This document shows positions 1 to 64,000 of a stretch of 64,000 bases of DNA, one piece after another. This DNA comes from Nitrospira sp. (GTDB lineage: Bacteria > Nitrospirota > Nitrospiria > Nitrospirales > Nitrospiraceae): contig SWDM01000002.1 of assembly GCA_005116835.1 (NCBI GenBank), forward strand, positions 1-64,000, in the 5' to 3' direction. The notes below the pieces were generated by a model that saw only the letters and a program-made list of their open reading frames with translations, was not told where the DNA came from and searched no databases. How positions within the stretch are numbered: position 1 is the first letter of the stretch; the number at the start of each line of letters is the position of its first letter. A program made the position numbers and the translations under genes.

Positions 1-2
1 AC

Positions 3-122
3 CAATGCCTTGCGTGGTGCTTCACCCATTGGGTGACTCCCTTCGTGCCAAGAAATACGCCGCCAATCCGCTTCCACCAAGGCTATAACGGAGCAGTACG
101 CTGCTTCAACTGCCGTTTATAG
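3..122 (+). CDS. possible 3' end of an unidentified gene
   Basis: A plus-strand frame is open from the window edge to a TAG at 120-122, about 39 residues, ending 11 bases before the convergent fabH stop. The peptide contains a CxxC near its end (RCFNC). No family was recognised. It could be the C-terminus of a gene that starts outside the window, or chance. A short perfect palindrome, TCACCCA-T-TGGGTGA, lies inside it at 22-36. Confidence 0.25.
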   Translation, partial: QCLAWCFTHWVTPFVPRNTPPIRFHQGYNGAVRCFNCRL

Positions 123-133
123 GTTCACGGCTC

Positions 134-1126
134 TTACCACCGAACCAAGCCCGCGCCCCACGTCACGCCGCCGCCGAAACTGCCCAGCAGGACGATGTCG
201 TGGGGCAGAACTTTTCCGGAACGGGCCACCGAGTCGAGTGCAATCGGCAATGACGCAGACGACGTATTGCCGTAGCGGCCGATCACAGAACAGACCCGCT
301 CCGGTGAAACCCCAAGCCGTTTCGTGAGTTGATCGAGAATCCGTCCGTTGGCCTGGTGTAAGACCAGCTGTGCGATATCATGCATATCGATACCGAACTC
401 CTTCACGATCTCCCGGATGGCCTGCTCCAATCGCTTGACCGCTAGACGAAAGAGCGGCGCCCCGCTCATCCGCAAGGTGTGGCCCTTTGCCTCCACCGTC
501 TCCAGCGTGGTTGGCCGGCGGGATCCGCCTGCAGGAATCGAAATGAGGCCATGCTGGGCCCCGTCAGAACGGAGACGGAGTCCCAGGAGACCCCGGCCCA
601 GTTGATCGGAGTCCGGCTCGCCCTGAAGCACCACTGCGCCGGCTCCATCGCCGAATAAGAGCGCCGTATCGCCATCGGCAGGATCGATGGAACGAGACTT
701 CACTTCCGCTGCCACCACCAAACAGGTTTTCACCTGTCCGCTTCGAATCATCGCATCGGCCATCGAGAGTCCATAGAGAAAACCCGAGCAGGAAGCCGCC
801 ACGTCGAATGCCGGTATCGTGGAGCACCCGAGCATCCGTTGAACATGGCAGGCTGTAGCGGGAAAGACTGTGTCGGGAGAAGTCGTTGACAGCACTATCG
901 CTTCCAGGTCAGACGCCGAAATACCGGCCGCCGCAAGCGCCGGTCGAGCGGCTTCCGCGGCAAGATCGGAAGAGGCTTGGGACGCAGCAGCCCTGCGCCG
1001 CTCCTGTATGCCGGTCAAACGAAAAACAGCCGCCGGGTCGATGCCCAACGATGCCCCTACTTCACGATTCGATACCACCTGTTCAGGGAGGTACGAGCCG
1101 GTTCCGATTATTCTCGTTCGAATCAT
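134..1126 (-). CDS. fabH: beta-ketoacyl-ACP synthase III
   Basis: The 330-residue product has the usual length for FabH, which condenses acetyl-CoA with malonyl-ACP to start fatty acid synthesis in the cytoplasm. The thiolase-fold triad is visible: Cys113 in AASCSGF, His257 in LHQANGR and Asn287 in GNTSSAS. A glycine-rich C-terminus (GSFGGGVTWGAG) is typical of the family. The ATG start at 1126 is preceded by AGAAAG and a possible -10 box. It is divergent from the bamD-like gene, with 118 bases between them. Confidence is high for the family. Whether it is the housekeeping FabH or a pathway-specific paralogue cannot be told from this window, because no other fab genes are nearby. Confidence 0.93.
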   Translation of the reverse strand: MIRTRIIGTGSYLPEQVVSNREVGASLGIDPAAVFRLTGIQERRRAAASQASSDLAAEAARPALAAAGISASDLEAIVLSTTSPDTVFPATACHVQRMLGCSTIPAFDVAASCSGFLYGLSMADAMIRSGQVKTCLVVAAEVKSRSIDPADGDTALLFGDGAGAVVLQGEPDSDQLGRGLLGLRLRSDGAQHGLISIPAGGSRRPTTLETVEAKGHTLRMSGAPLFRLAVKRLEQAIREIVKEFGIDMHDIAQLVLHQANGRILDQLTKRLGVSPERVCSVIGRYGNTSSASLPIALDSVARSGKVLPHDIVLLGSFGGGVTWGAGLVRW

Positions 1127-1244
1127 CTTTCTACATACTATCTATGGTTGGCTGTAATTATAGGTCTCGGCGCTAGAGAGGGTCAACTTAACGGCGTCGA
1201 AACCTTGCATTCAGCCGGAGCTCCTGCTAAGTTTTTAGACTATT

Positions 1245-2177
1245 ATGGTACGAGCCTCCTCCAGTTTGACTTCTGCGCCACGACTTACAGCGGCTATTGG
1301 CTTCTGTGTCGCGATGCTCTGTGTCTTCACCGCCTGTTCCAGCGCACCCAAGAAACAGGAAATTGCGAAGAAATCGCTCAGCGGCACTGACGAGCAGATT
1401 TTCTTAGGCGACGGGATCAAAAAGAATTACGACCCCAACGTCATCATGAAGCGTGGAGAAGCCTTCTTCGAAAAAGAAGAGTACGCGGAAGCTATCGTCG
1501 AATATACCCATTTCCTCGATCTCCATCGAAGCCACATCCTCGCCTCCTATGCGGTGTTCCGAACCGGAGAGGCCCAGTTGAAACTGACCAAGGGATTCGA
1601 GCGCGATCCAGGCCCTGTTCAGAAAGCGCTTGAGGCCTTTGAACGGGTACGGAAGGAATTTCCAGGAAGCCGGTACGACGGCCCGGCGCTTCAGAAAATT
1701 CAAGAATGCCACGATCTCCTGGCACAGACGCACCTCTTCGTAGGCCAATTCTATTATCGGCGGGGTTCGTATCTGGCCGCCGCCCATCGCTTTGAACAAA
1801 TCGTGAAACTATACCCGGACAAGTCGGTTGCGCCCGATGCCCTATACTTTCTCGCGCTCAGCTACCATGACCTGGGAGCGGACGACTGGGCTAGCGAAAA
1901 ACTGACGCTGTTGGCAGAGAAATACCCGGACAGTTCGACATCGAAGGATGGGAAGAGCCTCCTCGCAAAAATCGGAGGGGCAAAACCTGTGACATTGATA
2001 GCCAAAAGTACAGAACCAGCTCCAACCTCTCCTCGTCCAAGCGCGCCATCATCGGGAAATCAGCCGAGTCTTGCTGCTGGGCTGATCCCCTCCATCCCGA
2101 CTGGATCGTTCAGCCTTCCTTCCGCCACGTCATTACGCCAGTCGTTCGTGAGTTGTCGGCTTGGCGCCTGGTGCTGA
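1245..2177 (+). CDS. bamD: outer membrane assembly lipoprotein, BamD-like
   Basis: The 310-residue protein has a hydrophobic signal sequence and a lipobox ending in Cys31 (FTAC), so it should be a lipoprotein. Residues about 60-230 form TPR-like repeats of the BamD/YfiO type (AIVEYTHFLDLH, AAHRFEQIVKLYPDKSVAPDA, KLTLLAEKYPDS). BamD is the lipoprotein partner of BamA in outer-membrane beta-barrel insertion, which agrees with a diderm host. The last 70 residues are Ser/Pro-rich and probably disordered. The gene ends 6 bases before a palindromic element, and its last codons may have been changed by that insertion. No strong ribosome-binding site precedes the ATG. Confidence 0.85.
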   Translation: MVRASSSLTSAPRLTAAIGFCVAMLCVFTACSSAPKKQEIAKKSLSGTDEQIFLGDGIKKNYDPNVIMKRGEAFFEKEEYAEAIVEYTHFLDLHRSHILASYAVFRTGEAQLKLTKGFERDPGPVQKALEAFERVRKEFPGSRYDGPALQKIQECHDLLAQTHLFVGQFYYRRGSYLAAAHRFEQIVKLYPDKSVAPDALYFLALSYHDLGADDWASEKLTLLAEKYPDSSTSKDGKSLLAKIGGAKPVTLIAKSTEPAPTSPRPSAPSSGNQPSLAAGLIPSIPTGSFSLPSATSLRQSFVSCRLGAWC

Positions 2178-2183
2178 TCAGCG

Positions 2184-2312
2184 AGCAGGCTGCTGAAAAA
2201 GCCCGCCAGCTTCGTTCTCAGCTTATCGAAATCCTCAACGTACCCCAGAGGGTACGCCTCCGGTTTCGACTCGCCTGCGGCCTTGCTGGACGGCCTTTTT
2301 GAGCAGCCTGCT
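2184..2312. repeat. palindromic element, family A (copy 1)
   Basis: This 129-bp element has 27-bp imperfect terminal inverted repeats: AGCAGGCTGCTGAAAAAG on the left, and on the right a sequence whose complement reads AGCAGGCTGCTCAAAAAG. The centre holds a perfect small palindrome CGTACCC-CAGA-GGGTACG. The right end is partly duplicated downstream: GCAGCCTGCTAGATCT occurs at 2303-2318 and again at 2380-2395. The inner part matches 13397-13531, but the arms there are different. It looks like a non-autonomous MITE or REP-type element. No transposase is in the window. Confidence 0.8.
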
Positions 2313-2401
2313 AGATCTTCTCCTGTTACCTTAGCTGTGCGAACCATTGAGTTTCTGCCCAATCACAATAGTTTCTCCGCAGCCTGCTAGATCTGCGTCG
2401 G

Positions 2402-2491
2402 AGCTATCAGCATTCAGCTGTCAGTAGCCCCCCCGCCGCAACCTCTTCGTAATCTCTTCAACTGAAAGCTGATCGCTGACTGCTGAAGGCT
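2402..2491. repeat. low-complexity hairpin, word TTCAGC
   Basis: The left arm (2402-2427) is a run of CAGC/TCAG units and the right arm (2462-2491) is its imperfect complement (CTGAAAGCTGATCGCTGA). It lies between the convergent bamD-like and geranylgeranyl-reductase genes, where it could act as a two-way terminator. It uses the same word as the hairpins at 33285, 34087 and 56211. Confidence 0.75.
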
Positions 2492-2499
2492 ATTCCGAC

Positions 2500-3708
2500 T
2501 CAACGGAACGAGACGGCCTGAAGCAGCAGTTCCTTGGCGGAGCATTTCGCTATGCTCTTTGCGCGAGCATAGAAGGTCTGGTACGTCTCACACCCACGGA
2601 GCATGTCGTAGTAGAGCATGACGATATGTTGATAGCGAGACAGCAGGCGGTGGCAGAGGTAGGGATAGGAATAGATGATACTCGCCATGCGGGCCGCTAC
2701 CCGAAATTCCTCATAGATCTCCCGCCGAACGGCCTCGTCGTAATCAGTCAGTGACCGGCACCGATCGTTGACCTGGTTCAGAATCGATTCGGCAGCCAAC
2801 TGCCCGGACCTCACCGCATAGTAGATGCCCTCGCCGAACAGGGGATCGACGAGGTGCGCGGCGTCCCCAACCAACAACGCCCGGCCGTTCACCAATCCGC
2901 CTGACTCCCGGTCGTCCCTGGCCAAATCTTCCTCATTGAAGACCGGAAGTGGATGGCCGACCGGCTGCGGCACTTTCCAAGGATCCAACCCTTTCTCATC
3001 CCGCACAAATCGATCGAAAATCTTTTTCGGACTCGCGAGGCCGCCACGAAGATCCCCCACGCCGATCGAAAGCCGTTCCTGCTTCGGGAAAATCCAGGCA
3101 TAGCCGGCTGGTGTCGCGCCAATATCGATGAGCGCCCGGCCGACACCAGGATAAGGGGGCACAAGGCCAATCGGGACTTCGCTTTCCAGGGTCGCCATCC
3201 GGCGGCTCCGTCGCCCTGGGAACAACTGTTGCGCAACCAGGCTATTCGCCCCATCTGCTCCGATCAGAGCCTTGGCCAAATACCGGCTGCGATCCGTCGT
3301 CACTTCAATGCCGTCAGGAAGCTCCCGACAAGACCTCAGCTGCTCACCTTCATGCACTTCGGTACCGGCTCGCCTCGCCTTCTCCAAAAGGAAATGGTCG
3401 AATCGATCGCGCATGACCATGTAGGCGATCGGGCTGGAGGAATCGAGGCAGAAGGGATCCGCCCCTCGGTAGGAAAACTGTATGCCGTAGACTGTATGCT
3501 CGACGACCGACTTGTAATCGTCCTCCAGAATGAGGTCGATGCGGGCGGACAACCCACCACCGCAGACTTTGTATCGTGGATGTGAAGCCTTGTCGATCCC
3601 GAGCACAGACAGGCCGGCTTTGCTCAACTGATAGGCAGCGGTGGAACCGGCAGGCCCCAGGCCGATCACCAAGGCATCGCAGACTTTGACGTCAGGCAGA
3701 ATGGACAT
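2500..3708 (-). CDS. geranylgeranyl reductase family FAD-dependent oxidoreductase
   Basis: The 402-residue flavoprotein starts with a Rossmann FAD-binding motif (GLGPAGSTAA, residues 16-25), followed by the KVCGGGLS segment characteristic of geranylgeranyl reductase-like proteins. A second FAD motif (LLVGDAAHLVDPLFGEGI) is near residue 285. Family members reduce isoprenoid double bonds in archaeal lipids, chlorophyll side chains or quinones, using NAD(P)H or ferredoxin. The substrate here is unknown. The gene lies alone between two low-complexity hairpins and has no clear ribosome-binding site. The family call is firm and the substrate is open. Confidence 0.82.
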   Translation of the reverse strand: MSILPDVKVCDALVIGLGPAGSTAAYQLSKAGLSVLGIDKASHPRYKVCGGGLSARIDLILEDDYKSVVEHTVYGIQFSYRGADPFCLDSSSPIAYMVMRDRFDHFLLEKARRAGTEVHEGEQLRSCRELPDGIEVTTDRSRYLAKALIGADGANSLVAQQLFPGRRSRRMATLESEVPIGLVPPYPGVGRALIDIGATPAGYAWIFPKQERLSIGVGDLRGGLASPKKIFDRFVRDEKGLDPWKVPQPVGHPLPVFNEEDLARDDRESGGLVNGRALLVGDAAHLVDPLFGEGIYYAVRSGQLAAESILNQVNDRCRSLTDYDEAVRREIYEEFRVAARMASIIYSYPYLCHRLLSRYQHIVMLYYDMLRGCETYQTFYARAKSIAKCSAKELLLQAVSFR

Positions 3709-3722
3709 CGGGGGTTTAGACG

Positions 3723-3820
3723 TTAAGTGCTGAGTCCTGAGTGCTGAGACTCGGACTAGGTTTTCCGGTGCACGAGTTCTGAAAAATGGAGACTCTCTGT
3801 CTCAGCACTCAGCACTTCAT
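3723..3820. repeat. low-complexity hairpin, word GTGCTGAG
   Basis: The left arm is AAGTGCTGAGTCCTGAGTGC and the right arm carries CTCAGCACTCAGCACTT. The arms differ by the number of tandem word copies. It lies 3' of ccdA and 5' of the reductase gene. The same word recurs at 31616-31698. Confidence 0.8.
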
Positions 3821-3842
3821 ACTTGGGCAGTCTGAGCTTCGG

Positions 3843-4673
3843 TCACTGCCCCAGATACCAGCCGATCCCATACCGCTCCAGGAACCCGGTGATCATCGTG
3901 AGGCTGTTGGCGTAAATCATGACGCCCACGATGATGAGCATCACGCCGCTCACAGTGGAGACTCCCCACAAATACACACGCGCCTGTTTGAAATAGGCGA
4001 GGAACCGATCCACTCCCAAAGCCGTGAGAAACAACGGCAGCCCCAAGCCCAACGAATAACTCGTCAGCAACAATACCCCGTTCATCATCGACTCAGTCGT
4101 GCTGGCATACAATAAGATGGTCCCGAGCACCGGCCCGACGCAAGGCGTCCAACCGGCAGCGAACGCGATGCCGATCAGGAACGATCCCACATACCCGACC
4201 GGTCGGTTTCTAAATTGAAATCGATGCTCCATTTTGAGAAAACTGATATTCAAGACCCCCAACAAATAGAGGCCGAAGATGACGATCACGATCCCGCCGA
4301 TCTGCCGAATCACATCCTGATAGGTAATGAACACCTGTCCGATCAGACTGGCCGATGCGCCGAATGAAATAAACACTGTGGAAAAACCGCCGATAAACAG
4401 CAGGGCGTTGAGGATGATGGTTTTCTTGAACTTCGACCGCACCGTCGAGTCGGTGAGTTGCTCGATGGACAACCCGGTGATGTACGAAACATAGGAGGGA
4501 ACCAGCGGGAGCACGCAGGGCGAGACGAACGACAGCAACCCGGCAGAAAAGGCCGCCACAAGTGAGATATTCGTAATCGATTGCGACAATGTCGGACAGG
4601 CTCCTAGGGCCAAGCCCTGTTTGTCTGGTTTGTTTTGTTTATCTGGTTGATTTGGTACATCGGACTCCTTCAT
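3843..4673 (-). CDS. ccdA: cytochrome c biogenesis protein CcdA
   Basis: This polytopic membrane protein (276 residues from the first ATG) passes electrons from cytoplasmic thioredoxin to periplasmic thiol proteins for cytochrome c maturation. It shows the CcdA/DsbD-beta motif FVSPCVLPLVPSYVSY with its conserved Cys, a second Cys in GWTPCVGPVLG, and about six hydrophobic helices. The next gene upstream is a TlpA-like thioredoxin, its natural partner. Codons 1-19 (NQPDKQNKPDKQ) come from a low-complexity hairpin arm at 4619-4713. The true start may be the in-frame TTG at 4589, which has an AGGAG 11 bases upstream. The family is certain and the start is not. Confidence 0.88.
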   Translation of the reverse strand: MKESDVPNQPDKQNKPDKQGLALGACPTLSQSITNISLVAAFSAGLLSFVSPCVLPLVPSYVSYITGLSIEQLTDSTVRSKFKKTIILNALLFIGGFSTVFISFGASASLIGQVFITYQDVIRQIGGIVIVIFGLYLLGVLNISFLKMEHRFQFRNRPVGYVGSFLIGIAFAAGWTPCVGPVLGTILLYASTTESMMNGVLLLTSYSLGLGLPLFLTALGVDRFLAYFKQARVYLWGVSTVSGVMLIIVGVMIYANSLTMITGFLERYGIGWYLGQ

Positions 4674-4713
4674 TCAACCAAACAAACGAGACAAACGAAA
4701 CAAACCAAATAAC
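4619..4713. repeat. low-complexity hairpin, word TTTGT/CTGGTT
   Basis: The left arm (4619-4656) is a run of TTTGT and CTGGTT units (GGTTTGTTTTGTTTATCTGG). The right arm (4676-4713) is the complement, AACCAAACAAACGAGACAAA. The left arm overlaps the annotated N-terminus of ccdA. Related words occur at 26155-26205 and 43990-44070. Confidence 0.8.
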
Positions 4714-4720
4714 GGTCTTG

Positions 4721-5260
4721 TTACGGTTTCATCAACATGTATACCAGCTGTTGCGCTTCAGGCGCTCCCCAGTCCCTCGCACCGAAGATTTGGTGGCGAA
4801 CAATCCCCTGCCGATCGACCATGAATGTCATCGGAAGACTCCGGGCACCGTAGACCAACCCCACGCGATAGTCCGGATCGTGAAGAATGGGAAACGTCAA
4901 GCGATTCTCTTTCTGAAACGGTCTCGTGATCGACACACCCTCCGCATCGGTAGACACGGCGAGGATCTCAAAATCCTTCCGCTGAAACATGCGGTAGAGC
5001 TCCTCCATCGCAGGCATCTCTACTCGGCAGGGGCCGCACCAGGTCGCCCAAAAATTCAGGAGCACCACTTTCCCGCGCAAGTCTGAAAGAGTCACGAGCC
5101 GGCCCTCCAGATCCTTGAGCTGAAAATTGGGAGCCGGTTCACCCAGCTTGACCGTGTTGCGATCAGCGACCGGCAGAATATCCGATGCTCTTGCACCATC
5201 AATTCCCACCATCGCAGCCATCAGACAGAGCACGGTTCCAACAATCGCGACTCTCAGCAT
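4721..5260 (-). CDS. TlpA/ResA-like thioredoxin domain protein
   Basis: From the ATG at 5260 (preceded by GAGAAAGAG) the product is about 179 residues: an N-terminal signal sequence ending near ARAS, then an AhpC/TSA-Redoxin fold with the active site WATWCGPCR. The sequence GEPAPNFQLKDLEG is typical of TlpA/ResA proteins, which reduce apocytochrome c haem-binding cysteines or other exported thiols. It lies just upstream of ccdA on the same strand, so the pair forms a periplasmic thiol-reduction module. A longer frame reaches 5383, but its extra 41 residues do not look like a signal peptide. Confidence 0.86.
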   Translation of the reverse strand: MLRVAIVGTVLCLMAAMVGIDGARASDILPVADRNTVKLGEPAPNFQLKDLEGRLVTLSDLRGKVVLLNFWATWCGPCRVEMPAMEELYRMFQRKDFEILAVSTDAEGVSITRPFQKENRLTFPILHDPDYRVGLVYGARSLPMTFMVDRQGIVRHQIFGARDWGAPEAQQLVYMLMKP

Positions 5261-5447
5261 CTCTTTCTCGCTCCGCAACCCGATACTCCAAATCAACCGC
5301 CAAGGCACAATTGGCCCCCACCGCCCCAAGCATGACTCTGAAGGCCAGTAAAAGGGAGCCAGATCATGATCGTAACGCGTCAACCAAGGCGAGACCAGCA
5401 GAATCCGATCATCTTACAAGTGCCGGAAAAGTGGAGTCAAGCAAGCC

Positions 5448-5527
5448 GGGCGAGGGGCAAGTGGCATGAGGCGAGAGGGAAGATATTTCTCCGATCACCT
5501 CTTGCCTCTGGCCCCACACCGCTCGCC
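5448..5527. repeat. low-complexity hairpin, word GAGGGGCAAG
   Basis: The left arm GGGCGAGGGGCAAGTGGCAT pairs imperfectly with the right arm, which ends CCCCACACCGCTCGCC. It lies between the divergent tlpA-like and metK genes. Confidence 0.65.
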
Positions 5528-5572
5528 AGGTTCAATACGAACGTACGGCAAACCATCAGGAGCAATGTAGGC

Positions 5573-5602
5573 TAGACAAAGAGCCTGCGCTCATACTAAT
5601 AT
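5573..5602 (+). promoter_or_regulatory. possible sigma70-type promoter of metK
   Basis: TAGACA at 5573-5578 and TAATAT at 5597-5602 are separated by 18 bases, about 46 bases before the metK ATG. No SAM riboswitch fold was recognised in the leader. Confidence 0.35.
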
Positions 5603-5648
5603 CGCGCGGCTATTCGTTAGGTTACCGCCACCGAACCTTGAGGAACCT

Positions 5649-6797
5649 ATGAGACACAATTATTTGTTTACGTCTGAGTCCGTCACCGAGGGACATCCGG
5701 ATAAGATCGCCGACCAGATCTCCGACGGGATCCTCGACGCCATTATCGCCAAAGACAAGTATGCCCGCGTGGCCTGCGAAACCATTTTGACCACCGGGAT
5801 TGCCTTCGTGGCCGGCGAAATCTCCACCAAGGCCTATGTCGAGATTCCCGATATCATTCGTGAGGTCATCAAGGATGTCGGGTACTGCGACGCTGCATGG
5901 GGATTCGACTACCACACCTGTTCCGTCCTCACCGCCATTCATCAGCAGTCGGGGGATATCTCCATGGGTGTGGATTCCGGCGGCGCCGGCGATCAGGGAC
6001 TGATGTTCGGTTATGCGACCAACGAAACGACCGAACTGATGCCGATGCCGATCGTACTCGCCCATCGCCTCACCAAACGGCTAGCTGAAGTCAGGAAAAA
6101 GAACATTCTTCCCTGGGTCCGCCCCGATGGAAAATCCCAAGTGACCGTCGAGTACCGGGACGGCAAGCCGGTGCGGATCGACACCATCGTCGTGTCCACG
6201 CAGCATAGCCCCGACGTGACGAACAAGCAGATCGAACGCGACATCATGGAAAAAGTCATCAAGCACACCATGCCGAAAGGGCTCTACGATCCGGCCAGCG
6301 TGAAGCACCACATCAATCCCACCGGCCGCTTCGTGGTTGGCGGGCCGATGGGCGATACGGGATTGACGGGCCGCAAGATTATCGTCGATACCTATGGCGG
6401 CCACGGCAGCCATGGCGGCGGCGCCTTCTCCGGCAAGGATCCGACGAAGGTGGACCGCTCGGCCTCCTACATGGCCCGCTACATCGCGAAGAATATCGTC
6501 GCTGCAGGGCTGGCTCAGAAGTGCGAAGTCCAGCTCGCCTACGCGATCGGCGTCGCCGATCCCGTCTCAGTGCTGGTCGATACCAAAGGCACAGAAAAGG
6601 TCGATGTCGAGAACCTCGATAAGCTCGTACGGGTACACTTCCCCCTGACCCCGCGCGGCATCATCGACTACCTCAAGCTCCGCCGGCCGATCTTCAGAAA
6701 GACTGCATCCTATGGGCACTTCGGACGGACAGAGCCGGAGTTCACTTGGGAAAAGACCGACAAGGCCAAAATTCTGCGCAAAGACGCAGGGCTGTAA
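5649..6797 (+). CDS. metK: S-adenosylmethionine synthase
   Basis: The 382-residue enzyme makes S-adenosylmethionine from methionine and ATP in the cytoplasm. The signature segments are intact: [19 protein letters not shown] at the N-terminus, [15 protein letters not shown] for ATP binding, and [20 protein letters not shown] with the phosphate-binding loop. The start has a good ribosome-binding site, GAGGAA. A terminator follows at 6829-6859, and the next gene is ahcY. The two genes together form the methyl-donor cycle: SAM synthesis and SAH removal. Confidence 0.97.
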
Positions 6798-6828
6798 TCG
6801 ACACAATACGCGAGCTACATGACATGAA

Positions 6829-6859
6829 GGGGGGCGGGACACATAACCGTCCCCCTTTT
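6829..6859 (+). terminator. rho-independent terminator after metK
   Basis: A 9-bp stem, GGGGGGCGG with CCGTCCCCC (one G-U pair), has a 9-base loop and is followed by TTTT. It lies 32 bases after the metK stop, so ahcY may have its own promoter or depend on readthrough. Confidence 0.75.
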
Positions 6860-6888
6860 CCTGATACCCCATTACCCCTTGCACCTAA

Positions 6889-8169
<1,281 letters not shown>

Positions 8170-8172
<3 letters not shown>

Positions 8173-8276
8173 TCGCGGGTCCTGTCGCTGACCAGCCCGT
8201 CCGTCCTCGCACCCCGCCCGGTGTAGGGACCCCGCTGCGGGCGGACGGGCGCCCAGGTCAGCGCCACCCGCGATTA
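8170..8276. repeat. 107-bp palindrome at the ahcY 3' end
   Basis: TAATCGCGGGT at 8170-8180 is matched by ACCCGCGATTA at 8266-8276. Inside, GCTGACC and GCCCGTCCG are mirrored by GGACGGGC and GGTCAGC. The first three bases are the ahcY stop codon. Confidence 0.8.
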
Positions 8277-8315
8277 AACTCATGACCCAGTCTGCTTCGT
8301 GGGGAGTGAAGAAAG

Positions 8316-8345
8316 AAGGCCGCCTACAAAGGCGGCCTTTCTGTT
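8316..8345 (+). terminator. rho-independent terminator
   Basis: The perfect 9-bp stem AAGGCCGCC / GGCGGCCTT has loop TACAAA and is followed by TCTGTTT. It ends the ahcY transcript. Confidence 0.8.
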
Positions 8346-8389
8346 TGTGCTCAAGGAAACGGTGTCTGCCACCGTCCCCTCACCCCCTC

Positions 8390-9466
8390 TCAAGTGAAAG
8401 ACATGCTACGCGAATACTCTTGAAACAACTTACTACACGTAAGGTCATTGCGGATTTGAATATCCCTCGCGGAAAGCACGCCCCTGGTTGCCAACTCATC
8501 AGAGATAGACTTGGTATCACTATCCGATATGCCATGCGCCGTGGCGAAAACACTTCGTCCTGTCGGTGGGCTCGTGGAGCTAGCCTTGGGTAACAAAAGT
8601 TCGATGTTCAAGCGGTGAAATGCAAAGCCTAGAAAGACAAGCCTGAGAGACGTTTTCATGTGTGAGCGGATGGCGGTCACGTCGCTCGACGATTCGTTCG
8701 TGCCTTCCGTAAAGGTTTTAATTCGATTGGATAACCTCAAAAGTTGTTCAGAGTTTGGGGTAACGCCATACTCAATGGCATCATTCTGTTTAAACCAAGG
8801 AAGTGACCCGACAATGCCATACGGATGATAGATTTCAAGACTCTGAAGTAGTGAGGCCACGTCGGAGGCACTCATGAAGTAGTAGTTCTGGAGTGCATGG
8901 TATAGGTAATGTTCGATACAGCGGTCATAATTGAAAATCACGAGAACAACAGAGCTTAGACGTTTTTTAATATCAGCGGGTTTGCAGTTCTCGGTAAGTT
9001 GCCGAAAGAAACTATTGAACCACGTGTTTTCAAGCCTATCAAACCTCAGGGGACAGTTGCCCTGTAATTGCTTGATAACCAGCACGCTCTTGGACTCTGC
9101 TTCAAGAATTGTACGAACGATTGCAAGCTTCCCGCATAGCTCAATCTGTTTATCTTCGCTATGGGTATCTATGAAGTTGTCGATTGAGATAGCCTGAGGC
9201 ATTGCGTCACGTATACGCCAACCCGCCCGTTGAAAGGAAGGCAGCAAGTCGTTATGTGTGGGGTCTTTGGCAGCAGCCAGGCGAAACGCTTCAAAAATGA
9301 AATGGTCGCCATTAATCATTCGGGTGAGTTTTTCAAACCGAATGTCTAGAGCCTTAGCTATCGACTCTTTTAATTCGGATCCTACGGGCAAGCCTACTTC
9401 TTTGCTTGCACCCGCGCCGATAATAAAGACAGTCTTTGGGATTGATGTAGACGAAGACACGGCCAT
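8390..9466 (-). CDS. SIR2-like domain protein (putative NADase, possible defence gene)
   Basis: The 358-residue protein shows a SIR2-type nucleotide fold: FIIGAGASKEVGLPVG (residues 14-29), SIDNFIDTH near 95-102, FNYDR with Asn179/Asp181, and HPYG with His214 at the catalytic position. In characterised defence systems such SIR2 domains hydrolyse NAD+ to stop phage growth. Canonical sirtuin zinc-binding cysteines are not evident, so deacetylation is unlikely. No partner gene is adjacent. Its GC content looks lower than that of its neighbours, which suggests transfer. The fold call is good, and the defence role is inference from family and context. Confidence 0.75.
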   Translation of the reverse strand: MAVSSSTSIPKTVFIIGAGASKEVGLPVGSELKESIAKALDIRFEKLTRMINGDHFIFEAFRLAAAKDPTHNDLLPSFQRAGWRIRDAMPQAISIDNFIDTHSEDKQIELCGKLAIVRTILEAESKSVLVIKQLQGNCPLRFDRLENTWFNSFFRQLTENCKPADIKKRLSSVVLVIFNYDRCIEHYLYHALQNYYFMSASDVASLLQSLEIYHPYGIVGSLPWFKQNDAIEYGVTPNSEQLLRLSNRIKTFTEGTNESSSDVTAIRSHMKTSLRLVFLGFAFHRLNIELLLPKASSTSPPTGRSVFATAHGISDSDTKSISDELATRGVLSARDIQIRNDLTCSKLFQEYSRSMSFT

Positions 9467-9574
9467 ATGTCTCTTGCGAGCGAGAAGATGTTCAACCTAG
9501 CCCGGTAGGTCTACCAGAGCGGCCTGCAACATCGCAAGGCAATCTCAGCAATCCATTGACAAGAAAACAGGAAC

Positions 9575-9652
9575 ATTCTGAATTTCCTGATCTCGCAGGT
9601 GGTGGGGGCTGGCAGGAGCGGAGGTCACCGGAGGCGCGGGGACTGGCCGAGG
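9575..9652. repeat. family D repeat, truncated copy
   Basis: It begins with ATTCTGAATTTCCTG and contains the family core AGCGGAGGTCACCGGAGGCG. The second half seen at 11591-11821 is missing. Confidence 0.65.
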
Positions 9653-9742
9653 ATCGAACGGGAAAAAACGGCGAAAGGCGATGTACAGTTAGCGAAAGGT
9701 TTGATATGCCGACTTACTTAAGTGGAGGAAGGAGCAACACCT

Positions 9743-9937
9743 ATGACACGCGCTACGGTCACCAAGGGCAGCGGAAATATGTTTCTGGATTTGGGATTCT
9801 CTGAAGAAAAGTCCGCTGAACTGACTTTAAAAAGCAGCCTGCTTCAGGCCCTTCAAGCAACGATCAAAGAGCGGGAATGGAAACAGGTTGAGGCGGCGAC
9901 TCAGTTGGGCATCGACCAAGCCAAGGTGTCGAAGTGA
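9743..9937 (+). pseudogene. truncated XRE-family antitoxin
   Basis: The 64-residue product starts after a strong AGGAAGGAG site and ends abruptly in a helix-turn-helix (KQVEAATQLGIDQAKVSK then stop). The FLDLGFSEEKSAELTLKSSL lead-in and the helix-turn-helix resemble HigA-type antitoxins that normally continue for about 30 more residues. No toxin gene is next to it. It is most likely a remnant of a toxin-antitoxin pair, though a short functional protein cannot be excluded. Confidence 0.65.
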
Positions 9938-10313
9938 CCGTCAAATCAGTGGGCACGAGGAATCGTCGCAAACATGGTCATAACCCAAATGGGTTAATGG
10001 CCGGGCAGGTAAGGCTCATGCGTGGGATAAGCACACTAAACACAACGTGCTAAGTGTTGTCGCATTTACAACCTAAGCACCGCATTAATACTGGGCTTCA
10101 TGTCTATTTAGCCGGCAATATATGTGTCGCTATGTATGAAAGCACAGCGCACCGTGCTGCATATTTTATCTCCGCGAAAACTCATAGCATTAAATAACGA
10201 ACTGCAGATGGGAAACCCCAGTAGCAGGGACTACGCGGCAAGTAACCCAAATGATCAGTAATGCCTCAGCCAGAGGTGTAAGCTGAAACCACCGCTTAGA
10301 AGAGATTTACCCT
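9938..10313. other. gene-free stretch
   Basis: No coding sequence was recognised. It contains a short palindrome TAACCCA-AA-TGGGTTA at 9981-9996 and is more AT-rich than the rest of the window. It may be debris following the truncated antitoxin. Confidence 0.5.
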
Positions 10314-11231
10314 TTAACAATACTTCCGTGTTTCTAGTCCTTGCGCACAACGTGTATAAGAAAATGGTAGCCAATCTTTTCGAAAGTCCCCTCCAACGCG
10401 CTCTGCGAGTTCTACCGCTCTATCATAATACTTCGCGGCGCTTTGCCTATCTCCACGTGCTAGATAAGTCTCCGCCATATCGTCATACATTATAGCTTCA
10501 AGTTGGATAAGCCCGATCATGCTGACCCCCTCGTCCTTTGACCGAGAGATGAATTGTCTCATCTCCTCATACGAGCCACCCCAGCGAGGGCTAAGACTGT
10601 CCATGAAGCGATTCCTAGCCAGAGAATTACTCGGAAGCATTTTATTTGCAGCGGCTATTAAAGCCCATGAATCTTCCTTGCTTCCCTCTGATCTGGCTAT
10701 ATCGAGCAGATGGAAAATGCTTAAGAAGGGCTTTTTAGTTAGCTCCAAAGACCTCTCGAGTTCAGTTCTCGCGATCTTATGATATTGCCGCATCTTATTT
10801 ATATTCTCTTGTGGCGTTTGGCTGATGGACTTGTCTCCCCTGACATCAAAGCCTTTTCTTTTAAAATAGACACCTGGTATCAAGTGTGCCGCATAAGAGT
10901 CTGGAACCGTATTCTTCCACTCCTCGATTCTCGCTAAGTCTTGTGTATCTATCTTGAGAAATTGTCTGTATGTGTTTCGTAGTTCAATGTCCGAAAGTGA
11001 CCCGATTTCAAATTTACCCTGGATCTGCCTAGTGGCCGATTCTAGCGCTACGAAATCTCCTGCTCTTAGTAGAGAAAGTAGATGCGCTTCGTGTTCAATA
11101 TTAGAAAATATTGACTTGTCCTCTGTGGACGTTGTGACGCCGATGGTTGCTGACTCGGGTGTCGCGAGCGTGGGAGCGATACTTAAAACATAAGGGAGTC
11201 CTATGATGACCAGTAGGGCACTGATCTTCAT
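10314..11231 (-). CDS. DUF4034 domain protein, exported
   Basis: From the ATG at 11231, preceded by a perfect AGGAGG, the product is about 305 residues. A signal peptide (MKISALLVIIGLPYVLS) ends near TLATP. The remainder is helical and TPR-like, with the segment NRFMDSLSPRWGGSYEEMRQ characteristic of DUF4034 and a final repeat AAKYYDRAVELAERVGGDFR. The function of this family is unknown. The upstream extension to 11399 lacks a start signal. The codon and base composition is more AT-rich than the surroundings, suggesting recent acquisition. Confidence 0.7.
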   Translation of the reverse strand: MKISALLVIIGLPYVLSIAPTLATPESATIGVTTSTEDKSIFSNIEHEAHLLSLLRAGDFVALESATRQIQGKFEIGSLSDIELRNTYRQFLKIDTQDLARIEEWKNTVPDSYAAHLIPGVYFKRKGFDVRGDKSISQTPQENINKMRQYHKIARTELERSLELTKKPFLSIFHLLDIARSEGSKEDSWALIAAANKMLPSNSLARNRFMDSLSPRWGGSYEEMRQFISRSKDEGVSMIGLIQLEAIMYDDMAETYLARGDRQSAAKYYDRAVELAERVGGDFRKDWLPFSYTRCAQGLETRKYC

Positions 11232-11481
11232 TTTCAACCTCCTAATTCCATTGTGAAAATATAACGGTGGGAGTACAGATACTCCTCGTGGAGAAAAGCC
11301 TATCAGAAATCGAGGATCTGACAACACAAGCTGCCGCTTAAACACTCTTGTAGCCGAAGAAGTGCGTGCATATGGCTGTTTTACAACGAGTGTCAGCATT
11401 GAGGGTCTACCATGGGAATTTGCAGATGACAGGGCCGCGTGTTTCGGGTATACGGACTCCTGACGGAGGTGTGGCTCGAGC

Positions 11482-11540
11482 GCGTAAACTGGGGTCTGGG
11501 GCGGTAAACTGGGGTCTGGGGCGGTAAACTGGGGTCTGGC
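11482..11540. repeat. three tandem copies of a 20-bp unit
   Basis: GGTAAACTGGGGTCTGGG-type units repeat three times. A related, partly degenerate pair lies at 13203-13232, also just before a family D element. Confidence 0.85.
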
Positions 11541-11590
11541 TTGACTATTGACTTATTATCGATCGTGAGCGGAACAAGGCAATGAGGGCC

Positions 11591-11821
11591 ATTCTGAACT
11601 TCCTGTTGCCGAGGCGGTGGGGGCTGGCAGGAGCGGAGGTCACCGGAGGCGCGGGGACCCGCCGAGGCTTGGCCAGGAAGGAAAGCGGAAACTGACCGAG
11701 TCTTCGAGGGAATTTCCGAAGGCGTTCCGCCTGGCCGAGCCCGTGAGGGTCACGCCGGGAGGTGCCGGATCACTTGCCGGCCCCCACCACCTCAGCACCT
11801 CACTGCCTCGTCACTCAGAAT
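11591..11821. repeat. family D repeat, full-length copy
   Basis: This 231-bp element starts ATTCTGA and ends TCAGAAT, its inverted ends. It contains GGAGCGGAGGTCACCGGAGG near the left and AATTTCCGAAGGCGTTCCGC in the middle. It is the uninterrupted counterpart of the copy at 13283-13698. The rest of the 11.4-12.0 kb gap holds no recognisable gene. Confidence 0.75.
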
Positions 11822-12009
11822 ACTCAAATTGGTTATTCGTTGAGGGCAGGCCGGACCATTTCGCCTACCGCTAGACGTCTTTGCGCAGTTCGATAGAGAG
11901 CACAGCCAGCCAATTGGAACCGATTCGGCAGTAGAGGGCGAGGGGAGGGTGTCTGACACCTTCCCTCCACCCCTGGGGAACCGAAACGGGCGATACGTTG
12001 GAGTCTGGG

Positions 12010-13152
12010 TCAACGGAGAGAGTTCAGATAAGAAACCAGAGCAGAAATTTCTTCGTCATTGAGGTGCCGGGTAGCCGACATGGTCGTTCCGGCAATGCCA
12101 TCTTTGATCGCTCGCGCCATCTCCAGATCGGTTCGCCGTTTCAAGACGGACCAATCGCGAAGATTTGGAGGGACTCGACGGACGAAAGGACCGGCAAATG
12201 CCGTGAATGGGGAAGGCGCATATCCGGGTGGGCTTCCGAAGAGAAGGTCCTGCTTGATATCTGTGTACATATCCCCGTCGCGGCCGTGGCATGTGTTGCA
12301 CCCCCCTTTACCGTTAAACAGATTGCGACCATCGGTGATAGGATTCTTGGGGAACACGAGGGGTGGCGGTGTAACCTCCTCGATCGCGCTCGGCTGAGGA
12401 GAAGCGATTTCGGATTCTTTATGCAGCGTCATCTGCGGGGGCGTAGATGAGGGCACTACGGGCGTCCGTGCGCCGTCGTACTTCCAGTGGATGTGGGTTT
12501 CTTTGGGAGTGAACGTAATGGTGAGTCCGATATCGGAGTATTCCCAGACCTCCTCACGTCCTCGTTTCTTGATGTTTCGAGGTGTGCCGAATCTCTGCAC
12601 GATGTCGGCTCGACTCGTCCCGAGTTGAGGAGTCAAGTCTTGAACGAGTGGTTCCTGACGTTGAGGAGCAGGAGGAAGATCGGAAGGGAAAGAGGAGGAA
12701 GAAGGTCCCCGGGCCTCTTCTCTGGGTTGCCTTGGTAAATGAGTCAGTATTGATTGATCCACGCGGAGCAGGCGCCACACCGACGTTGATCCTTGCCGGC
12801 AACCGGGAGAGTTCGGTTCCTCATAGATCATCTGAGTATCCACGAGAAGACGTGATGTATCCCGATCTTGAGCATATCTCCGCAGTTCGTTGATGGCTGC
12901 ATCAAACGCGCTTGTGCGACCTTCTTCTGCCGTACTGGCACATGACGCCACCCCGACAAAGTAGAGTTCTCCCCCGAATCGAAACATAGCTTGTTCTGTC
13001 CAGAAGGGACGCTGGGACGACTGTGCTTGAACGGAATTTACCAAGGTGCTGGTGAGCAGAGGTACGGCGAGAACACAGATAGACCATTGAGCGAGAGACT
13101 TGAATGCCCTAGAGGTTTCCATGTCGGACAGCATACCACTGCCAGCAATCAT
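12010..13152 (-). CDS. exported protein with a C-terminal cytochrome c domain
   Basis: The 380-residue protein starts at an ATG with AAGGGGG 8 bases upstream. Residues about 17-45 are a signal peptide ending QAQ. A middle region has a Pro/Ser-rich linker and a small SmpA/OmlA-like patch (GTSRADIVQRFGTPRNIKKR). The last 100 residues form a class I cytochrome c with one haem site, CNTCH, and a distal Met candidate (AGTTMSATRHLNDEEISALV). It should be periplasmic and could carry electrons. Its partner is unknown, and it stands alone between repeat-rich gaps. Confidence 0.75.
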   Translation of the reverse strand: MIAGSGMLSDMETSRAFKSLAQWSICVLAVPLLTSTLVNSVQAQSSQRPFWTEQAMFRFGGELYFVGVASCASTAEEGRTSAFDAAINELRRYAQDRDTSRLLVDTQMIYEEPNSPGCRQGSTSVWRLLRVDQSILTHLPRQPREEARGPSSSSFPSDLPPAPQRQEPLVQDLTPQLGTSRADIVQRFGTPRNIKKRGREEVWEYSDIGLTITFTPKETHIHWKYDGARTPVVPSSTPPQMTLHKESEIASPQPSAIEEVTPPPLVFPKNPITDGRNLFNGKGGCNTCHGRDGDMYTDIKQDLLFGSPPGYAPSPFTAFAGPFVRRVPPNLRDWSVLKRRTDLEMARAIKDGIAGTTMSATRHLNDEEISALVSYLNSLR

Positions 13153-13282
13153 GTGAAACGCCCCCTTCTGTGATCATCTGAAATCCTCCCCCTCTCCGGG
13201 CCAGTAAACTAGGGTCGTAAACTGGGGTCTGGCATGAGTATGGACTTATTGCAATCGTGAGCGGAACAAGGCAATGAGGGCC

Positions 13283-13698
13283 ATTCTGAATTTACTGTTA
13301 CCGAGGTGGGGGGGGGGCCGGTAGGAGCGGAGGTCACCGGAGGCGCGGGGACCAACCGAGGCTTGGCCAGAAGGAACCTGTCCGACATTGCCGTTCGCGA
13401 CGAGGCGAAGGAGGTGCGGTCAGATGCGAGGCCGCAGGCCTGAAGAAACCGGAGGTGTATTCGCTGGAATACATTGAGGATTTTTTCGGGCTGAGAACGA
13501 TGCAGATGATTGCAGATCGTTCGCCGCAGTAGAACGGCCAAGGTCGGATAGGTTCCCAAGAAAACGGAAACTGACCGAGTCTGCGAGGGAATTTCCGAAG
13601 GCGTTCCGCCTGGCCGAGCCCATGAGGGTCGCGCCGGGAGGTGCCGAGCACCTGCCTGCCCCACCACCTCAGCGTTTCACTGCCTCGTCACTCAGAAT
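13283..13698. repeat. family D repeat interrupted by a family A element
   Basis: Ends ATTCTGA (13283) and TCAGAAT (13698) match the copy at 11591-11821. This one is about 185 bp longer because a second palindromic element lies at 13373-13556. Apart from the inserted block and small changes, the two copies align. Confidence 0.75.
13373..13556. repeat. palindromic element, family A core with different arms (copy 2)
   Basis: The inverted arms GGAACCTGTCCGACATTGCC (left) and GGCCAAGGTCGGATAGGTTC (right) bound a core that shares GAAACCGGAGG and TTGAGGATTT with the element at 2184-2312. The arms of the two copies are unrelated. It sits inside a family D repeat, and 11591-11821 shows the empty site. 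Confidence 0.75.
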
Positions 13699-13732
13699 CT
13701 TGAAGAAATGGGCTCTGGGTGAAAAAAAGACA

Positions 13733-13800
13733 ATTCTGAGTTTCCTATTTCTCTTGGTCGGAATGACCCGCTGAAGCGGAGGTCACCGGATTTGCGAGGG
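13733..13800. repeat. family D repeat, short fragment
   Basis: ATTCTGAGTTTCCT, then AAGCGGAGGTCACCGGA. It lies directly after the interrupted copy. Confidence 0.5.
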
Positions 13801-13964
13801 ATGCCGACACAGCTGGACCTACGAATGGGGAATTGCACGCAAGGAATGCATCCTGAGAAGCTGCGTTGCAGTCCGCAGGTTGAATTGATGACATTTGCGC
13901 AAGCTGCGGGGGATGGTCTGAAAATGGATGGGCTAAAAATTTGTCAGAAACGCAGAGATCTCAT

Positions 13965-15269
13965 ATGAAGAAGTTCTGGAGTTGTTCTAACCACCTGGTT
14001 TGGGTTCTGGGATTAGTGGCCACACTGTTGCTCGCCGGGTGCGACAGTGGCGGTAGCGGTGGTGGTAGTACCCCACAAGCCGGTGTGCTCGGTGTGTCGT
14101 TGACCGATGCACCAGCCTGCGGCTTCGAGGAAGTGAATGTCACTGTCAGCAAGGTGCGCGTGCATCAGAGCAACTCGGCAGATGACAAAGCCGCCGGTTG
14201 GACCGATATCACTCTCAACCCCGCACGTACAATCAACCTACTCAACCTCAATGATCCAACGCAACCCAATTTCGCGCTTGACAGTCTTGGCGAGACGCCG
14301 TTAGCAGCAGGCCATTACACGCAAGTGCGTCTGGTCTTGGTGGACAACAATGGTCATTCACCCACTGCCAATTGGGTTGTCCTGGAAGGTCAAGATCCTG
14401 GAATCATCGGCAACAGGATTCCGCTCGTAACGCCCAGTGCCGTCCAAAGCGGAATCAAGTTAATCCATCAGTTCGACGTGGGGTCCGGACAACGTGTCGA
14501 TCTGTTGCTGGACTTCGATGCTTGCCGCTCCGTTGTGCGGACCGGCAACGATAAGTACATACTCAAACCCGTGATCAAGGTCGTCCCATTCGTATTGAAC
14601 GGCATAGACGGCTTTGTCGATACAAACCTGCTTGGCAACCATGTCGTCGTGTCGGCCCAGGTGAACGGTGAAATCGTTCGCGCGACAGTGCCTAACACAA
14701 CCCCCGCCCCTAACCCCAATAGAGGGAAATTTTTCCTAGCCCGCCTTACTCCGGGGGTAACCTACGACGTTGTGATCACCGCCGACAACCATGCGACAGC
14801 AGTGATCACCGGAGTCCCAGTTCCAACCAATACCAGCATTACCACGGTGAGCACCAACGAATCCCCTACTTCGCCAATTGCCTTGAACTCCTCCGCGACC
14901 CATAGCATCAGCGGCACAGTAACATTGAGCCCGCCGACCGATGAACCAACCGTCTTTGTTGCAGCGAAACAAACACTCGACGGCGGGCCGACCGTGACCG
15001 TAAAATCGCTGCCTGCCACCCTCTTAACCGTCAGTCCAGGAGACCAGACCGGTGATTACGGCTACAACTTGACCCTGCCCATCGGCGCGCCTTCGCTCGG
15101 CGTATACAGCACAAGCCTCCCGATCTTGTTTACTCCGCAACCTACAGCGGTTGGAGTTCACTATACGATCCAGACTTCTGCAGCTGCTTACCAACCTCAG
15201 TCGGTCAACATCCCGGACCTTTCCACGGTGAATACACCCCAGGATTTTACCTTGATCTTGATGCCGTAA
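13965..15269 (+). CDS. DUF4382 domain lipoprotein
   Basis: From the ATG at 13965 the protein is about 434 residues. A signal peptide ends in the lipobox LLLAGC, followed by a Gly/Ser linker. Residues about 35-205 match DUF4382 (GVLGVSLTDAPACGFEEVNVTVSKVRVHQ, INLLNLNDP, YTQVRLVLVDNNG). The rest is beta-rich and looks like carboxypeptidase-regulatory or Ig-like repeats. The family is surface-exposed and of unknown function. No operon partner is evident, and flanking gaps are full of repeats. Confidence 0.78.
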   Translation: MKKFWSCSNHLVWVLGLVATLLLAGCDSGGSGGGSTPQAGVLGVSLTDAPACGFEEVNVTVSKVRVHQSNSADDKAAGWTDITLNPARTINLLNLNDPTQPNFALDSLGETPLAAGHYTQVRLVLVDNNGHSPTANWVVLEGQDPGIIGNRIPLVTPSAVQSGIKLIHQFDVGSGQRVDLLLDFDACRSVVRTGNDKYILKPVIKVVPFVLNGIDGFVDTNLLGNHVVVSAQVNGEIVRATVPNTTPAPNPNRGKFFLARLTPGVTYDVVITADNHATAVITGVPVPTNTSITTVSTNESPTSPIALNSSATHSISGTVTLSPPTDEPTVFVAAKQTLDGGPTVTVKSLPATLLTVSPGDQTGDYGYNLTLPIGAPSLGVYSTSLPILFTPQPTAVGVHYTIQTSAAAYQPQSVNIPDLSTVNTPQDFTLILMP

Positions 15270-15414
15270 GGGATCGCTCATCTCGACGGCTTGAGGGCAA
15301 GAAAATAGGTTCACCTATGAAGAAAAGCTGCAAGGGGCACAGAGGGCTGGGAGAATCTGAAGTTACCGGAGGTGCGGCCCTTCAGTGCAAAGACACAATC
15401 CTCGCTTTCAAAGT

Positions 15415-15789
15415 TCATCGTTCGGATTGTACTGTTCCGCCCAGTTCCTGCGCTTTTCCGAGATGTGCGGCATAAAGCTCTTGCATCTGCTTTGCACGAT
15501 GCCGCTTTTCTTGCACTGCGGTCATCAATGCTCCCCGCCGAAACCCCTTGGTGTCTTCGTAGGGCCTGATCTTTGATAGCGCAGTCTCGAATTCGACGGC
15601 TTCGGCCTCCAACTCTTGCGCCTTGTTCTGATACACCTTGGCCGCCGCGAGGTGATCGTCCGCGTTGCCAGTGGACGCCAGCCGCTCTTCCAAGGCTGCT
15701 GGCAGTTGCCTGTTATATCCCTTGAGGTTGAGCAGACGGATCAGTGGCAACCTGGCTAGTACACCGAGTATAGATTCATTGAACCCCAT
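15415..15789 (-). CDS. hypothetical coiled-coil protein
   Basis: The 124-residue protein is not recognised. It has a short hydrophobic stretch near the N-terminus (GVLARLPLIRLLNL), then a long charged, heptad-like helix (DHLAAAKVYQNKAQELEAEAVEF) with a second helical block near the end. The start has GGTGGAG just upstream. Coding potential looks real, but the function is unknown. Confidence 0.5.
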   Translation of the reverse strand: MGFNESILGVLARLPLIRLLNLKGYNRQLPAALEERLASTGNADDHLAAAKVYQNKAQELEAEAVEFETALSKIRPYEDTKGFRRGALMTAVQEKRHRAKQMQELYAAHLGKAQELGGTVQSER

Positions 15790-15910
15790 CGCTCCACCTT
15801 TTGCTCAGCTGTCCAAGACATCGTTTCTCACGCCTTCGAGAAGATACGCTGAAAGCCGCAGAAAATCGAGAAATCGAAACAGAGAGGTAGGGAAGCAAGA
15901 AAAGAGGGAC

Positions 15911-15999
15911 ATTCTGAATTCCTACTGTCGCAGACGGTGGGAGCAGGCGGGAGCGGAGGTCACCGGAGACGCGGGGACGAGGATCGGCCAGGCTCAGAA
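15911..15999. repeat. family D repeat, internally deleted copy
   Basis: It starts ATTCTGAATTCCT, holds GGAGCGGAGGTCACCGGAGA, and ends near TCAGAAAT. At about 89 bp it lacks the middle of the 231-bp form. Confidence 0.6.
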
Positions 16000-16020
16000 A
16001 TGAAGAAAAGCCGTATGGCG

Positions 16021-16365
16021 CTATGGTGAGGAATCGGGCGGGACGAGCGGCTCTAGAGTGTTGATCAGCTCAGGGATGTCACGGCTCGCTATCTTCCATA
16101 CCCGGTGGACATCGACCTGAAAATAGTCATGGACCACGACATTCCGAAAGCCCATAATTTTTCTCCAAGGGATCTCAGGATGAGCGTTTCTGAATTCTGA
16201 AGAAACGCGCTTGGCCGTTTCACCGAGCACAGTACACTGAAGCAACACGGCATCCTGATCCCGGCGGTTCTTGAGGAACTCCTTCTCTTGAAGCCCACTT
16301 GTATATTCCCGTATTTGCCTCGCAGCCTGAATCATATCGAGCAAAAGCGAGTCGTCACGCTGCAT
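16021..16365 (-). CDS. hepT: HepT-like ribonuclease toxin
   Basis: From the ATG at 16365 the product is about 114 residues, the usual size for HepT/DUF86 proteins. The HEPN active-site motif RX4HXY is present as RNVVVHDY. HepT toxins cleave RNA and are neutralised when the paired MntA antitoxin adds AMP groups to the Tyr of this motif. The start overlaps the end of mntA by 11 bases, so the two are translated together. The longer frame to 16461 runs into mntA and is not needed. Confidence 0.88.
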
Positions 16366-16678
16366 ACACGGCTTCCATGTGGGAGAGAATGTGCTTGCGC
16401 CGGATGTAGTTGCGGCTTTCCTCCACCAATCGTTTCTCAACCAGATCAACCGCTCGTCCAAACAGTGACTCCAACTCCTCCTTCATGTCCAGCAAATGCT
16501 CAACCCCCCAGTCTGAATCGGGGCTGAACGTTACCAGCACATCTACGTCGCTGTCCGGGCGAAAGTCGTCGCGTAAGACAGAGCCGAAGAGCGCAAACTC
16601 AACGATCTTCCACTTCCTGCAGAACCCCGCAATCGTTTCTTTGGAGACGCTTAATTTTTCTTCCACTGTCATACACAT
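16355..16678 (-). CDS. mntA: MntA-like nucleotidyltransferase antitoxin
   Basis: The 107-residue minimal nucleotidyltransferase has the catalytic motif [18 protein letters not shown] (GSX10DXD type), with a third acidic residue in VDLVEK. It should AMPylate HepT, encoded immediately downstream with an 11-base overlap. The first ATG at 16678 or the second at 16672 could be the start. The second has better spacing to a GGAG. Both flanks of the pair carry family D repeats, which suggests it arrived with them or sits in a hot spot. Confidence 0.88.
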
Positions 16679-16793
16679 TCACTCCGAATGGCAACCATGC
16701 AGAAGCACGAAAGGATGGTAGCACCGAGCAAATCTAAAGTCACGCCGCGAGGAGAGTGTGAGGGCATTCACGTCAGGGGGAGGAAACAGGGAC

Positions 16794-17018
16794 ATTCTGA
16801 ATTTCCTGATCTCGCAGGTGGGGGGGGGGGCTGGCAGGAGCGGAGGTCACCGGAGGTTCAAGGACCAACCGAGGCTATGCCCGTGGGGAAGCGAAAACGA
16901 CTGAGTCTTCGAGGAAATTTCCAAAGGCGTTCCGCCTGGCCAAGCCCGTGAGAGTCGCGCCGGGAGGTGCCGAGCACCTGCCAGGCCCCAGCACCTCAGC
17001 GTTTCACTGCTTTGTCCC
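16794..17018. repeat. family D repeat, near full-length copy
   Basis: It begins ATTCTGAATTTCCTG at 16794, contains GGAGCGGAGGTCACCGGAGG and AATTTCCAAAGGCGTTCCGC, and fades near CAGCGTTTCACTGC. The remaining sequence up to 17317 holds no gene. A degenerate family C end (GAATTATTCATGAC) is at 17196-17209. Confidence 0.7.
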
Positions 17019-17317
17019 GTCTGTCTGTCGATCCCTGCCGAGACGGCGGGCAAATTTGTCTCAGCACCGAATCGTTTTCGTTCCACATGGAGCTTGTCCG
17101 GGGGCGCAACCCTAGGAAATACCTCAGACTGCAACAGATAGCCTGCGCATTATAGATGGGGCACATGGCTTGCGTGATATTCGTAAAGCCGGAATTATTC
17201 ATGACTCAGTTGCGAATGTGCTTCGAAGCCAGGCGAGTGAGAGACATCGATCAAGATGGGATACCGCGTTAGACGCCCGTTCTATTTCCCTTAATCCGAA
17301 CGAAACAAGGAGGGGCC

Positions 17318-17653
17318 ATGGCAGCCACAATAATGGAACTCCGCAAGTCCCAACGTTATCCTGTCCGCTTCAAAAGTATCTTCTCCATTGACGGGATGCA
17401 TATCGAGGACGGTGTTGTCACGGACCTATCCCTCGAAGGCTGTCGGTTGACAAGCGCCGTTCATATTCCTTCCAATGTCCCCATAGAAATTCATATTCGG
17501 CCCGATCAACATGCCCCCGTGTATGTTTCCGGTGCAGTGGTCTGTTGGGAGAAGGATTCCGTTTTTGGTCTTGCGTTCAAAGAGTTGCCGGAGCTCGAAT
17601 CGGCAACGCTGACTCGCCTGCTGTGGTTGTTGCCCTCGTGGGCAGAGGAATAG
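17318..17653 (+). CDS. PilZ domain protein
   Basis: The 111-residue single-domain protein starts after a strong AAGGAGG. It has the two c-di-GMP-binding motifs of PilZ: RKSQRYPVR (RxxxR type) and DLSLEGCRL (D/NxSxxG type). PilZ proteins change motility, exopolysaccharide or gene activity when they bind c-di-GMP. A REC-GGDEF-EAL protein that may turn over this messenger lies 7 kb downstream, but no direct target is adjacent. Confidence 0.85.
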   Translation: MAATIMELRKSQRYPVRFKSIFSIDGMHIEDGVVTDLSLEGCRLTSAVHIPSNVPIEIHIRPDQHAPVYVSGAVVCWEKDSVFGLAFKELPELESATLTRLLWLLPSWAEE

Positions 17654-17678
17654 GGTCATCCTTAACACTTCGCGTCTA

Positions 17679-17706
17679 GCCTGCATGACTCATGACGGTT
17701 CGTCTC
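17679..17706. repeat. degenerate family C repeat end
   Basis: AGCCTGCATGACTCATGACG matches the left end of the 46574-46762 element (AGCCCGCATTATTCATGACG) at 17 of 20 positions. No right end was found close by. Confidence 0.45.
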
Positions 17707-17722
17707 AAAGTCGCATAGCAGC

Positions 17723-17930
17723 CTAGTAGTGGGTAAAGAACGTGAGCAGAGAGATATTCCTGAATTTCTTAAAAACATTCCCCTTGATTGACTCGCTCAC
17801 AACCTGCGTAAGTTTCTCCGATGAAATGGGTTTCTCCAAGTAGTCGCAACGCCCAGCTTAAAGAGATGCGTGGCTCCGCCTAATTTCGGTTCTCCGGTCA
17901 GATTCCCTGTCGCCGCGGTCGTGAAGGGTT
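17723..17930 (-). pseudogene. response regulator receiver domain fragment, frameshifted
   Basis: Read leftward, one frame gives TGNLTGEPKLGGATHLFKLG and a neighbouring frame continues with CDYLEKPISSEKLTQVVSES before a TAG at 17723-17725. DYLEKPIS is the conserved Lys-Pro segment at the end of receiver domains. The join needs a single-base frameshift, and the N-terminal phospho-acceptor part is missing. It is a decayed remnant, unlikely to be functional. The remainder of the gap to 18191 holds only repeat-like sequence. Confidence 0.6.
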
Positions 17931-18191
17931 GGTGAAGCGGTGGTGCCTGGAAGAAGCATAGGCCCCCTGAAGCGCAGATACCAGCCGAGGCCCCGCCAGA
18001 TTTAGAAAGGAAGAAAAGCCCTATATGGAAAGAACAGGGAGTCAGATCCAGAGTTCAGCCTAACTACTTGATAAATCGGCTGTGGCCTGACCGGCCTTGC
18101 ATGCTCAATTATTTCTTCCTATCGTCCGATACACATCTTAATGGACACAACATCTGCCATACCTGCCCCATTCAATACAGGAGGATTAGTC

Positions 18192-18692
18192 ATGAGGCAG
18201 CCGGAGAAACTGGATTACAAACGTTCAGCGCAATCGATATCAGCCATAGGGGACAGCATCCCTCTGTCCCCTCATACCAAGCCGGAATCGACAGATGCCA
18301 TCGTGGCCTTCGTCGGGAAAGGCGTCGCATTCAACGGTGCGATCTCCTACAGCGGGACCGTCAGGATCGACGGATCCCTCGATGGAGAGATTCAGACCGA
18401 CGGGACCCTGTTGGTCGGGCCGGAAGCCATCATCACCGCAAAGGTGAGCGCCGGAACCATTGTCTGCATGGGGAAGATCACCGGTGATGTTACGGCAAAA
18501 GAAAAAATCAAGCTGCTCGCCCCCGCCGTTCTCAATGGCGGTGTGAAGACGCCAAAGTTCTCGATCGAGGATGGAGTACTCTTCAACGGAACAGTCCAGA
18601 TGACGCAAGCAGCTCGGAAAGCGACCCGCGAAATGCCGCTCCGCTCCACCGACGATCGAGAGGACTCATCGCTCAGGCAAGCCACGGCCTAA
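18192..18692 (+). CDS. bactofilin (polymer-forming cytoskeletal protein), copy 1
   Basis: From the ATG at 18192, 7 bases after AGGAGG, the protein is 166 residues. The central DUF583 beta-helix starts at VGKGVAFNGAISYSGTVRIDGSLDGEI and runs through repeated VSAGTIVCMGKITGDVTAKEKI turns. Bactofilins polymerise without nucleotides and scaffold cell-shape or envelope enzymes. Disordered tails lie at both ends, as usual. It is followed after about 90 bases by a second bactofilin, so they are probably co-transcribed. Confidence 0.88.
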   Translation: MRQPEKLDYKRSAQSISAIGDSIPLSPHTKPESTDAIVAFVGKGVAFNGAISYSGTVRIDGSLDGEIQTDGTLLVGPEAIITAKVSAGTIVCMGKITGDVTAKEKIKLLAPAVLNGGVKTPKFSIEDGVLFNGTVQMTQAARKATREMPLRSTDDREDSSLRQATA

Positions 18693-18781
18693 GACTCCAT
18701 GACGACTAACCTAATGGCCTAGCCTGCAACCGTGAAAAACGTGGAGGCGTGGTTCGGGACCGCCGCGATAAGGAGGATGTC

Positions 18782-19228
18782 ATGTGGGCACGTGGAAATA
18801 CTCAGCCCGAGATAATGACAGGACAAGAAGGGTTTACATTCCTGGCAAGGGGCGTGGTCTTCCGAGGCACAATAAGCCTGGAGGGAGATGTTAGGATTGA
18901 TGGCCAGATAGAGGGAGAAATCCAATCAACCGGCACCCTGACCATCGGAGAACATGCTGTGATCACCGGCGATATCAGAGCCGACATCTTGGTCACCAGC
19001 GGTAAAATCAAGGGGACTATCATTGCGTCGGAAAAGATCACCATCCTGAAGCCGGGGGTCTTGATCGGGGATATCCGCTCTCCGTCGATTTCTATTGAAG
19101 TGGGAGCAGTGTTCCACGGACAGTCCGACATGAGTGCAGCGATCCAGAGCGAGGACCAGCCCACATCGAGCGGGCAGATTCATGATCCCGCTGCCTACCC
19201 CAAGAGACTGCGCGCTCCAGACTCATAA
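18782..19228 (+). CDS. bactofilin, copy 2
   Basis: From the ATG at 18782, which has AAGGAGG upstream, the protein is 148 residues. The beta-helical core (FLARGVVFRGTISLEGDVRIDGQIEGEI, then turns ending GDIRSPSISIEVGAVFHGQ) parallels the preceding gene. The tails differ, so the two could form mixed filaments or play separate roles. A disordered C-terminus ends the protein. Confidence 0.88.
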   Translation: MWARGNTQPEIMTGQEGFTFLARGVVFRGTISLEGDVRIDGQIEGEIQSTGTLTIGEHAVITGDIRADILVTSGKIKGTIIASEKITILKPGVLIGDIRSPSISIEVGAVFHGQSDMSAAIQSEDQPTSSGQIHDPAAYPKRLRAPDS

Positions 19229-19296
19229 TGTGGGCAACAAGCGAGGCATGGGAAGACGGGGAAATCATCGGAGTGAGCAACGCCCTGCCTACAACA

Positions 19297-20040
19297 CTAC
19301 CGTTTCGTTCGCGCCTTGGCCACAAGCGCCTTGAGGCCCGCCAGTTCTAGCGCGCCCAGATAGACTTCGCTGCCTATGACGAACCCCGGCGTTCCGGAAA
19401 TATCGAGCAGATTGGCCAGAGTGTGATTACGATCGATCGCGGATTCCCACCCAGGCGCATTCAAGTCCACCTCGAGTTTTTTGACGTCCAATCCAACCCG
19501 CTTGGCAATTGCGAGAACCTCCTCCTTGGTCAGCTCTATTTCAGACGCCAACATCGCCTCGTGAAACGCTTGGTGCTTGCCTTGCTCTCGCGCAGCGAGC
19601 GCGGCGCGGGCTCCAAAGACCGAGACCTCTCCCAAAATGGGAAAATCTTTGTACACGACCCGCACGCCGGGGTCATCCTTTTGCAATTGCGTCACGGCAT
19701 TGGCAACCCGCTTGCAGTATCCGCAGCGATAGTCGAAAAACTCAATGACGGTCACGTCGCCATTCAGATTGCCGCTGACGGGAGATGCCGGATCCCGCAA
19801 TAACTCCTCTTGGTGTGTCGCAATCACCTGTCTCACTCGTAATTTTCCATCCCTCTGCCGCTTGACCTCAAGGGACTGCAGGGCTTGCTCGATGACCTCA
19901 GGATGCGACCGAATATACTGTTCAATGACCTGGTCGAGTACAGGTTGCCCTGGAGCCGATGACGGCTCAGCCCATGCCGGAAGTATCGGGGCAAATGCCA
20001 GTAACCCCACAGTGAGGACGAGGGCAACATGAGTTCTCAT
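19297..20040 (-). CDS. DsbA family thiol-disulfide protein
   Basis: From the ATG at 20040, with AAGGAAG upstream, the product is about 247 residues with a signal peptide ending PAWAE. A helical dimerisation-like segment is followed by a thioredoxin fold with the active site CGYC (FFDYRCGYCKRV). The cis-Pro loop is visible in SGTPGFVIG. The order resembles Com1/DsbA-like periplasmic oxidoreductases that form or isomerise disulfides. It stands alone and convergent to the bactofilin pair. Confidence 0.85.
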   Translation of the reverse strand: MRTHVALVLTVGLLAFAPILPAWAEPSSAPGQPVLDQVIEQYIRSHPEVIEQALQSLEVKRQRDGKLRVRQVIATHQEELLRDPASPVSGNLNGDVTVIEFFDYRCGYCKRVANAVTQLQKDDPGVRVVYKDFPILGEVSVFGARAALAAREQGKHQAFHEAMLASEIELTKEEVLAIAKRVGLDVKKLEVDLNAPGWESAIDRNHTLANLLDISGTPGFVIGSEVYLGALELAGLKALVAKARTKR

Positions 20041-20073
20041 GGATGTCTTCCTTATATTTGCATTCAAGAGCAA

Positions 20074-20480
20074 TTAGACTATCCCCACCGATTTGAGCCA
20101 GAGTCACGCGAAACTTCGTCGGATAGAGGGTGATATCTCACCAAGTTTACGCCACGACGTATCCTCAACCAAACAATCATTACTTTCCAGGAACTATCGT
20201 CCCTGCGTGGGGTGAATCGAGCAGCTCTATGCTCAGGACGGCCTATTATGCCGGTTGCCGAGCAAAGAATGCCGAGTAGGCCATGCGGAGATTCCAATAA
20301 ATACAAACATCACTGGGATTTTGAGAGTGCTTTCCTTTGTTGTGCGCGGCACGAAAGTTGAGAAGACTTTCCCTGGCGTTGGAGTACTGCACAACGAGAA
20401 TTCATCTCTGATTGAACCCATGATTGTAGAAACTCACTTCAGCCTACATACCCATGTCGTTACCAGGAAGTGAGGAAGCA
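20074..20480. other. gene-free stretch before the ZorA-like gene
   Basis: About 400 bases between divergent genes. No ORF with coding character and no repeat of the families seen elsewhere was recognised. It probably contains promoters for both sides. Confidence 0.45.
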
Positions 20481-21710
20481 ATGACCGGCATATCAAGCCT
20501 ATGGGAATTCCTGAGTCGGGACGAGGCATTTTTCGGAGGGCCCCAAAGCCCGATGCTGAGCTGGATTGGGTCTTTTGGAATCGTGCTGTTCTTTCTCTGG
20601 CACGTTATCCGGTTGAGGATAGACGTGTCTCGCGCGCAACGACCCTTTCATCGCGTTGGCCCCACGCTGACCGCCCTCGCGGACGAGCGCGGCGACGTCG
20701 ATCGTGAGCGTTTCACAAGTCATGCGCTGGTGGGCTTCGCGCCTCCGGCTGGTCAGGTCGCATCCTCCCCAACCCGTATCGACTGCGATGACCTCCAGAT
20801 TGTCGAAACGTCGATGCAAAAAGAGCCCATGTTTCGGCAACCCTGGGCGCAATTCCGCAAGACGCTGGTTCTGGAACATGTCCCGTGGTTCATGGAACCG
20901 CGCATTTTCAGCACGCGGCGCGCGGAGGAAATCTTTACGCAGGACACGCTCCTGAGCCATCGTGTCAACCTGGCCTTCTACAGCCAACTGCCATCTCTTG
21001 TAACCGGCATCGGGTTGCTGCTGACCTTTCTGGCGCTATTTATCGGCCTCAGTAAGCTCCACATGGACGGACACGACATTGCCGGGATTCAGGGGCTGAT
21101 CAACGGACTGGCTGGAAAATTTCTGACGTCCATCGTCGGACTGATTGCCGCCAACCTCTTCACGCTTATCGAAAAACCGATGGTTTTTCGGCTCATGAAC
21201 GAACACCATACTTTCCTCAGCCTCATTGACAAACTTTTTCCCCGAAAAACCATGGAGCAGATGTTAGAGCAACTGACGCCCATGCGCCGTTCGCACGGCG
21301 AACCCCGCCGGACGTCCGGCGGAGAGTTCATGTCGCGGATCGAAGGGATGGGAACAGACGGCCTAGCGGGGCCCATTGCCGAGCTGACCGAAGCGGTTCG
21401 GTCCTTGACAAAATTGAAACAAGGCGAGCAAGCCACGGCACAACGTACGGCGACGGAACTACCGCGAGTCATCCGTGAAGAATTCACGACCCCGATGAAA
21501 GTGTTGAATGACTCGATTCATGACCTCACCGCGTCGCTAAAGGATCTGCGCATCGATCGGACGCAGACGGCCGCGACGCTCGACGATCTTATGGAGCGCC
21601 TGACGGATAGGCTTGCTGAACAGCGAACAGCATCGGGCCTCTCGCGCGCTGAGGGGCGCCGCTTTTGGCCCAAACGATCGGTGCCATCCTCGCAACAGCC
21701 AATCGCATGA
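20481..21710 (+). CDS. ZorA-like MotA/TolQ/ExbB-type membrane protein
   Basis: From the ATG at 20481 (GAGGAAG just upstream) the protein is 409 residues. One hydrophobic helix lies near the N-terminus (MLSWIGSFGIVLFFLWHVI) and two more near residues 170-235 (LPSLVTGIGLLLTFLALFIG, FLTSIVGLIAANLFTLIEK) in the MotA/ExbB pattern. A hydrophilic C-terminal part with coiled-coil character follows. It overlaps the next gene, a MotB/OmpA-like partner, by ATGA, so the two should form a proton-driven motor complex like ZorAB. The tail is shorter than in typical ZorA, and no zorC, zorD or zorE follows. Confidence 0.72.
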   Translation: MTGISSLWEFLSRDEAFFGGPQSPMLSWIGSFGIVLFFLWHVIRLRIDVSRAQRPFHRVGPTLTALADERGDVDRERFTSHALVGFAPPAGQVASSPTRIDCDDLQIVETSMQKEPMFRQPWAQFRKTLVLEHVPWFMEPRIFSTRRAEEIFTQDTLLSHRVNLAFYSQLPSLVTGIGLLLTFLALFIGLSKLHMDGHDIAGIQGLINGLAGKFLTSIVGLIAANLFTLIEKPMVFRLMNEHHTFLSLIDKLFPRKTMEQMLEQLTPMRRSHGEPRRTSGGEFMSRIEGMGTDGLAGPIAELTEAVRSLTKLKQGEQATAQRTATELPRVIREEFTTPMKVLNDSIHDLTASLKDLRIDRTQTAATLDDLMERLTDRLAEQRTASGLSRAEGRRFWPKRSVPSSQQPIA

Positions 21711-22384
21711 TACAGGCAACAACACAAAGCGCCGGCTCTTCCCATACGGCAATCGGCATCACCGATCTCATGACATCGCTCGCAGTCATATTTATCTTGC
21801 TCTTCGCAGTTCAGCTCACCAAAACATCCTCCGCACCACAGTCTGAGCTGCAAGAAAACAAAGAGAACGTGCAGGCGGCGCTTAGCGACCACATTCAGCG
21901 CCTGGGTCTCTCCCTTGATGCGGATCCTCGCGATCCGCTTGCGCTCATGATCGTGGTCCCCGAGAACCTCCTCACATTCGACTTGGGGAAAAGCACGCTG
22001 TCCCCTACTGCGGATCAATTTCTTGAAGATGCATTGCCCTTCTATGTGGAAGCCTTGTGCGGGCCGCTGCGCGACAAGATCGACTCGCTTGCCATTGAGG
22101 GCCACACCGACGATCAAGGCAGCGATGCGTTTAATTTAAAGTTGAGCCAAGAACGGTCACTGGCAGTGATGGTAAAGGGGCTAGAGGTCATTCAAGCCAC
22201 AGAGCCTGCTTCGTACCAGTGCTTTCAGGAAATCACGTCGGCAGCCGGGCGCGGAAAACAGGACCTAATTTATGACTCCATTGCCACGGTGAGCCGCGAG
22301 AAAAGCCGTCGGGTGATCTTCAAGATTCGCCTCCGCTCTGCCGAGCAACGGCAGCTAGCCCGCATTATTCACAAGAGTTCGTGA
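21707..22384 (+). CDS. ZorB-like MotB/OmpA domain protein
   Basis: From the ATG at 21707, overlapping the previous stop as ATGA, the protein is 225 residues. A single transmembrane helix begins with a conserved Asp (GITDLMTSLAVIFILLFAVQ), as in MotB and ZorB where this Asp carries protons. An OmpA-like peptidoglycan-binding domain follows (IEGHTDDQGSDAFNLKLSQE). The last residues, LARIIHKSS, are encoded by the left end of a family C repeat at 22358, so the natural C-terminus may have been replaced. A longer TTG-start frame exists but is not supported. Confidence 0.75.
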   Translation: MIQATTQSAGSSHTAIGITDLMTSLAVIFILLFAVQLTKTSSAPQSELQENKENVQAALSDHIQRLGLSLDADPRDPLALMIVVPENLLTFDLGKSTLSPTADQFLEDALPFYVEALCGPLRDKIDSLAIEGHTDDQGSDAFNLKLSQERSLAVMVKGLEVIQATEPASYQCFQEITSAAGRGKQDLIYDSIATVSREKSRRVIFKIRLRSAEQRQLARIIHKSS

Positions 22385-22548
22385 CGAAACCGCCGAGACG
22401 CCACGCGAGACGGGCGCGCGGAGCCGCGAAGAAGGGAAGCATACTTGAACAGTATGTTGACCGACTGAGCGGCGAGCCCGCCCGCCGTCAGGCTTGTCGC
22501 AGCGGCGTATCGACGGTTGCAGTAGAAGTCTTCGTGAATAATGCGGGC
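22358..22548. mobile_element. MITE-like element, family C (copy 1)
   Basis: This 191-bp element has perfect 15-bp terminal inverted repeats, GCCCGCATTATTCAC and its complement. The interior contains AAGCATACTTGAACAGTATG, a small palindrome, and segments shared with 46574-46762. No transposase is encoded. It overlaps the 3' end of the ZorB-like gene. Confidence 0.82.
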
Positions 22549-22667
22549 GAGTTGGACTGACACGAGGAACAGGAACCTTCTGATTTCCCAGTCCACAACC
22601 CAGTCGCGATTCACTCGATGTGTGGTAAAGTGAACCGGCGCTGAGGTCGTAAGTACATGAGGCTCCT

Positions 22668-23870
22668 ATGGGATCAACGAACTTTGCTCCTCTCTATCTC
22701 TCCGATTCCGAGTTCTCCCCTGAACAGGGCTTTCTCCCACAAGACCCCCTTGGCCAGCTGCCCGATTCCCCCACGCTCAACGATCTCGGTCACGAGCTGC
22801 CGAAATTACTGAGCGCTCGAACGGTCCGTCGATTCATCGACGAGCAACCAAGACTGCTCCCAACCATCCCTGCCAACTGGCGCACAGAAGACTATCGGGC
22901 TGCGATGCGTACCCTTTCGTTCGCCGGTCACGCCTATGTCTGGGAAGTGCCGGACCAGCCGACGGCGAAATTGCCGCCGCAATTGGCGCAACCATGGCAC
23001 GAAGTCGCTCGACGGCTTGGCCGACCTCCGGTGCTCTCCTACGCCTCCTATGCACTCGACAACTGGCGGCGACTCGACAAGACGAAGCCGGTTCAGCTCG
23101 ACAACATCGTGCTGCTGCAAAATTTCCTCGGTGGGTTGGATGAAGAGTGGTTTGTCGTCGTCCACATCCAGATCGAGCGGGAAGCAGGACCGGGGCTGGC
23201 CGGACTTCTGCGCGCGATGACAGGCGCGGCTGAGGGCAAAGAAGACGAGGTCCTGCTGGGGCTCAATTCGTTGGCTTCGGCACAGACGGCAATGCGCAAC
23301 ACGCTGCTCAGAATGAACGAACGTTGCGATCCCTATGTCTACTACAACCGCGTACGGCCCTATATCCATGGCTGGAAGAACAGCCCTTCCATGCCGCACG
23401 GGCTCACCTACGAAGGCGTCGAACCCTATGCCGGGCAGCCTCAACAGTTCCGTGGCGAAACCGGCGCGCAGAGCACGATCGTGCCCTGTCTCGACGCGGG
23501 ACTTGGAATCGCCCATGCGCCAGATCCCTTGACCCTCTACTTACAAGAAATGCGCGACTATATGCCTCCGCGCCACCGCGCTTTCCTCCAAGCTCTGGAA
23601 AAGGCCACCGATAATTTGGGACGTCCGATGCTCACCGGATATGTGCGGGATCGAAAAGTCCACAACCCCGATCTCTGGGTTGCCTATTCCACCTGCGTCG
23701 ATCTCCTTGCCAAGTTTCGTGAAATTCACATCGGCTATGCCGACAGTTACATCCACCGTCAGCACCAGTCCCACGACAGCAACCCCACAGCCGTAGGAAC
23801 GGGCGGGACGCCGTTTATGCAGTACCTCCAAAAGCACTTGGATGAAACCAAGCAGGCCATCACCGAGTAG
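22668..23870 (+). CDS. indoleamine 2,3-dioxygenase family protein
   Basis: The 400-residue protein matches the IDO haem-dioxygenase family along its length: RPYIHGWKNSPSMPHGLTYE, FRGETGAQSTIVPCLDAGLG, YLQEMRDYMPPRHRAFLQAL and a C-terminal segment FREIHIGYADSYIHRQ that carries the candidate haem-ligating His. IDO opens the indole ring of tryptophan to N-formylkynurenine. No other kynurenine-pathway gene is nearby, so the bacterial substrate and role are uncertain. The gene begins 119 bases after a MITE-like element and appears monocistronic. Confidence 0.82.
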   Translation: MGSTNFAPLYLSDSEFSPEQGFLPQDPLGQLPDSPTLNDLGHELPKLLSARTVRRFIDEQPRLLPTIPANWRTEDYRAAMRTLSFAGHAYVWEVPDQPTAKLPPQLAQPWHEVARRLGRPPVLSYASYALDNWRRLDKTKPVQLDNIVLLQNFLGGLDEEWFVVVHIQIEREAGPGLAGLLRAMTGAAEGKEDEVLLGLNSLASAQTAMRNTLLRMNERCDPYVYYNRVRPYIHGWKNSPSMPHGLTYEGVEPYAGQPQQFRGETGAQSTIVPCLDAGLGIAHAPDPLTLYLQEMRDYMPPRHRAFLQALEKATDNLGRPMLTGYVRDRKVHNPDLWVAYSTCVDLLAKFREIHIGYADSYIHRQHQSHDSNPTAVGTGGTPFMQYLQKHLDETKQAITE

Positions 23871-24040
23871 CCTCTGCTTGCCCCCCTTACCTCCCGATCG
23901 GCTACTGGATTTTGCTGACACAATCGCCGTTGACTAAGATTGGTAAGCGGCGTATCGTTTTCCCAGCGACAACTTGAAATTCTTCAACGAGATACGCTTC
24001 ACGAACGACGCTTCACAATCAGCCCCAAGAGGAGGCTACG

Positions 24041-24166
24041 ATGGCGATCATGTGTTCTCTGGCGGTCTGTAAGGTACAGGAAGGAATGTGCGGACACGAG
24101 AAGGCGATGCTGAGCATTGCCCTGCTCGCAGCGTTCGGCCTTGGAGCCTATTTCCTGATCGGCTGA
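24041..24166 (+). CDS. 41-residue Cys-rich membrane peptide
   Basis: The start is supported by an excellent AAGAGGAGG site 6 bases upstream. The N-terminal half has three cysteines and a histidine in the pattern C5-x4-C10-x6-C17-x-H19 (MCSLAVCKVQEGMCGHEK). The second half is a single hydrophobic helix ending AYFLIG. The layout suggests a small membrane-anchored protein that binds a metal on the N-terminal side. No family was recognised. The strong start signal and clean two-part design make it likely to be real. Confidence 0.6.
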   Translation: MAIMCSLAVCKVQEGMCGHEKAMLSIALLAAFGLGAYFLIG

Positions 24167-24418
24167 CCGCGCGTTATCCCGATAGTTCAGCTGGATGGCG
24201 ATTCGATGGCAGGAGGGTTTCGTCTGTCGCAGTACTTCTCCTACACCTGTCTGATGATGAGCCTACCTGCATCATCAGCACATTTCGTTGAGCACTCCTC
24301 CCTTCAAGCTTATAGTACGATTCAGCGCTCTATCACAATCTGCAATAGCCCCATACCTGTTGGTCGATCGGTCCTGAGGCTGTCCGACCTGTGCACAGGT
24401 TCAATCCGATAGGACTCT
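24167..24418. other. gene-free stretch
   Basis: About 250 bases before the REC-GGDEF-EAL gene. No coding frame, hairpin family member or RNA gene was recognised. Confidence 0.4.
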
Positions 24419-26128
24419 ATGCCTGGTTCCTTTCGTTTATTGATACTTGAGGATTCTGCCCTCGACGCCGATCTTATGGTGGAGACGCTCCACAACTTTG
24501 GCCTCGACCCCACATGGACGAGGGTGGATAAGGAATCGGACTATCTTTCCGCTCTGGACTCCTGCCCCGATCTGATCCTGTCGGATTTCTCCATGCCGCA
24601 ATTCGATGCGCGGCGAGCCCTCCACTTATTGAAAGACCACGGGCTCGACATTCCGTTTATCGTCGTCTCCGGCTGTATCGGCGAGGATGTGGCCGTGCAA
24701 TGTATGAAGGATGGCGCGAGCGATTATCTGCTGAAGGACCGCCTGGCTCGCCTGGGACCTTCTGTCACACAGGCCTTGGAGCGCATACGCCTACAGAAGG
24801 AAAAGAAAGCAATAGAAGAACGGCTCTTCCACGAAACCTTTCACGATGCGCTTACCGGTCTCCCCAATCGCGCGCTGTTCCTCGAACGGCTGGATCGCTC
24901 GCTGCTGCGGAGCAAGCGGGATCGAACCTATGTCTTCGCCGTGTTGTTACTCAAGCTAGAAGGCCTTTCGACGATCAACGAAACCCTTGGCCCCTCCGCA
25001 AGCGATCAGCTGACCATCGAAGCCAGCCAACGGCTTTCCAGGCACGTCCGGTCTCTTGACTCGGTTGCCAGGCTGGCCGGCGAAGAATTTCTGATTTTGC
25101 TGGATGACTTGAAAACCGCCACGAATGCAGGCCGTGTAGCCACGCGTATTCAACAGGCCGTCGCCCTTCCGCTCATCTTTGAGAGCCGCGAAATCATCTT
25201 GACCGCCGGCCTTGGCATCACGGCGAGCCTCACTGGTTACGATAACCCGGAAAACATGCTTCGTGACGCCGGCGTAGCGCTGAACCGGGCATCATCGCTG
25301 GGGAAGGGGAGCTTCGTAATGTTCGATGCGACCATGCATGCTCAGGCCATGGAGCGCCTCAAACTCGAAGCGGATCTTCGGCAAGCCCTGGAGCGTGATG
25401 AATTCAAGCTCCATTACCAGCCGATCGTGTCGCTCGAAACCGGGCACATTGCAGGATTCGAGGCGCTGCTTCGCTGGCAGCACGCTGAGCGGGGACTCAT
25501 CTCGCCGATCGATTATATTCACGTCGTGGAGGAGACCGGATTGATCCTGCCGATCGGTCGCTGGATTATCCACGAAGCCTGCCGCCAGTTGCGCAGCTGG
25601 CAGGCAAAATACCAGGCGGCCGCCTCAGTGACAATGAGTGTCAATCTGTCCAGCAAGCAATTTAACGATCCGGAGCTTCTCCTCTTCATCGAAAAAACGC
25701 TCAAAGACACAGGCCTTGCCGGAGAAACGCTGAAGATCGAGATTACCGAATCCGTCATGATGGACAACGTCGAATCCGCCGCCATACTGCTTCGGGATTT
25801 GAAGTCTCTTCATCATGTTCAGACCTGCATCGACGACTTCGGCACCGGCTACTCGTCTCTGAGCTATCTCCAACGATTCCCCATCGACTATCTAAAAATC
25901 GACCAGTCGTTCGTCGCCCGCATGGGCGACGACCCCAAGAGTCTTGAGATCATCCACACCATCATTTCACTCGCCCAAACGCTGGGAGCGAAGGTCATCG
26001 CGGAAGGAGCAGAGACATCGGAGCAGGTCGCCCTCCTCAAGGCCTGGAAATGCCAATATGCCCAAGGTTACTTTTTCTCCAAGCCATTGACTCCAGACGA
26101 AGCAGGAAAACTGCTGACAGCAGGCTAA
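24419..26128 (+). CDS. response regulator with degenerate GGDEF and EAL domains
   Basis: The 569-residue protein has a receiver domain first (LILEDSALDADL, phospho-acceptor Asp in LILSDFSMPQ, Lys in DYLLKD). A GGDEF-type domain follows (DALTGLPNRALFLERL) with the active-site loop altered to AGEEF. The EAL domain is last (FEALLRWQH, DDFGTGYSSLSYL, KIDQSFV, VIAEGAET), with the catalytic set apparently intact. It probably degrades c-di-GMP under phosphorylation control, with the GGDEF part structural or GTP-binding. The gene ends inside a repeat (GCAGGCTAAAAAAG). No partner kinase is adjacent. Confidence 0.9.
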   Translation: MPGSFRLLILEDSALDADLMVETLHNFGLDPTWTRVDKESDYLSALDSCPDLILSDFSMPQFDARRALHLLKDHGLDIPFIVVSGCIGEDVAVQCMKDGASDYLLKDRLARLGPSVTQALERIRLQKEKKAIEERLFHETFHDALTGLPNRALFLERLDRSLLRSKRDRTYVFAVLLLKLEGLSTINETLGPSASDQLTIEASQRLSRHVRSLDSVARLAGEEFLILLDDLKTATNAGRVATRIQQAVALPLIFESREIILTAGLGITASLTGYDNPENMLRDAGVALNRASSLGKGSFVMFDATMHAQAMERLKLEADLRQALERDEFKLHYQPIVSLETGHIAGFEALLRWQHAERGLISPIDYIHVVEETGLILPIGRWIIHEACRQLRSWQAKYQAAASVTMSVNLSSKQFNDPELLLFIEKTLKDTGLAGETLKIEITESVMMDNVESAAILLRDLKSLHHVQTCIDDFGTGYSSLSYLQRFPIDYLKIDQSFVARMGDDPKSLEIIHTIISLAQTLGAKVIAEGAETSEQVALLKAWKCQYAQGYFFSKPLTPDEAGKLLTAG

Positions 26129-26206
26129 AAAAGTCCGTCAGCGGAAGAAGACTGTTATTTGGGTTGTTTGGTTTGTCTTGTTTATTTGGTTGAACAAAAC
26201 TAACCA
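26117..26206. repeat. half-element: family A-type end plus low-complexity arm
   Basis: CAGCAGGCTAAAAAAGTCCG resembles the family A end at 2184. It is followed by a single GTTTG/TTTGG arm (GGTTTGTCTTGTTTATTTGG) without a full complementary arm. It contains the stop codon of the EAL gene. Confidence 0.55.
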
Positions 26207-26309
26207 GCCTCGTCCCCGACGTACACAGGGCTCTTTGTCTCTCCCGCTATGTCACTTTCTGCTATAATCCTCTCCGCTTATTCGGTGACTGCCCTGATGG
26301 GGGCCTCGC

Positions 26310-27272
26310 ATGGCGATTGCCTCTCAACACGATCCGAAGCTTGCGCAACAGCTCGTGCTCGACGAGCTGTTCGATCTCTCGCTCTACAAAGCGCTTCGCA
26401 GCGTGACCCAGCCTGACGTGCATCACACCCTCGACGAACTGATCAAGGTAGAAACCGGCCATTTGGCCTTCTGGCAGAAATTCTTCGATCTTAAACTCAA
26501 CGAATTGAATTTCGGCAGGAAGGTCAAACTCTCCTTCATGATGCTGGTCTGCCGGATCTTCGGCTCGACCGCCGTCCATCTGGTGCTCGAAGCCATCGAA
26601 GTCCACGGCGTACGGAAGTATCTGGCTCTGTGGCGCGAGTATCAAGGCAAAGCCCTCGGCGAAGCCCTGCGCGGCATCTTGCTGGACGAGTTCAAACACG
26701 AAGACGTGCTTGTCACCGAACTGACGAAGCGGAGAATCAACCCGGAAAGGATTCGAAATATCTTCCTGGGACTCAACGACGGTTTGGTGGAGATTCTCGG
26801 CGCAGTAAGCGGATTCTTCGGCGCCTTCGGCAGCGCCAGCTTAGTCTTGATTGCTGCCTTGACGACCGCCGCGGCCGGCGCGTTATCGATGGCCGCGGGC
26901 TCATTTCTAGCCCTGAACAGCGAAAAGGAAGTAAAGACGACCGAAATCGCCAGGAAAATCTTCCTGGGCGAAGAGTCGGATGTCACACCCATGGAGGAGT
27001 CGCCGCTGGGGTCTGCTGTGGTAGTGGGGATTGCCTATACCGCTGGCGCGGTGGTGCCGGTATTGCCCGTCTTGCTCGGCGCAACGGACGCGCTCTTCTC
27101 AGTCTTAACCGCAGGTCTCATGGTCATCGTCGTTTCGACAGTCCTGTCATTCCTATCCGGCATGGACGTCAAACGACGAATTGCCCTCAACCTGGTCATC
27201 ATTACAGTAGCGGTCAGCGTGAGCTTTGCGATCGGATTAGCGGCGAAAGAAATTTGGGGGATTGCAGTTTAG
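26310..27272 (+). CDS. ferritin-like/VIT1-CCC1 family iron transporter
   Basis: The 320-residue protein combines an N-terminal rubrerythrin/ferritin-like helical bundle (residues 1-140, with repeated Glu/His in KVETGHLAF, EAIEVHGVRK and DEFKHEDVL) and a C-terminal VIT1/CCC1 membrane domain with about five helices (NIFLGLNDGLVEILGAVSG, GALSMAAGSFLALNSE). This is the layout of MbfA-type proteins that export or sequester Fe2+ or Mn2+. A TATAAT box is at 26263-26268, about 42 bases upstream. It would protect an iron-rich autotroph from metal excess. Confidence 0.85.
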   Translation: MAIASQHDPKLAQQLVLDELFDLSLYKALRSVTQPDVHHTLDELIKVETGHLAFWQKFFDLKLNELNFGRKVKLSFMMLVCRIFGSTAVHLVLEAIEVHGVRKYLALWREYQGKALGEALRGILLDEFKHEDVLVTELTKRRINPERIRNIFLGLNDGLVEILGAVSGFFGAFGSASLVLIAALTTAAAGALSMAAGSFLALNSEKEVKTTEIARKIFLGEESDVTPMEESPLGSAVVVGIAYTAGAVVPVLPVLLGATDALFSVLTAGLMVIVVSTVLSFLSGMDVKRRIALNLVIITVAVSVSFAIGLAAKEIWGIAV

Positions 27273-27299
27273 GGATTGAGGTTTAGAAAAAGTTCGGCT

Positions 27300-27424
27300 T
27301 ACAGGATGCTCAGAAGGTTCGTCCGCGATCCGTGAAACGTAAATCGTCAAACGTGAAATATTTCTGAGGAACAACCATCAGCAATCTTACGTTTCACTTT
27401 TCACGTCTCACCTTTCACGATTTT
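27300..27424. repeat. low-complexity hairpin, word GTGAAACG, with a family A-type left end
   Basis: The left end ACAGGATGCTCAGAAGGTTC resembles the family A terminal repeat (AGCAGGATGCTCAAA). The arms are CGTGAAACGTAAATCG (27331 onward) and TTACGTTTCACTTTTCACG (27388 onward). It lies between convergent genes. The same word occurs at 43008-43106 and 61171-61233. Confidence 0.75.
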
Positions 27425-27427
27425 CAA

Positions 27428-29062
27428 CTAGCGGGCTTGGAACATAGGAAGCTCGCGAGAACCTTCTGCTTCCTGTTGAATGCGTAACCGTTCCAGCCGC
27501 GACTCTTCCATCACGTTCTCGAGCATGTCGTCCGTCATCTGAGTCAGCTCTGCCGCCGCATCCTTTATATCCGCATGCTCGACGGCGCGGGACAACACTT
27601 CAGCCTTCGTGGCACCTTTCTTTTGGCCCAGGAACGGCTTGATGATGAGGTAGGCCACGTCCCGAGCCGGCATGAATCGGAGGAACCTCCTGATCAACCG
27701 GAATGTCTGGAGAGGGTAATGCAGGATCTTGTAGATGAACAGTCGCTTGAGCCCTTGCCGGCGAACTTCATTGATGACCTCACCGGGCAAGCAGGTCGGA
27801 TCGATCGTGGAACATTTGAAGTACTTGTACCAATCAGCGGTTTCGCTGACTAACCCGCGCTTCACATATTCCTGCCAAAGCGGAGTTCCCCGATACACAC
27901 AGAGCCGATTGAAGCCGAATGTGTCGAGCGGCAGCTTAGAGGCCAAGTCGAACGTGGCGTTCATGTCTTCGACCGTTTCATCGGGATTCCCCACGGTGAA
28001 GAAACCATGCACGATCTCGATGCCGGCCTGCTTGGCATTCTTAACGGCCGTGGCCACTTCTTCCAACGTCTGTTCTTTCTTGAGGCGATCCAGAATCTTC
28101 TGGCTTCCGCTTTCAATCCCGAACATGACCGTCCGGCAATGGGCCTTGGCCATGGCGGGAAACAAATGCTGGGCCACCGAGTCGACACGCCCTTCGATGC
28201 CCCATTGAATCGTGAGTTTCTCGTCCATCACACCTTGGCAAATCGCCTCGATCCGCTTGGGCTGCAGCAGGAAATGGTCGTCGACGAAATAGACTGATCC
28301 ATACCCACATTCTTCGAGGTACTTGAGCTCTTTCACCACATGCGCGGCGCTCCGCGCGCGCCACTTGCCTTCATTGAAAATCGGAATATCGCAGAACACG
28401 CAGGGCCAGGGGCAGCCGCGCGACGTTTGCATCGTCGTGAACCGCTCCATCGAGAGCACAGCCGGTACGTCGAGCGGCATTGATTCGATGAAGTCGAGCG
28501 GAAGACCTTCGCGGTCTGGGAAGGGCCACTGGTCGAGATGGCGCTCCATCGGCCTGCCGGAGTTCTGTACAACCTTGCCATCCTTAGCCCAGGTCAGCCC
28601 GGCGACATCGGCTGGGTCATCGATCCGTTCGAGCAGATCGAGGAGCAACTGTTCACCATCTCCCTTGCAGATGAAATCCACTTCAGGACACTGCAGTTTG
28701 ACCAGGGCGGCATTCAAGCTTGCAAAGACACCGCCAAAGGCCAGTTTGACCTTCGAGTTAGCGGCACGAATCTGACGGGCCAGGATCTTTGCGTAGGGAT
28801 AGCTGGTGGTGCTGAGGAAGCTGAGTCCGATCAGGGCCGGCTGTTGCCGGTCGATTTCATCCAGGATCACCTCGTTCGGCGTGTCGGGATTCGCCTGATC
28901 GAACATCACACATTCGTGGCCTGCCTGTTTGAGGACCGACGAGAGGGACATAATGCCGATGGGCGGGAAGCCCATGACCCTGATACGGCCATTCTTTGCG
29001 CGTGTTTTCGCTGGGAGGGCGTAAAACTGTGGGTCGCGAACGTGGATGAGAAATATCCGCAT
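27428..29062 (-). CDS. B12-binding domain radical SAM protein
   Basis: The 544-residue protein has an N-terminal cobalamin-binding Rossmann-like domain (residues about 30-150) and a radical SAM core with the cluster motif CPWPCVFC (CxxxCxxC). A long C-terminal helical extension ends in charged repeats. Class B radical SAM enzymes of this build methylate unreactive carbons or rearrange lipids and tetrapyrroles. Hopanoid methylases share the domain order, but nothing here identifies the substrate. It is monocistronic between two low-complexity hairpins. Confidence 0.85.
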   Translation of the reverse strand: MRIFLIHVRDPQFYALPAKTRAKNGRIRVMGFPPIGIMSLSSVLKQAGHECVMFDQANPDTPNEVILDEIDRQQPALIGLSFLSTTSYPYAKILARQIRAANSKVKLAFGGVFASLNAALVKLQCPEVDFICKGDGEQLLLDLLERIDDPADVAGLTWAKDGKVVQNSGRPMERHLDQWPFPDREGLPLDFIESMPLDVPAVLSMERFTTMQTSRGCPWPCVFCDIPIFNEGKWRARSAAHVVKELKYLEECGYGSVYFVDDHFLLQPKRIEAICQGVMDEKLTIQWGIEGRVDSVAQHLFPAMAKAHCRTVMFGIESGSQKILDRLKKEQTLEEVATAVKNAKQAGIEIVHGFFTVGNPDETVEDMNATFDLASKLPLDTFGFNRLCVYRGTPLWQEYVKRGLVSETADWYKYFKCSTIDPTCLPGEVINEVRRQGLKRLFIYKILHYPLQTFRLIRRFLRFMPARDVAYLIIKPFLGQKKGATKAEVLSRAVEHADIKDAAAELTQMTDDMLENVMEESRLERLRIQQEAEGSRELPMFQAR

Positions 29063-29133
29063 GGCGTCAGCCTAACATGAATAACATGGCAGGAGAAGGG
29101 AAATAACTTGGTTCACAGGAGGGGAGACCAAAC

Positions 29134-29208
29134 AGGCTGAGGTCAAGGTCAAGGTTGAGCGAAGATCAGACTCTCTTTATCTCAACCTTAGCCTGAACCT
29201 CAACCTTC
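29134..29208. repeat. low-complexity hairpin, word AAGGTTGAG
   Basis: Left arm GGCTGAGGTCAAGGTCAAGG, right arm CTGAACCTCAACCTTC. It lies between the radical SAM gene and sucD. The rest of the gap to 29386 holds nothing recognisable. Confidence 0.75.
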
Positions 29209-29386
29209 TTCGTGCTGGATGGGTGATCGATTGAGCACCGCATTCCCACTTCGTGATTGTCCGATTCAACAAAACCGAACTCTTATTTATCGGCCCAGCA
29301 CCGCTTTCAACGTCCTCTCGGGAGTGTGAATTTACGCCAAACTGTTTGGCAAGCGACAATACACCATTGGCGAGACAAGCAAATGC

Positions 29387-30259
29387 TCAGCGGCCCAAAG
29401 CCAGCTTCACCGTGGCGCCGAGTTCGGCTGGATTGCTGCAGACACGTACCCCGGCTGCTTCGAGCGCCTTCATCTTCTCTGTCGCAGTGCCTTTACCGCC
29501 AGAAATGATGGCCCCGGCATGGCCCATGCGCCGTCCTGGGGGAGCCGTGATGCCGGCGATGAAACTGACGACCGGCTTCTTCACATTCTTCTTGATAAAC
29601 TCAGCAGCTTTTTCCTCCGCATCGCCGCCGATCTCACCAATCATCACAATGGCCTGAGTCTCGGGATCTTTCTCGAACAAAGCCAGTATATCGACAAACC
29701 CTGTCCCATTGACCGGATCTCCGCCGATCCCGACGCAGGTTGTTTCACCTAGCCCAAGCGTCGAGAGTTGATGCACCGCTTCGTAGGTGAGGGTCCCGCT
29801 ACGAGACACGACGCCTACCACACCCTTCTTATGGATAAAGCCAGGCATGATCCCGATCTTCGCCTCATCGACGGTGATAACACCGGGACAGTTCGGTCCG
29901 ATCAAGCGAACATCCTTGCCACGCAGCGCGCGCTTGACCTTTACCATGTCGTTCACCGGAATGCCTTCGGTAATGCAGATGATCAGCTTCACTCCGGCCT
30001 CAGCTGCTTCCAAAATCGCATCGGCGCAAAACGGCGGAGGCACAAAGATCAGCGAGGTGTCGCACTGGGCTTTCTTGACTGCATCCCGCACAGTGTTGAA
30101 GACCGGAATACCCTCGACCTCTTGCCCCGCCTTGCCAGGCGTGACGCCGGCCACAACCTGCGTCCCATAAGCCTTGCACTGGGTCGCATGGAACGAACCT
30201 TCCTTACCAGTAATCCCCTGCACCACCACCCGCGTATGCTTGTTAACGAGAATGCTCAC
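29387..30259 (-). CDS. sucD: succinyl-CoA synthetase alpha subunit
   Basis: The 290-residue subunit has the CoA-binding N-terminal domain ([17 protein letters not shown]) and the phospho-His site in [13 protein letters not shown]. With SucC it interconverts succinate, CoA and ATP with succinyl-CoA. In the reductive TCA direction it feeds succinyl-CoA to 2-oxoglutarate synthesis. It is the last gene of the leftward rTCA block, separated from sucC by a GC-rich palindromic element. Confidence 0.96.
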
Positions 30260-30313
30260 GATACCCTCTTTTCTTTCTTATTCCATCTTCCCCATGACTG
30301 GAAAGCGATCTTT

Positions 30314-30409
30314 GGGAGGTGCGGGGTTAAGTCCCCACTGCGCGCGTCCAACGAGGGCCTTCTGAGGCCGCGCGTTGCGCGAGCACAGGGACTTGGCCCC
30401 GCACCTCCC
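30314..30409. repeat. palindromic element, family B core with GC-rich arms
   Basis: Arms GGGAGGTGCGGGG...AAGTCCC (30314-30335) and the complement (30388-30409) match at 20 of 22 positions. They enclose a 52-bp core, ACTGCGCGCGTCCAACGAGG ... GCGCGAGCACA, that also occurs at 54498-54551 between unrelated arms. The core has its own hairpin GGCCT-TCTG-AGGCC. It sits between sucC and sucD. Confidence 0.85.
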
Positions 30410-30416
30410 TCATCTC

Positions 30417-31595
30417 CTACGCCGCTTTGCCTGTCAGCTTCACAATTTTTTGCGCCGCCTCCCACAAATCATTCGCCACTTCCAATTTCAATCCTGACTC
30501 CGCCAACAGTTTGCGGCCTTCGTCTGCATTGGTGCCCTGTAATCGGACGACCAACGGCACATTGATCTTCACTTCTTTCGCCGCCTCGATGACACCATGG
30601 GCAATCCGCTCGCAACGAACGATCCCGCCGAAAATGTTGATGAAGATGCCCTTGACGTTCGGATCTTTCAGTAGAATCCTAAAGCCGGCCGCCACCGTTT
30701 CCTTTGTCGCGCCGCCTCCGACGTCCAGGAAGTTCGCCGGTTCGCTGCCCGCCAGCTTGATGACATCCATCGTCGCCATGGCGAGGCCGGCTCCGTTCAC
30801 CATGCAACCGATGTTGCCGTCCAGCTTGATGTAGTTCAGATTATTTTCCCCCGCTTCGATCTCGAGCGGATCTTCTTCATTAAGATCGCGCATCTGCTGC
30901 ACATCGGCATGCCTGAATAGGGCGTTATCGTCGAAGGAAACCTTCCCGTCCAACGCGATCAATTTCTTATCGCTGGTAACGACCAATGGATTGATCTCCA
31001 CCATCGCCGCATTCTTCTCCATAAACAGACGATAGAGGTTCCCGAGCATTTGGATGAAGGGATTGACGACGGCCGGCTCTATAGCAGGAAGTCCAAGCGC
31101 GAAGGCGATGTTTCTCCCGTTGTACGATTGAAACCCGACTGCCGGATCAATCGCCTCCCGGATAATCTTTTCCGGGGTATTGGCAGCCACAATTTCGATC
31201 TCCATCCCACCTTCGGTGCTGGCGATAAATACGGGCCACCCGCTGTCACGATCGACGAGGAGGCTCACATATAATTCCTTGGCAATCGCAGCCCCTTCTT
31301 CGACCAGCAAGCGTCGTACTTCCCGCCCCTTAGGGCCGGTTTGGTGAGTGACGAGGGTCTTGCCGATCAATTCCTTGACTAGGCCTGGCACAGCTGCCTT
31401 GTCCTTCGTAATCTTGACGCCACCGGCTTTGCCTCGGCCTCCTGCGTGGATCTGCGCCTTGACGACGAATACCGGGGTATTCAGCTCTGCGGCCCATGCA
31501 GCTCCTGCCTCTGGCGAGGTGATCTCTCTCCCGCGCGGAACCGGAACCCCGAACTGCCCGAATAACTGCTTCGCCTGAAACTCATGAACGTTCAT
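30417..31595 (-). CDS. sucC: succinyl-CoA synthetase beta subunit
   Basis: The 392-residue ATP-grasp subunit starts MNVHEFQAKQLFGQFGVPVP and ends with the CoA-ligase domain (GIFINIFGGIVRCERIAHGV). The nucleotide-binding loop AQIHAGGRGKAGGVK is visible. It partners with SucD encoded 157 bases downstream. Within the rTCA block it acts after fumarate reductase. Low-complexity or palindromic hairpins flank it on both sides. Confidence 0.96.
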   Translation of the reverse strand: MNVHEFQAKQLFGQFGVPVPRGREITSPEAGAAWAAELNTPVFVVKAQIHAGGRGKAGGVKITKDKAAVPGLVKELIGKTLVTHQTGPKGREVRRLLVEEGAAIAKELYVSLLVDRDSGWPVFIASTEGGMEIEIVAANTPEKIIREAIDPAVGFQSYNGRNIAFALGLPAIEPAVVNPFIQMLGNLYRLFMEKNAAMVEINPLVVTSDKKLIALDGKVSFDDNALFRHADVQQMRDLNEEDPLEIEAGENNLNYIKLDGNIGCMVNGAGLAMATMDVIKLAGSEPANFLDVGGGATKETVAAGFRILLKDPNVKGIFINIFGGIVRCERIAHGVIEAAKEVKINVPLVVRLQGTNADEGRKLLAESGLKLEVANDLWEAAQKIVKLTGKAA

Positions 31596-31615
31596 CGTCG
31601 CTCCTTCTGTCGTTT

Positions 31616-31698
31616 CAGTGCTGAGTAGAAAGTGCTGAGAACTGAGCAGAGATTCTTCGTCCGTTAACTCAGCACTTATTACCCAGCACTCAGCACTG
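31616..31698. repeat. low-complexity hairpin, word GTGCTGAG
   Basis: Arms CAGTGCTGAGTAGAAAGTGC and CCCAGCACTCAGCACTG. It lies between frdA and sucC and uses the same word as 3723-3820. Confidence 0.8.
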
Positions 31699-31700
31699 CG

Positions 31701-33281
31701 TTACCCTTTCCTTGTGTACGCTGGCAGGATCATGGGGGAGACGATCCCGTTCGAACTGCCGTGCTTCTTGGCCTCGGCGCGGAATCCCTTCAGATGCCCG
31801 ACCGTCAACTTCCCTTGCGGCATGGCAGCGGCGCGAGCCGCAGCCGTCATCCCAGATCGCTTTCCAAAGACCATCAGGTCGAGAAGCGAATTACCCATCA
31901 ATCGATTTCGTCCATGCAATCCGCCGGATGCCTCACCCGCAACAAAGAGATTGGGCACGTTGGTTTCCGAGTTGGTATCGATCTTCACCCCGCCGTTCTG
32001 ATAATGCAGCGTCGGATAGATCAACACCGGATCCTTGCTGATGTCGATGCCGAACCGCTCGAACTGCAGCATCATCGCGGGAAAATGCTTCTCCAATGTC
32101 CCGTCACCATGTTCCGCATCGAGCAACGGCGTATCGAGCCAGACACCGATGCGCCCGGACATCGTACGGATACCGCGCCCCTCTTCGCACTCCCTGATAA
32201 TCGAAGACGACACGACATCGCGGGTGTCCAGTTCGTTGACGAACCGTTCTCCCTTCGCATTGACCAGATGTCCCCCTTCGGACCTGATACCCTCCGTCAC
32301 CAGAGCCCCGATGAGCTGTTCGGGGTAAACCGCTCCGGATGGGTGGTACTGGAATGTATCGATGTGCATGAGCTTGGCGCCCATCCGATAGGCCAGGCAG
32401 AGACCGTCGCCGGTGGCGCCGTAGTGATTGCTGGTTGGAAATCCCTGAATATGAAGCCTGCCGATCCCACCGGTCGCCAGGATGACGGACTTGGCTGCCA
32501 CGACGACATGGCGCTGGTTGTCGAGGTCTTTGAAGATTGCGCCGGTGCAGTTCCCCTTCTCATCGCTCGTCAGCTCGACCGCGGCGCAAAACTCAAGTAG
32601 CTGTATCTTCTGATTCAGGACCTCATCCTTGAGCACCCGCATGATCTCAAGGCCTGTGTAGTCTGAACAGGTGAGGAGCCGCGGCTTCGAACTGCCGCCG
32701 CCTTTTTTCACATGGAGGTTGCCGTCCCCATCGCGATCGAACAGCACGCCCAGGCTCAATAACCATTTCGCAATCGAGGGGCCTTCCTCGACCATCACCT
32801 TGAGCAGCTGATGGTCGTTCTGCATGTGGCCGCCCTTCAGCGTGTCCAGGAAATGGGTGACCGGTGAGTCCCCTGACGCGACAGAGATCTGCATGCCCCC
32901 TTGCGCCATCACACTGTTGGAGTCGCCGAGACGGAGCTTGGTCGCCAGCATAACCTTGGCGCCAGCCGCATGGGCATGGAGCGCCGCCGCACAACCGGCC
33001 CCGCCGCCGCCCACCACCAACACGTCGGTCGTGTAGTCAGCCGTCAGGTCGAACTCGTCGGCGATAGGGCTATCGCCCTCCAGCAACGATGCCAGCTCGA
33101 CGACCGTCTTATCCCCGCTGTTGGGACCAAAACGGATCGGCCGATAGGCGCGCTCGCGATAATCGGGATGATATTTATGGATCAGCTGGTCGCAGCCTGC
33201 TTGAGAGAACTTGGGAATGGTCTGCTTACGCCGAGCATCCCGCGATCTATGCACGATTTGTTGGAGAGCGTGGACATCCAT
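31701..33281 (-). CDS. frdA: fumarate reductase/succinate dehydrogenase flavoprotein subunit
   Basis: The 526-residue FAD enzyme has the N-terminal dinucleotide fold (VLVVGGGGAGCAAALHAHAAG) and the substrate-capping domain (ATGDGLCLAYRMGAKLMHID, then QYHPSG). With the iron-sulfur subunit encoded just upstream it would reduce fumarate in the rTCA direction. Where classical SdhA/FrdA have the FAD-linking His before AQGG, this protein has DSNSVMAQGG, so FAD is probably bound non-covalently. The ~75-residue N-terminal extension is unusual. No membrane anchor gene is in the cluster. Confidence 0.88.
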   Translation of the reverse strand: MDVHALQQIVHRSRDARRKQTIPKFSQAGCDQLIHKYHPDYRERAYRPIRFGPNSGDKTVVELASLLEGDSPIADEFDLTADYTTDVLVVGGGGAGCAAALHAHAAGAKVMLATKLRLGDSNSVMAQGGMQISVASGDSPVTHFLDTLKGGHMQNDHQLLKVMVEEGPSIAKWLLSLGVLFDRDGDGNLHVKKGGGSSKPRLLTCSDYTGLEIMRVLKDEVLNQKIQLLEFCAAVELTSDEKGNCTGAIFKDLDNQRHVVVAAKSVILATGGIGRLHIQGFPTSNHYGATGDGLCLAYRMGAKLMHIDTFQYHPSGAVYPEQLIGALVTEGIRSEGGHLVNAKGERFVNELDTRDVVSSSIIRECEEGRGIRTMSGRIGVWLDTPLLDAEHGDGTLEKHFPAMMLQFERFGIDISKDPVLIYPTLHYQNGGVKIDTNSETNVPNLFVAGEASGGLHGRNRLMGNSLLDLMVFGKRSGMTAAARAAAMPQGKLTVGHLKGFRAEAKKHGSSNGIVSPMILPAYTRKG

Positions 33282-33284
33282 TCT

Positions 33285-33358
33285 TTAGCTTTCAGTCTTC
33301 AGCCTTCAGCCTTCAGCCTCTCATTCAGAAGCTGAGAGCTGACAGCTGACTGCTCGTC
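33285..33358. repeat. low-complexity hairpin, word TTCAGCC
   Basis: The left arm is a run of TTCAGCC units (TCTTCAGCCTTCAGCCTTCA), the right arm GCTGAGAGCTGACAGCTGAC. It lies between frdB and frdA. Confidence 0.8.
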
Positions 33359-33361
33359 GTG

Positions 33362-34084
33362 CTATTTCACCGTTACGCAGTGATCGGTCAATTCTTTTTC
33401 GTTCATCTTGAGGATCTTGGCCCACTCATCGTTGAAACGTCCGTCCTCGATTTCTTTTATACGCACATCCAGGCCCGGGGGTTTTTCGGTGAAATGAGCC
33501 CCCTGCGCCCGACTCACATAGAGGGCCACGAGATTAGGCGCGATGTCCGCGATACAGACCGGTGTGCACATCCCGCACATGACGCAATCCATGAACATCT
33601 CGGACACACTCTTGAAATCTCCGAAGACGGCCTTCCAGACTCCCTCGCGCACATCGATGCTCTGCGGGCAGGCCTCAGTGCAGGCGTTGCAATTTCTGCA
33701 GAGCGGCGTTTCGGGATAGAGATTGAAGAGATCCTGTTTCGGATCCTTGAGCGCCTGCATGTCATAGGTGGCCTTCCGGGCTGGGAAAGGCGGCATCATC
33801 GTAATCGACATGCCGTCTTGCACCGCCATTTGGCAGGCTAAACAGGTTCTTACCTTTGGATCGTCCTTCGTCCGATAATAGGCAGCGCAAGCGCCGCAAA
33901 ACCCGCCGAGACAGCCGGCCCCACGGACGACTTCCTGACCCGAGTACCACAGGGCCTTAATGACCGTGATCCCCTCCGGCACCTCGTACTTCTTGCCGGC
34001 GATCTCGACCGTGACCATCTTGTGCCGAATGACTTCAGGCTGATCGATGACGTTGCTGTCTTCTTGGGCCATGCTCTCCAACAT
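33362..34084 (-). CDS. frdB: fumarate reductase/succinate dehydrogenase iron-sulfur subunit
   Basis: The 240-residue protein has an N-terminal plant-type ferredoxin domain with [2Fe-2S] ligands (CLGGFCGAC ... CLAC). Its C-terminal domain has two clusters of the form CxxCxxCxxxC: CRNCNACTEACP and CVMCGMCTPVC. Classical FrdB has one [4Fe-4S] and one [3Fe-4S], so two full [4Fe-4S] motifs point to a variant enzyme. It passes electrons to FrdA, encoded 80 bases downstream. The start could be 34084 or the ATG at 34072. Confidence 0.88.
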   Translation of the reverse strand: MLESMAQEDSNVIDQPEVIRHKMVTVEIAGKKYEVPEGITVIKALWYSGQEVVRGAGCLGGFCGACAAYYRTKDDPKVRTCLACQMAVQDGMSITMMPPFPARKATYDMQALKDPKQDLFNLYPETPLCRNCNACTEACPQSIDVREGVWKAVFGDFKSVSEMFMDCVMCGMCTPVCIADIAPNLVALYVSRAQGAHFTEKPPGLDVRIKEIEDGRFNDEWAKILKMNEKELTDHCVTVK

Positions 34085-34086
34085 CC

Positions 34087-34163
34087 GCTATCAGCCCTCA
34101 GCCATCAGCTTTCAGCCTTCGGATATCCCGTCGACTGATCGCTGACAGCTGACCGCTGATGGC
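34087..34163. repeat. low-complexity hairpin, word ATCAGC/TTCAGCC
   Basis: Arms CTATCAGCCCTCAGCCATCA and GCTGACAGCTGACCGCTGAT. It lies between the isocitrate dehydrogenase gene and frdB. Confidence 0.8.
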
Positions 34164-34167
34164 TTTC

Positions 34168-36423
<2,256 letters not shown>

Positions 36424-38670
36424 TTAGTTCAGCGCGTTCAACGCTGAACCGGCCTTGAACCACGCAATCTGTTGTTCGGTGATGCTGTGGTTCGCCTGAA
36501 TGGTGAGTGACTTACCATCCGCCTTATGGATGGTCACTTGCACCGGTTTGCCAGGAGCCAGACTGCTTAGCCCTGTCACGCTGATGCGGTCCTGTTGCTC
36601 GATCTTCTCGTAATCCTTCGGGTCAGCGAAGGTCAACGCCAAGATCCCCTGCTTCTTCAAATTGGTCTCATGAATACGGGCAAAGCTCTTCGTGATCACG
36701 ACAAGAACGTTCAGGAATCGCGGCGACATTGCGGCATGCTCTCTGCTGCTGCCTTCTCCGTAATTCTCGTCGCCGACCACGATCGAACCGATGCCCTTCG
36801 CTTTGTACCGGCGAGCAATCTGGGCCATGGTCAGACCCGTTTCGCCCGTCAACACGTCCGTCCCCTTGCCTGGCTCGGGGAAAAACGCATTGTTCGCGCC
36901 CAGGAACATGTTATCGCTGATCCTATCTAAATGGCCACGGAACTTGAGCCAGGGGCCGGCTGGGGAAATATGATCGGTCGTCGTCTTGCCCTTGGTCTTG
37001 ATCAAGAGCGGAAGTTTTTCGAAATCCTTGCCGCCCCAACGAGGAAAGGGCTGCAAGAGTTGCAGCCGTTCGCTGGTCGGTGGCACTTCGACGGTCAAGC
37101 CCTCGCCGCTGGCAGCCGGCGCAACGAATCCCTCTTCACCCTTCGCGAACCCCTTGGCGGGAAGCTCTTCACCCACCGGCGGCAGGAACTTGAATTCCTT
37201 CCCATCCGCCCCCTTGAGCGTCTGATTGACTGGATCGAATCCAAGATCGCCCGTGATGGCATAGGCCGTCACGACTTCCGGGCTCGCAAGGAACGACAGT
37301 GTTTCATTGATGCCGTCGTTACGGCCAGGGAAATTGCGGTTGAAGGAGCTGACAATTGAATCCGCTTTCCCCTTCACACCATCGGCTCGTTTCCACTGTC
37401 CGATGCAGGGGCCACAAGAATTGGACAGCACCGTGCCACCCAGCTTTTCAAATGTGTCCAAGAACCCGTCGCGCTTCATCGTGTTGTAAATGCGCTCGGA
37501 GCCAGGAGACACGAGGAACGAGGTCTTCGCCTTCAGCCCAGCCTTCAAGCCCTGCTGAGCGATGTGAGCAGACCGGCTGATGTCTTCATAGGATGAATTG
37601 GTGCAGCTGCCGATGAGCGCCGCCTTGAGCTCGACTGGATAACCCTTCTCCTTGGCTTCCGCCGCCATCTTGGAAATAGGCCTGGCGAGGTCCGGCGTAT
37701 GGGGTCCGACGACATGGGGCTCGAGCTTCGACAGATCGATTTCGACTATCTGGTCGTAGTACTTCTCTGGCGACTGGGCAACCTCGGGGTCGGGAACAAG
37801 TAATGATTTATTGGCGAGCGCCAGGTTGGCGAGGTCAGCGCGATCCGTGATGTTCAGATAGGCGACCATCTTCTGGTCGAATGGGAACACCGATGTCGTA
37901 GCGCCCAACTCTGCGCCCATGTTGCAGATCGTTCCCTTCCCGGTCGCGCTGATGGTCTCGGCGCCAGGGCCGAAGTATTCGACGATCTTGTTCGTTCCGC
38001 CCTTTACCGTGAGCAGGCCGCAGAGGTACAGAATCACGTCCTTCGGCGAAGCCCAACCGCTCAACTTGCCGGTCAAATGGATGCCGATCAGTTTCGGATG
38101 GAGGACTTCCCATGGCAGGCCCGCCATCACCTCACCGGCATCGGCGCCGCCGACGCCGATCGCCAATCCGCCAAGCCCACCGCCGTTCGGCGTGTGAGAG
38201 TCGGTTCCGATGATCAAGCTGCCGGGAAATGCATAGTTCTCCAACACGACTTGGTGAATGATCCCTGCGCCCGGCTTCCAGAAACCAATGCCGTACTTCT
38301 TCGCTGCCGAAGCGAGAAAGTTATAGACTTCCGCGTTCTCATCCACCGCACGGAGCAGATCCTTTTCAGAGCCCATCTCGGCGCGAATCAAGTGATCGCA
38401 ATGGATGGTACTCGGCACTGCCGCCTGCTTCTTATTAGCTTGCATGAACTGCAGAATGGCCATCTGGGCCGTCGCGTCTTGCATCGCGACGCGATCTGGC
38501 CTCAGGGCCAACATCGCCTTGCCACGCTCCCACACCTGGCTGTCGAAATCGTCCGCATGTGAAACCAACACCTTCTCCGACAGAGTCAGACCACGACCAA
38601 ACTTCTTCCTAGCCTTCGCGAACACATCCGGCATCTTCGCGTAGAGATTTTTCGCAAGATCGATAGACAT
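36424..38670 (-). CDS. acn: aconitate hydratase
   Basis: The 748-residue enzyme interconverts citrate and isocitrate. The [4Fe-4S] ligands are visible in [11 protein letters not shown] and [10 protein letters not shown], and the C-terminal swivel domain has [18 protein letters not shown]. The length fits the mitochondrial-type aconitase rather than AcnA or AcnB of enterobacteria. It lies between aclA and the isocitrate dehydrogenase gene in the rTCA block, after an AT-rich hairpin. Confidence 0.95.
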
Positions 38671-38678
38671 GATGGCCT

Positions 38679-38712
38679 CAATTCAAAATTAATAATTTTA
38701 AATTAGAAATTG
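38679..38712. repeat. AT-rich low-complexity hairpin, word AATTnAAAATT
   Basis: A short hairpin opening CAATTCAAAATTAATAATTT and closing AAATTAGAAATTG, between aclA and the aconitase gene. It has a different word but the same design as the other gaps. Confidence 0.7.
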
Positions 38713-38715
38713 TTG

Positions 38716-40536
38716 TTACTTCAGCGGCGGCACTTCGCGTCGCTTGGGCGCCGCATAATTTACCAGATAATCGAACAGCCGGATCAAGCGGCTATCCTGA
38801 CGCTTCTGATCCACCCAATGCCCGATCAACCCGATCGTGCGTGAGAGGATGAAGAACCCATTCAAACTGTCGACCGGGAATCCGATATCGACGAGCACAG
38901 CCGCCATCGTGCCGTCCACGTTCAGAATCAGGTTGTCCTTCTTCACCGAGGTGATCTTTTCCACTTCGAGCGCAAAATCCAGACAGGGAGTCTTAATGTT
39001 CAAACTCTTCACGTACCCGACCAGCTCCTTGACCCGCTTATCCGGATTGCGGAGGCTCTTGACGCGATGGCCGATCCCAGGCACAGGCCCGTGGTTCTTC
39101 TTCATGTAGGCCAAGAAATCATCGACCGACATTTTATTATCGACAGCATACTTGAAGAACCGGCCTGCATCGGTCACGGCGCCACCGAAGCGAGGACCGA
39201 TCATGATGAGTCCTGCTGCAACCGATTGGGACATGCCGATCCCGGCACAGGCTGCGATGATCGTTCCCAACGCTCCGCTCACGCAGGGGCCATGGTCGGC
39301 GGAGAGCATCATGATGCGCTTGATGATTTCAGCTTCTTGTTGGGAGATCAGCCGTTTGTCCCACAACAGGCCTACCACATGAGGAATCTGGTAGCCTTTG
39401 TTGATGAGTTCGGAAGCAGGGTATCCGTCGTAGCAGGGTTCGTCTCCCCGGTCGTCGCTGATGGTTGTGCGGATCAGAGGAGCCACCATGACTTCGTCTG
39501 CCTTTATCGCCTCTTCGATCGTCTTCGGCAATTTCGGCAACACGAGCGGCTCAACCGGCTCCTTCACCTGGCCGGACTTCAGCATCTCTTGATAGGCCTC
39601 TTTAATGGCGGGGCCCAGGGCGCCGAATGTGGCCGGCACAATGGCGCCGGACTTCTTGAGGGCATCGGATTTGGCGCGGGCCGACCCTTCGCCCTTCAGA
39701 CCTTCCTTCGCGCCCGCATGGCCGAATTTCATGCCCTTCGGCAAACTCTCCTGACAGAAACCGGACACGACAGCCATCAACTTCACCCGCCGCTTCTTCG
39801 CCCCATACCACTCGGCTGCCCGCTCTTCGAGATCGCCCCCCATTTCGCCGACGATGACGACGGCTTTCGTCTGGGGATCGCTCTCGAACATTTCGAGATA
39901 GCTGACGTAGTCGGTTCCCGGATAGGTATCGCCGCCGATCCCAATGGCCGTCGTGATACCGTCGGCGAACTGCGAGCAGATCCAAATAATTTCGTTGGAG
40001 AGCCCGCCCGACTTCGTGATGACCCCGAACGAACCTTCCCGATAGAGCTTCGACAATACCAAGTTGTCGAAGGCGCCGCCGATGACCCCTAAACGGCAAG
40101 AACCGGCTGAGACAATCCCGATCGACGAAGGGCCGTTGAAGACCTTGCCCAACTTGGTGGCATGACGGCCGAGAATCTTGGCATCCTTTTCCGGCACACC
40201 CTCGGTGATCATGGACACCACCTTGATGTGCGAATCGTCCAAGGCTTCCAGCCCGCCCTTCAGAGCCCGATCCGCACCGATGTAGACCAGGCTGGTGTTG
40301 ATCTGGGGATGATTCTTTGTCGCTTCCCCGACGCTCTTATAGATGGGAACAGCCACGAGACCGCTGCCATAGGGAATTTCGTGTGTCTTGCCCGCGTCCG
40401 GCGGATAGACGAAGGCCAGGACGTTCAGCGAGCGTTTAATCAGGAAGCAGAACTCGGCCATCCGGCGCGCGGCATTCACGCCTGCGACACCGCCCTGAAT
40501 GACCACATAGGTATCTTTGTTTGCCAGGATACTCAT
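38716..40536 (-). CDS. aclA: ATP-citrate lyase large (alpha) subunit
   Basis: The 606-residue subunit has a succinyl-CoA-synthetase-alpha-like part with the phospho-His site KFGHAGAKEG and a C-terminal citrate-synthase-like domain (SADHGPCVSGALGTIIAACAGIG, VPGIGHRVKSL). With AclB it cleaves citrate with ATP and CoA to acetyl-CoA and oxaloacetate, the defining reaction of this form of the reductive TCA cycle. It is encoded downstream of aclB, with a hairpin in the 96-base gap. Confidence 0.96.
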   Translation of the reverse strand: MSILANKDTYVVIQGGVAGVNAARRMAEFCFLIKRSLNVLAFVYPPDAGKTHEIPYGSGLVAVPIYKSVGEATKNHPQINTSLVYIGADRALKGGLEALDDSHIKVVSMITEGVPEKDAKILGRHATKLGKVFNGPSSIGIVSAGSCRLGVIGGAFDNLVLSKLYREGSFGVITKSGGLSNEIIWICSQFADGITTAIGIGGDTYPGTDYVSYLEMFESDPQTKAVVIVGEMGGDLEERAAEWYGAKKRRVKLMAVVSGFCQESLPKGMKFGHAGAKEGLKGEGSARAKSDALKKSGAIVPATFGALGPAIKEAYQEMLKSGQVKEPVEPLVLPKLPKTIEEAIKADEVMVAPLIRTTISDDRGDEPCYDGYPASELINKGYQIPHVVGLLWDKRLISQQEAEIIKRIMMLSADHGPCVSGALGTIIAACAGIGMSQSVAAGLIMIGPRFGGAVTDAGRFFKYAVDNKMSVDDFLAYMKKNHGPVPGIGHRVKSLRNPDKRVKELVGYVKSLNIKTPCLDFALEVEKITSVKKDNLILNVDGTMAAVLVDIGFPVDSLNGFFILSRTIGLIGHWVDQKRQDSRLIRLFDYLVNYAAPKRREVPPLK

Positions 40537-40555
40537 CGGGATCTCCCTCTCAACC

Positions 40556-40640
40556 GAATTTGGTGAATTACCGATCTAGAGATTTGGTGATTTCACCCCG
40601 TTAAGTCACAAAATCGCCCAATCACCAATTCATCAATTCT
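40556..40640. repeat. low-complexity hairpin, word GAATTTGGTGA
   Basis: Arms GAATTTGGTGAATTACCGAT and CCAATCACCAATTCATCAAT. It lies between aclB and aclA. The right arm overlaps the last codons of aclB. Confidence 0.75.
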
Positions 40641-41838
40641 TCTGAAGCGCCTTATCGACGATATCGGTCAGCGGCGTGTTGCGGTCGAAGACGTTGATGT
40701 CGAATCCCTCGTCCTTCAGCGCGCGCATGGCATCGAGCCCTTCCTTCTCACGCGGGCCACCGCGGCGCACCCAAATTTTCACATCCTTAAGCTTGCCCTC
40801 GGACTTCGCTTTGCGGAATCCGTTGATGATGCCGCCGAACGTCTTCTTCACGTCTGTGAAGTTGGCAATGGCACCGCCGACGATGATGTTCTTGATCCCA
40901 GGCAACGAACAGACCTTATCGGTCAGAACTTCAACCGCCCAGTCGGGGGGATCGCCGGAGTATTCGGCATAATTGGCCAACTTGCCACCGCGCGCAACGA
41001 CTGCATCGGAATAATAGACGCTGGCCCCACCACCAGCCGGAAGCATAGCCGTATCCCCGCCAGGAATCTCGATAAATTTGACTGAGCCCTTGATCTTAGA
41101 GTCGACCGCCATCACTTCCATTTCATGTTTGGAATAGGCCCGGCCGAATTCCGCGGCAAAAGCAAAGTTCCAATCCGGATGCCGGAACTTGGCGTCGCCA
41201 TCGAGCAGCGTCACCGCATCCAACGCAATCAGTTCATGATTGTGATCGTGCTCGCGCAAGACCACGGGGTTTACTTCCAAATACTGGGCATCTTCGTTAT
41301 CGAAGCAGATGAACATCTTGCCCGCGAATTCAGCCATCTTCTTCAGGGTCGAGCCGGTAAAGCCGGCGTCCTTGGCCAACCGCTCGAGCGATTCTTCAGT
41401 AGGCTGTTGCCCGACTTCCACTGCCAGGTGCTTCACTCGATCCCAGTTCGATTCGACTTCAATGCCGCCACAGTTGGCGACCAGAATGTCCGTCCCTTCG
41501 CGGGTGGATTTCACTGCGCAATAATATTCATCCTTGTGCGGAATCATTTCGGACACGATCACTTGCGTAACGGTGATACTGCCCACTTGGCGTCCGATCA
41601 TCTCCTTGGTCGCTGCTTCCGCTCCTTTGAGATCCAGACCGACCTTGACCAAACCGAGCTTGAACCGAGAGCCAAGGGCCTCATGAGCCTTGACCACCAA
41701 CTTGGATTTCTTGAGCCACTCGTTGACATGGCCGAGCTTTTCCAATTCATCAACCGAGGTGACAACCACATAGTGGGGAACCGTGATACCCCACTTCTTC
41801 ATCAGTCCCATCCCTGGACCTTCAAGCACCTTCGCCAT
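40633..41838 (-). CDS. aclB: ATP-citrate lyase small (beta) subunit
   Basis: The 401-residue ATP-grasp subunit corresponds to the N-terminal part of the eukaryotic enzyme. It starts MAKVLEGPGMGLMKKWGI and contains an ATP-grasp-like core (LGSRFKLGLVKVGLDL) and a CoA-ligase-like Rossmann part (IKNIIVGGAIANFTDVKKTF). The ATG at 41838 has TAAGGAG upstream. As first gene of the leftward rTCA block it has a promoter at 41883-41911. The two-subunit enzyme is typical of Chlorobi, Nitrospirota and some Epsilonproteobacteria. Confidence 0.96.
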   Translation of the reverse strand: MAKVLEGPGMGLMKKWGITVPHYVVVTSVDELEKLGHVNEWLKKSKLVVKAHEALGSRFKLGLVKVGLDLKGAEAATKEMIGRQVGSITVTQVIVSEMIPHKDEYYCAVKSTREGTDILVANCGGIEVESNWDRVKHLAVEVGQQPTEESLERLAKDAGFTGSTLKKMAEFAGKMFICFDNEDAQYLEVNPVVLREHDHNHELIALDAVTLLDGDAKFRHPDWNFAFAAEFGRAYSKHEMEVMAVDSKIKGSVKFIEIPGGDTAMLPAGGGASVYYSDAVVARGGKLANYAEYSGDPPDWAVEVLTDKVCSLPGIKNIIVGGAIANFTDVKKTFGGIINGFRKAKSEGKLKDVKIWVRRGGPREKEGLDAMRALKDEGFDINVFDRNTPLTDIVDKALQKN

Positions 41839-41882
41839 AACACGACTCCTTAGATGGTGAGAAACAATTGTAAAGGAGGAGG

Positions 41883-41911
41883 ATTCTAACGAAATCAGCT
41901 GGGGGACTCAA
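41883..41911 (-). promoter_or_regulatory. sigma70-type promoter of the rTCA block
   Basis: On the minus strand, TTGAGT and TAGAAT are separated by exactly 17 bases. The predicted start of transcription is near 41875, giving a leader of about 37 bases to the aclB ATG, with TAAGGAG inside it. Confidence 0.6.
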
Positions 41912-42081
41912 GCCGTCAGAGGGACTAAGCAAAGATGGTTCAAAAGGCCTAGGATGGACGTCTGACGAGAGAGCAGGTCGCCTAACAGAATGAAATGTAA
42001 GGTAAAGTTTATGAAAATGCGGCTGTATTCGGATTACACCGGCATAGAGCGTCTTGAATCCTCTTCCTGGAAAAGTTGGCG

Positions 42082-42987
42082 TCAGACCTTTTTCAGAAAT
42101 TGGTTGCGCACCCACCCTTCAACATCACTGTTCTCCAGCAATTCCACTTTACTCCAGCGATCGCGTTTTTCCAGAAGCGCGACTATGGTCCCTTTCGTAA
42201 GCGGATCGGCAACGGGCGGAAATTCGACACCAGAGCCACTTCGAATATTCAGCGCCGAAGCCGTCACTTCGTAGCGCTCCCGTTCCTCTTCTTCGCGACC
42301 CAGCACCATGGCACGGATATGCTCCATGGGAAATGCCGGGCCTGGATCCCTCTTTCGATCGGGAGCGATATCTTCATGCCCCACCACGTCCTTGAGGCCA
42401 TAGTGCCGAACAAGCAGCCGCGCCAGCTCCAAAGCCCGTTGTATCTGCGCTTCCGTGTAGACATGCCACCAGCGCGACTCGTCGTCGAGTCTGTGTTTGG
42501 CATGAATCACTTGGGCTACCCCGTACAATGTTCCGAACCAAGCCTGATACTTCTCGCCGACCTTCTTCAATGGGCCGGCATTGTCCATTTCTATCCCGAT
42601 GGAATGGCTGTTCAACCCGCTTAACCCGTCCCAGTGGCTGATGCCGGCATGCCAGGTTCTCACATTGAACCGTGCGAGTTGGGTGATCGTGCCATCCCTG
42701 GCCAATACCAGATGCGCAGAAGCCTTTGCCTCTGGGTTCGTCAGCCAGCTGACCGAACTCGCGGCACTCTTCCCGGCCGTATAATGGAACACGAGATAGC
42801 GGGGGGAAAGATCGCCTCCCTTGTTCGGAGTCTCGACGAACGAGACGCCCGGCCCGATAAGCAAATCGTCTACGATGGTAAGAGCTGAACTTTTCGCTGT
42901 GGCAGCCTTACGTGCCGCGGATGTTCTTTCTACTATCTTTTTCTTCCTCGGAGTACTGCGTCTACTCAAAGACTTTCTACGCGCCAC
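42082..42987 (-). CDS. N-acetylmuramoyl-L-alanine amidase with SH3-like domain
   Basis: The 301-residue protein has a Lys/Arg-rich N-terminus and then an Amidase_2 domain: zinc ligands in VFHYTAGK and VVGHEDIAPDRKRDPGPAF, and the substrate segment TWHAGISHWDGLSGLNSHSIGIE. A C-terminal bacterial SH3 domain (ASALNIRSGSGVEFPPVADPLTKG) follows. It cleaves the bond between muramic acid and the stem peptide in wall turnover. No classical signal peptide is seen, so export or a phage-like role is open. Confidence 0.88.
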   Translation of the reverse strand: MARRKSLSRRSTPRKKKIVERTSAARKAATAKSSALTIVDDLLIGPGVSFVETPNKGGDLSPRYLVFHYTAGKSAASSVSWLTNPEAKASAHLVLARDGTITQLARFNVRTWHAGISHWDGLSGLNSHSIGIEMDNAGPLKKVGEKYQAWFGTLYGVAQVIHAKHRLDDESRWWHVYTEAQIQRALELARLLVRHYGLKDVVGHEDIAPDRKRDPGPAFPMEHIRAMVLGREEEERERYEVTASALNIRSGSGVEFPPVADPLTKGTIVALLEKRDRWSKVELLENSDVEGWVRNQFLKKV

Positions 42988-43007
42988 AGTGAACGACCTC
43001 CCTCAGT

Positions 43008-43106
43008 GATTCGTGAGACGTGAATCGTTAAACGTAAATCGTTTCAAAGGAAAAGCTCTCGGTTGTCCCGCGTTACACTTTTCACATTTTACCTTTCACA
43101 GTTTCA
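43008..43106. repeat. low-complexity hairpin, word GTGAAACG
   Basis: Arms GATTCGTGAGACGTGAATCG and TTCACATTTTACCTTTCACA. It lies between the amidase gene and the preceding gene, and its right end overlaps the stop of the latter. Confidence 0.75.
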
Positions 43107-43871
43107 GTTCCGTTTCTTGGATAACTGCTCCGCATATCGTTTATACCTGATTCCACGCCTTGCCCCTTTGGCCTGCGACTTCAGCTTCAACCGCTTTGCT
43201 GCTACACCGTCGCCCTTTATCGAAAAGGTATCATGGTCTCCCTTTTCAGGGTCGAAAAATCCGACATAGCCTCCGGGATTCACGCCAAACGAGCGCAAGG
43301 TTTTCCCCTTATAGGCACGTCCAAGAAAGTCGTTTCGACCGCCCCTTTCCTCTCCACCAGTGAAATATAACGGCAACACAAAATTTGAAACCTTCGTCCC
43401 ATCAATCTCATAGACTTCCGCTTGCACCGCATCGCACATTTCATACCAATGGAACACGGCCCGGTCTGAATCAACCGGATGCGGCCCCTGCACCAACAGA
43501 TTGACTTCCGGATCGCCGACCAGCTCCAGCGCTTCATGCGACAGGGTGACCGTCCAGTCCTCTTTCAACTGCTTCGCCAACTCGGTAAAGACAAAACCAT
43601 AGGGCACCCCTGCGTTATTGGTGTCGTGATAACCGAGCGCATCTTCGACGTCCACCGCGTCCCAGAGGTACAACACCGCATCGCCTCGCATGTCGGCAAG
43701 ACTTTGCTTCGATGGTTTCGTTCCGCTGCGACCTTCCAGCCTCAACTCCCCTCCGATATGCCAATAGGGCTCATAGTCTTCTCGAATTTGTCGGTTAATC
43801 GCGCGCAACGCAACCTGCACCTCTTCATCCAGAATCTTCCCATTTGTGTGATTAATGACTGAAATGAGCAT
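43104..43871 (-). CDS. uncharacterised protein with an HEALE motif (possible metallopeptidase)
   Basis: From the ATG at 43871, with GGAGGGG upstream, the product is about 255 residues. A central segment TVTLSHEALELVGDPEVN resembles the zinc motif of peptidases in which HExxE is followed by a DP pair. A second conserved-looking stretch is FHWYEMCDAVQAEVYEIDG. A basic C-terminus follows. No signal peptide was seen. The family is not firmly recognised and peptidase activity is inference. Another zinc protease gene lies just upstream. Confidence 0.55.
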   Translation of the reverse strand: MLISVINHTNGKILDEEVQVALRAINRQIREDYEPYWHIGGELRLEGRSGTKPSKQSLADMRGDAVLYLWDAVDVEDALGYHDTNNAGVPYGFVFTELAKQLKEDWTVTLSHEALELVGDPEVNLLVQGPHPVDSDRAVFHWYEMCDAVQAEVYEIDGTKVSNFVLPLYFTGGEERGGRNDFLGRAYKGKTLRSFGVNPGGYVGFFDPEKGDHDTFSIKGDGVAAKRLKLKSQAKGARRGIRYKRYAEQLSKKRN

Positions 43872-43976
43872 GGCCCCTCCATTTTCCCTCTGTCCCACTC
43901 ACCACTTCACAGGTCTCCGTCCTACCTCATTACTCATACCGGTTCATGGCGGAGTACTACAGGCCGGTCACCATTA

Positions 43977-44110
43977 GCAGGATGCTCAAACTGGTTTGTT
44001 TTGTTTATCTGGTTCATCTGGTCTATCTGGTTTAACCAAACAAACGAGACAAACCAAATAAACTAAATAAACGGCCTTCTCACGCTGGCGGGCTTTCCCA
44101 GCATCCTGCT
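43977..44110. repeat. element with family A-type ends and a low-complexity hairpin interior
   Basis: The ends AGCAGGATGCT (43977-43987) and AGCATCCTGCT (44100-44110) continue on the right into the family A arm (complement AAAGCCCGCCAGC). The interior is a GGTTTGTTTTGTTTATCTGG-type arm and its complement. It contains the stop codon of the downstream metalloprotease gene. Confidence 0.8.
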
Positions 44111-45137
44111 ACAGTTTTTGCACCTTGATCGAATACTTCCCTGTCCCACTCTGACGACTATAGTGACGGACTTGCACGAAATACTCCCCGGAGATTAAGT
44201 CTCCCGCGACCCTGGCATTGGTATCGAGTCCGGAGTCGTCATCTTCAGCAATTAACGATGTTTCGCTGTTCGGCCCGAAGAGCTTCATCACCACATCCGT
44301 CTCGCCCCGAGTGTCAATCACATATCGTCCGTCCGCAGTTGCCCTAAACCGATACAGATCTTCTTCGCCGGCCTTCCCGATTGACGCTTGCTTACGGCGC
44401 TTGGGATTGATGAGCAGCTCGACGGCGCTAGCTGTCGTGCCGCCTGTCTTCGGATACATTTTGGCTCCAGCGACGAAGGCCTTGTCCATCGCAGAAAGAA
44501 CCTCATTCGCTGTTGTCCCGATACCGTTGAGGGTCCAGGAGGCAGGGAAAAAGTACAGCATGATGGAATCCTTGTCGAACGATGTCCCATTGATCTGAGC
44601 GGCGGTATACTTTCGAAGAATGTTGTGACGAGTCGTTGCCTCATCCCAGAAGTTCGGCGATTTGGCTGCTTCGCGAATCACTACTGCTTCGTTCCATTGG
44701 ATTCCGCCTGCAGGATTTTGATGTTCATGGGCCAACCCAATTGCATGACCAAACTCATGGCCCGCAGTCCCTCCATCTAGAAACCCCAGATTCATGGTCG
44801 GTTCGTCCAACGGGATACCACGGCAATCGGTGCCGACGTAGGACCAGGCGCCGTCGTTGTGGTCGAACCCAATGCGGATCTCTGCATTCAACGCGTTGTT
44901 GAAATCGAATTTCAGATTTGCCACCTGAGACCACCACTCGGCCTGTTGCTTGGCCACGGCGTGCTCGGTTGGGGTGCCTCCCATAAAACGCACCCTGAGC
45001 GTCGAGCCATTCATCCAGGTTTTCCCGATGGGAGCAATTGCGCGCCTCCCGCCGTCTCGCATCGGCTTGGTAAACTGAAGCCGCATAAGATCTCTCGGTA
45101 AAATCCGATCGATACAGACCTTCGGACGATTCTCCAT
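44109..45137 (-). CDS. zinc metalloprotease (matrixin/astacin-like) with PPC domain
   Basis: From the ATG at 45137, preceded by AAGGAG, the product is about 342 residues. The metzincin zinc motif is clear: GHEFGHAIGLAHEHQNP (HExxHxxGxxH). The N-terminal part resembles the catalytic domain of M10/M12 proteases, with the Met-turn candidate in DKDSIMLYFF. The last 100 residues form a pre-peptidase C-terminal beta domain (DLYRFRATADGRYVIDTRGE). No signal peptide is present, so secretion would need another route. It lies 16 bases after mutM. Confidence 0.85.
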   Translation of the reverse strand: MENRPKVCIDRILPRDLMRLQFTKPMRDGGRRAIAPIGKTWMNGSTLRVRFMGGTPTEHAVAKQQAEWWSQVANLKFDFNNALNAEIRIGFDHNDGAWSYVGTDCRGIPLDEPTMNLGFLDGGTAGHEFGHAIGLAHEHQNPAGGIQWNEAVVIREAAKSPNFWDEATTRHNILRKYTAAQINGTSFDKDSIMLYFFPASWTLNGIGTTANEVLSAMDKAFVAGAKMYPKTGGTTASAVELLINPKRRKQASIGKAGEEDLYRFRATADGRYVIDTRGETDVVMKLFGPNSETSLIAEDDDSGLDTNARVAGDLISGEYFVQVRHYSRQSGTGKYSIKVQKL

Positions 45138-45153
45138 TTTCCATCTCCTTTCC

Positions 45154-45996
45154 TTATGGTTTGAGCGACTTGTAAGGTTGGCATGATGGACACACAAACG
45201 AGCTGCGTTCACTTTGGAGACGGCGAATGATCCGGCCGCAACGGTTAGGGCAGGGTTGACCTTCTTTGCCGTACACAAGATGGTGCTGCTTGTACCGCCC
45301 TTCGGTACCGTCCGGTGCAAAGAAATCCTTCACGCTCGACCCTCCATTTGAGATCGCCTCGCGCAACACCGTCCGCATCGTGTCATAGAGTTTGCCAATC
45401 GTCGCTGCGCGCAGCCGATTGGCCTCGCGGTTGGGATGGAGTCTGGAGCGAAACAGTATTTCGTTCGCGTAAATATTCCCAATCCCTGCGATCGTTTGCT
45501 GATGCATCAACAGCGGCTTCAGACGTCCTCGCCTGCCTTGCAGGAGATGGAGAAATTCATCGCGCGTCGCCGTGAGGGGGTCGGCCCCAAAGCGACGAGC
45601 GCGATAGCGGTCGAGGCCTGCCTGATCGAGCAAGGAAAGACGCCCGAACCTCCGGGGGTTCCAATAGCGGAGTTCCGGCTCACGGCCTCCCGTCAACGAC
45701 AGGCGGGCATGCACATGTTGAGGATGTTTCGTCTCTGTTGCGCGAAAGAGAAGGAGGCCGGTCATGCCGAGCTCTGCGACAAAATATCTGAGTTCGCCCT
45801 CTTTTTGAAACCCCAGTGCGACGCTCTTGCCGTATCGCTCCACCGTTTCCAGCCGTGCGCCGCGGTACCAGGGAAGCGTGAGCAACCCTTCTCGAACGAT
45901 ATCCGCTCGTCCCACCCAACAGTCGTTCAGCTGAGCGCCAAGGAGATGCGCCCGTACCTGCTGCGCAACCACTTCGGCTTCCGGCAATTCCGGCAT
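45154..45996 (-). CDS. mutM: formamidopyrimidine-DNA glycosylase
   Basis: The 280-residue enzyme starts MPELPEAEVV at 45996, giving the catalytic N-terminal Pro-Glu after Met removal. The helix-two-turn-helix region (QQTIAGIGNIYANEILFRSRLHP) and the C-terminal zinc finger (CPNRCGRIIRRLQSERSSFVCPSCQ) are intact. It removes 8-oxoguanine and ring-opened purines from DNA. The longer frame to 46128 adds 44 basic residues and overlaps the phosphatase gene, so it was not used. Confidence 0.95.
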   Translation of the reverse strand: MPELPEAEVVAQQVRAHLLGAQLNDCWVGRADIVREGLLTLPWYRGARLETVERYGKSVALGFQKEGELRYFVAELGMTGLLLFRATETKHPQHVHARLSLTGGREPELRYWNPRRFGRLSLLDQAGLDRYRARRFGADPLTATRDEFLHLLQGRRGRLKPLLMHQQTIAGIGNIYANEILFRSRLHPNREANRLRAATIGKLYDTMRTVLREAISNGGSSVKDFFAPDGTEGRYKQHHLVYGKEGQPCPNRCGRIIRRLQSERSSFVCPSCQPYKSLKP

Positions 45997-46069
45997 AAAG
46001 AGAGATCCTCGGAGAAGCGGTCGTCTCCCCCTACCCCCGCCTCTCGCACATACACTTTCGATTTTATGA

Positions 46070-46525
46070 TTACGCGCCGGAGGCTGGCCGTGAAGCAGGT
46101 TTCTTTTCACCCTTTGCACGTGCCTCACGAAGTAACCGAACCTTGTTGATCGCTTCCTTGATATTTGAAAGAGGCATGGCGCCAGGCCGACGCGTCATGA
46201 CCAACTGCATCACGTCTGAATATGGCATCCCTTCAACACAACAGAGATAGGCCATCACCACCGACACGGATCGGCCCATACCGGCACGGCAACAGACCAT
46301 GACCCGATTGTCTGCAATATGCTGTTCGACCCAGCTCACGGCCTGGTCCAGCAAATGCGGTTCGGCTTCGGCATACTCTGAAAATGGAATCCTGCCGGAG
46401 ACCAACCATCCGGGGGATTCCACCGTATATTCAGAGGCGACGAGGAGCAGGGCGCCGACCTTTACCGGCGGTTCCCTTGCGTCGTTGATATTCCCAACCA
46501 ACAGATTTCCAGTAATCTGATGCAT
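46070..46525 (-). CDS. dual-specificity protein phosphatase-like protein
   Basis: The 151-residue protein has the small DUSP fold, with the P-loop CRAGMGRS (CX5R) near residue 80 and an upstream general-acid region (IPFSEYAEAE). In most relatives a His precedes the catalytic Cys. Here the sequence is VMVCCRAG, so the His is replaced by Cys. The gene has a near-perfect promoter placed so close that the mRNA should be leaderless. It may dephosphorylate proteins or small molecules. The target is unknown. Confidence 0.8.
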   Translation of the reverse strand: MHQITGNLLVGNINDAREPPVKVGALLLVASEYTVESPGWLVSGRIPFSEYAEAEPHLLDQAVSWVEQHIADNRVMVCCRAGMGRSVSVVMAYLCCVEGMPYSDVMQLVMTRRPGAMPLSNIKEAINKVRLLREARAKGEKKPASRPASGA

Positions 46526-46534
46526 ATTAGGTCT

Positions 46535-46562
46535 AGTATATGCGGCACTCTCGCCAGGTCAA
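46535..46562 (-). promoter_or_regulatory. promoter of the phosphatase gene (leaderless)
   Basis: On the minus strand TTGACC and TATACT are 16 bases apart. Only 9 bases separate the -10 box from the ATG, so the transcript would start within 2-3 bases of the start codon. Confidence 0.65.
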
Positions 46563-46573
46563 GGGAAAATCTA

Positions 46574-46762
46574 GCCCGCATTATTCATGACGGTTCGTCG
46601 CAGAATTCCTGAGCTGCGTCGCGAGACCGGCACACGAAGCCCTGAGGACCCGAAGCGTACCCTTGTAGTACGGAGAGGGGCCGAGGGGCGAGCCCACCGG
46701 CCGTAGGCTCGTCGTAGCAGCGGATCGGCGATGCAGCAGAAACGCTCATGAATATTGCGAGC
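46574..46762. mobile_element. MITE-like element, family C (copy 2)
   Basis: This 189-bp element has 17-bp ends, GCCCGCATTATTCATGA and GCTCGCAATATTCATGA (complement), that match at 15 positions. The interior shares an order of motifs with 22358-22548 (AAGCGTAC...GTAC palindrome, GGCGAGCCC, GCGGATCGGCG). No protein is encoded. Confidence 0.78.
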
Positions 46763-46775
46763 CAATCCGGTCCCA

Positions 46776-46805
46776 TTGCAGTCACTTCCATGTGGCCGCT
46801 ATACT
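46776..46805 (+). promoter_or_regulatory. promoter of the Zn-ribbon protein gene
   Basis: TTGCAG and TATACT are separated by 18 bases, about 30 bases before the ATG, with AAGGAG in between. Confidence 0.55.
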
Positions 46806-46834
46806 GGAGAAACCTCGCATAAGGAGCCTCCCCG

Positions 46835-47194
46835 ATGCCGAACCTGACCGTGAAAGAAGTGGAAACCAGGCTTGGAACTGTCCAGTGCGCCATTTGCAAA
46901 GAATCAAGCTTTGGAATCGATGAGCGCTCTATGCAGGCAGATGGTGAATGGCGCGGCATCTGCAGAAAATGCTACTACACCTTCCCCATCTACACGGATA
47001 TGGAATTCTACCAGCGCACACAGCCGGATATCCCTTACCGGCTCAAAGAAATGTCCTGTCCGACCTGCAATCAACGAGGCGTAAGCCTCAATTTTCGCAT
47101 CACCATGTCCGTCAGAGAGTCGATCTATTTCCTGACCTGCAACGCGTGCCAGAAAACATATCCGGAGCGTTCCTCCCTCGAAGCGTTTGAATAA
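46835..47194 (+). CDS. double Zn-ribbon protein, unknown function
   Basis: The 119-residue protein has four CxxC pairs: CAIC, CRKC, CPTC and CNAC. This suggests two zinc ribbons, the first spanning residues about 18-46 and the second 74-107. It has a promoter and an AAGGAG site of its own. No known family was recognised. Such proteins often bind nucleic acid or act as protein-protein adaptors. Confidence 0.7.
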   Translation: MPNLTVKEVETRLGTVQCAICKESSFGIDERSMQADGEWRGICRKCYYTFPIYTDMEFYQRTQPDIPYRLKEMSCPTCNQRGVSLNFRITMSVRESIYFLTCNACQKTYPERSSLEAFE

Positions 47195-47220
47195 CTCCCC
47201 TTTTCACCCCCTTCCTGGTG

Positions 47221-47226
47221 TATACT
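47221..47226 (+). promoter_or_regulatory. -10 box TATACT directly before a start codon
   Basis: TATACT ends 6 bases before the ATG at 47233, which would place the transcription start at the A of ATG. No convincing -35 box was found. Confidence 0.4.
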
Positions 47227-47232
47227 CTCCCC

Positions 47233-47427
47233 ATGAGTGAAACTCCAAAAACTCCCCCCACGGCACCAGAAGCTCCTGCGCCAGAGCCAGTGGCTAAGGT
47301 AAGAAAAGAAATTCCGCTCATGGCCATACAAGACGATGGCGACATGATCGCCGAAGAAATGGCGGAGATGTTCGACGAAGACCGGGTAAGTCACCAACAC
47401 GGCAGTGCAGAACCGGAAGCCGATTAG
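47233..47427 (+). CDS. small acidic hypothetical protein
   Basis: The product is 64 residues: a Pro/Ala/Glu-rich N-terminus (SETPKTPPTAPEAPAPEPVA), then an acidic helix (DGDMIAEEMAEMFDEDRVSH). There is no ribosome-binding site, but a TATACT box lies where a leaderless transcript would be expected. No family was recognised. It follows the Zn-ribbon gene by 38 bases on the same strand. Confidence 0.5.
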   Translation: MSETPKTPPTAPEAPAPEPVAKVRKEIPLMAIQDDGDMIAEEMAEMFDEDRVSHQHGSAEPEAD

Positions 47428-47465
47428 TCCTCGCCTCCTCTAACCATCCTCGGCCATAAGCCTTT

Positions 47466-47678
47466 CTAGCCCACGCAGGTGACCACTTCTGCCCTGCTCA
47501 AACGCTTCGGCTCAACCGCACTAAGCCTCTCATCTGCTCGGCTGTGGAACTCGTTCCTTTCCACTAGGATGCGGGAAAAGTTCGCCAGATTTGTCCCCAC
47601 GTCACTCTGTGGTTCAACGTACCGAAGTGTACCCTTCACCTCTTCACTTGCTACGACAGCGCCGCCGATCTCGATCAC
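47466..47678 (-). CDS. possible small ORF, unknown
   Basis: A 70-residue frame (GGAVVASEEVKGTLRYVEPQ ... VEPKRLSRAEVVTCVG) with plausible amino acid use, starting at a GTG and lacking a good ribosome-binding site. It lies at the downstream edge of the immunity gene array and may be a truncated gene of that array. The in-frame upstream sequence is closed by a TGA. Confidence 0.35.
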   Translation of the reverse strand: MIEIGGAVVASEEVKGTLRYVEPQSDVGTNLANFSRILVERNEFHSRADERLSAVEPKRLSRAEVVTCVG

Positions 47679-47774
47679 GTGGCACGATAAGCCCTGTCAG
47701 GACATGCATTCAAAATTCTCTCCACCGGCTCATCGCTTTGATGATTGATATTCGACGCCATGCTGGACGTCCAC

Positions 47775-48491
47775 TCACAGAATTGCTTTTATCCACTTGT
47801 CCCTGTCTTTTTGTTTCACATTATCGATCCGCCACCTGTCATCGTGACGATGCAGCACATACCGGAGGGATCCGCCGCCAAGAGGTGCCTGCCTCTCAGT
47901 ATCAACGTGGGCCTTGGCGCCAACGATCTCGCTCCCCACAATCTGCTCAGTCTTGGGTTCGTACTCCGGAGGTCGTTGGAAAGATGCCTGGCGACCATAT
48001 GGACGCTCACGCGGCGTGCAGAACTTCGTAAAAATCCGTTCAACCTTTGCGCTGACCTCCGGCCAGTACGACTCCGGATCCGATGTGTCGCGCGCCTGGC
48101 GCCTCGCAGCCCACGCACTGACCTCCCACTCGTTCATGGCATGAATGAACGCCGTCACGACCGATTCTGGCGAAGAGGATTCATGCATAGATGCATCTGG
48201 GTCGTCCAGTAGGGACTTACACCACTTCTCGTGCGCTCTGACGTCATTGGCGAACTCAGCATTCATCAAAAGATCTCTAGTGTCGATGCGATAGAGCTCT
48301 TCGGCTACTTTCAGCTGTTCCGGACCCTGCATCGCTAATTTCAGCACCGAAAAACTGACGCGCTCCAATACCTCGAGGGTGGGCGGGCCAAACAACGCAG
48401 CGTCATTCTCAAAGAGTGCGAGGACTCGAGCTTTAATAGCTCGATCGGAAATCAGTTCGATGAGTTGATAAGTTCTCTTTGTAAATTGCAT
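47775..48491 (-). CDS. NTF2-fold immunity-type protein
   Basis: The 238-residue protein has a C-terminal half that looks like an NTF2-fold immunity domain (ESVVTAFIHAMNEWEVSAWA at its start, LHRHDDRWRIDNVKQKDRD at its end). The N-terminal half is helical and unassigned. Such proteins neutralise polymorphic toxin domains in the cytoplasm. It is the last clear gene in a leftward array of small immunity-type genes. The matching toxin is not in the window. Confidence 0.65.
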   Translation of the reverse strand: MQFTKRTYQLIELISDRAIKARVLALFENDAALFGPPTLEVLERVSFSVLKLAMQGPEQLKVAEELYRIDTRDLLMNAEFANDVRAHEKWCKSLLDDPDASMHESSSPESVVTAFIHAMNEWEVSAWAARRQARDTSDPESYWPEVSAKVERIFTKFCTPRERPYGRQASFQRPPEYEPKTEQIVGSEIVGAKAHVDTERQAPLGGGSLRYVLHRHDDRWRIDNVKQKDRDKWIKAIL

Positions 48492-48510
48492 GATTGAAAC
48501 TTCCTTAAAC

Positions 48511-48528
48511 GGTCAGACCCCTTTGATT
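48511..48528. repeat. GGTCAGACCCCTTTGATT motif
   Basis: This 18-bp sequence recurs at 51360-51377 with one mismatch and, in reverse orientation and more diverged, at 53535-53553. All three lie at gene ends in the immunity array. Confidence 0.7.
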
Positions 48529-48701
48529 CCACTCATTTGAATCGCTGCCTGTTTACACCTCTCTATCAGCGCGTCCGGGTCAAGGCCTGTGATTTCCACC
48601 TTTCGACCGGCACCGTCACGGCCAACCGCTGTGTATACACCGGCGGACACTTCATCAGCATCAAATAGCCAGCCAGGAAGTTCTTGGAACTCTATCGGCA
48701 T
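48513..48701 (-). CDS. small hypothetical protein in the immunity array
   Basis: The 62-residue product (FQELPGWLFDADEVSAGVYT, then DPDALIERCKQAAIQM) has no recognised family. It starts 10 bases after the DUF1877 gene ends, so the two are probably co-translated. Its 3' end overlaps the shared GGTCAGACCCC motif. Confidence 0.55.
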   Translation of the reverse strand: MPIEFQELPGWLFDADEVSAGVYTAVGRDGAGRKVEITGLDPDALIERCKQAAIQMSGIKGV

Positions 48702-48711
48702 ATGAGGTCAG

Positions 48712-49209
48712 CTATGCATCAACGGTAAAGATAACTGCGCGGTCACTGGCAGCCGCCTTCTTATACAGGCCTCGCACATTCTCGAACCAATCCCAAGTGT
48801 ATTCAAAATCTTCATCCCCAATCTCACCGTTGTAGTCATCTTGTCTCAGGAGCGAGAAATACCGTTCTCGGAACCAGGCTTTCGTCACCGGCTCAAGGGC
48901 GGATGCGACATCCCTCACTTGCTCCGATGTGACAAGCGCGACCGTATGGTCATCGCACTTGAACAGTTGCCGCCCTCCGCAGATGACGTGATTGAGGGGA
49001 TATTCGCCACTCTCATACAGAAGGGAACCATCGGTCAGGCATCGGTGCATGGCATCCCACGCTTTGTCCGACTCGGCAAGGAATTCCTCGTCCCACGTTT
49101 CCTCGATATTTTCCACAACTGCCATGAGCGTGTCATCATTACCCGCGGCATCAAGCAATCGGGCATGCTGCTCAGCAGTCACAGCAAAATGTACGCCTCG
49201 CGCGCTCAC
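48712..49209 (-). CDS. DUF1877 family protein
   Basis: The 165-residue protein matches the DUF1877/YfbM type: AWDAMHRCLTDGSLLYESGE followed by YPLNHVICGGRQLF, then the YTWDWFENVRGLYKKAAASD segment at the C-terminus. The function is not established. The family is frequent in polymorphic-toxin immunity arrays, which agrees with this location. A small gene follows after 10 bases. Confidence 0.75.
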   Translation of the reverse strand: MSARGVHFAVTAEQHARLLDAAGNDDTLMAVVENIEETWDEEFLAESDKAWDAMHRCLTDGSLLYESGEYPLNHVICGGRQLFKCDDHTVALVTSEQVRDVASALEPVTKAWFRERYFSLLRQDDYNGEIGDEDFEYTWDWFENVRGLYKKAAASDRAVIFTVDA

Positions 49210-49266
49210 CGATCATCCTTGGAACCCAGCGAGCGCAGCGTGCTGGCGATCCAGTTGATCACAGCG

Positions 49267-49548
49267 TTAGAACTGATTGCCATGTTTGAAACGTTTTCCA
49301 CCTTCAAGTACCAGTTCCTGGCGATCCTTGAAGTCAAGAATGCGCAATCGCCTCCCGGCAGCTATGGTCTTGAGAAAGTACAAAACGTCTTCTTGATTGA
49401 ACCAGGTCTTCGCCACGAGCTTCGGCGGAATGGGCTCAGTATCAATTATCGCGTACCGGCTCGCAGGATGGCGATAAAACCCTGCCGGAATCTCGACTTC
49501 TGACGCCTCGCAATATTCTTTGATTCGATCCGTGTATTTCTCAGCCAT
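49267..49548 (-). CDS. hypothetical protein in the immunity array
   Basis: The 93-residue protein (CEASEVEIPAGFYRHPASRY, then LRILDFKDRQELVLEGGKRF) has no recognised family. Size, strand and position match the neighbouring immunity-type genes. Confidence 0.5.
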   Translation of the reverse strand: MAEKYTDRIKEYCEASEVEIPAGFYRHPASRYAIIDTEPIPPKLVAKTWFNQEDVLYFLKTIAAGRRLRILDFKDRQELVLEGGKRFKHGNQF

Positions 49549-49716
49549 GACGCACGATGGTCTCTGAACGGGTTCTAGACGTCAGACCTCGTTCCTCCCT
49601 CAGGCTCATCAATGATCTGTCCTCGCCCACTTTCTTGAAAAATAAAGCCTCCATGCTCATCCTCTCAAGATGACGGGAGTTGCTTGGCGGAGGAGGAATG
49701 ACTACCGCTCGCCGAA

Positions 49717-50139
49717 TCACTCCCCGGACTCCCATATCAGTTCGAACTCCACTCCACTGAGCCTCGCAATTGCACACTGATTGACGAATTCTTGAGATAC
49801 GAAGATAGGCGAGACTCGAAAATCCGAGATCTTGAAGGCCTGCAGTTTGCTAATGCAGCTTGGTTTGAATACATACCGACGAACATCCATGATCCGACCG
49901 TTGCGAAACCGCACGATGTCGCTTTCATCGTGGTCAAGCGCATCGATCACACAGGTTGCATTGAACAGCCAGAGTTCAGGACAGCAGATGAGAGGAAGCA
50001 CCTCACCGTGCGCGAGCAGAATCGACTTCAACGCTTCCACGGCTCGTTCTTTGAGCACAAGCGCGTGCGAACCAAGCCACGGCATGTCGACAGTGTGAAA
50101 CTGCTGCCCCTCGTCCTCGTTTATCAGAACAAAGTCCAT
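49717..50139 (-). CDS. imm11/DUF1629-type immunity protein
   Basis: The 140-residue protein has a C-terminal segment (FRVSPIFVSQEFVNQCAIAR, then GVEFELIW) typical of imm11/DUF1629 immunity proteins, where a beta strand and helix end the domain. The N-terminus is shorter than in many relatives. It would neutralise an unknown toxin. No toxin gene is adjacent. Confidence 0.6.
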   Translation of the reverse strand: MDFVLINEDEGQQFHTVDMPWLGSHALVLKERAVEALKSILLAHGEVLPLICCPELWLFNATCVIDALDHDESDIVRFRNGRIMDVRRYVFKPSCISKLQAFKISDFRVSPIFVSQEFVNQCAIARLSGVEFELIWESGE

Positions 50140-50336
50140 CGGACTCCATGATCCACCTATGGGTATACCATTGCCAAGGGCATCGATCGTATCGAAATGT
50201 CGCGGATCGGCAGGTTGGGCCCACTGGCCAGTCTCTGAGGGGTCAGCTTATAGATTCGTATTCCGCTCAAGATCTTCTCACTTATTGACACCGAGCAGAT
50301 TTAATGACTTAGCGGCCTTATTTCCCCAGCGCCTAG

Positions 50337-50687
50337 TTAAGCGCGGTACACCTTCTCGGTTGCCCAATCGAACACGACCAGCCCCAGAGCGTTGGCTGTC
50401 TCGACTAGGAACGGCAATACTTCCTTCACTCGTGAGTACGACAGGCCAAGGATCGCCGCTCGATGCAGAAAGTTGTTGATGAGAGGGCCGTCGCTCCAGA
50501 CCGTATCATCGATCTCGTCGTCTGGTACCGCGCACATGCAGGGATAGCGGGCGGTGAGCCGGTCGTGCAGTTCCTGGAATACAGCCGGTCGAGGCCCTTG
50601 TTGTTCGATTAGCTCGTTAACGATGGCCCATGCTGCAGCGTCAGCTGCAGGGACAGGCGGGATGACGATAGCAACGTTATAGCTCAT
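50337..50687 (-). CDS. conserved small protein, immunity-type
   Basis: The 116-residue protein has WSDGPLINNFLHRAAILGLS in the middle and GLVVFDWATEKVYRA at the end. This pattern is seen in small cytoplasmic proteins of immunity arrays that end in a 'GLVxFDxxxxxVyR' strand. The function is unknown. The stop codon sits inside GCTTAAC. Confidence 0.55.
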   Translation of the reverse strand: MSYNVAIVIPPVPAADAAAWAIVNELIEQQGPRPAVFQELHDRLTARYPCMCAVPDDEIDDTVWSDGPLINNFLHRAAILGLSYSRVKEVLPFLVETANALGLVVFDWATEKVYRA

Positions 50688-50849
50688 GCGCTTTCTAGCA
50701 CCTATTGTGTTGATGTACCGCGCCGGCCACGGACATTACCGCGAGACCTCACCGCGTTCTCCCGGACATCCGATTGACCGCATAGTTAGACCCACACAAC
50801 GCCATCGCAACGAAGTCCGATATATAGCTCGCTCCCGTTCATCGGCTGG

Positions 50850-51344
50850 TTAGACCAGGGACGAGAATGCATGGGGAGGTATTCTTTCCCACCAATCGTC
50901 CCCGATGCGGTCGCCTTTATAGACTCGTACTTCATCCATGTTATTTGACAGAACGAAGTCGGCCATGAGTTCATGATCGCCATTTGCAAATATTCTCGCG
51001 GACCGACATGCATTCCAGTTGATAACAACCGTCAGGCGTTGATTGCTTAGCTCGGTCATATAGTCGGATATCAACATTTCTCGGGCCGAACGCGTCTTCA
51101 CACCAATGTAATAGAGGCTGCTTTCGATAAATGCGAGCTGATTTGGAGTCCAGGGATGCCCAGATGTGCGAACATGATTCATGAAATCATCGAACTTGGT
51201 TTTTCCGAGTTCTGTCCATTGCAAATACCAATCTTGTCTATCCCAGCTTGCAGACGAAGCCCAGCCCAGTTGAATCATGACGTCACTGAAATATTGCTGA
51301 TCTTCGTAGCTGCTCATAAGTGAGTTAACATGTTCGTATGCCAC
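50850..51344 (-). CDS. hypothetical protein in the immunity array
   Basis: The 164-residue protein is not recognised. The N-terminal part (FSDVMIQLGWASSASWDRQD) and C-terminal part (GDRIGDDWWERIPPHAF) are Trp-rich, as in many immunity proteins. Its 3' end and the following 70 bases contain two direct GTCTAAC heptamers (50849-50855 and 50785-50791). Confidence 0.5.
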   Translation of the reverse strand: MAYEHVNSLMSSYEDQQYFSDVMIQLGWASSASWDRQDWYLQWTELGKTKFDDFMNHVRTSGHPWTPNQLAFIESSLYYIGVKTRSAREMLISDYMTELSNQRLTVVINWNACRSARIFANGDHELMADFVLSNNMDEVRVYKGDRIGDDWWERIPPHAFSSLV

Positions 51345-51359
51345 GCCGCAGATTGAAGT

Positions 51360-51377
51360 GGTCAGACTCCTTTGATT
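51360..51377. repeat. GGTCAGACTCCTTTGATT motif
   Basis: Second copy of the 18-bp motif, same orientation as 48511-48528, just upstream of the gene at 50850-51344. Confidence 0.7.
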
Positions 51378-51453
51378 GGGCCTGTGCGTGTGGTTCGAGC
51401 GAGCAAGGCAGCGGCACTCGCGTAGCGAGTATCAGACGGTGCCGCGCCTGCGT

Positions 51454-51762
51454 CTACTTTTCGATCTTTGCGACAAACTCATCCCAGGATTCCGCGACAA
51501 GGCGCGCGTATTGAGGGGACATACCGACAAAAGGAAGCATGAACACACGTGCAAGTTGGTCGAATGCGAGCATTTCACCACCTCCGCTAGACCCGAAGCC
51601 GACAAACCCAACCGCATACTCAGAAACCTTATAGCTTTCGTTGAGGCCGACGATTTCATCCGGGGCCCAAAGTTGGAACCAGCCAGGGTCTACTGCCAGT
51701 GATCCCTCCTTAGGACCGGTACCGGCAAAGTATTCCATGTACTTTGAAGGGAGCGATGTCAT
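51454..51762 (-). CDS. SMI1/KNR4 (SUKH) family immunity protein
   Basis: The 102-residue protein has the SUKH C-terminal signature: a glycine-rich turn with an acidic residue (VGFGSSGGGEMLAFD), then VFMLPFVGMSPQYARLVAES and a closing Trp-containing helix. SUKH proteins are common immunity proteins against nuclease toxins. It starts 9 bases after the three-domain immunity gene stops, so the two are translationally coupled. Confidence 0.7.
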   Translation of the reverse strand: MTSLPSKYMEYFAGTGPKEGSLAVDPGWFQLWAPDEIVGLNESYKVSEYAVGFVGFGSSGGGEMLAFDQLARVFMLPFVGMSPQYARLVAESWDEFVAKIEK

Positions 51763-51771
51763 TGAGATGAC

Positions 51772-52878
51772 CTACCGCACCCGGATGTTGTCGAGCGCAA
51801 CGCCATACCGTTCGCCGTTCAATTCCACGATGGTCAGTTCGACCGAAAGGTCCGACCGCCCTTCTTCACGCGTATAGACCGGAACCACGACCGACCACGT
51901 CGGGAGGGCTGCGCCTCTGACCTCCACGATATCGAGCACATCCTCGATGGGCTCCGGACATGGCACCACGGTTCTCCCATATTCCTGGATGGCGCGGGCG
52001 ATGTCAGCAGCCAACAGGCGCCTATCAAGAGTGAACCGTTCGAGCTCCTGATAGCTCTTGCCTGCCAGCAGCGCCATCACATCCCGCACGCCGGATTCGA
52101 CCAAGTCGCAGGTCAGCATCGCAGCCTGCCCTTCCCTTGTCGCGGCATCGGATGCAGAGGATTGCGGAGCGCCAACAACATCCAATGTGACCTTCGTGCC
52201 GGGTGGCAGATCTTTGATTTGCTTCCCAACGTCGCCGCTGACCGCCAGCCATTCTGTCAGCGTCTTGATCGCGAAATTGTCCGGTGTGTAGGCGCCGCCG
52301 AGTACTGGCCAGATCTTGAAGCCGTAGCACTGCCCCTCGCCCACAGGCCCCAAGCTGGCCTGCGCTGCGGCCTCAAACCCCTCGAACAGCCAATCCTCTC
52401 GAAATTCTTCGTCCTCCAGCACCGACTCAAAGTTTGACTTGTTGCTGACTTTTTCGGCGCTGAGACTTTCCGGACACACTCGCCACAAACTCCCGTCCGC
52501 ACAGGCGACCACAACATTGCCGAACGGATTGCGCGCCACGATGCGCACGGGATCGGGCAGCACCCAGGTCCACAGGCGGCGCAGAACCTCGATGACCGGG
52601 CCGTCGGAGCCAGCCTCTTGCGAATATTCCGTCCAATACAGCACATCACGATAGTCCTGCTTGGCGGCTTCCAGAAAATTGAGCAACTTGTTTTCGTCGC
52701 CTTCGCTGAGCTTGAGAATTGCCAGCTGGACACGCTCACGCTCACCCTCGTGAGGTTCGATGCCATAGAGATCAAGAATTTCCAGAATGGTCGCCACTGG
52801 CGTACCGGGGAAAGCGATCCTCACAGCGGCAGTGACTTCTTCGCGTGTATGATTCATATAGTACTCAACATGACTCAT
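51772..52878 (-). CDS. multidomain immunity protein (Tdi1/DUF1851-like plus DUF7668-like)
   Basis: The 368-residue protein appears to be a fusion. Residues 1-80 are helical and similar in tone to small DUF-type lead domains. Residues about 110-225 resemble the T6SS immunity Tdi1/DUF1851 domain (NPFGNVVVACADGSLWRVCP, CYGFKIWPVLGGAYTPDNFA). Residues about 265-368 resemble DUF7668 (AIQEYGRTVVPCPEPIEDVL, VYTREEGRSDLSVELTIVEL). A single protein with two immunity folds could block two toxins. The start overlaps the preceding gene by ATGA. Confidence 0.6.
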   Translation of the reverse strand: MSHVEYYMNHTREEVTAAVRIAFPGTPVATILEILDLYGIEPHEGERERVQLAILKLSEGDENKLLNFLEAAKQDYRDVLYWTEYSQEAGSDGPVIEVLRRLWTWVLPDPVRIVARNPFGNVVVACADGSLWRVCPESLSAEKVSNKSNFESVLEDEEFREDWLFEGFEAAAQASLGPVGEGQCYGFKIWPVLGGAYTPDNFAIKTLTEWLAVSGDVGKQIKDLPPGTKVTLDVVGAPQSSASDAATREGQAAMLTCDLVESGVRDVMALLAGKSYQELERFTLDRRLLAADIARAIQEYGRTVVPCPEPIEDVLDIVEVRGAALPTWSVVVPVYTREEGRSDLSVELTIVELNGERYGVALDNIRVR

Positions 52879-53453
52879 GCGGTCTCAAACATCGGTTCGT
52901 GCTCTAATCTGCGAATCAGGTTGATGAGGTCTGAATTACCCTGCACTGCCTGTATCGTGGCGAACTGCCAGCCAACTTCCGTACGCATGGCGGCATGGTA
53001 TTCAATTTGCTGTTCCTGGACACCACCTCTCTGTTCAGGGTCAAGACGGTCCTGAACAAAGAAATCGACAGAGTCATAGCAGGCCTGGAGGACCGACAAC
53101 ACCAATTCAAGGTTGTCATCGAGAAACAGATCCAGCAAGTAGGCGTGCGCTGTGCTCGCATTCAGCGCATATGAAACAAGACCACTCTCAAAATCTTCGG
53201 TATCTGGAATCGCCGCATCGAGATCGGAACGAAGAACGACAGGAATGCTTGCATCACCTGCCAACCACTTGCCGGCCAATTCTCTCAACTGCCGCAATGT
53301 TTCCGGATTCCCCCAGTTCTCAGTGGTTGAAAACTGAAGGTAGAGCGGCGCCAATCGATTGCAGCACATCAAACATAAAGCCACCCGTTCCCTATGATTG
53401 AGCGGACCACACGAGGCCTTTACCTGATCTTGATATTGCTGAAAATTCATCAA
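52875..53453 (-). CDS. DUF416 family protein
   Basis: The 192-residue helical protein matches DUF416/YjaG (CCNRLAPLYLQFSTTENWGN, then WLAGDASIP; C-terminal FFVQDRLDPEQ). The function is unknown and the family is common next to toxin immunity genes. Its stop overlaps the start of the multidomain immunity gene by 4 bases, so the two are co-translated. Confidence 0.7.
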   Translation of the reverse strand: MMNFQQYQDQVKASCGPLNHRERVALCLMCCNRLAPLYLQFSTTENWGNPETLRQLRELAGKWLAGDASIPVVLRSDLDAAIPDTEDFESGLVSYALNASTAHAYLLDLFLDDNLELVLSVLQACYDSVDFFVQDRLDPEQRGGVQEQQIEYHAAMRTEVGWQFATIQAVQGNSDLINLIRRLEHEPMFETA

Positions 53454-53534
53454 GTGCTCTTACGCTAAAGAGTTACTTTATGGACTTGTCTCTCATCACA
53501 ACCAGTAGAAGGTCCTGAAAGCCTAACGCGGCCC

Positions 53535-53553
53535 ATTTGAGGGGTCTGATCCC
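53535..53553. repeat. inverted copy of the GGTCAGACCCC motif
   Basis: Plus strand ATTTGAGGGGTCTGATCCC. It lies between the DUF416 gene and the next gene. A GTTAGGC heptamer (minus strand, 53521-53527) is next to it. Confidence 0.5.
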
Positions 53554-53555
53554 AT

Positions 53556-53951
53556 TTATTGCTTTCGGATGAACGCTTCCGGGAGTCGCGCATTCTCCCG
53601 GATTTCGATCTTTTTCAACGGCTCGGGATTGCCAGCCTTGGCCTTCAGATTCAGCGACATCCACGCGGCCATTAGTTCAGGGCTCTGCGTGGCCCAATCG
53701 CTGGACCAGCCATGGTTACCCATGTGGTACAGAAACCAGTCGTTCTTACGTTGCACGTCCACATAAGCACCGGGGTCGCCAGATGTACCGGGAAAGTACT
53801 GGTCGTAGAAAGACAGCTCGTGTCCGCGCGGCAGCCAGAACAGCAGACGCAAGAACGCGCCCTCGCCAGCCTCCGGCCCGACTGTGATTTCCACGTGATC
53901 GCTTGTGCGTTTAGCGACGGTGAGGCCGGCGATTGCGGGCATTTCGATCAT
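53556..53951 (-). CDS. hypothetical protein, first of the immunity array
   Basis: The 131-residue protein has a beta-rich N-terminus (GLTVAKRTSDHVEITVG, FLRLLFWLPRGHELSFYDQY) and a Trp-containing helix (WATQSPELMAAWMSLNLK). No family was recognised. Its position as the upstream gene of the leftward array suggests a related role. Confidence 0.5.
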   Translation of the reverse strand: MIEMPAIAGLTVAKRTSDHVEITVGPEAGEGAFLRLLFWLPRGHELSFYDQYFPGTSGDPGAYVDVQRKNDWFLYHMGNHGWSSDWATQSPELMAAWMSLNLKAKAGNPEPLKKIEIRENARLPEAFIRKQ

Positions 53952-54092
53952 GGCATGTTCCGCTGGCCTACCTCCGCGCCCATGATCACTCGGCCGCTGT
54001 GTCCGGCGTGATCTGCGCGAATGGCACGCTGATTAAAAGAGGTCTGGGCCCTTGGGTCTCTTGGCTGAGGCAAATCCTATACGCTTGTTTCA

Positions 54093-54640
54093 TACAGGGC
54101 AAGAATGTCCCGTTTCTTATCCAAGAAACGGGACCGGTCTATGAACGACTGGTCCTGTATCCACACACATGAGGAAGGGTACGGCGGCGAGCGACTTGCA
54201 CCGGAGTGTCGGGGCTTATCCTGTACCTGCGCGAGTCCAACAGACAATGGTCTCTCCACGCTTGCTTGTTTTTCCCCAATAGGTGGCTTGGTTGATCCTC
54301 TAATGCGCGCGCTTTTCCACCCGCCCACCTCGGGCGCGTCGAGACGCGCCCTTTACCCGTGGCGAGGCCCTTCACACTTTTACAGTTTTCCGTGGAGGGA
54401 GTGGCCGAGGCTGCCCTTTACTGCGCGCATCGAACGATATACAGCCTCCCTCCAAGCTTGCTCGTTCTCTCTCTAGGGATGGCGGCTGATTGATCTTCCA
54501 CTGCGCGCGTCCAACGAGGGCCTTCTGAGGCCGCGCGTTGCGCGAGCACAAAAGATCATCAGCCTCCATCCCCTCCTCTGTTCTGCGAGCAAGAAGGGCA
54601 CCTGGCCACTCCCTCTCATCCTTCCGTTTCAGAGCGCCGT
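54093..54640. repeat. nested palindromic region with several family B cores
   Basis: This gene-free stretch holds a perfect 12-bp hairpin GTCCCGTTTCTT-ATCC-AAGAAACGGGAC (54107-54134) and a perfect 9-bp hairpin GGGCGCGTC-GA-GACGCGCCC (54332-54351). Four core-like starts follow the same theme, near 54226, 54302, 54420 and 54499 (CTGCGCG...). Arms GAGGGAGTGGCC (54395) and GGCCACTCCCTC (54604) enclose a complete smaller element at 54475-54573, like one palindrome inserted into another. Confidence 0.75.
54475..54573. repeat. palindromic element, family B core with AT-richer arms
   Basis: Arms GGGATGGCGGCTGATTGATC and GATCATCAGCCTCCATCCC enclose the same core (ACTGCGCGCGTCCAACGAGG ... GCGCGAGCACA) found at 30336-30387, where the arms are unrelated. 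Confidence 0.85.
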
Positions 54641-54707
54641 GGAAGGGGTGCCGCGGGAGGCGCAGGAGCGAAAGGGCGCATGCTTCCTCGGTCCTGATTG
54701 ATAAATT

Positions 54708-55931
54708 TCAAACGGGACGAATAATCTGCACTGCCGCATCACTCTCAATCCTTCCCACTGGCGAGATTTTCCCCTCTTTCTCCTTGCGCACGATCCGCTC
54801 GATCTGCACGATGGCGCCGCGATGCCAGCTATCGAGAGCTTCATTGTGAGGAGAGGCTTTCCGGTCCAGCCGCCCCACTTCAGGCCGCCCGGTTTCATTG
54901 CAGAGCCAGGCTCGCTTCTCCCCCTTCAATTCCCGCAGTTCGCTCACGACACGAAATGTCTGCGGGCTCCGCGGCACAATGGTGCGACTGTCTGTGCGCA
55001 ACAGCAAATAGGAAAACTTCAATGCGTCTTTAATGAACCCCACGTCCCTATCGAGTGCAGTAATCGCAGGAGGCGTCTGCCATGGTCTCTCCTCATGGCA
55101 CCAATCGTCTGGATGGTCTAAAGCAGGACAGGCCGCTTCATGCAAGCAGGGGCTATAGACCGTACAGAGGCCCTGCTTGAGCAGGTGGTTACGCATCTGA
55201 TGCAAGGCCCTGGCTGTCTGCCGCAACGCCGGCTCGACGATCATGATGGTGCCGTGCGGTGCAAGAAACGGAAGAAGTTGTCCAATTACTGCGGCTCTCT
55301 CTGCCGGAGGGTCAGTCGCTGTAGCAAACAATTCGTTCAGACAGTTCGCCATAATAATGAGATCATATGGCCCGCCCCGTACAATCTGCTTACCAAGGTC
55401 GCCCTTGAGCGGATGCTCAAGATTGCCCTCGATACATCGAAGTCCTGTAGTCGATATGCCAACCTCCTGGCAATAGGCCTCCCACAATCTCTTCGCGTCC
55501 TGCAAAGATGCAGGTGACGAGTCAGCAGCCAAGACGGATACGGTTTTCGCCCGTTCCGGACTGCGATGCCACAGCCAATCCAGCAGAGCGAGGGATCCAG
55601 TCCCTGGGCCACAGCCAAGATCGAGGACCGCCATTGGCCGGTCTGGTATTTTAGAAATGTGGTCGTTTGACAGCTCATCCAACAGGACTTGGATCTTTGA
55701 AAGATTTACAGGGAGGAAATACGATAGATATGCAGCAGCATGGGCTGGATCATCCAGGTAACGGGGTAACAATGAGGGTCGGGCGGTCGTAAATAACCGT
55801 GAAAGATTCACGACCGCCTGCGCTAAAACCTCACCACGAAACTCTCTGTCAGGCAGTACCTTTTCCAGGATGTTAAGAATTTTGGATGACAGACCTGCTG
55901 GTTTCTTCTCGTTGAAGGGTTGCATGGGCAT
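54708..55931 (-). CDS. Rsm22-like small-subunit rRNA methyltransferase family protein
   Basis: The 407-residue protein has a class I SAM-binding core (MAVLDLGCGPGTGSLALLDW, residues 100-120) followed by the Cys/His segment of Rsm22 relatives (CLHEAACPALDHPDDWCHEE), which holds an iron-sulfur cluster in mitochondrial members. It would assist or modify the small ribosomal subunit. The second ATG at 55925 lies 6 bases after a TACACT box and may be the true, leaderless start. It is divergent from a small hypothetical gene. Confidence 0.8.
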   Translation of the reverse strand: MPMQPFNEKKPAGLSSKILNILEKVLPDREFRGEVLAQAVVNLSRLFTTARPSLLPRYLDDPAHAAAYLSYFLPVNLSKIQVLLDELSNDHISKIPDRPMAVLDLGCGPGTGSLALLDWLWHRSPERAKTVSVLAADSSPASLQDAKRLWEAYCQEVGISTTGLRCIEGNLEHPLKGDLGKQIVRGGPYDLIIMANCLNELFATATDPPAERAAVIGQLLPFLAPHGTIMIVEPALRQTARALHQMRNHLLKQGLCTVYSPCLHEAACPALDHPDDWCHEERPWQTPPAITALDRDVGFIKDALKFSYLLLRTDSRTIVPRSPQTFRVVSELRELKGEKRAWLCNETGRPEVGRLDRKASPHNEALDSWHRGAIVQIERIVRKEKEGKISPVGRIESDAAVQIIRPV

Positions 55932-55961
55932 AGTGTAAGCTGATGGCGATTAGGAGGACAA
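55932..55961 (-). promoter_or_regulatory. promoter of the Rsm22-like gene
   Basis: On the minus strand TTGTCC and TACACT are separated by 18 bases, and the -10 box abuts the first ATG. Transcription would begin near the second ATG at 55925. The box overlaps the ribosome-binding site of the divergent gene. Confidence 0.45.
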
Positions 55962-55963
55962 CC

Positions 55964-56212
55964 ATGACAGACGAAATTTTATTGTCTTACAAAGATGTGG
56001 AACGTTCAATGGAGCGATTCACTCAACTTCTTCAAAGCCATGTGGATACGATGGGGACCGTCCCATCTCACAGCCCCGAACAAGTTTTTCGCTTATCACA
56101 AGGCACCAAAGCCATGAGGGATAGCGCGATGATCTATCTCTCCTATGCCAAGTACGTTGCCTATGGCATGCCGGAGACTGAGGAGATGGTGCAGGACGAG
56201 TTGCAAGGATAG
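55964..56212 (+). CDS. hypothetical helical protein
   Basis: From the ATG at 55964, with AGGAGG 7 bases upstream, the product is 82 residues (TDEILLSYKDVERSMERFTQ ... YAKYVAYGMPETEEMVQDEL). It is helical and not recognised. The start signal is strong. It is divergent from the Rsm22-like gene and convergent with the oxidoreductase operon. Confidence 0.6.
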   Translation: MTDEILLSYKDVERSMERFTQLLQSHVDTMGTVPSHSPEQVFRLSQGTKAMRDSAMIYLSYAKYVAYGMPETEEMVQDELQG

Positions 56213-56273
56213 CTTTCAACCGTCAGTGATCAGCTTTCAGTTCTTCACTGCTGAGGGCTGATAGCTGAAAGCC
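56211..56273. repeat. low-complexity hairpin, word TTCAGC
   Basis: Arms ATCAGCTTTCAG and CTGATAGCTGAAAGCC. It lies directly beside the bidirectional terminator. Confidence 0.75.
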
Positions 56274-56282
56274 GGAAAAACA

Positions 56283-56319
56283 AAGAGCCCGATCCTGAAG
56301 AGGATCGGGCTCTTGTGTT
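56283..56319. terminator. bidirectional rho-independent terminator
   Basis: A perfect 13-bp stem AAGAGCCCGATCC / GGATCGGGCTCTT with a 6-base loop. T-runs are present on both strands. It ends the hypothetical gene and the convergent oxidoreductase operon. Confidence 0.85.
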
Positions 56320-56336
56320 TTTACCTTGAGGCTTCG

Positions 56337-57692
56337 TTAGATGCTGCGCATGAAGTGCGCGACGTCTTCCTGATTGACCGCGCCACCCATAATCGAAGAC
56401 TGGGCGACATTGCTCGACTTCTTCCCGGTCAGACCGGACTCGACTTCGTCCACGATCAGCTCTACTGGCATCGACTGACCGCCGTAGACCCTCGGCCCGC
56501 CGATGATCTTGGCCTTGGAATACCCATAGATCGCTGTGGCCACTTCCTTCGCCAACCATCCGACATAGTTGAATTCCGGCACGACAATGAGCTTTGCTTT
56601 GCCACAAAGCTGCCGTAATTCCTTGGTCGGAAACGGACGGAGCGAGCGAACCTTGATCAAGCCAATCTTGATGCCTTTTTCCGCGCAGATACGAACGGCT
56701 TCTCTCGACTGAGCTGCGGCACTGCCTGAAGCAATGATGACTGCTTCTGCATCTTCCACATTCTCAGCCGTGAGCAACCCGCCCATATACTGATTGATGT
56801 ACTTGCGTGACCGTTCGACTGCCGCCCACACTTCCTGTTGCCAGACTGCGTGGATGTTGTAGGCCATGAAGTTCGACTTTTGAACCGGGGCGTCGCGTGA
56901 TAAACGAGCGGGAGGATTCTCCGCATCGAGTACCGGCACCGCGCCGCGCCAGGCGTCACGAGGAGGCAGCTTCATACTGCGGTCCTGCATCCGGACATAC
57001 CCACGGGCGTGGGTCACGAAAAACCCGTCGCAACAGACACCGACCGGAAGCGTCACATCGTTCTTCTCACTGATCGTAAATCCTGCCATGGTGAAATCGT
57101 ACATGTCTTGCTGATTTTCAGCATGGAAGACGATCATGCCGGAGTTCAATAAGTAGGCAACCTCGATATTGTCAGGCTGAATGGCCAAAGGAGCATTGAC
57201 AACGCGGCAGGTGAACATCGCAACAACCGGCAGCCGATGCCCAGGCCAGGACGCAATGCCTTCCAATCCTCTGAGCGTACCGGGACCGGCGGTCGCTGTA
57301 TAGCAACGGACGCCTGCGCGGGATCCACCGGCAATCGCCGCCATCACGCCGACTTCTTCTTCACCACGATAGTATTCTTTGACGTATCCCTCGCCGTAGA
57401 GCACACCGACCAACTGCATCGTTTCGCTTTGCGGAGTAATGGGATAGGCAATGGCCAGGTCCACATTGGAGCGCCGAACCGCTTCTTTCGCCGCTTCGCT
57501 TCCCGTGATGAACTCTTTCGTTCTCGGGGCTTCGAGGAACAAGTATTCCGGCGTGACCACCTTCTGCCGTTTCGCTTCGGCGTGGGGGTCTTTCCTTGCG
57601 GCCGTCGCCTCGGCCGGTTTAGGGGCCGCGACACTGGTGATGGGGTCGCCCTGCGGATTGGTCTTTTGTTCTGCTTCGAGTGCTTCGCTCAT
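56337..57692 (-). CDS. 2-oxoacid:ferredoxin oxidoreductase alpha subunit
   Basis: The 451-residue subunit contains domain I of the family (FITGSEAAKEAVRRSNVDLA, then AYPITPQSETMQL) and the pyrimidine/transketolase-like domain II. The first 45 residues are an Ala/Pro-rich extension. With the beta subunit it binds thiamine diphosphate and reductively carboxylates succinyl-CoA to 2-oxoglutarate, or acetyl-CoA to pyruvate, with ferredoxin. It is the last gene of a five-gene leftward operon. Confidence 0.9.
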   Translation of the reverse strand: MSEALEAEQKTNPQGDPITSVAAPKPAEATAARKDPHAEAKRQKVVTPEYLFLEAPRTKEFITGSEAAKEAVRRSNVDLAIAYPITPQSETMQLVGVLYGEGYVKEYYRGEEEVGVMAAIAGGSRAGVRCYTATAGPGTLRGLEGIASWPGHRLPVVAMFTCRVVNAPLAIQPDNIEVAYLLNSGMIVFHAENQQDMYDFTMAGFTISEKNDVTLPVGVCCDGFFVTHARGYVRMQDRSMKLPPRDAWRGAVPVLDAENPPARLSRDAPVQKSNFMAYNIHAVWQQEVWAAVERSRKYINQYMGGLLTAENVEDAEAVIIASGSAAAQSREAVRICAEKGIKIGLIKVRSLRPFPTKELRQLCGKAKLIVVPEFNYVGWLAKEVATAIYGYSKAKIIGGPRVYGGQSMPVELIVDEVESGLTGKKSSNVAQSSIMGGAVNQEDVAHFMRSI

Positions 57693-57735
57693 TGTGACAC
57701 CTCTTCGCTATATCGCCCGTGCGGTTCGACCCTAC

Positions 57736-58500
57736 TCAGCCTTCACGCTTCATCTGCTCGGCCGAATGGCCGAATGCAGCCGCGCCAGCAACACCCACGG
57801 CAACGGGCGCAAAGGTGAGGGGATTGGTGTGAGTTTTCCCACCGTGAACTCTCGTTTGTGTACCGGTAAATCTCACGTTCTCGCCGTTTTCCGGTAATTT
57901 AATGCCCATTTCTTCACGCACCCGTTTGAAAACCTGCGCGGTCTTCCTCAACTTGATCGTGTCCGAATCCCGAATCGTCAGCATCGCATCTTCGTGCCCC
58001 TGCTCCGCGCAGATTGCCATCGTGAGACAGTTCGTCCCGGCACGAATCATTTTCAAGGTCAGGTTGGCATAATGGCAATGCACGCCGATGAAGATACAGG
58101 CCTCAATCTTGTTGCCCCAAATTGTCAGGTTGGGATGGTTTGGATTGATGACCTCTTCTGGATCGATCTTTGGATACTTCGGGCGATAGTCCGGCATGGG
58201 GATGATCATGACCTCAGGAATCTGGGCAGCGATTTCCAAGACGGCCTTGGCCTTTTCAATGGCATGCTCGTTCCAGGCCCAGAGCACCAACGGCCCTGGG
58301 AAGATCGTGGCGTTGGGGCTGGTCAACATTTTACGGGCCATCTCTTCGATGACCTTGTCCTCATTCTCCTCCAGCAACCCATAATACAATCCTTGACCTG
58401 GGTCAGGAAGCGCAACCCCCAACTGAGCCGCGGACGGCGGGTGAAATCCAGCGGGACCAGGAACAATGATGCGTTCTCTTGTATCGATCGTCGTCGCCAC
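57736..58500 (-). CDS. 2-oxoacid:ferredoxin oxidoreductase epsilon-type accessory subunit
   Basis: The 254-residue protein resembles the extra subunit of five-part oxidoreductases, often annotated as a carbon monoxide dehydrogenase beta subunit-like family. Visible stretches are ATIFPGPLVLWAWNEHAIEK and IFIGVHCHYANLTLKMIRAG. It has no cofactor motif of its own. Its fixed place between delta and alpha genes argues for a structural role in the complex found in autotrophs that use the reductive TCA cycle. Confidence 0.8.
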   Translation of the reverse strand: MATTIDTRERIIVPGPAGFHPPSAAQLGVALPDPGQGLYYGLLEENEDKVIEEMARKMLTSPNATIFPGPLVLWAWNEHAIEKAKAVLEIAAQIPEVMIIPMPDYRPKYPKIDPEEVINPNHPNLTIWGNKIEACIFIGVHCHYANLTLKMIRAGTNCLTMAICAEQGHEDAMLTIRDSDTIKLRKTAQVFKRVREEMGIKLPENGENVRFTGTQTRVHGGKTHTNPLTFAPVAVGVAGAAAFGHSAEQMKREG

Positions 58501-58512
58501 TCCCGTACCTCC

Positions 58513-58845
58513 CTAATTACCTATCACAATCATTGGATCGGACAGGACTGCAACGGTGGTTTTCTCTTCGTACCGAATGTTATCGGTAACGGCAGCCAGC
58601 GGTAATTGATCGATCATCGTCATCTTAATGGCATTGTTTTTTGCCATCGTATCGCACACCCACACACAGAGCGCACAACCCTTGCACCGATCCACAGCTA
58701 TGTAGGCAGTGCCATACTTGTAGCCCTTATCCGTCCCCATCGTTTCGCTATACTGAATGGTATTCGCTTCAGGGCAATATTGCGTACAGAGCTTGCAGCT
58801 CTTCGAGGCACATATCTCGACATTGATATTGGCTACCAGATACAT
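58513..58845 (-). CDS. 2-oxoacid:ferredoxin oxidoreductase delta subunit
   Basis: The 110-residue ferredoxin-like subunit has two [4Fe-4S] motifs, ICASKSCKLCTQYCPE and CKGCALCVWVCD. It moves electrons between the thiamine diphosphate site and external ferredoxin. It lies between the gamma and epsilon genes with short gaps of 25 and 12 bases. Confidence 0.88.
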   Translation of the reverse strand: MYLVANINVEICASKSCKLCTQYCPEANTIQYSETMGTDKGYKYGTAYIAVDRCKGCALCVWVCDTMAKNNAIKMTMIDQLPLAAVTDNIRYEEKTTVAVLSDPMIVIGN

Positions 58846-58870
58846 GGTACTCCTTCGTGCTAAATCCTAG

Positions 58871-59584
58871 TTAGGCGCTTACGGTCGCACGGACTTCCGA
58901 CCGTTTAACCGATGTTGCCGCCCAGCCGTGATCGACTGCGTAGTTCCAGCCGGCCTGAATCACCGCCACATTTTTATCGATCAGCTCCTGCTTCTTCTTG
59001 AATTTGCGCTCGACGACACTGTCCAAAGCGGCGGTTCCGCCTGAGACGACAAATCCTTTACCCAGGAACCGGTCCTTCACTGAGGTCTCCAGCGCTTCGA
59101 CCGAGGTCAGTCCCGTGATCGCTCCGATACAACCCATCAAAGCCATGTTTGTCGCCAGATCCATCCCTGCAACTTCGAGGGACAGTTTGGTGGCAGGGAA
59201 ATAGTAGAGCTTTGCTCGGCGCTCTTCCAATTCACGCTGCTGATCTCTATGAAGGCTCATTGGACCATCGTTATTAATCAGCGCAATCCCATCTTCCTTC
59301 AATCCGAAGTAGAACGGCATCGTATAGGACTTGCCATGGGTAATGACCTGGGGATGAAAGATGATAATGATGTGAGGGAAGGTGATTTCCCCGATTTCGT
59401 AGATCGGTTCATCCGACACACGGACGTAGCTTTCGACTGGCGCCATCCGCTTTTCAGACCCATAAAATGGAACGATCGTGCTTTCACCACCGGCATGGAT
59501 TACCGCAGTGCTCAAAATGTGTGACCCCGTCACAACACCCTGCCCACCAACCCCTGCCATTCGTATGTTGAAGCGCTTTGCCAT
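58871..59584 (-). CDS. 2-oxoacid:ferredoxin oxidoreductase gamma subunit
   Basis: The 237-residue subunit starts with the conserved IRMAGVGGQGVVTGSHILST and continues with ESTIVPFYGSEKRMAPVESY, the CoA-side domain of the family. It is encoded right after the beta subunit. Together the four core subunits form the full oxidoreductase. Confidence 0.9.
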   Translation of the reverse strand: MAKRFNIRMAGVGGQGVVTGSHILSTAVIHAGGESTIVPFYGSEKRMAPVESYVRVSDEPIYEIGEITFPHIIIIFHPQVITHGKSYTMPFYFGLKEDGIALINNDGPMSLHRDQQRELEERRAKLYYFPATKLSLEVAGMDLATNMALMGCIGAITGLTSVEALETSVKDRFLGKGFVVSGGTAALDSVVERKFKKKQELIDKNVAVIQAGWNYAVDHGWAATSVKRSEVRATVSA

Positions 59585-59607
59585 ATCCGAATCCCCCTCC
59601 GAATCGT

Positions 59608-60510
59608 TTACGCCTTGTTTGGAATTGCTGCAGCAGGAGCAGCCGCCTTCGGAAGATAGTCTTTGTAGCCATACCGCTCGGTCAGATACTGCTTGGCCTC
59701 ATCGCTCACATATTCCGTAAACTGATAGCGATCGTTCTCGACAGTCTTCGCGTCTTCCATCACCTTGTCGGTCGGAATCGCATACTCGATATTGCAGGAC
59801 GTATAGGCTTGAATGTAGGTCGAACCCACTTCGCGGGCAATCAATACTGCCTTCTTGATGACGCTCTCAACACGGCGGGGATTGTTCGGAACTACTGTCG
59901 CGACATAGGCGCATCCGGCCACCTTCGCCATCTGTAACATATCCATCTTCTCAAACTTCTTCCCCAATGGAGCCATCTTGAGGACAGCGCCACGGTTGGT
60001 CATCCCGCTCTCCTGCCCACCGGTGTTGCCATACACTTCATTGTCCAACATGATCGTCGTGAACCGTTCCTTTCGGAACCAAGAATGGAGCACTTGCTGG
60101 AAGCCGATATCCGCCGTTCCACCGTCCCCCGCCATGACGACCACATCTTTCGGCTTATCACCGAACCGCAGCCGCAGTCCGCGGGACAGGCCGCTCGCGA
60201 CACCGTTCTGATCGCCGTAGTTACCGTACACAAACGGGATCGCAGCCTGTGAAATCGCTAACCGCCCACAGCCTGCCGTTCCAACAGTAATCGTATCTTC
60301 CGGGTTGGGGAAAGCAATAATGGCCAGCCGAATGAACAACGTCATCGCGCAACCGGCACACATGGGGTGCTCTTCAAGAATCTCCTTGAAGCTTCCCATT
60401 TGAGACACAGAAATCTTCTTGCCAAATGGGCCATGTTCGACCATGTCCCGATATTCCTTCGGCATGAACTTCTCAAATCCACCTGAAAACTTCACATAAT
60501 CGAGACTCAT
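59608..60510 (-). CDS. 2-oxoacid:ferredoxin oxidoreductase beta subunit
   Basis: The 300-residue thiamine diphosphate-binding subunit has the motif VMAGDGGTADIGFQQVLHSW followed by MLDNEVYGNTGGQ, and three Cys-containing segments (PMCAGCAM, TAGCGRL, VAGCAYV) for a proximal cluster. It is the first gene of the operon, behind a 405-base AT-rich leader. The strand and block position match the rTCA genes 15 kb away. Confidence 0.92.
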   Translation of the reverse strand: MSLDYVKFSGGFEKFMPKEYRDMVEHGPFGKKISVSQMGSFKEILEEHPMCAGCAMTLFIRLAIIAFPNPEDTITVGTAGCGRLAISQAAIPFVYGNYGDQNGVASGLSRGLRLRFGDKPKDVVVMAGDGGTADIGFQQVLHSWFRKERFTTIMLDNEVYGNTGGQESGMTNRGAVLKMAPLGKKFEKMDMLQMAKVAGCAYVATVVPNNPRRVESVIKKAVLIAREVGSTYIQAYTSCNIEYAIPTDKVMEDAKTVENDRYQFTEYVSDEAKQYLTERYGYKDYLPKAAAPAAAIPNKA

Positions 60511-60915
60511 CGGAACACCTCCCTATCGTGGCAACGAGGTCCGTCGCCTTTCGGAAAGATATAGCTATTTACAACAAAATCGAGGGATTCAAGACCAAAT
60601 GCACTGAATGACTCCCTTCTCAGGGTCACGTATGGTAACAAAGCCTAAAAAAGACTGTCAATGAGAAACGTCTATAAAATAATCTCAAATTGGAACAGTC
60701 AGCGAAAAATATTATAACTTCCTGATAATAAACACAACTTATTAGAAGACCCACCATACCCGAAAGAAGACCTAGCACTGTCCAGGCCTGTAGGCCATTC
60801 GCCCTAATAGTTCACGTTTTACCCTGTTTCCTTATCTTACTCATCGCTCGACTAATCATACTGTATTGGAAACAGAGATTGCCGATTTCATCAAACCCGT
60901 CTAGACTAAGCCCAC
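60511..60915. promoter_or_regulatory. AT-rich leader between divergent operons
   Basis: No gene or hairpin was found in these 405 bases. On the minus strand a TTGACA box at 60656-60661 is followed after 17 bases by TTACCA, a possible promoter of the oxidoreductase operon about 120 bases upstream of it. A second TATAAT on the same strand (60711-60716) lacks a good -35 box. Confidence 0.4.
60879..60907 (+). promoter_or_regulatory. promoter of the MTHFR C-terminal-domain gene (leaderless)
   Basis: TTGCCG and TAGACT are separated by 17 bases. The ATG follows the -10 box after 8 bases, and there is no ribosome-binding site, so the mRNA should be leaderless. Confidence 0.5.
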
Positions 60916-61164
60916 ATGTCAACGCGCGTAATCATCCCCGGTGAAACCGACGGCGCTCAGCACGCCGGTGGAGTCCATAAGCGGCCTCCGATTCCTGACA
61001 ACTCGCTCAAAGCGGAATGTCCAAAATTCATGAGCCACGGCCCCTGCGGAGGCGTTCGAAAAGGGGGCCTGTGCGAGGTCTACCCGGAAATGGCTTGCCC
61101 CTGGGTGACACTCTACATTCAATTGGAAAAAATTGGACAGGTGGAGTGGATGAAACAAGTCTGA
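60916..61164 (+). CDS. stand-alone methylenetetrahydrofolate reductase C-terminal-type domain
   Basis: The 82-residue protein matches the Cys-rich C-terminal domain of methylenetetrahydrofolate reductases (MTHFR_C): CPKFMSHGPCGGVRKGGLCE, then MACPWVTLYIQLEKIG. This domain is normally fused to, or encoded beside, MetF and may bind an iron-sulfur cluster. Here it stands alone, and what looks like a metF 3' end lies 3 kb away on the other strand. Its role could be as a separate subunit. Confidence 0.8.
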   Translation: MSTRVIIPGETDGAQHAGGVHKRPPIPDNSLKAECPKFMSHGPCGGVRKGGLCEVYPEMACPWVTLYIQLEKIGQVEWMKQV

Positions 61165-61170
61165 ACAGAC

Positions 61171-61233
61171 GTGAGGGGTGAGGCGTGAGGGGTGCCGAAG
61201 ACGTGAAAGGTGAAATGTGAAACGTGAAACGCG
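61171..61233. repeat. low-complexity single arm, word GTGAAACG/GTGAGGGG
   Basis: A run of GTGAGGGG and GTGAAAC units (GTGAAAGGTGAAATGTGAAA) leads into queF and supplies its first codons. No complementary arm was found, so it may be half of a hairpin. Confidence 0.55.
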
Positions 61234-61633
61234 GGATAGAAAACCAAAGAGTACCAAGCTCGGATACAACGAGGACCATGCAAAGAGCGGGATTACCGAT
61301 CCCTTGCCAGCCATCGAAACGTTTCCGAACCAGTACAAGGGCTACGAAATTACCATCGAAATCCCGGAATACACCGCGATCTGCCCCAAAACAGGCCTCC
61401 CGGACTTCGGTATTATCACCCTGCACTACATGCCGGACAAAGAATGCCTGGAGCTGAAGTCGTTAAAGATGTATCTCCATGAATACAGAAATCTCGGTAT
61501 CTTTTATGAAAACGCAGTCAACCGCATCCTGCACGATGTCGTACAGGCCTGTCGGCCTGTATGGGCAAAAGTCACGGGCACCTTTGCCGCGAGAGGCGGA
61601 CTCCGAAGCGTGATCGAAGCAAAATATCCTTAA
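61217..61633 (+). CDS. queF: NADPH-dependent 7-cyano-7-deazaguanine reductase
   Basis: The 138-residue protein is a type I QueF that reduces preQ0 to preQ1 in queuosine biosynthesis. The catalytic Cys is in AICPKTGLPDFG, and the signature ECLELKSLKMYLHEYRN with the following Glu is intact. The GTG start at 61217 places the first eight codons (KRETRDRK) inside a low-complexity repeat arm. Family members often start about ten residues later, so the true start could be downstream. Confidence 0.93.
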   Translation: MKRETRDRKPKSTKLGYNEDHAKSGITDPLPAIETFPNQYKGYEITIEIPEYTAICPKTGLPDFGIITLHYMPDKECLELKSLKMYLHEYRNLGIFYENAVNRILHDVVQACRPVWAKVTGTFAARGGLRSVIEAKYP

Positions 61634-61708
61634 GCCCCGAATCCTATGCCCCCGTCCTGCCCTCTCACACGCCTTGTTCCAATTCAGCCACGCGATAGCT
61701 CTGAGTGT

Positions 61709-61787
61709 GAAAGTTTTGAGGTTGAGGGTTTCGTTGTCAGTTTTCGGTCTTTAACTCAACACTCGTAACTCAAAATTCATAACTATT
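61709..61787. repeat. low-complexity hairpin, words TTTTGAGG and AACTCAA
   Basis: Left arm AGTTTTGAGGTTGAGGGTTT, right arm AACTCAACACTCGTAACTCA. The arms pair only roughly. It fills the gap before apaH. Confidence 0.5.
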
Positions 61788-61791
61788 GAAC

Positions 61792-62607
61792 ATGGCCACT
61801 TACGCAATCGGCGACATCCAAGGCTGCCTTGCTTCCTTTCGAAAACTTCTGGACCGGATTGGGTTCACTCCCGGATCCGATACACTTTGGCTGGTTGGAG
61901 ACCTCGTCAACCGCGGCCCCGACTCTTTGGGCACCCTTCGCTTCATCAAAAGTCTGGGCACATCCGTTCGTCTCGTCCTGGGAAACCATGATCTTTTTTT
62001 GCTGGCAGCGGCTGAAGACATTACGACGCTACGCCCCAAAGATACGATTCAAGACATACTTTCCGCCCCTGATTGCTTCGATCTCATCGAGTGGCTGAGG
62101 CGGCAACCTCTTCTTCATCGTGAAGAATCGTTTCTTATGGTCCATGCCGGCCTCCTGCCACAATGGACCATTGAAGAGGCAACGGCTCTCGCGCATGAAG
62201 TAGAAACCGTACTCCGTGGACCAAAGTATCGACAGTTCCTTCAGGCTCTCTTTGATGGGCCTGCCACGCAATGGAATCCATCCCTCAAGGAACTTGAGCG
62301 GCTGGTGAGCATCACCCGTGTATTCACCAGACTCCGAACCTGTACGCCGACCGGTGAGATGTCGAGCTTTTCAGGTTCTCCAGACAACACTCCCGTCGGC
62401 TTCACTCCCTGGTTTCGCTTTCCCGATCGGCGCAATACCAGCGCGACCATTATCACAGGCCATTGGGCGGCACTCGGGCTGCACCTTGAACCTCATCTGC
62501 TTGCCATCGATAGCGGATGTGTATGGGGCAGGCAGCTGACGGCTGTCCGGCTAGAGGATCGCTCTGTTGTTCAAGTCGATTGTGCCGACAGGCTCCATCG
62601 TGACTGA
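61792..62607 (+). CDS. apaH: symmetrical bis(5'-nucleosyl)-tetraphosphatase
   Basis: From the ATG at 61792 the product is 271 residues. It starts MATYAIGDIQGCLASFRKLL and shows the calcineurin-like metal motifs GDIQGC, GDLVNRGPDS and LGNHDLFLL, with a C-terminal ITGHWAALGLHLEPHLLAID. ApaH cleaves Ap4A and related dinucleotides, and can remove NpnN caps from RNA. There is no ribosome-binding site before the ATG. The next gene overlaps its stop. Confidence 0.95.
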   Translation: MATYAIGDIQGCLASFRKLLDRIGFTPGSDTLWLVGDLVNRGPDSLGTLRFIKSLGTSVRLVLGNHDLFLLAAAEDITTLRPKDTIQDILSAPDCFDLIEWLRRQPLLHREESFLMVHAGLLPQWTIEEATALAHEVETVLRGPKYRQFLQALFDGPATQWNPSLKELERLVSITRVFTRLRTCTPTGEMSSFSGSPDNTPVGFTPWFRFPDRRNTSATIITGHWAALGLHLEPHLLAIDSGCVWGRQLTAVRLEDRSVVQVDCADRLHRD

Positions 62608-63118
62608 ACCTTGTCCCACTGACACTTCCTGGCCTCGCTACACCCTACGCCCATTCCCCATCTATCGTTTTGTGCCCGGAAAGAATCCGCATCCACGGCA
62701 TGATCCGAAGGGCCACTCCTACGGCAAGCCCGAGCCTAAGCCTTCGCAGATCCGGCCTGAGGACTGGCGTCAGTCAGAGGACTATCTCTATGGAATCGAC
62801 CTCTATAATTTTGCCTACTGGTGGGAATGCCATGAGGTCTTCGAAGAACTCTGGCACGTAGCGGGCCATAACACTGAACAAGGCAATTTCTTTCAAGCCC
62901 TCATCCAGCTTGCTGCCGCTAATCTCAAGAATTTTTCCGGCAACCATCAGGCAGCGGAAAATCTATTGACTAGCGGTCTGACCCGATTGCAGAAGACGCC
63001 GAAGCTCTATATGGGAATCGATGTGGTCGGACTCACAGAAGACATTCGGCGGCGCATGGCCGATTCGGACTTTCGTGCCCCGCTCATTCGCCTACAGGGA
63101 CGGGAAACAGCCTGCTAG
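62600..63118 (+). CDS. DUF309 domain protein
   Basis: Starting at the GTG at 62600, which overlaps the apaH stop, the product is 172 residues. The DUF309 helical core is FAYWWECHEVFEELWHVAGH (ExxHxxxE) with the partner helix FFQALIQLAAANLKNFSGNH. The Glu/His pattern suggests a metal site, but no activity is established. The upstream TTG at 62567 gives a longer frame. The last four bases overlap panB on the other strand. Confidence 0.85.
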   Translation: MTEPCPTDTSWPRYTLRPFPIYRFVPGKNPHPRHDPKGHSYGKPEPKPSQIRPEDWRQSEDYLYGIDLYNFAYWWECHEVFEELWHVAGHNTEQGNFFQALIQLAAANLKNFSGNHQAAENLLTSGLTRLQKTPKLYMGIDVVGLTEDIRRRMADSDFRAPLIRLQGRETAC

Positions 63119-63903
63119 TGGTAGGACTCGGAATCGCTCGGAAACTTTCCCTGCTCGACTTCTTCCTTATAACGGCGGAGCGCTTGGAGCGCATCTGCCT
63201 TGAGATGGGCATAGGGTTTAACAAACTTCGGCACGAAGTCGTCGAATAGTCCGAGGAGATCGTAGAGAACCAGAACTTGGCCGTCGCAGTGGGGGCCTGC
63301 CCCGATTCCGATGGTCGGGATAGTCACTTGTTCCGTAATGGTCTTGGCCAACTCAGCGGGAATCGCTTCAAGCACGATGGCGAAGGCCCCGGCGGCTTCG
63401 AGGGCCTTGGCATCGCTCAGCAAGGCCTGCGCACGATCCAATTCTTTCCCCTGCACCTTGTAGCCGCCATATCGATTCACCGATTGGGGAGTCATGCCAA
63501 GGTGCCCCATCACCGGAATGCCGACACAAGTCATCGCGGCCACACGATCAGCCGCGACTGTGCCGCCCTCCAGCTTGACTGCATGGGCTCCAGCCTGCAG
63601 AAACCGCCCCGCATTGCGGAGCGCGTCTTCGTGGCTTGCTTGATAGGACATGAACGGCATATCGCCGATGACCAGCGCTCGTTGGGCTACCCCAGCCACC
63701 AACCTCGTATGATAGAGCATGTCATCCATCGTCACAGAGAGAGTATTCGCCTTCCCCTGCACGACCACACCTAGTGAATCCCCGACCAGGATCGCTTCAA
63801 TGCCTGCCTGTTCCACTATGCGCGCAAATAACGCGTCGTAGGCCGTGACGACGGTGAGCCTCTTCTTGTCGCGTTTGCACTGCTGAAACTCAGGAATTGT
63901 CAT
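63115..63903 (-). CDS. panB: 3-methyl-2-oxobutanoate hydroxymethyltransferase
   Basis: From the ATG at 63903 the product is 262 residues. It carries out the first committed step of pantothenate synthesis, adding a hydroxymethyl group from methylene-tetrahydrofolate to 2-oxoisovalerate. Conserved stretches include VTAYDALFARIVEQAGIEAI, GDSLGVV, GHLGMTPQSVNRYGGYKVQG and TIGIGAGPHCDGQVLVLYDL. The start overlaps the preceding gene's TGA by one base, so the two are co-translated. Confidence 0.96.
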   Translation of the reverse strand: MTIPEFQQCKRDKKRLTVVTAYDALFARIVEQAGIEAILVGDSLGVVVQGKANTLSVTMDDMLYHTRLVAGVAQRALVIGDMPFMSYQASHEDALRNAGRFLQAGAHAVKLEGGTVAADRVAAMTCVGIPVMGHLGMTPQSVNRYGGYKVQGKELDRAQALLSDAKALEAAGAFAIVLEAIPAELAKTITEQVTIPTIGIGAGPHCDGQVLVLYDLLGLFDDFVPKFVKPYAHLKADALQALRRYKEEVEQGKFPSDSESYH

Positions 63904-64000
63904 CAACCCACTTCCGCTTTGGTGATAATGTCAGCCAATCGGTGCGTGGCCTTGATCGCCATAATGTGGACCCCATCGCAATAGGGCCGCACCGCCTTAA
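63903..64000 (-). CDS. metF: methylenetetrahydrofolate reductase, C-terminal end (partial)
   Basis: The frame is open to the window edge and ends at a TGA at 63903-63905. The visible peptide, AVRPYCDGVHIMAIKATHRL then ADIITKAEVG, matches the end of MetF-type reductases (GVHIMA). It would supply 5-methyl-THF and shares the folate pool with PanB downstream. It overlaps panB by one base. The rest of the gene is outside the window, so the call rests on about 32 residues. Confidence 0.6.
   Translation of the reverse strand, partial: KAVRPYCDGVHIMAIKATHRLADIITKAEVG

Follow-up and report, generated by a model that had tools for sequence, protein, structure and literature searches.

Positions 30314 to 30409 of the window, the 64,000-nt stretch of Nitrospira sp. 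contig SWDM01000002.1 analyzed here, raise the question of how one conserved core can lie between inverted arms that differ from site to site and yet pair with each other. The core had been reported from the letters alone to be identical or nearly so at two sites, and this was borne out, as positions 30336-30387 and 54499-54550 are 100% identical over 52 nt. The proposed boundaries of the first element (30314-30409) were kept, whereas the second core, previously given as 54498-54551, was shortened and a core stem was delimited within the first (Table 1). The left arm of the first copy, GGGAGGTGCGGGGTTAAGTCCC, pairs with the right arm, GGGACTTGGCCCCGCACCTCCC, over 22 positions, and the RNA fold of 30311-30412 has a free energy of -75.4 kcal/mol and a z score of -9.8 relative to shuffled sequences. 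The second copy, with arms at 54476-54498 and 54550-54572, also forms a long hairpin (z score of -4.9 relative to shuffles), and both copies were matched by the structural covariance model R1. The first element sits inside the sucC-sucD pair, 7 nt from the sucC stop codon (30417-30419); the name sucC derives from the sequence and the sucC-sucD gene order.

Table 1. Coordinates of the two hairpin elements and of neighboring features in the window
Feature	Position	Strand	Basis
sucD, next downstream gene, same direction as sucC	29387..30259	-	ORF list; best match in 59 of 61 relatives
Complete hairpin element, type A core	30314..30409	+ (antisense to sucC/sucD)	R1 match 30312-30411, 108 bits
Left arm	30314..30335	+	Pairs with 30388-30409 in fold
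Conserved structured core stem	30339..30385	+	Fold; invariant alignment columns; paired changes
Right arm	30388..30409	+	Fold
sucC (succinyl-CoA synthetase beta)	30417..31595	-	ORF list; orthologue comparison
Left half of interrupted type-B element	54394..54437	+	Arm score 17 with right half; uninterrupted in L193
Linker (TATACAGCCTCCCTCCAAGCTTGCTCGTTCTCTCTCTA), recurs before other copies	54438..54475	+	Flank comparison of copies
Second element, type A core, commonest arm family	54476..54572	+	R1 match 54474-54574, 96 bits
Right linker CTCCTCT	54573..54579	+	
Right half of interrupted type-B element	54580..54615	+	Uninterrupted element in L193; arm pairing

Architecture of the hairpin and diversity of its arms

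The layout of the element was taken from an alignment of 43 diverse copies. The outermost part is an arm stem of ~22 bp whose sequence is free. Inwards of it follow TGC/GCA, a G.A mismatch that hardly varies, a stem of 4 bp, a TC bulge with an invariant T and a nearly invariant C, a further stem of 5 bp, and, at the apex, a variable hairpin. In the core at 30339-30385 the two inner stems are CGCG/CGCG and CAACG/CGTTG, and the apical hairpin is GGCCT/AGGCC. In the alignment 85% of the cells were paired, and 325 cells had changed on both sides, compared to 120 in shuffles and 87 to 184 in slid structures. The core pairs changed almost only in concert, and covariation was present at 22 of 22 arm pairs; for the arms this test is biased, because the 43 elements had been chosen for good arm pairing, whereas for the core it is not. 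Without such selection, at least 14 arm pairs were present in 220 of the 237 distinct copies collected over all loci. The core is constrained, and the arms vary freely provided that they pair.

Across the genus the arm sequences fall into 88 clusters at <80% identity, so that the earlier claim of different but pairing arms holds well beyond the window. The arms are not always unique, as one left arm is common to 17 of 45 copies and one right arm to 19 of 45. Within this set, the copy at 30336 has a rarer arm and the copy at 54499 belongs to the commonest arm family. The arms pair over a median of 21 bp, but in at least 4 of the 45 copies they pair poorly or not at all. The sequence-only reading had proposed to test whether the flanks are always inverted and always different, and had named uninverted flanks or many copies with the same arms as grounds for giving it up; both occur, since many copies share arms and some arms are unpaired. 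Comparison of the flanks of all copies showed that several are chimeras of two arm families. Folding each left arm with the right arm of a different copy was of little use as a control, since the same arms recur in so many copies.

Another hairpin (GGCACGCCGAGACGTGCC-like, CCCGCCCACCCACTGGCACG...) also recurs alongside these elements, at 54314-54370 of the window and at loci L302, L304, L318, and L157. In at least four loci it interrupts a type-A core on its 5′ side, so that the arms are 94 to 95 nt apart.

Copy number and position relative to genes

The host genome comprises 3.94 Mb in 24 contigs. A 74-nt query composed of the 52-bp core and the right arm gave 44 BLAST matches there (E ≤ 0.001), and the covariance model identified 125 places at the same threshold, corresponding to ~120 copies of the ~96-bp hairpin repeat. 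Only 8 of the 125 matches overlap a predicted ORF by at least 30 nt, and the family thus shares with REP sequences the property of being a multi-copy extragenic palindrome. Copies were present in all 32 genomes of the genus Nitrospira that were searched, with 8 to more than 67 per genome, the upper figure being a lower bound; N. defluvii has only ~14. Five of five other genera of the same family contained 2 to 30 copies, whereas only 2 of 24 genomes from other families had any. Where contigs with the core carry a taxonomic name, it is Nitrospira, Nitrospiraceae, or Nitrospirae/Nitrospirota, and N. defluvii and N. lenta are among them. Three-element clusters were seen in the host genome at C19:199387-199794, C3:62751-64091, C6:151298-151693, and C10:209067-209403, where a recurring linker, CTCCCTCCAAGCTCGCTCGTTATCTCTTCA, separates the elements in places.

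The elements are placed asymmetrically with respect to genes, which were predicted with a simple codon-usage caller. For 105 host genome elements, the stop codon of the right-hand gene lies within 25 nt in 29 cases and that of the left-hand gene in none, and the right-hand genes with a nearby stop codon run antisense to the core strand. Both flanking genes are antisense to the core strand in 45 of the 105 cases and both in sense in 17. For 84 elements of other Nitrospira genomes, the corresponding figures are 41 versus 1 for stop codons within 25 nt and 51 versus 11 for both-antisense versus both-sense neighbors. Copies typically sit directly behind stop codons in a single orientation, and this location downstream of coding regions is also one of the marks of REP sequences. 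Pfam domains were found in 17 of 18 preceding proteins tested, such as GatB, ArgJ, and SAICAR synthetase. In gene sense the order is stop codon, arm, TTGCTCG...GCGCAGT, arm, and as the placement and orientation are so regular, the hairpin becomes part of the 3′ UTR of a read-through mRNA. At five host genome loci behind stop codons (C11:151833, C16:355393, C16:275357, C17:246219, and C15:135065), the elements are embedded in a different repeat, which is marked by the motif (C)GGATGCTGAAAAAG ... CAGCGGC/CCGCTGCGG.

Core-type switching at orthologous loci and nesting of elements

The gap between sucC and sucD was compared in up to 30 genomes. A hairpin was found at the same position in 21 of them, and all 21 contain the core. 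The sequence-only reading had proposed to look in relatives for hairpin arms without the core at the same locus; none of these 21 orthologues is an arms-only hairpin, and none of 27 pairs with shared arms lacks the core. The relatives L163 and L168 have an apparent deletion remnant of the element, and L189, from another genus, has a 41-bp gap without an element. In some relatives (L163, L165-L168, L187, and L188) a lipoprotein-like ORF lies between sucC and sucD, and L165 and L167 have this ORF as well as the hairpin, the start of sucD being duplicated there.

The sucC-sucD element exists in four alleles (A, A2, B, and C) that are distinguished by their core types and arms and have a scattered distribution on the sucD tree. 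Intergenic sequences of the same allele are mostly 92 to 98% identical, compared to mostly 80 to 94% for the flanking coding DNA, and L160 and L180 have a nearly identical element with a right flank of only 66% identity. On these grounds, the alleles appear to have been exchanged between species in short tracts, with one breakpoint near an arm; alternatively, the shared alleles could stem from horizontal transfer of the entire segment at this locus. At another locus (C19:299307 in the host genome and L117), the arms have diverged through paired changes, and C16:61239 and L088 have similar left arms with different core types. The core type has been replaced by another at orthologous loci.

The second window copy lies within a type-B element whose two halves (Table 1) still pair with each other. 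In the relative L193 the same type-B element is uninterrupted, its apical hairpin, GCGCGCCCTCGGAAGGGCC, occupying the place of the unit inserted in the window. Two further nestings with an uninterrupted element in a relative (C8:493600 versus L109 and C10:24696 versus L065) bring the number of such cases to three. In a strict scan 6 of the 125 copies were nested, compared to 1.2% for re-paired flanks. These cases show that a member of the family can be inserted, complete, into the apical hairpin of another.

Interpretation and comparison with known repeats

We consider it reasonably likely that the family is a REP/BIME-like palindromic repeat of Nitrospira, a two-tier hairpin that acts in 3′ UTRs, has a core read by a protein, and is a mosaic formed without a dedicated transposase. 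The unit is a hairpin of ~96 bp in which a core of ~47 nt with fixed irregularities (the G.A mismatch, the TC bulge, and the apical hairpin) stands on an arm stem of ~22 bp. Copies recombine with one another, giving rise to core-type swaps at a locus, chimeric arms, tandem arrays, and nested elements. Judging from its position, the hairpin may act in the 3′ UTR of the preceding gene by protecting mRNA ends, by processing, or by uncoupling operon genes, and the core may be the recognition site of a putative protein or RNase. The mosaic could result from events at hairpin-stalled replication, either template switching or gene conversion over short tracts, among copies sharing core sequence. The nearly fixed orientation of the core relative to genes counts against this explanation as well, since template switching is known to invert spacers (PMC8604942).

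A function as an mRNA hairpin in the 3′ UTR is probable, and one result counts against it. Isolated arm mismatches read on the core strand, in the host genome and its relatives, comprise 55 G.T and 12 A.C, with a ratio of 17:4 in stop-adjacent copies and 20:1 in the rest. As the core strand is antisense to the preceding gene, this excess of G.T is on the wrong strand, because selection on the mRNA predicts more G.U than A.C on the mRNA strand. Two explanations offer themselves, activity of the core strand, whether as antisense RNA or as single-stranded DNA, and a strand bias in the correction of mismatches. A more specific version, which we regard as tentative and improbable on balance, describes a genus-wide element coupled to stop codons, with an invariant core read by a dedicated putative factor and a sequence-free stem, which would spread and renew itself by replacing the apical hairpins of existing copies without a RAYT or other known transposase, and whose active strand would be antisense to the preceding gene.

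The preference for G.T on the core strand also agrees with the assumption that the elements are non-autonomous mobile elements, moved in trans as single-stranded hairpins by an HUH/Y1 (TnpA_REP-like) transposase for which the core irregularities would be strand-specific recognition marks and the core strand the active one. The high copy number, the restriction to a single family, the nested insertion, and the strand-specific irregularities fit as well, and TnpA_REP binds folded single-stranded hairpins via such irregularities (PMC8266576). We nevertheless hold this mobilization to be unlikely: the three Y1_Tnp loci of the host genome (L043-L045) contain no elements, Y1_Tnp was not found in the element-rich, near-complete genomes G001, G009, and G018 nor in G035, and the elements have neither a GTAG/CGTC tag nor a target-site duplication. 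Mobilization by RAYT was rejected because the Y1_Tnp loci are free of elements and several element-rich genomes lack a detectable Y1_Tnp. The complementarity of the arms might instead be maintained mainly by quasipalindrome template switching, in which one arm is copied from the other, and not by selection on pairing. This process homogenizes the arms of inverted repeats in many organisms (PMC8604942), and the elements do have arms that diverge fast and still pair. It also inverts spacers (PMC8604942), and such inversion is nearly absent, as the orientation of the core relative to genes is nearly fixed. As, moreover, many isolated single-base wobble intermediates are present instead of wholesale correction, and the core pairs covary although the core sequence is conserved, we judge template switching to be quite unlikely as the main cause.

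A strong hairpin just behind stop codons would also be expected if the elements were intrinsic transcription terminators whose apical part is conserved in Nitrospira. In gene sense, a run of at least 5 T within 15 nt behind the element was found for none of the 125 elements, and for want of a U-tract they are therefore not intrinsic terminators; the window copy, moreover, lies inside the sucC-sucD pair, and this interpretation is very improbable. The two mechanisms offered by the sequence-only reading fared no better. Insertion of a bare core into the loop of ready-made hairpins would be in line with the insertion of elements into apical hairpins of other elements, but whole elements are inserted, and arms-only hairpins were absent both from the sucC-sucD orthologues and from the shared-arm pairs, so that we find it scarcely credible. 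Regeneration of the arms at each site is unneeded, as orthologous loci have related arms that diverge with paired changes.

The REP/BIME-like interpretation has consequences for a group of key nitrite oxidizers with little genetics. With ~120 copies behind the stop codons of ordinary genes, among them sucC and genes with GatB, ArgJ, and SAICAR-synthetase domains, the repeat is likely to shape gene expression and genome rearrangement. The covarying arms, switched cores, and nested insertions constitute a natural data set on the spread and pairing of REP-like repeats without a linked RAYT.

Integron attC sites are folded single-strand sites with structural recognition marks, in which the outer core sites are conserved and the center is variable. 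The Nitrospira elements resemble them as folded sites with structural marks and variable parts but conserve the center and vary the outer arms, and an identity with attC was rejected because of this reversal. MITEs with long inverted arms, e.g., NEMIS/Correia, are likewise hairpins dispersed between genes, of ~100 to 150 bp and cotranscribed with them. The termini of MITEs are conserved and flanked by target duplications, whereas those of the Nitrospira elements are their most variable part. Target-site duplications were scored for 31% of the elements, compared to 28% ± 3% in re-paired flanks, and the MITE reading was rejected for the variable ends and the lack of target duplication.

The closest resemblance is to REP/BIME, repeats tagged with GTAG and CGTC, which are also extragenic imperfect palindromes of high copy number, mostly downstream of genes and arranged in mosaic arrays (PMC3733652, PMC8266576). 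Conserved stem irregularities, lineage restriction, and alternative complementary stem residues between subfamilies are further common features. Unlike REP sequences of 20 to 50 nt, the Nitrospira element has ~96 bp, conserves its apical core while the arms are free, keeps one orientation behind stop codons, and nests in the apical hairpin of other copies. GTAG was present at the foot of the host genome elements in 1 of 125 cases on the left and 9 of 125 on the right, CGTC in 1 of 125, and none of the RAYT (Y1_Tnp) genes at L043-L045 is flanked by elements. Lacking the tags, the length, and a linked RAYT, the family is therefore termed REP-like and not filed as REP. The window had no Rfam match above the gathering score, and a scan of locus L160 at a weak threshold gave no credible match. 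The literature search for palindromic repeats in Nitrospira yielded a general REP survey alone, whose accessible part counts putative REPs in N. moscoviensis and does not name this hairpin family (PMC12306157). The dispersed hairpin repeat, for which Rfam and the literature searched hold no description, is a distinctive, lineage-specific REP/BIME-like family of Nitrospira.
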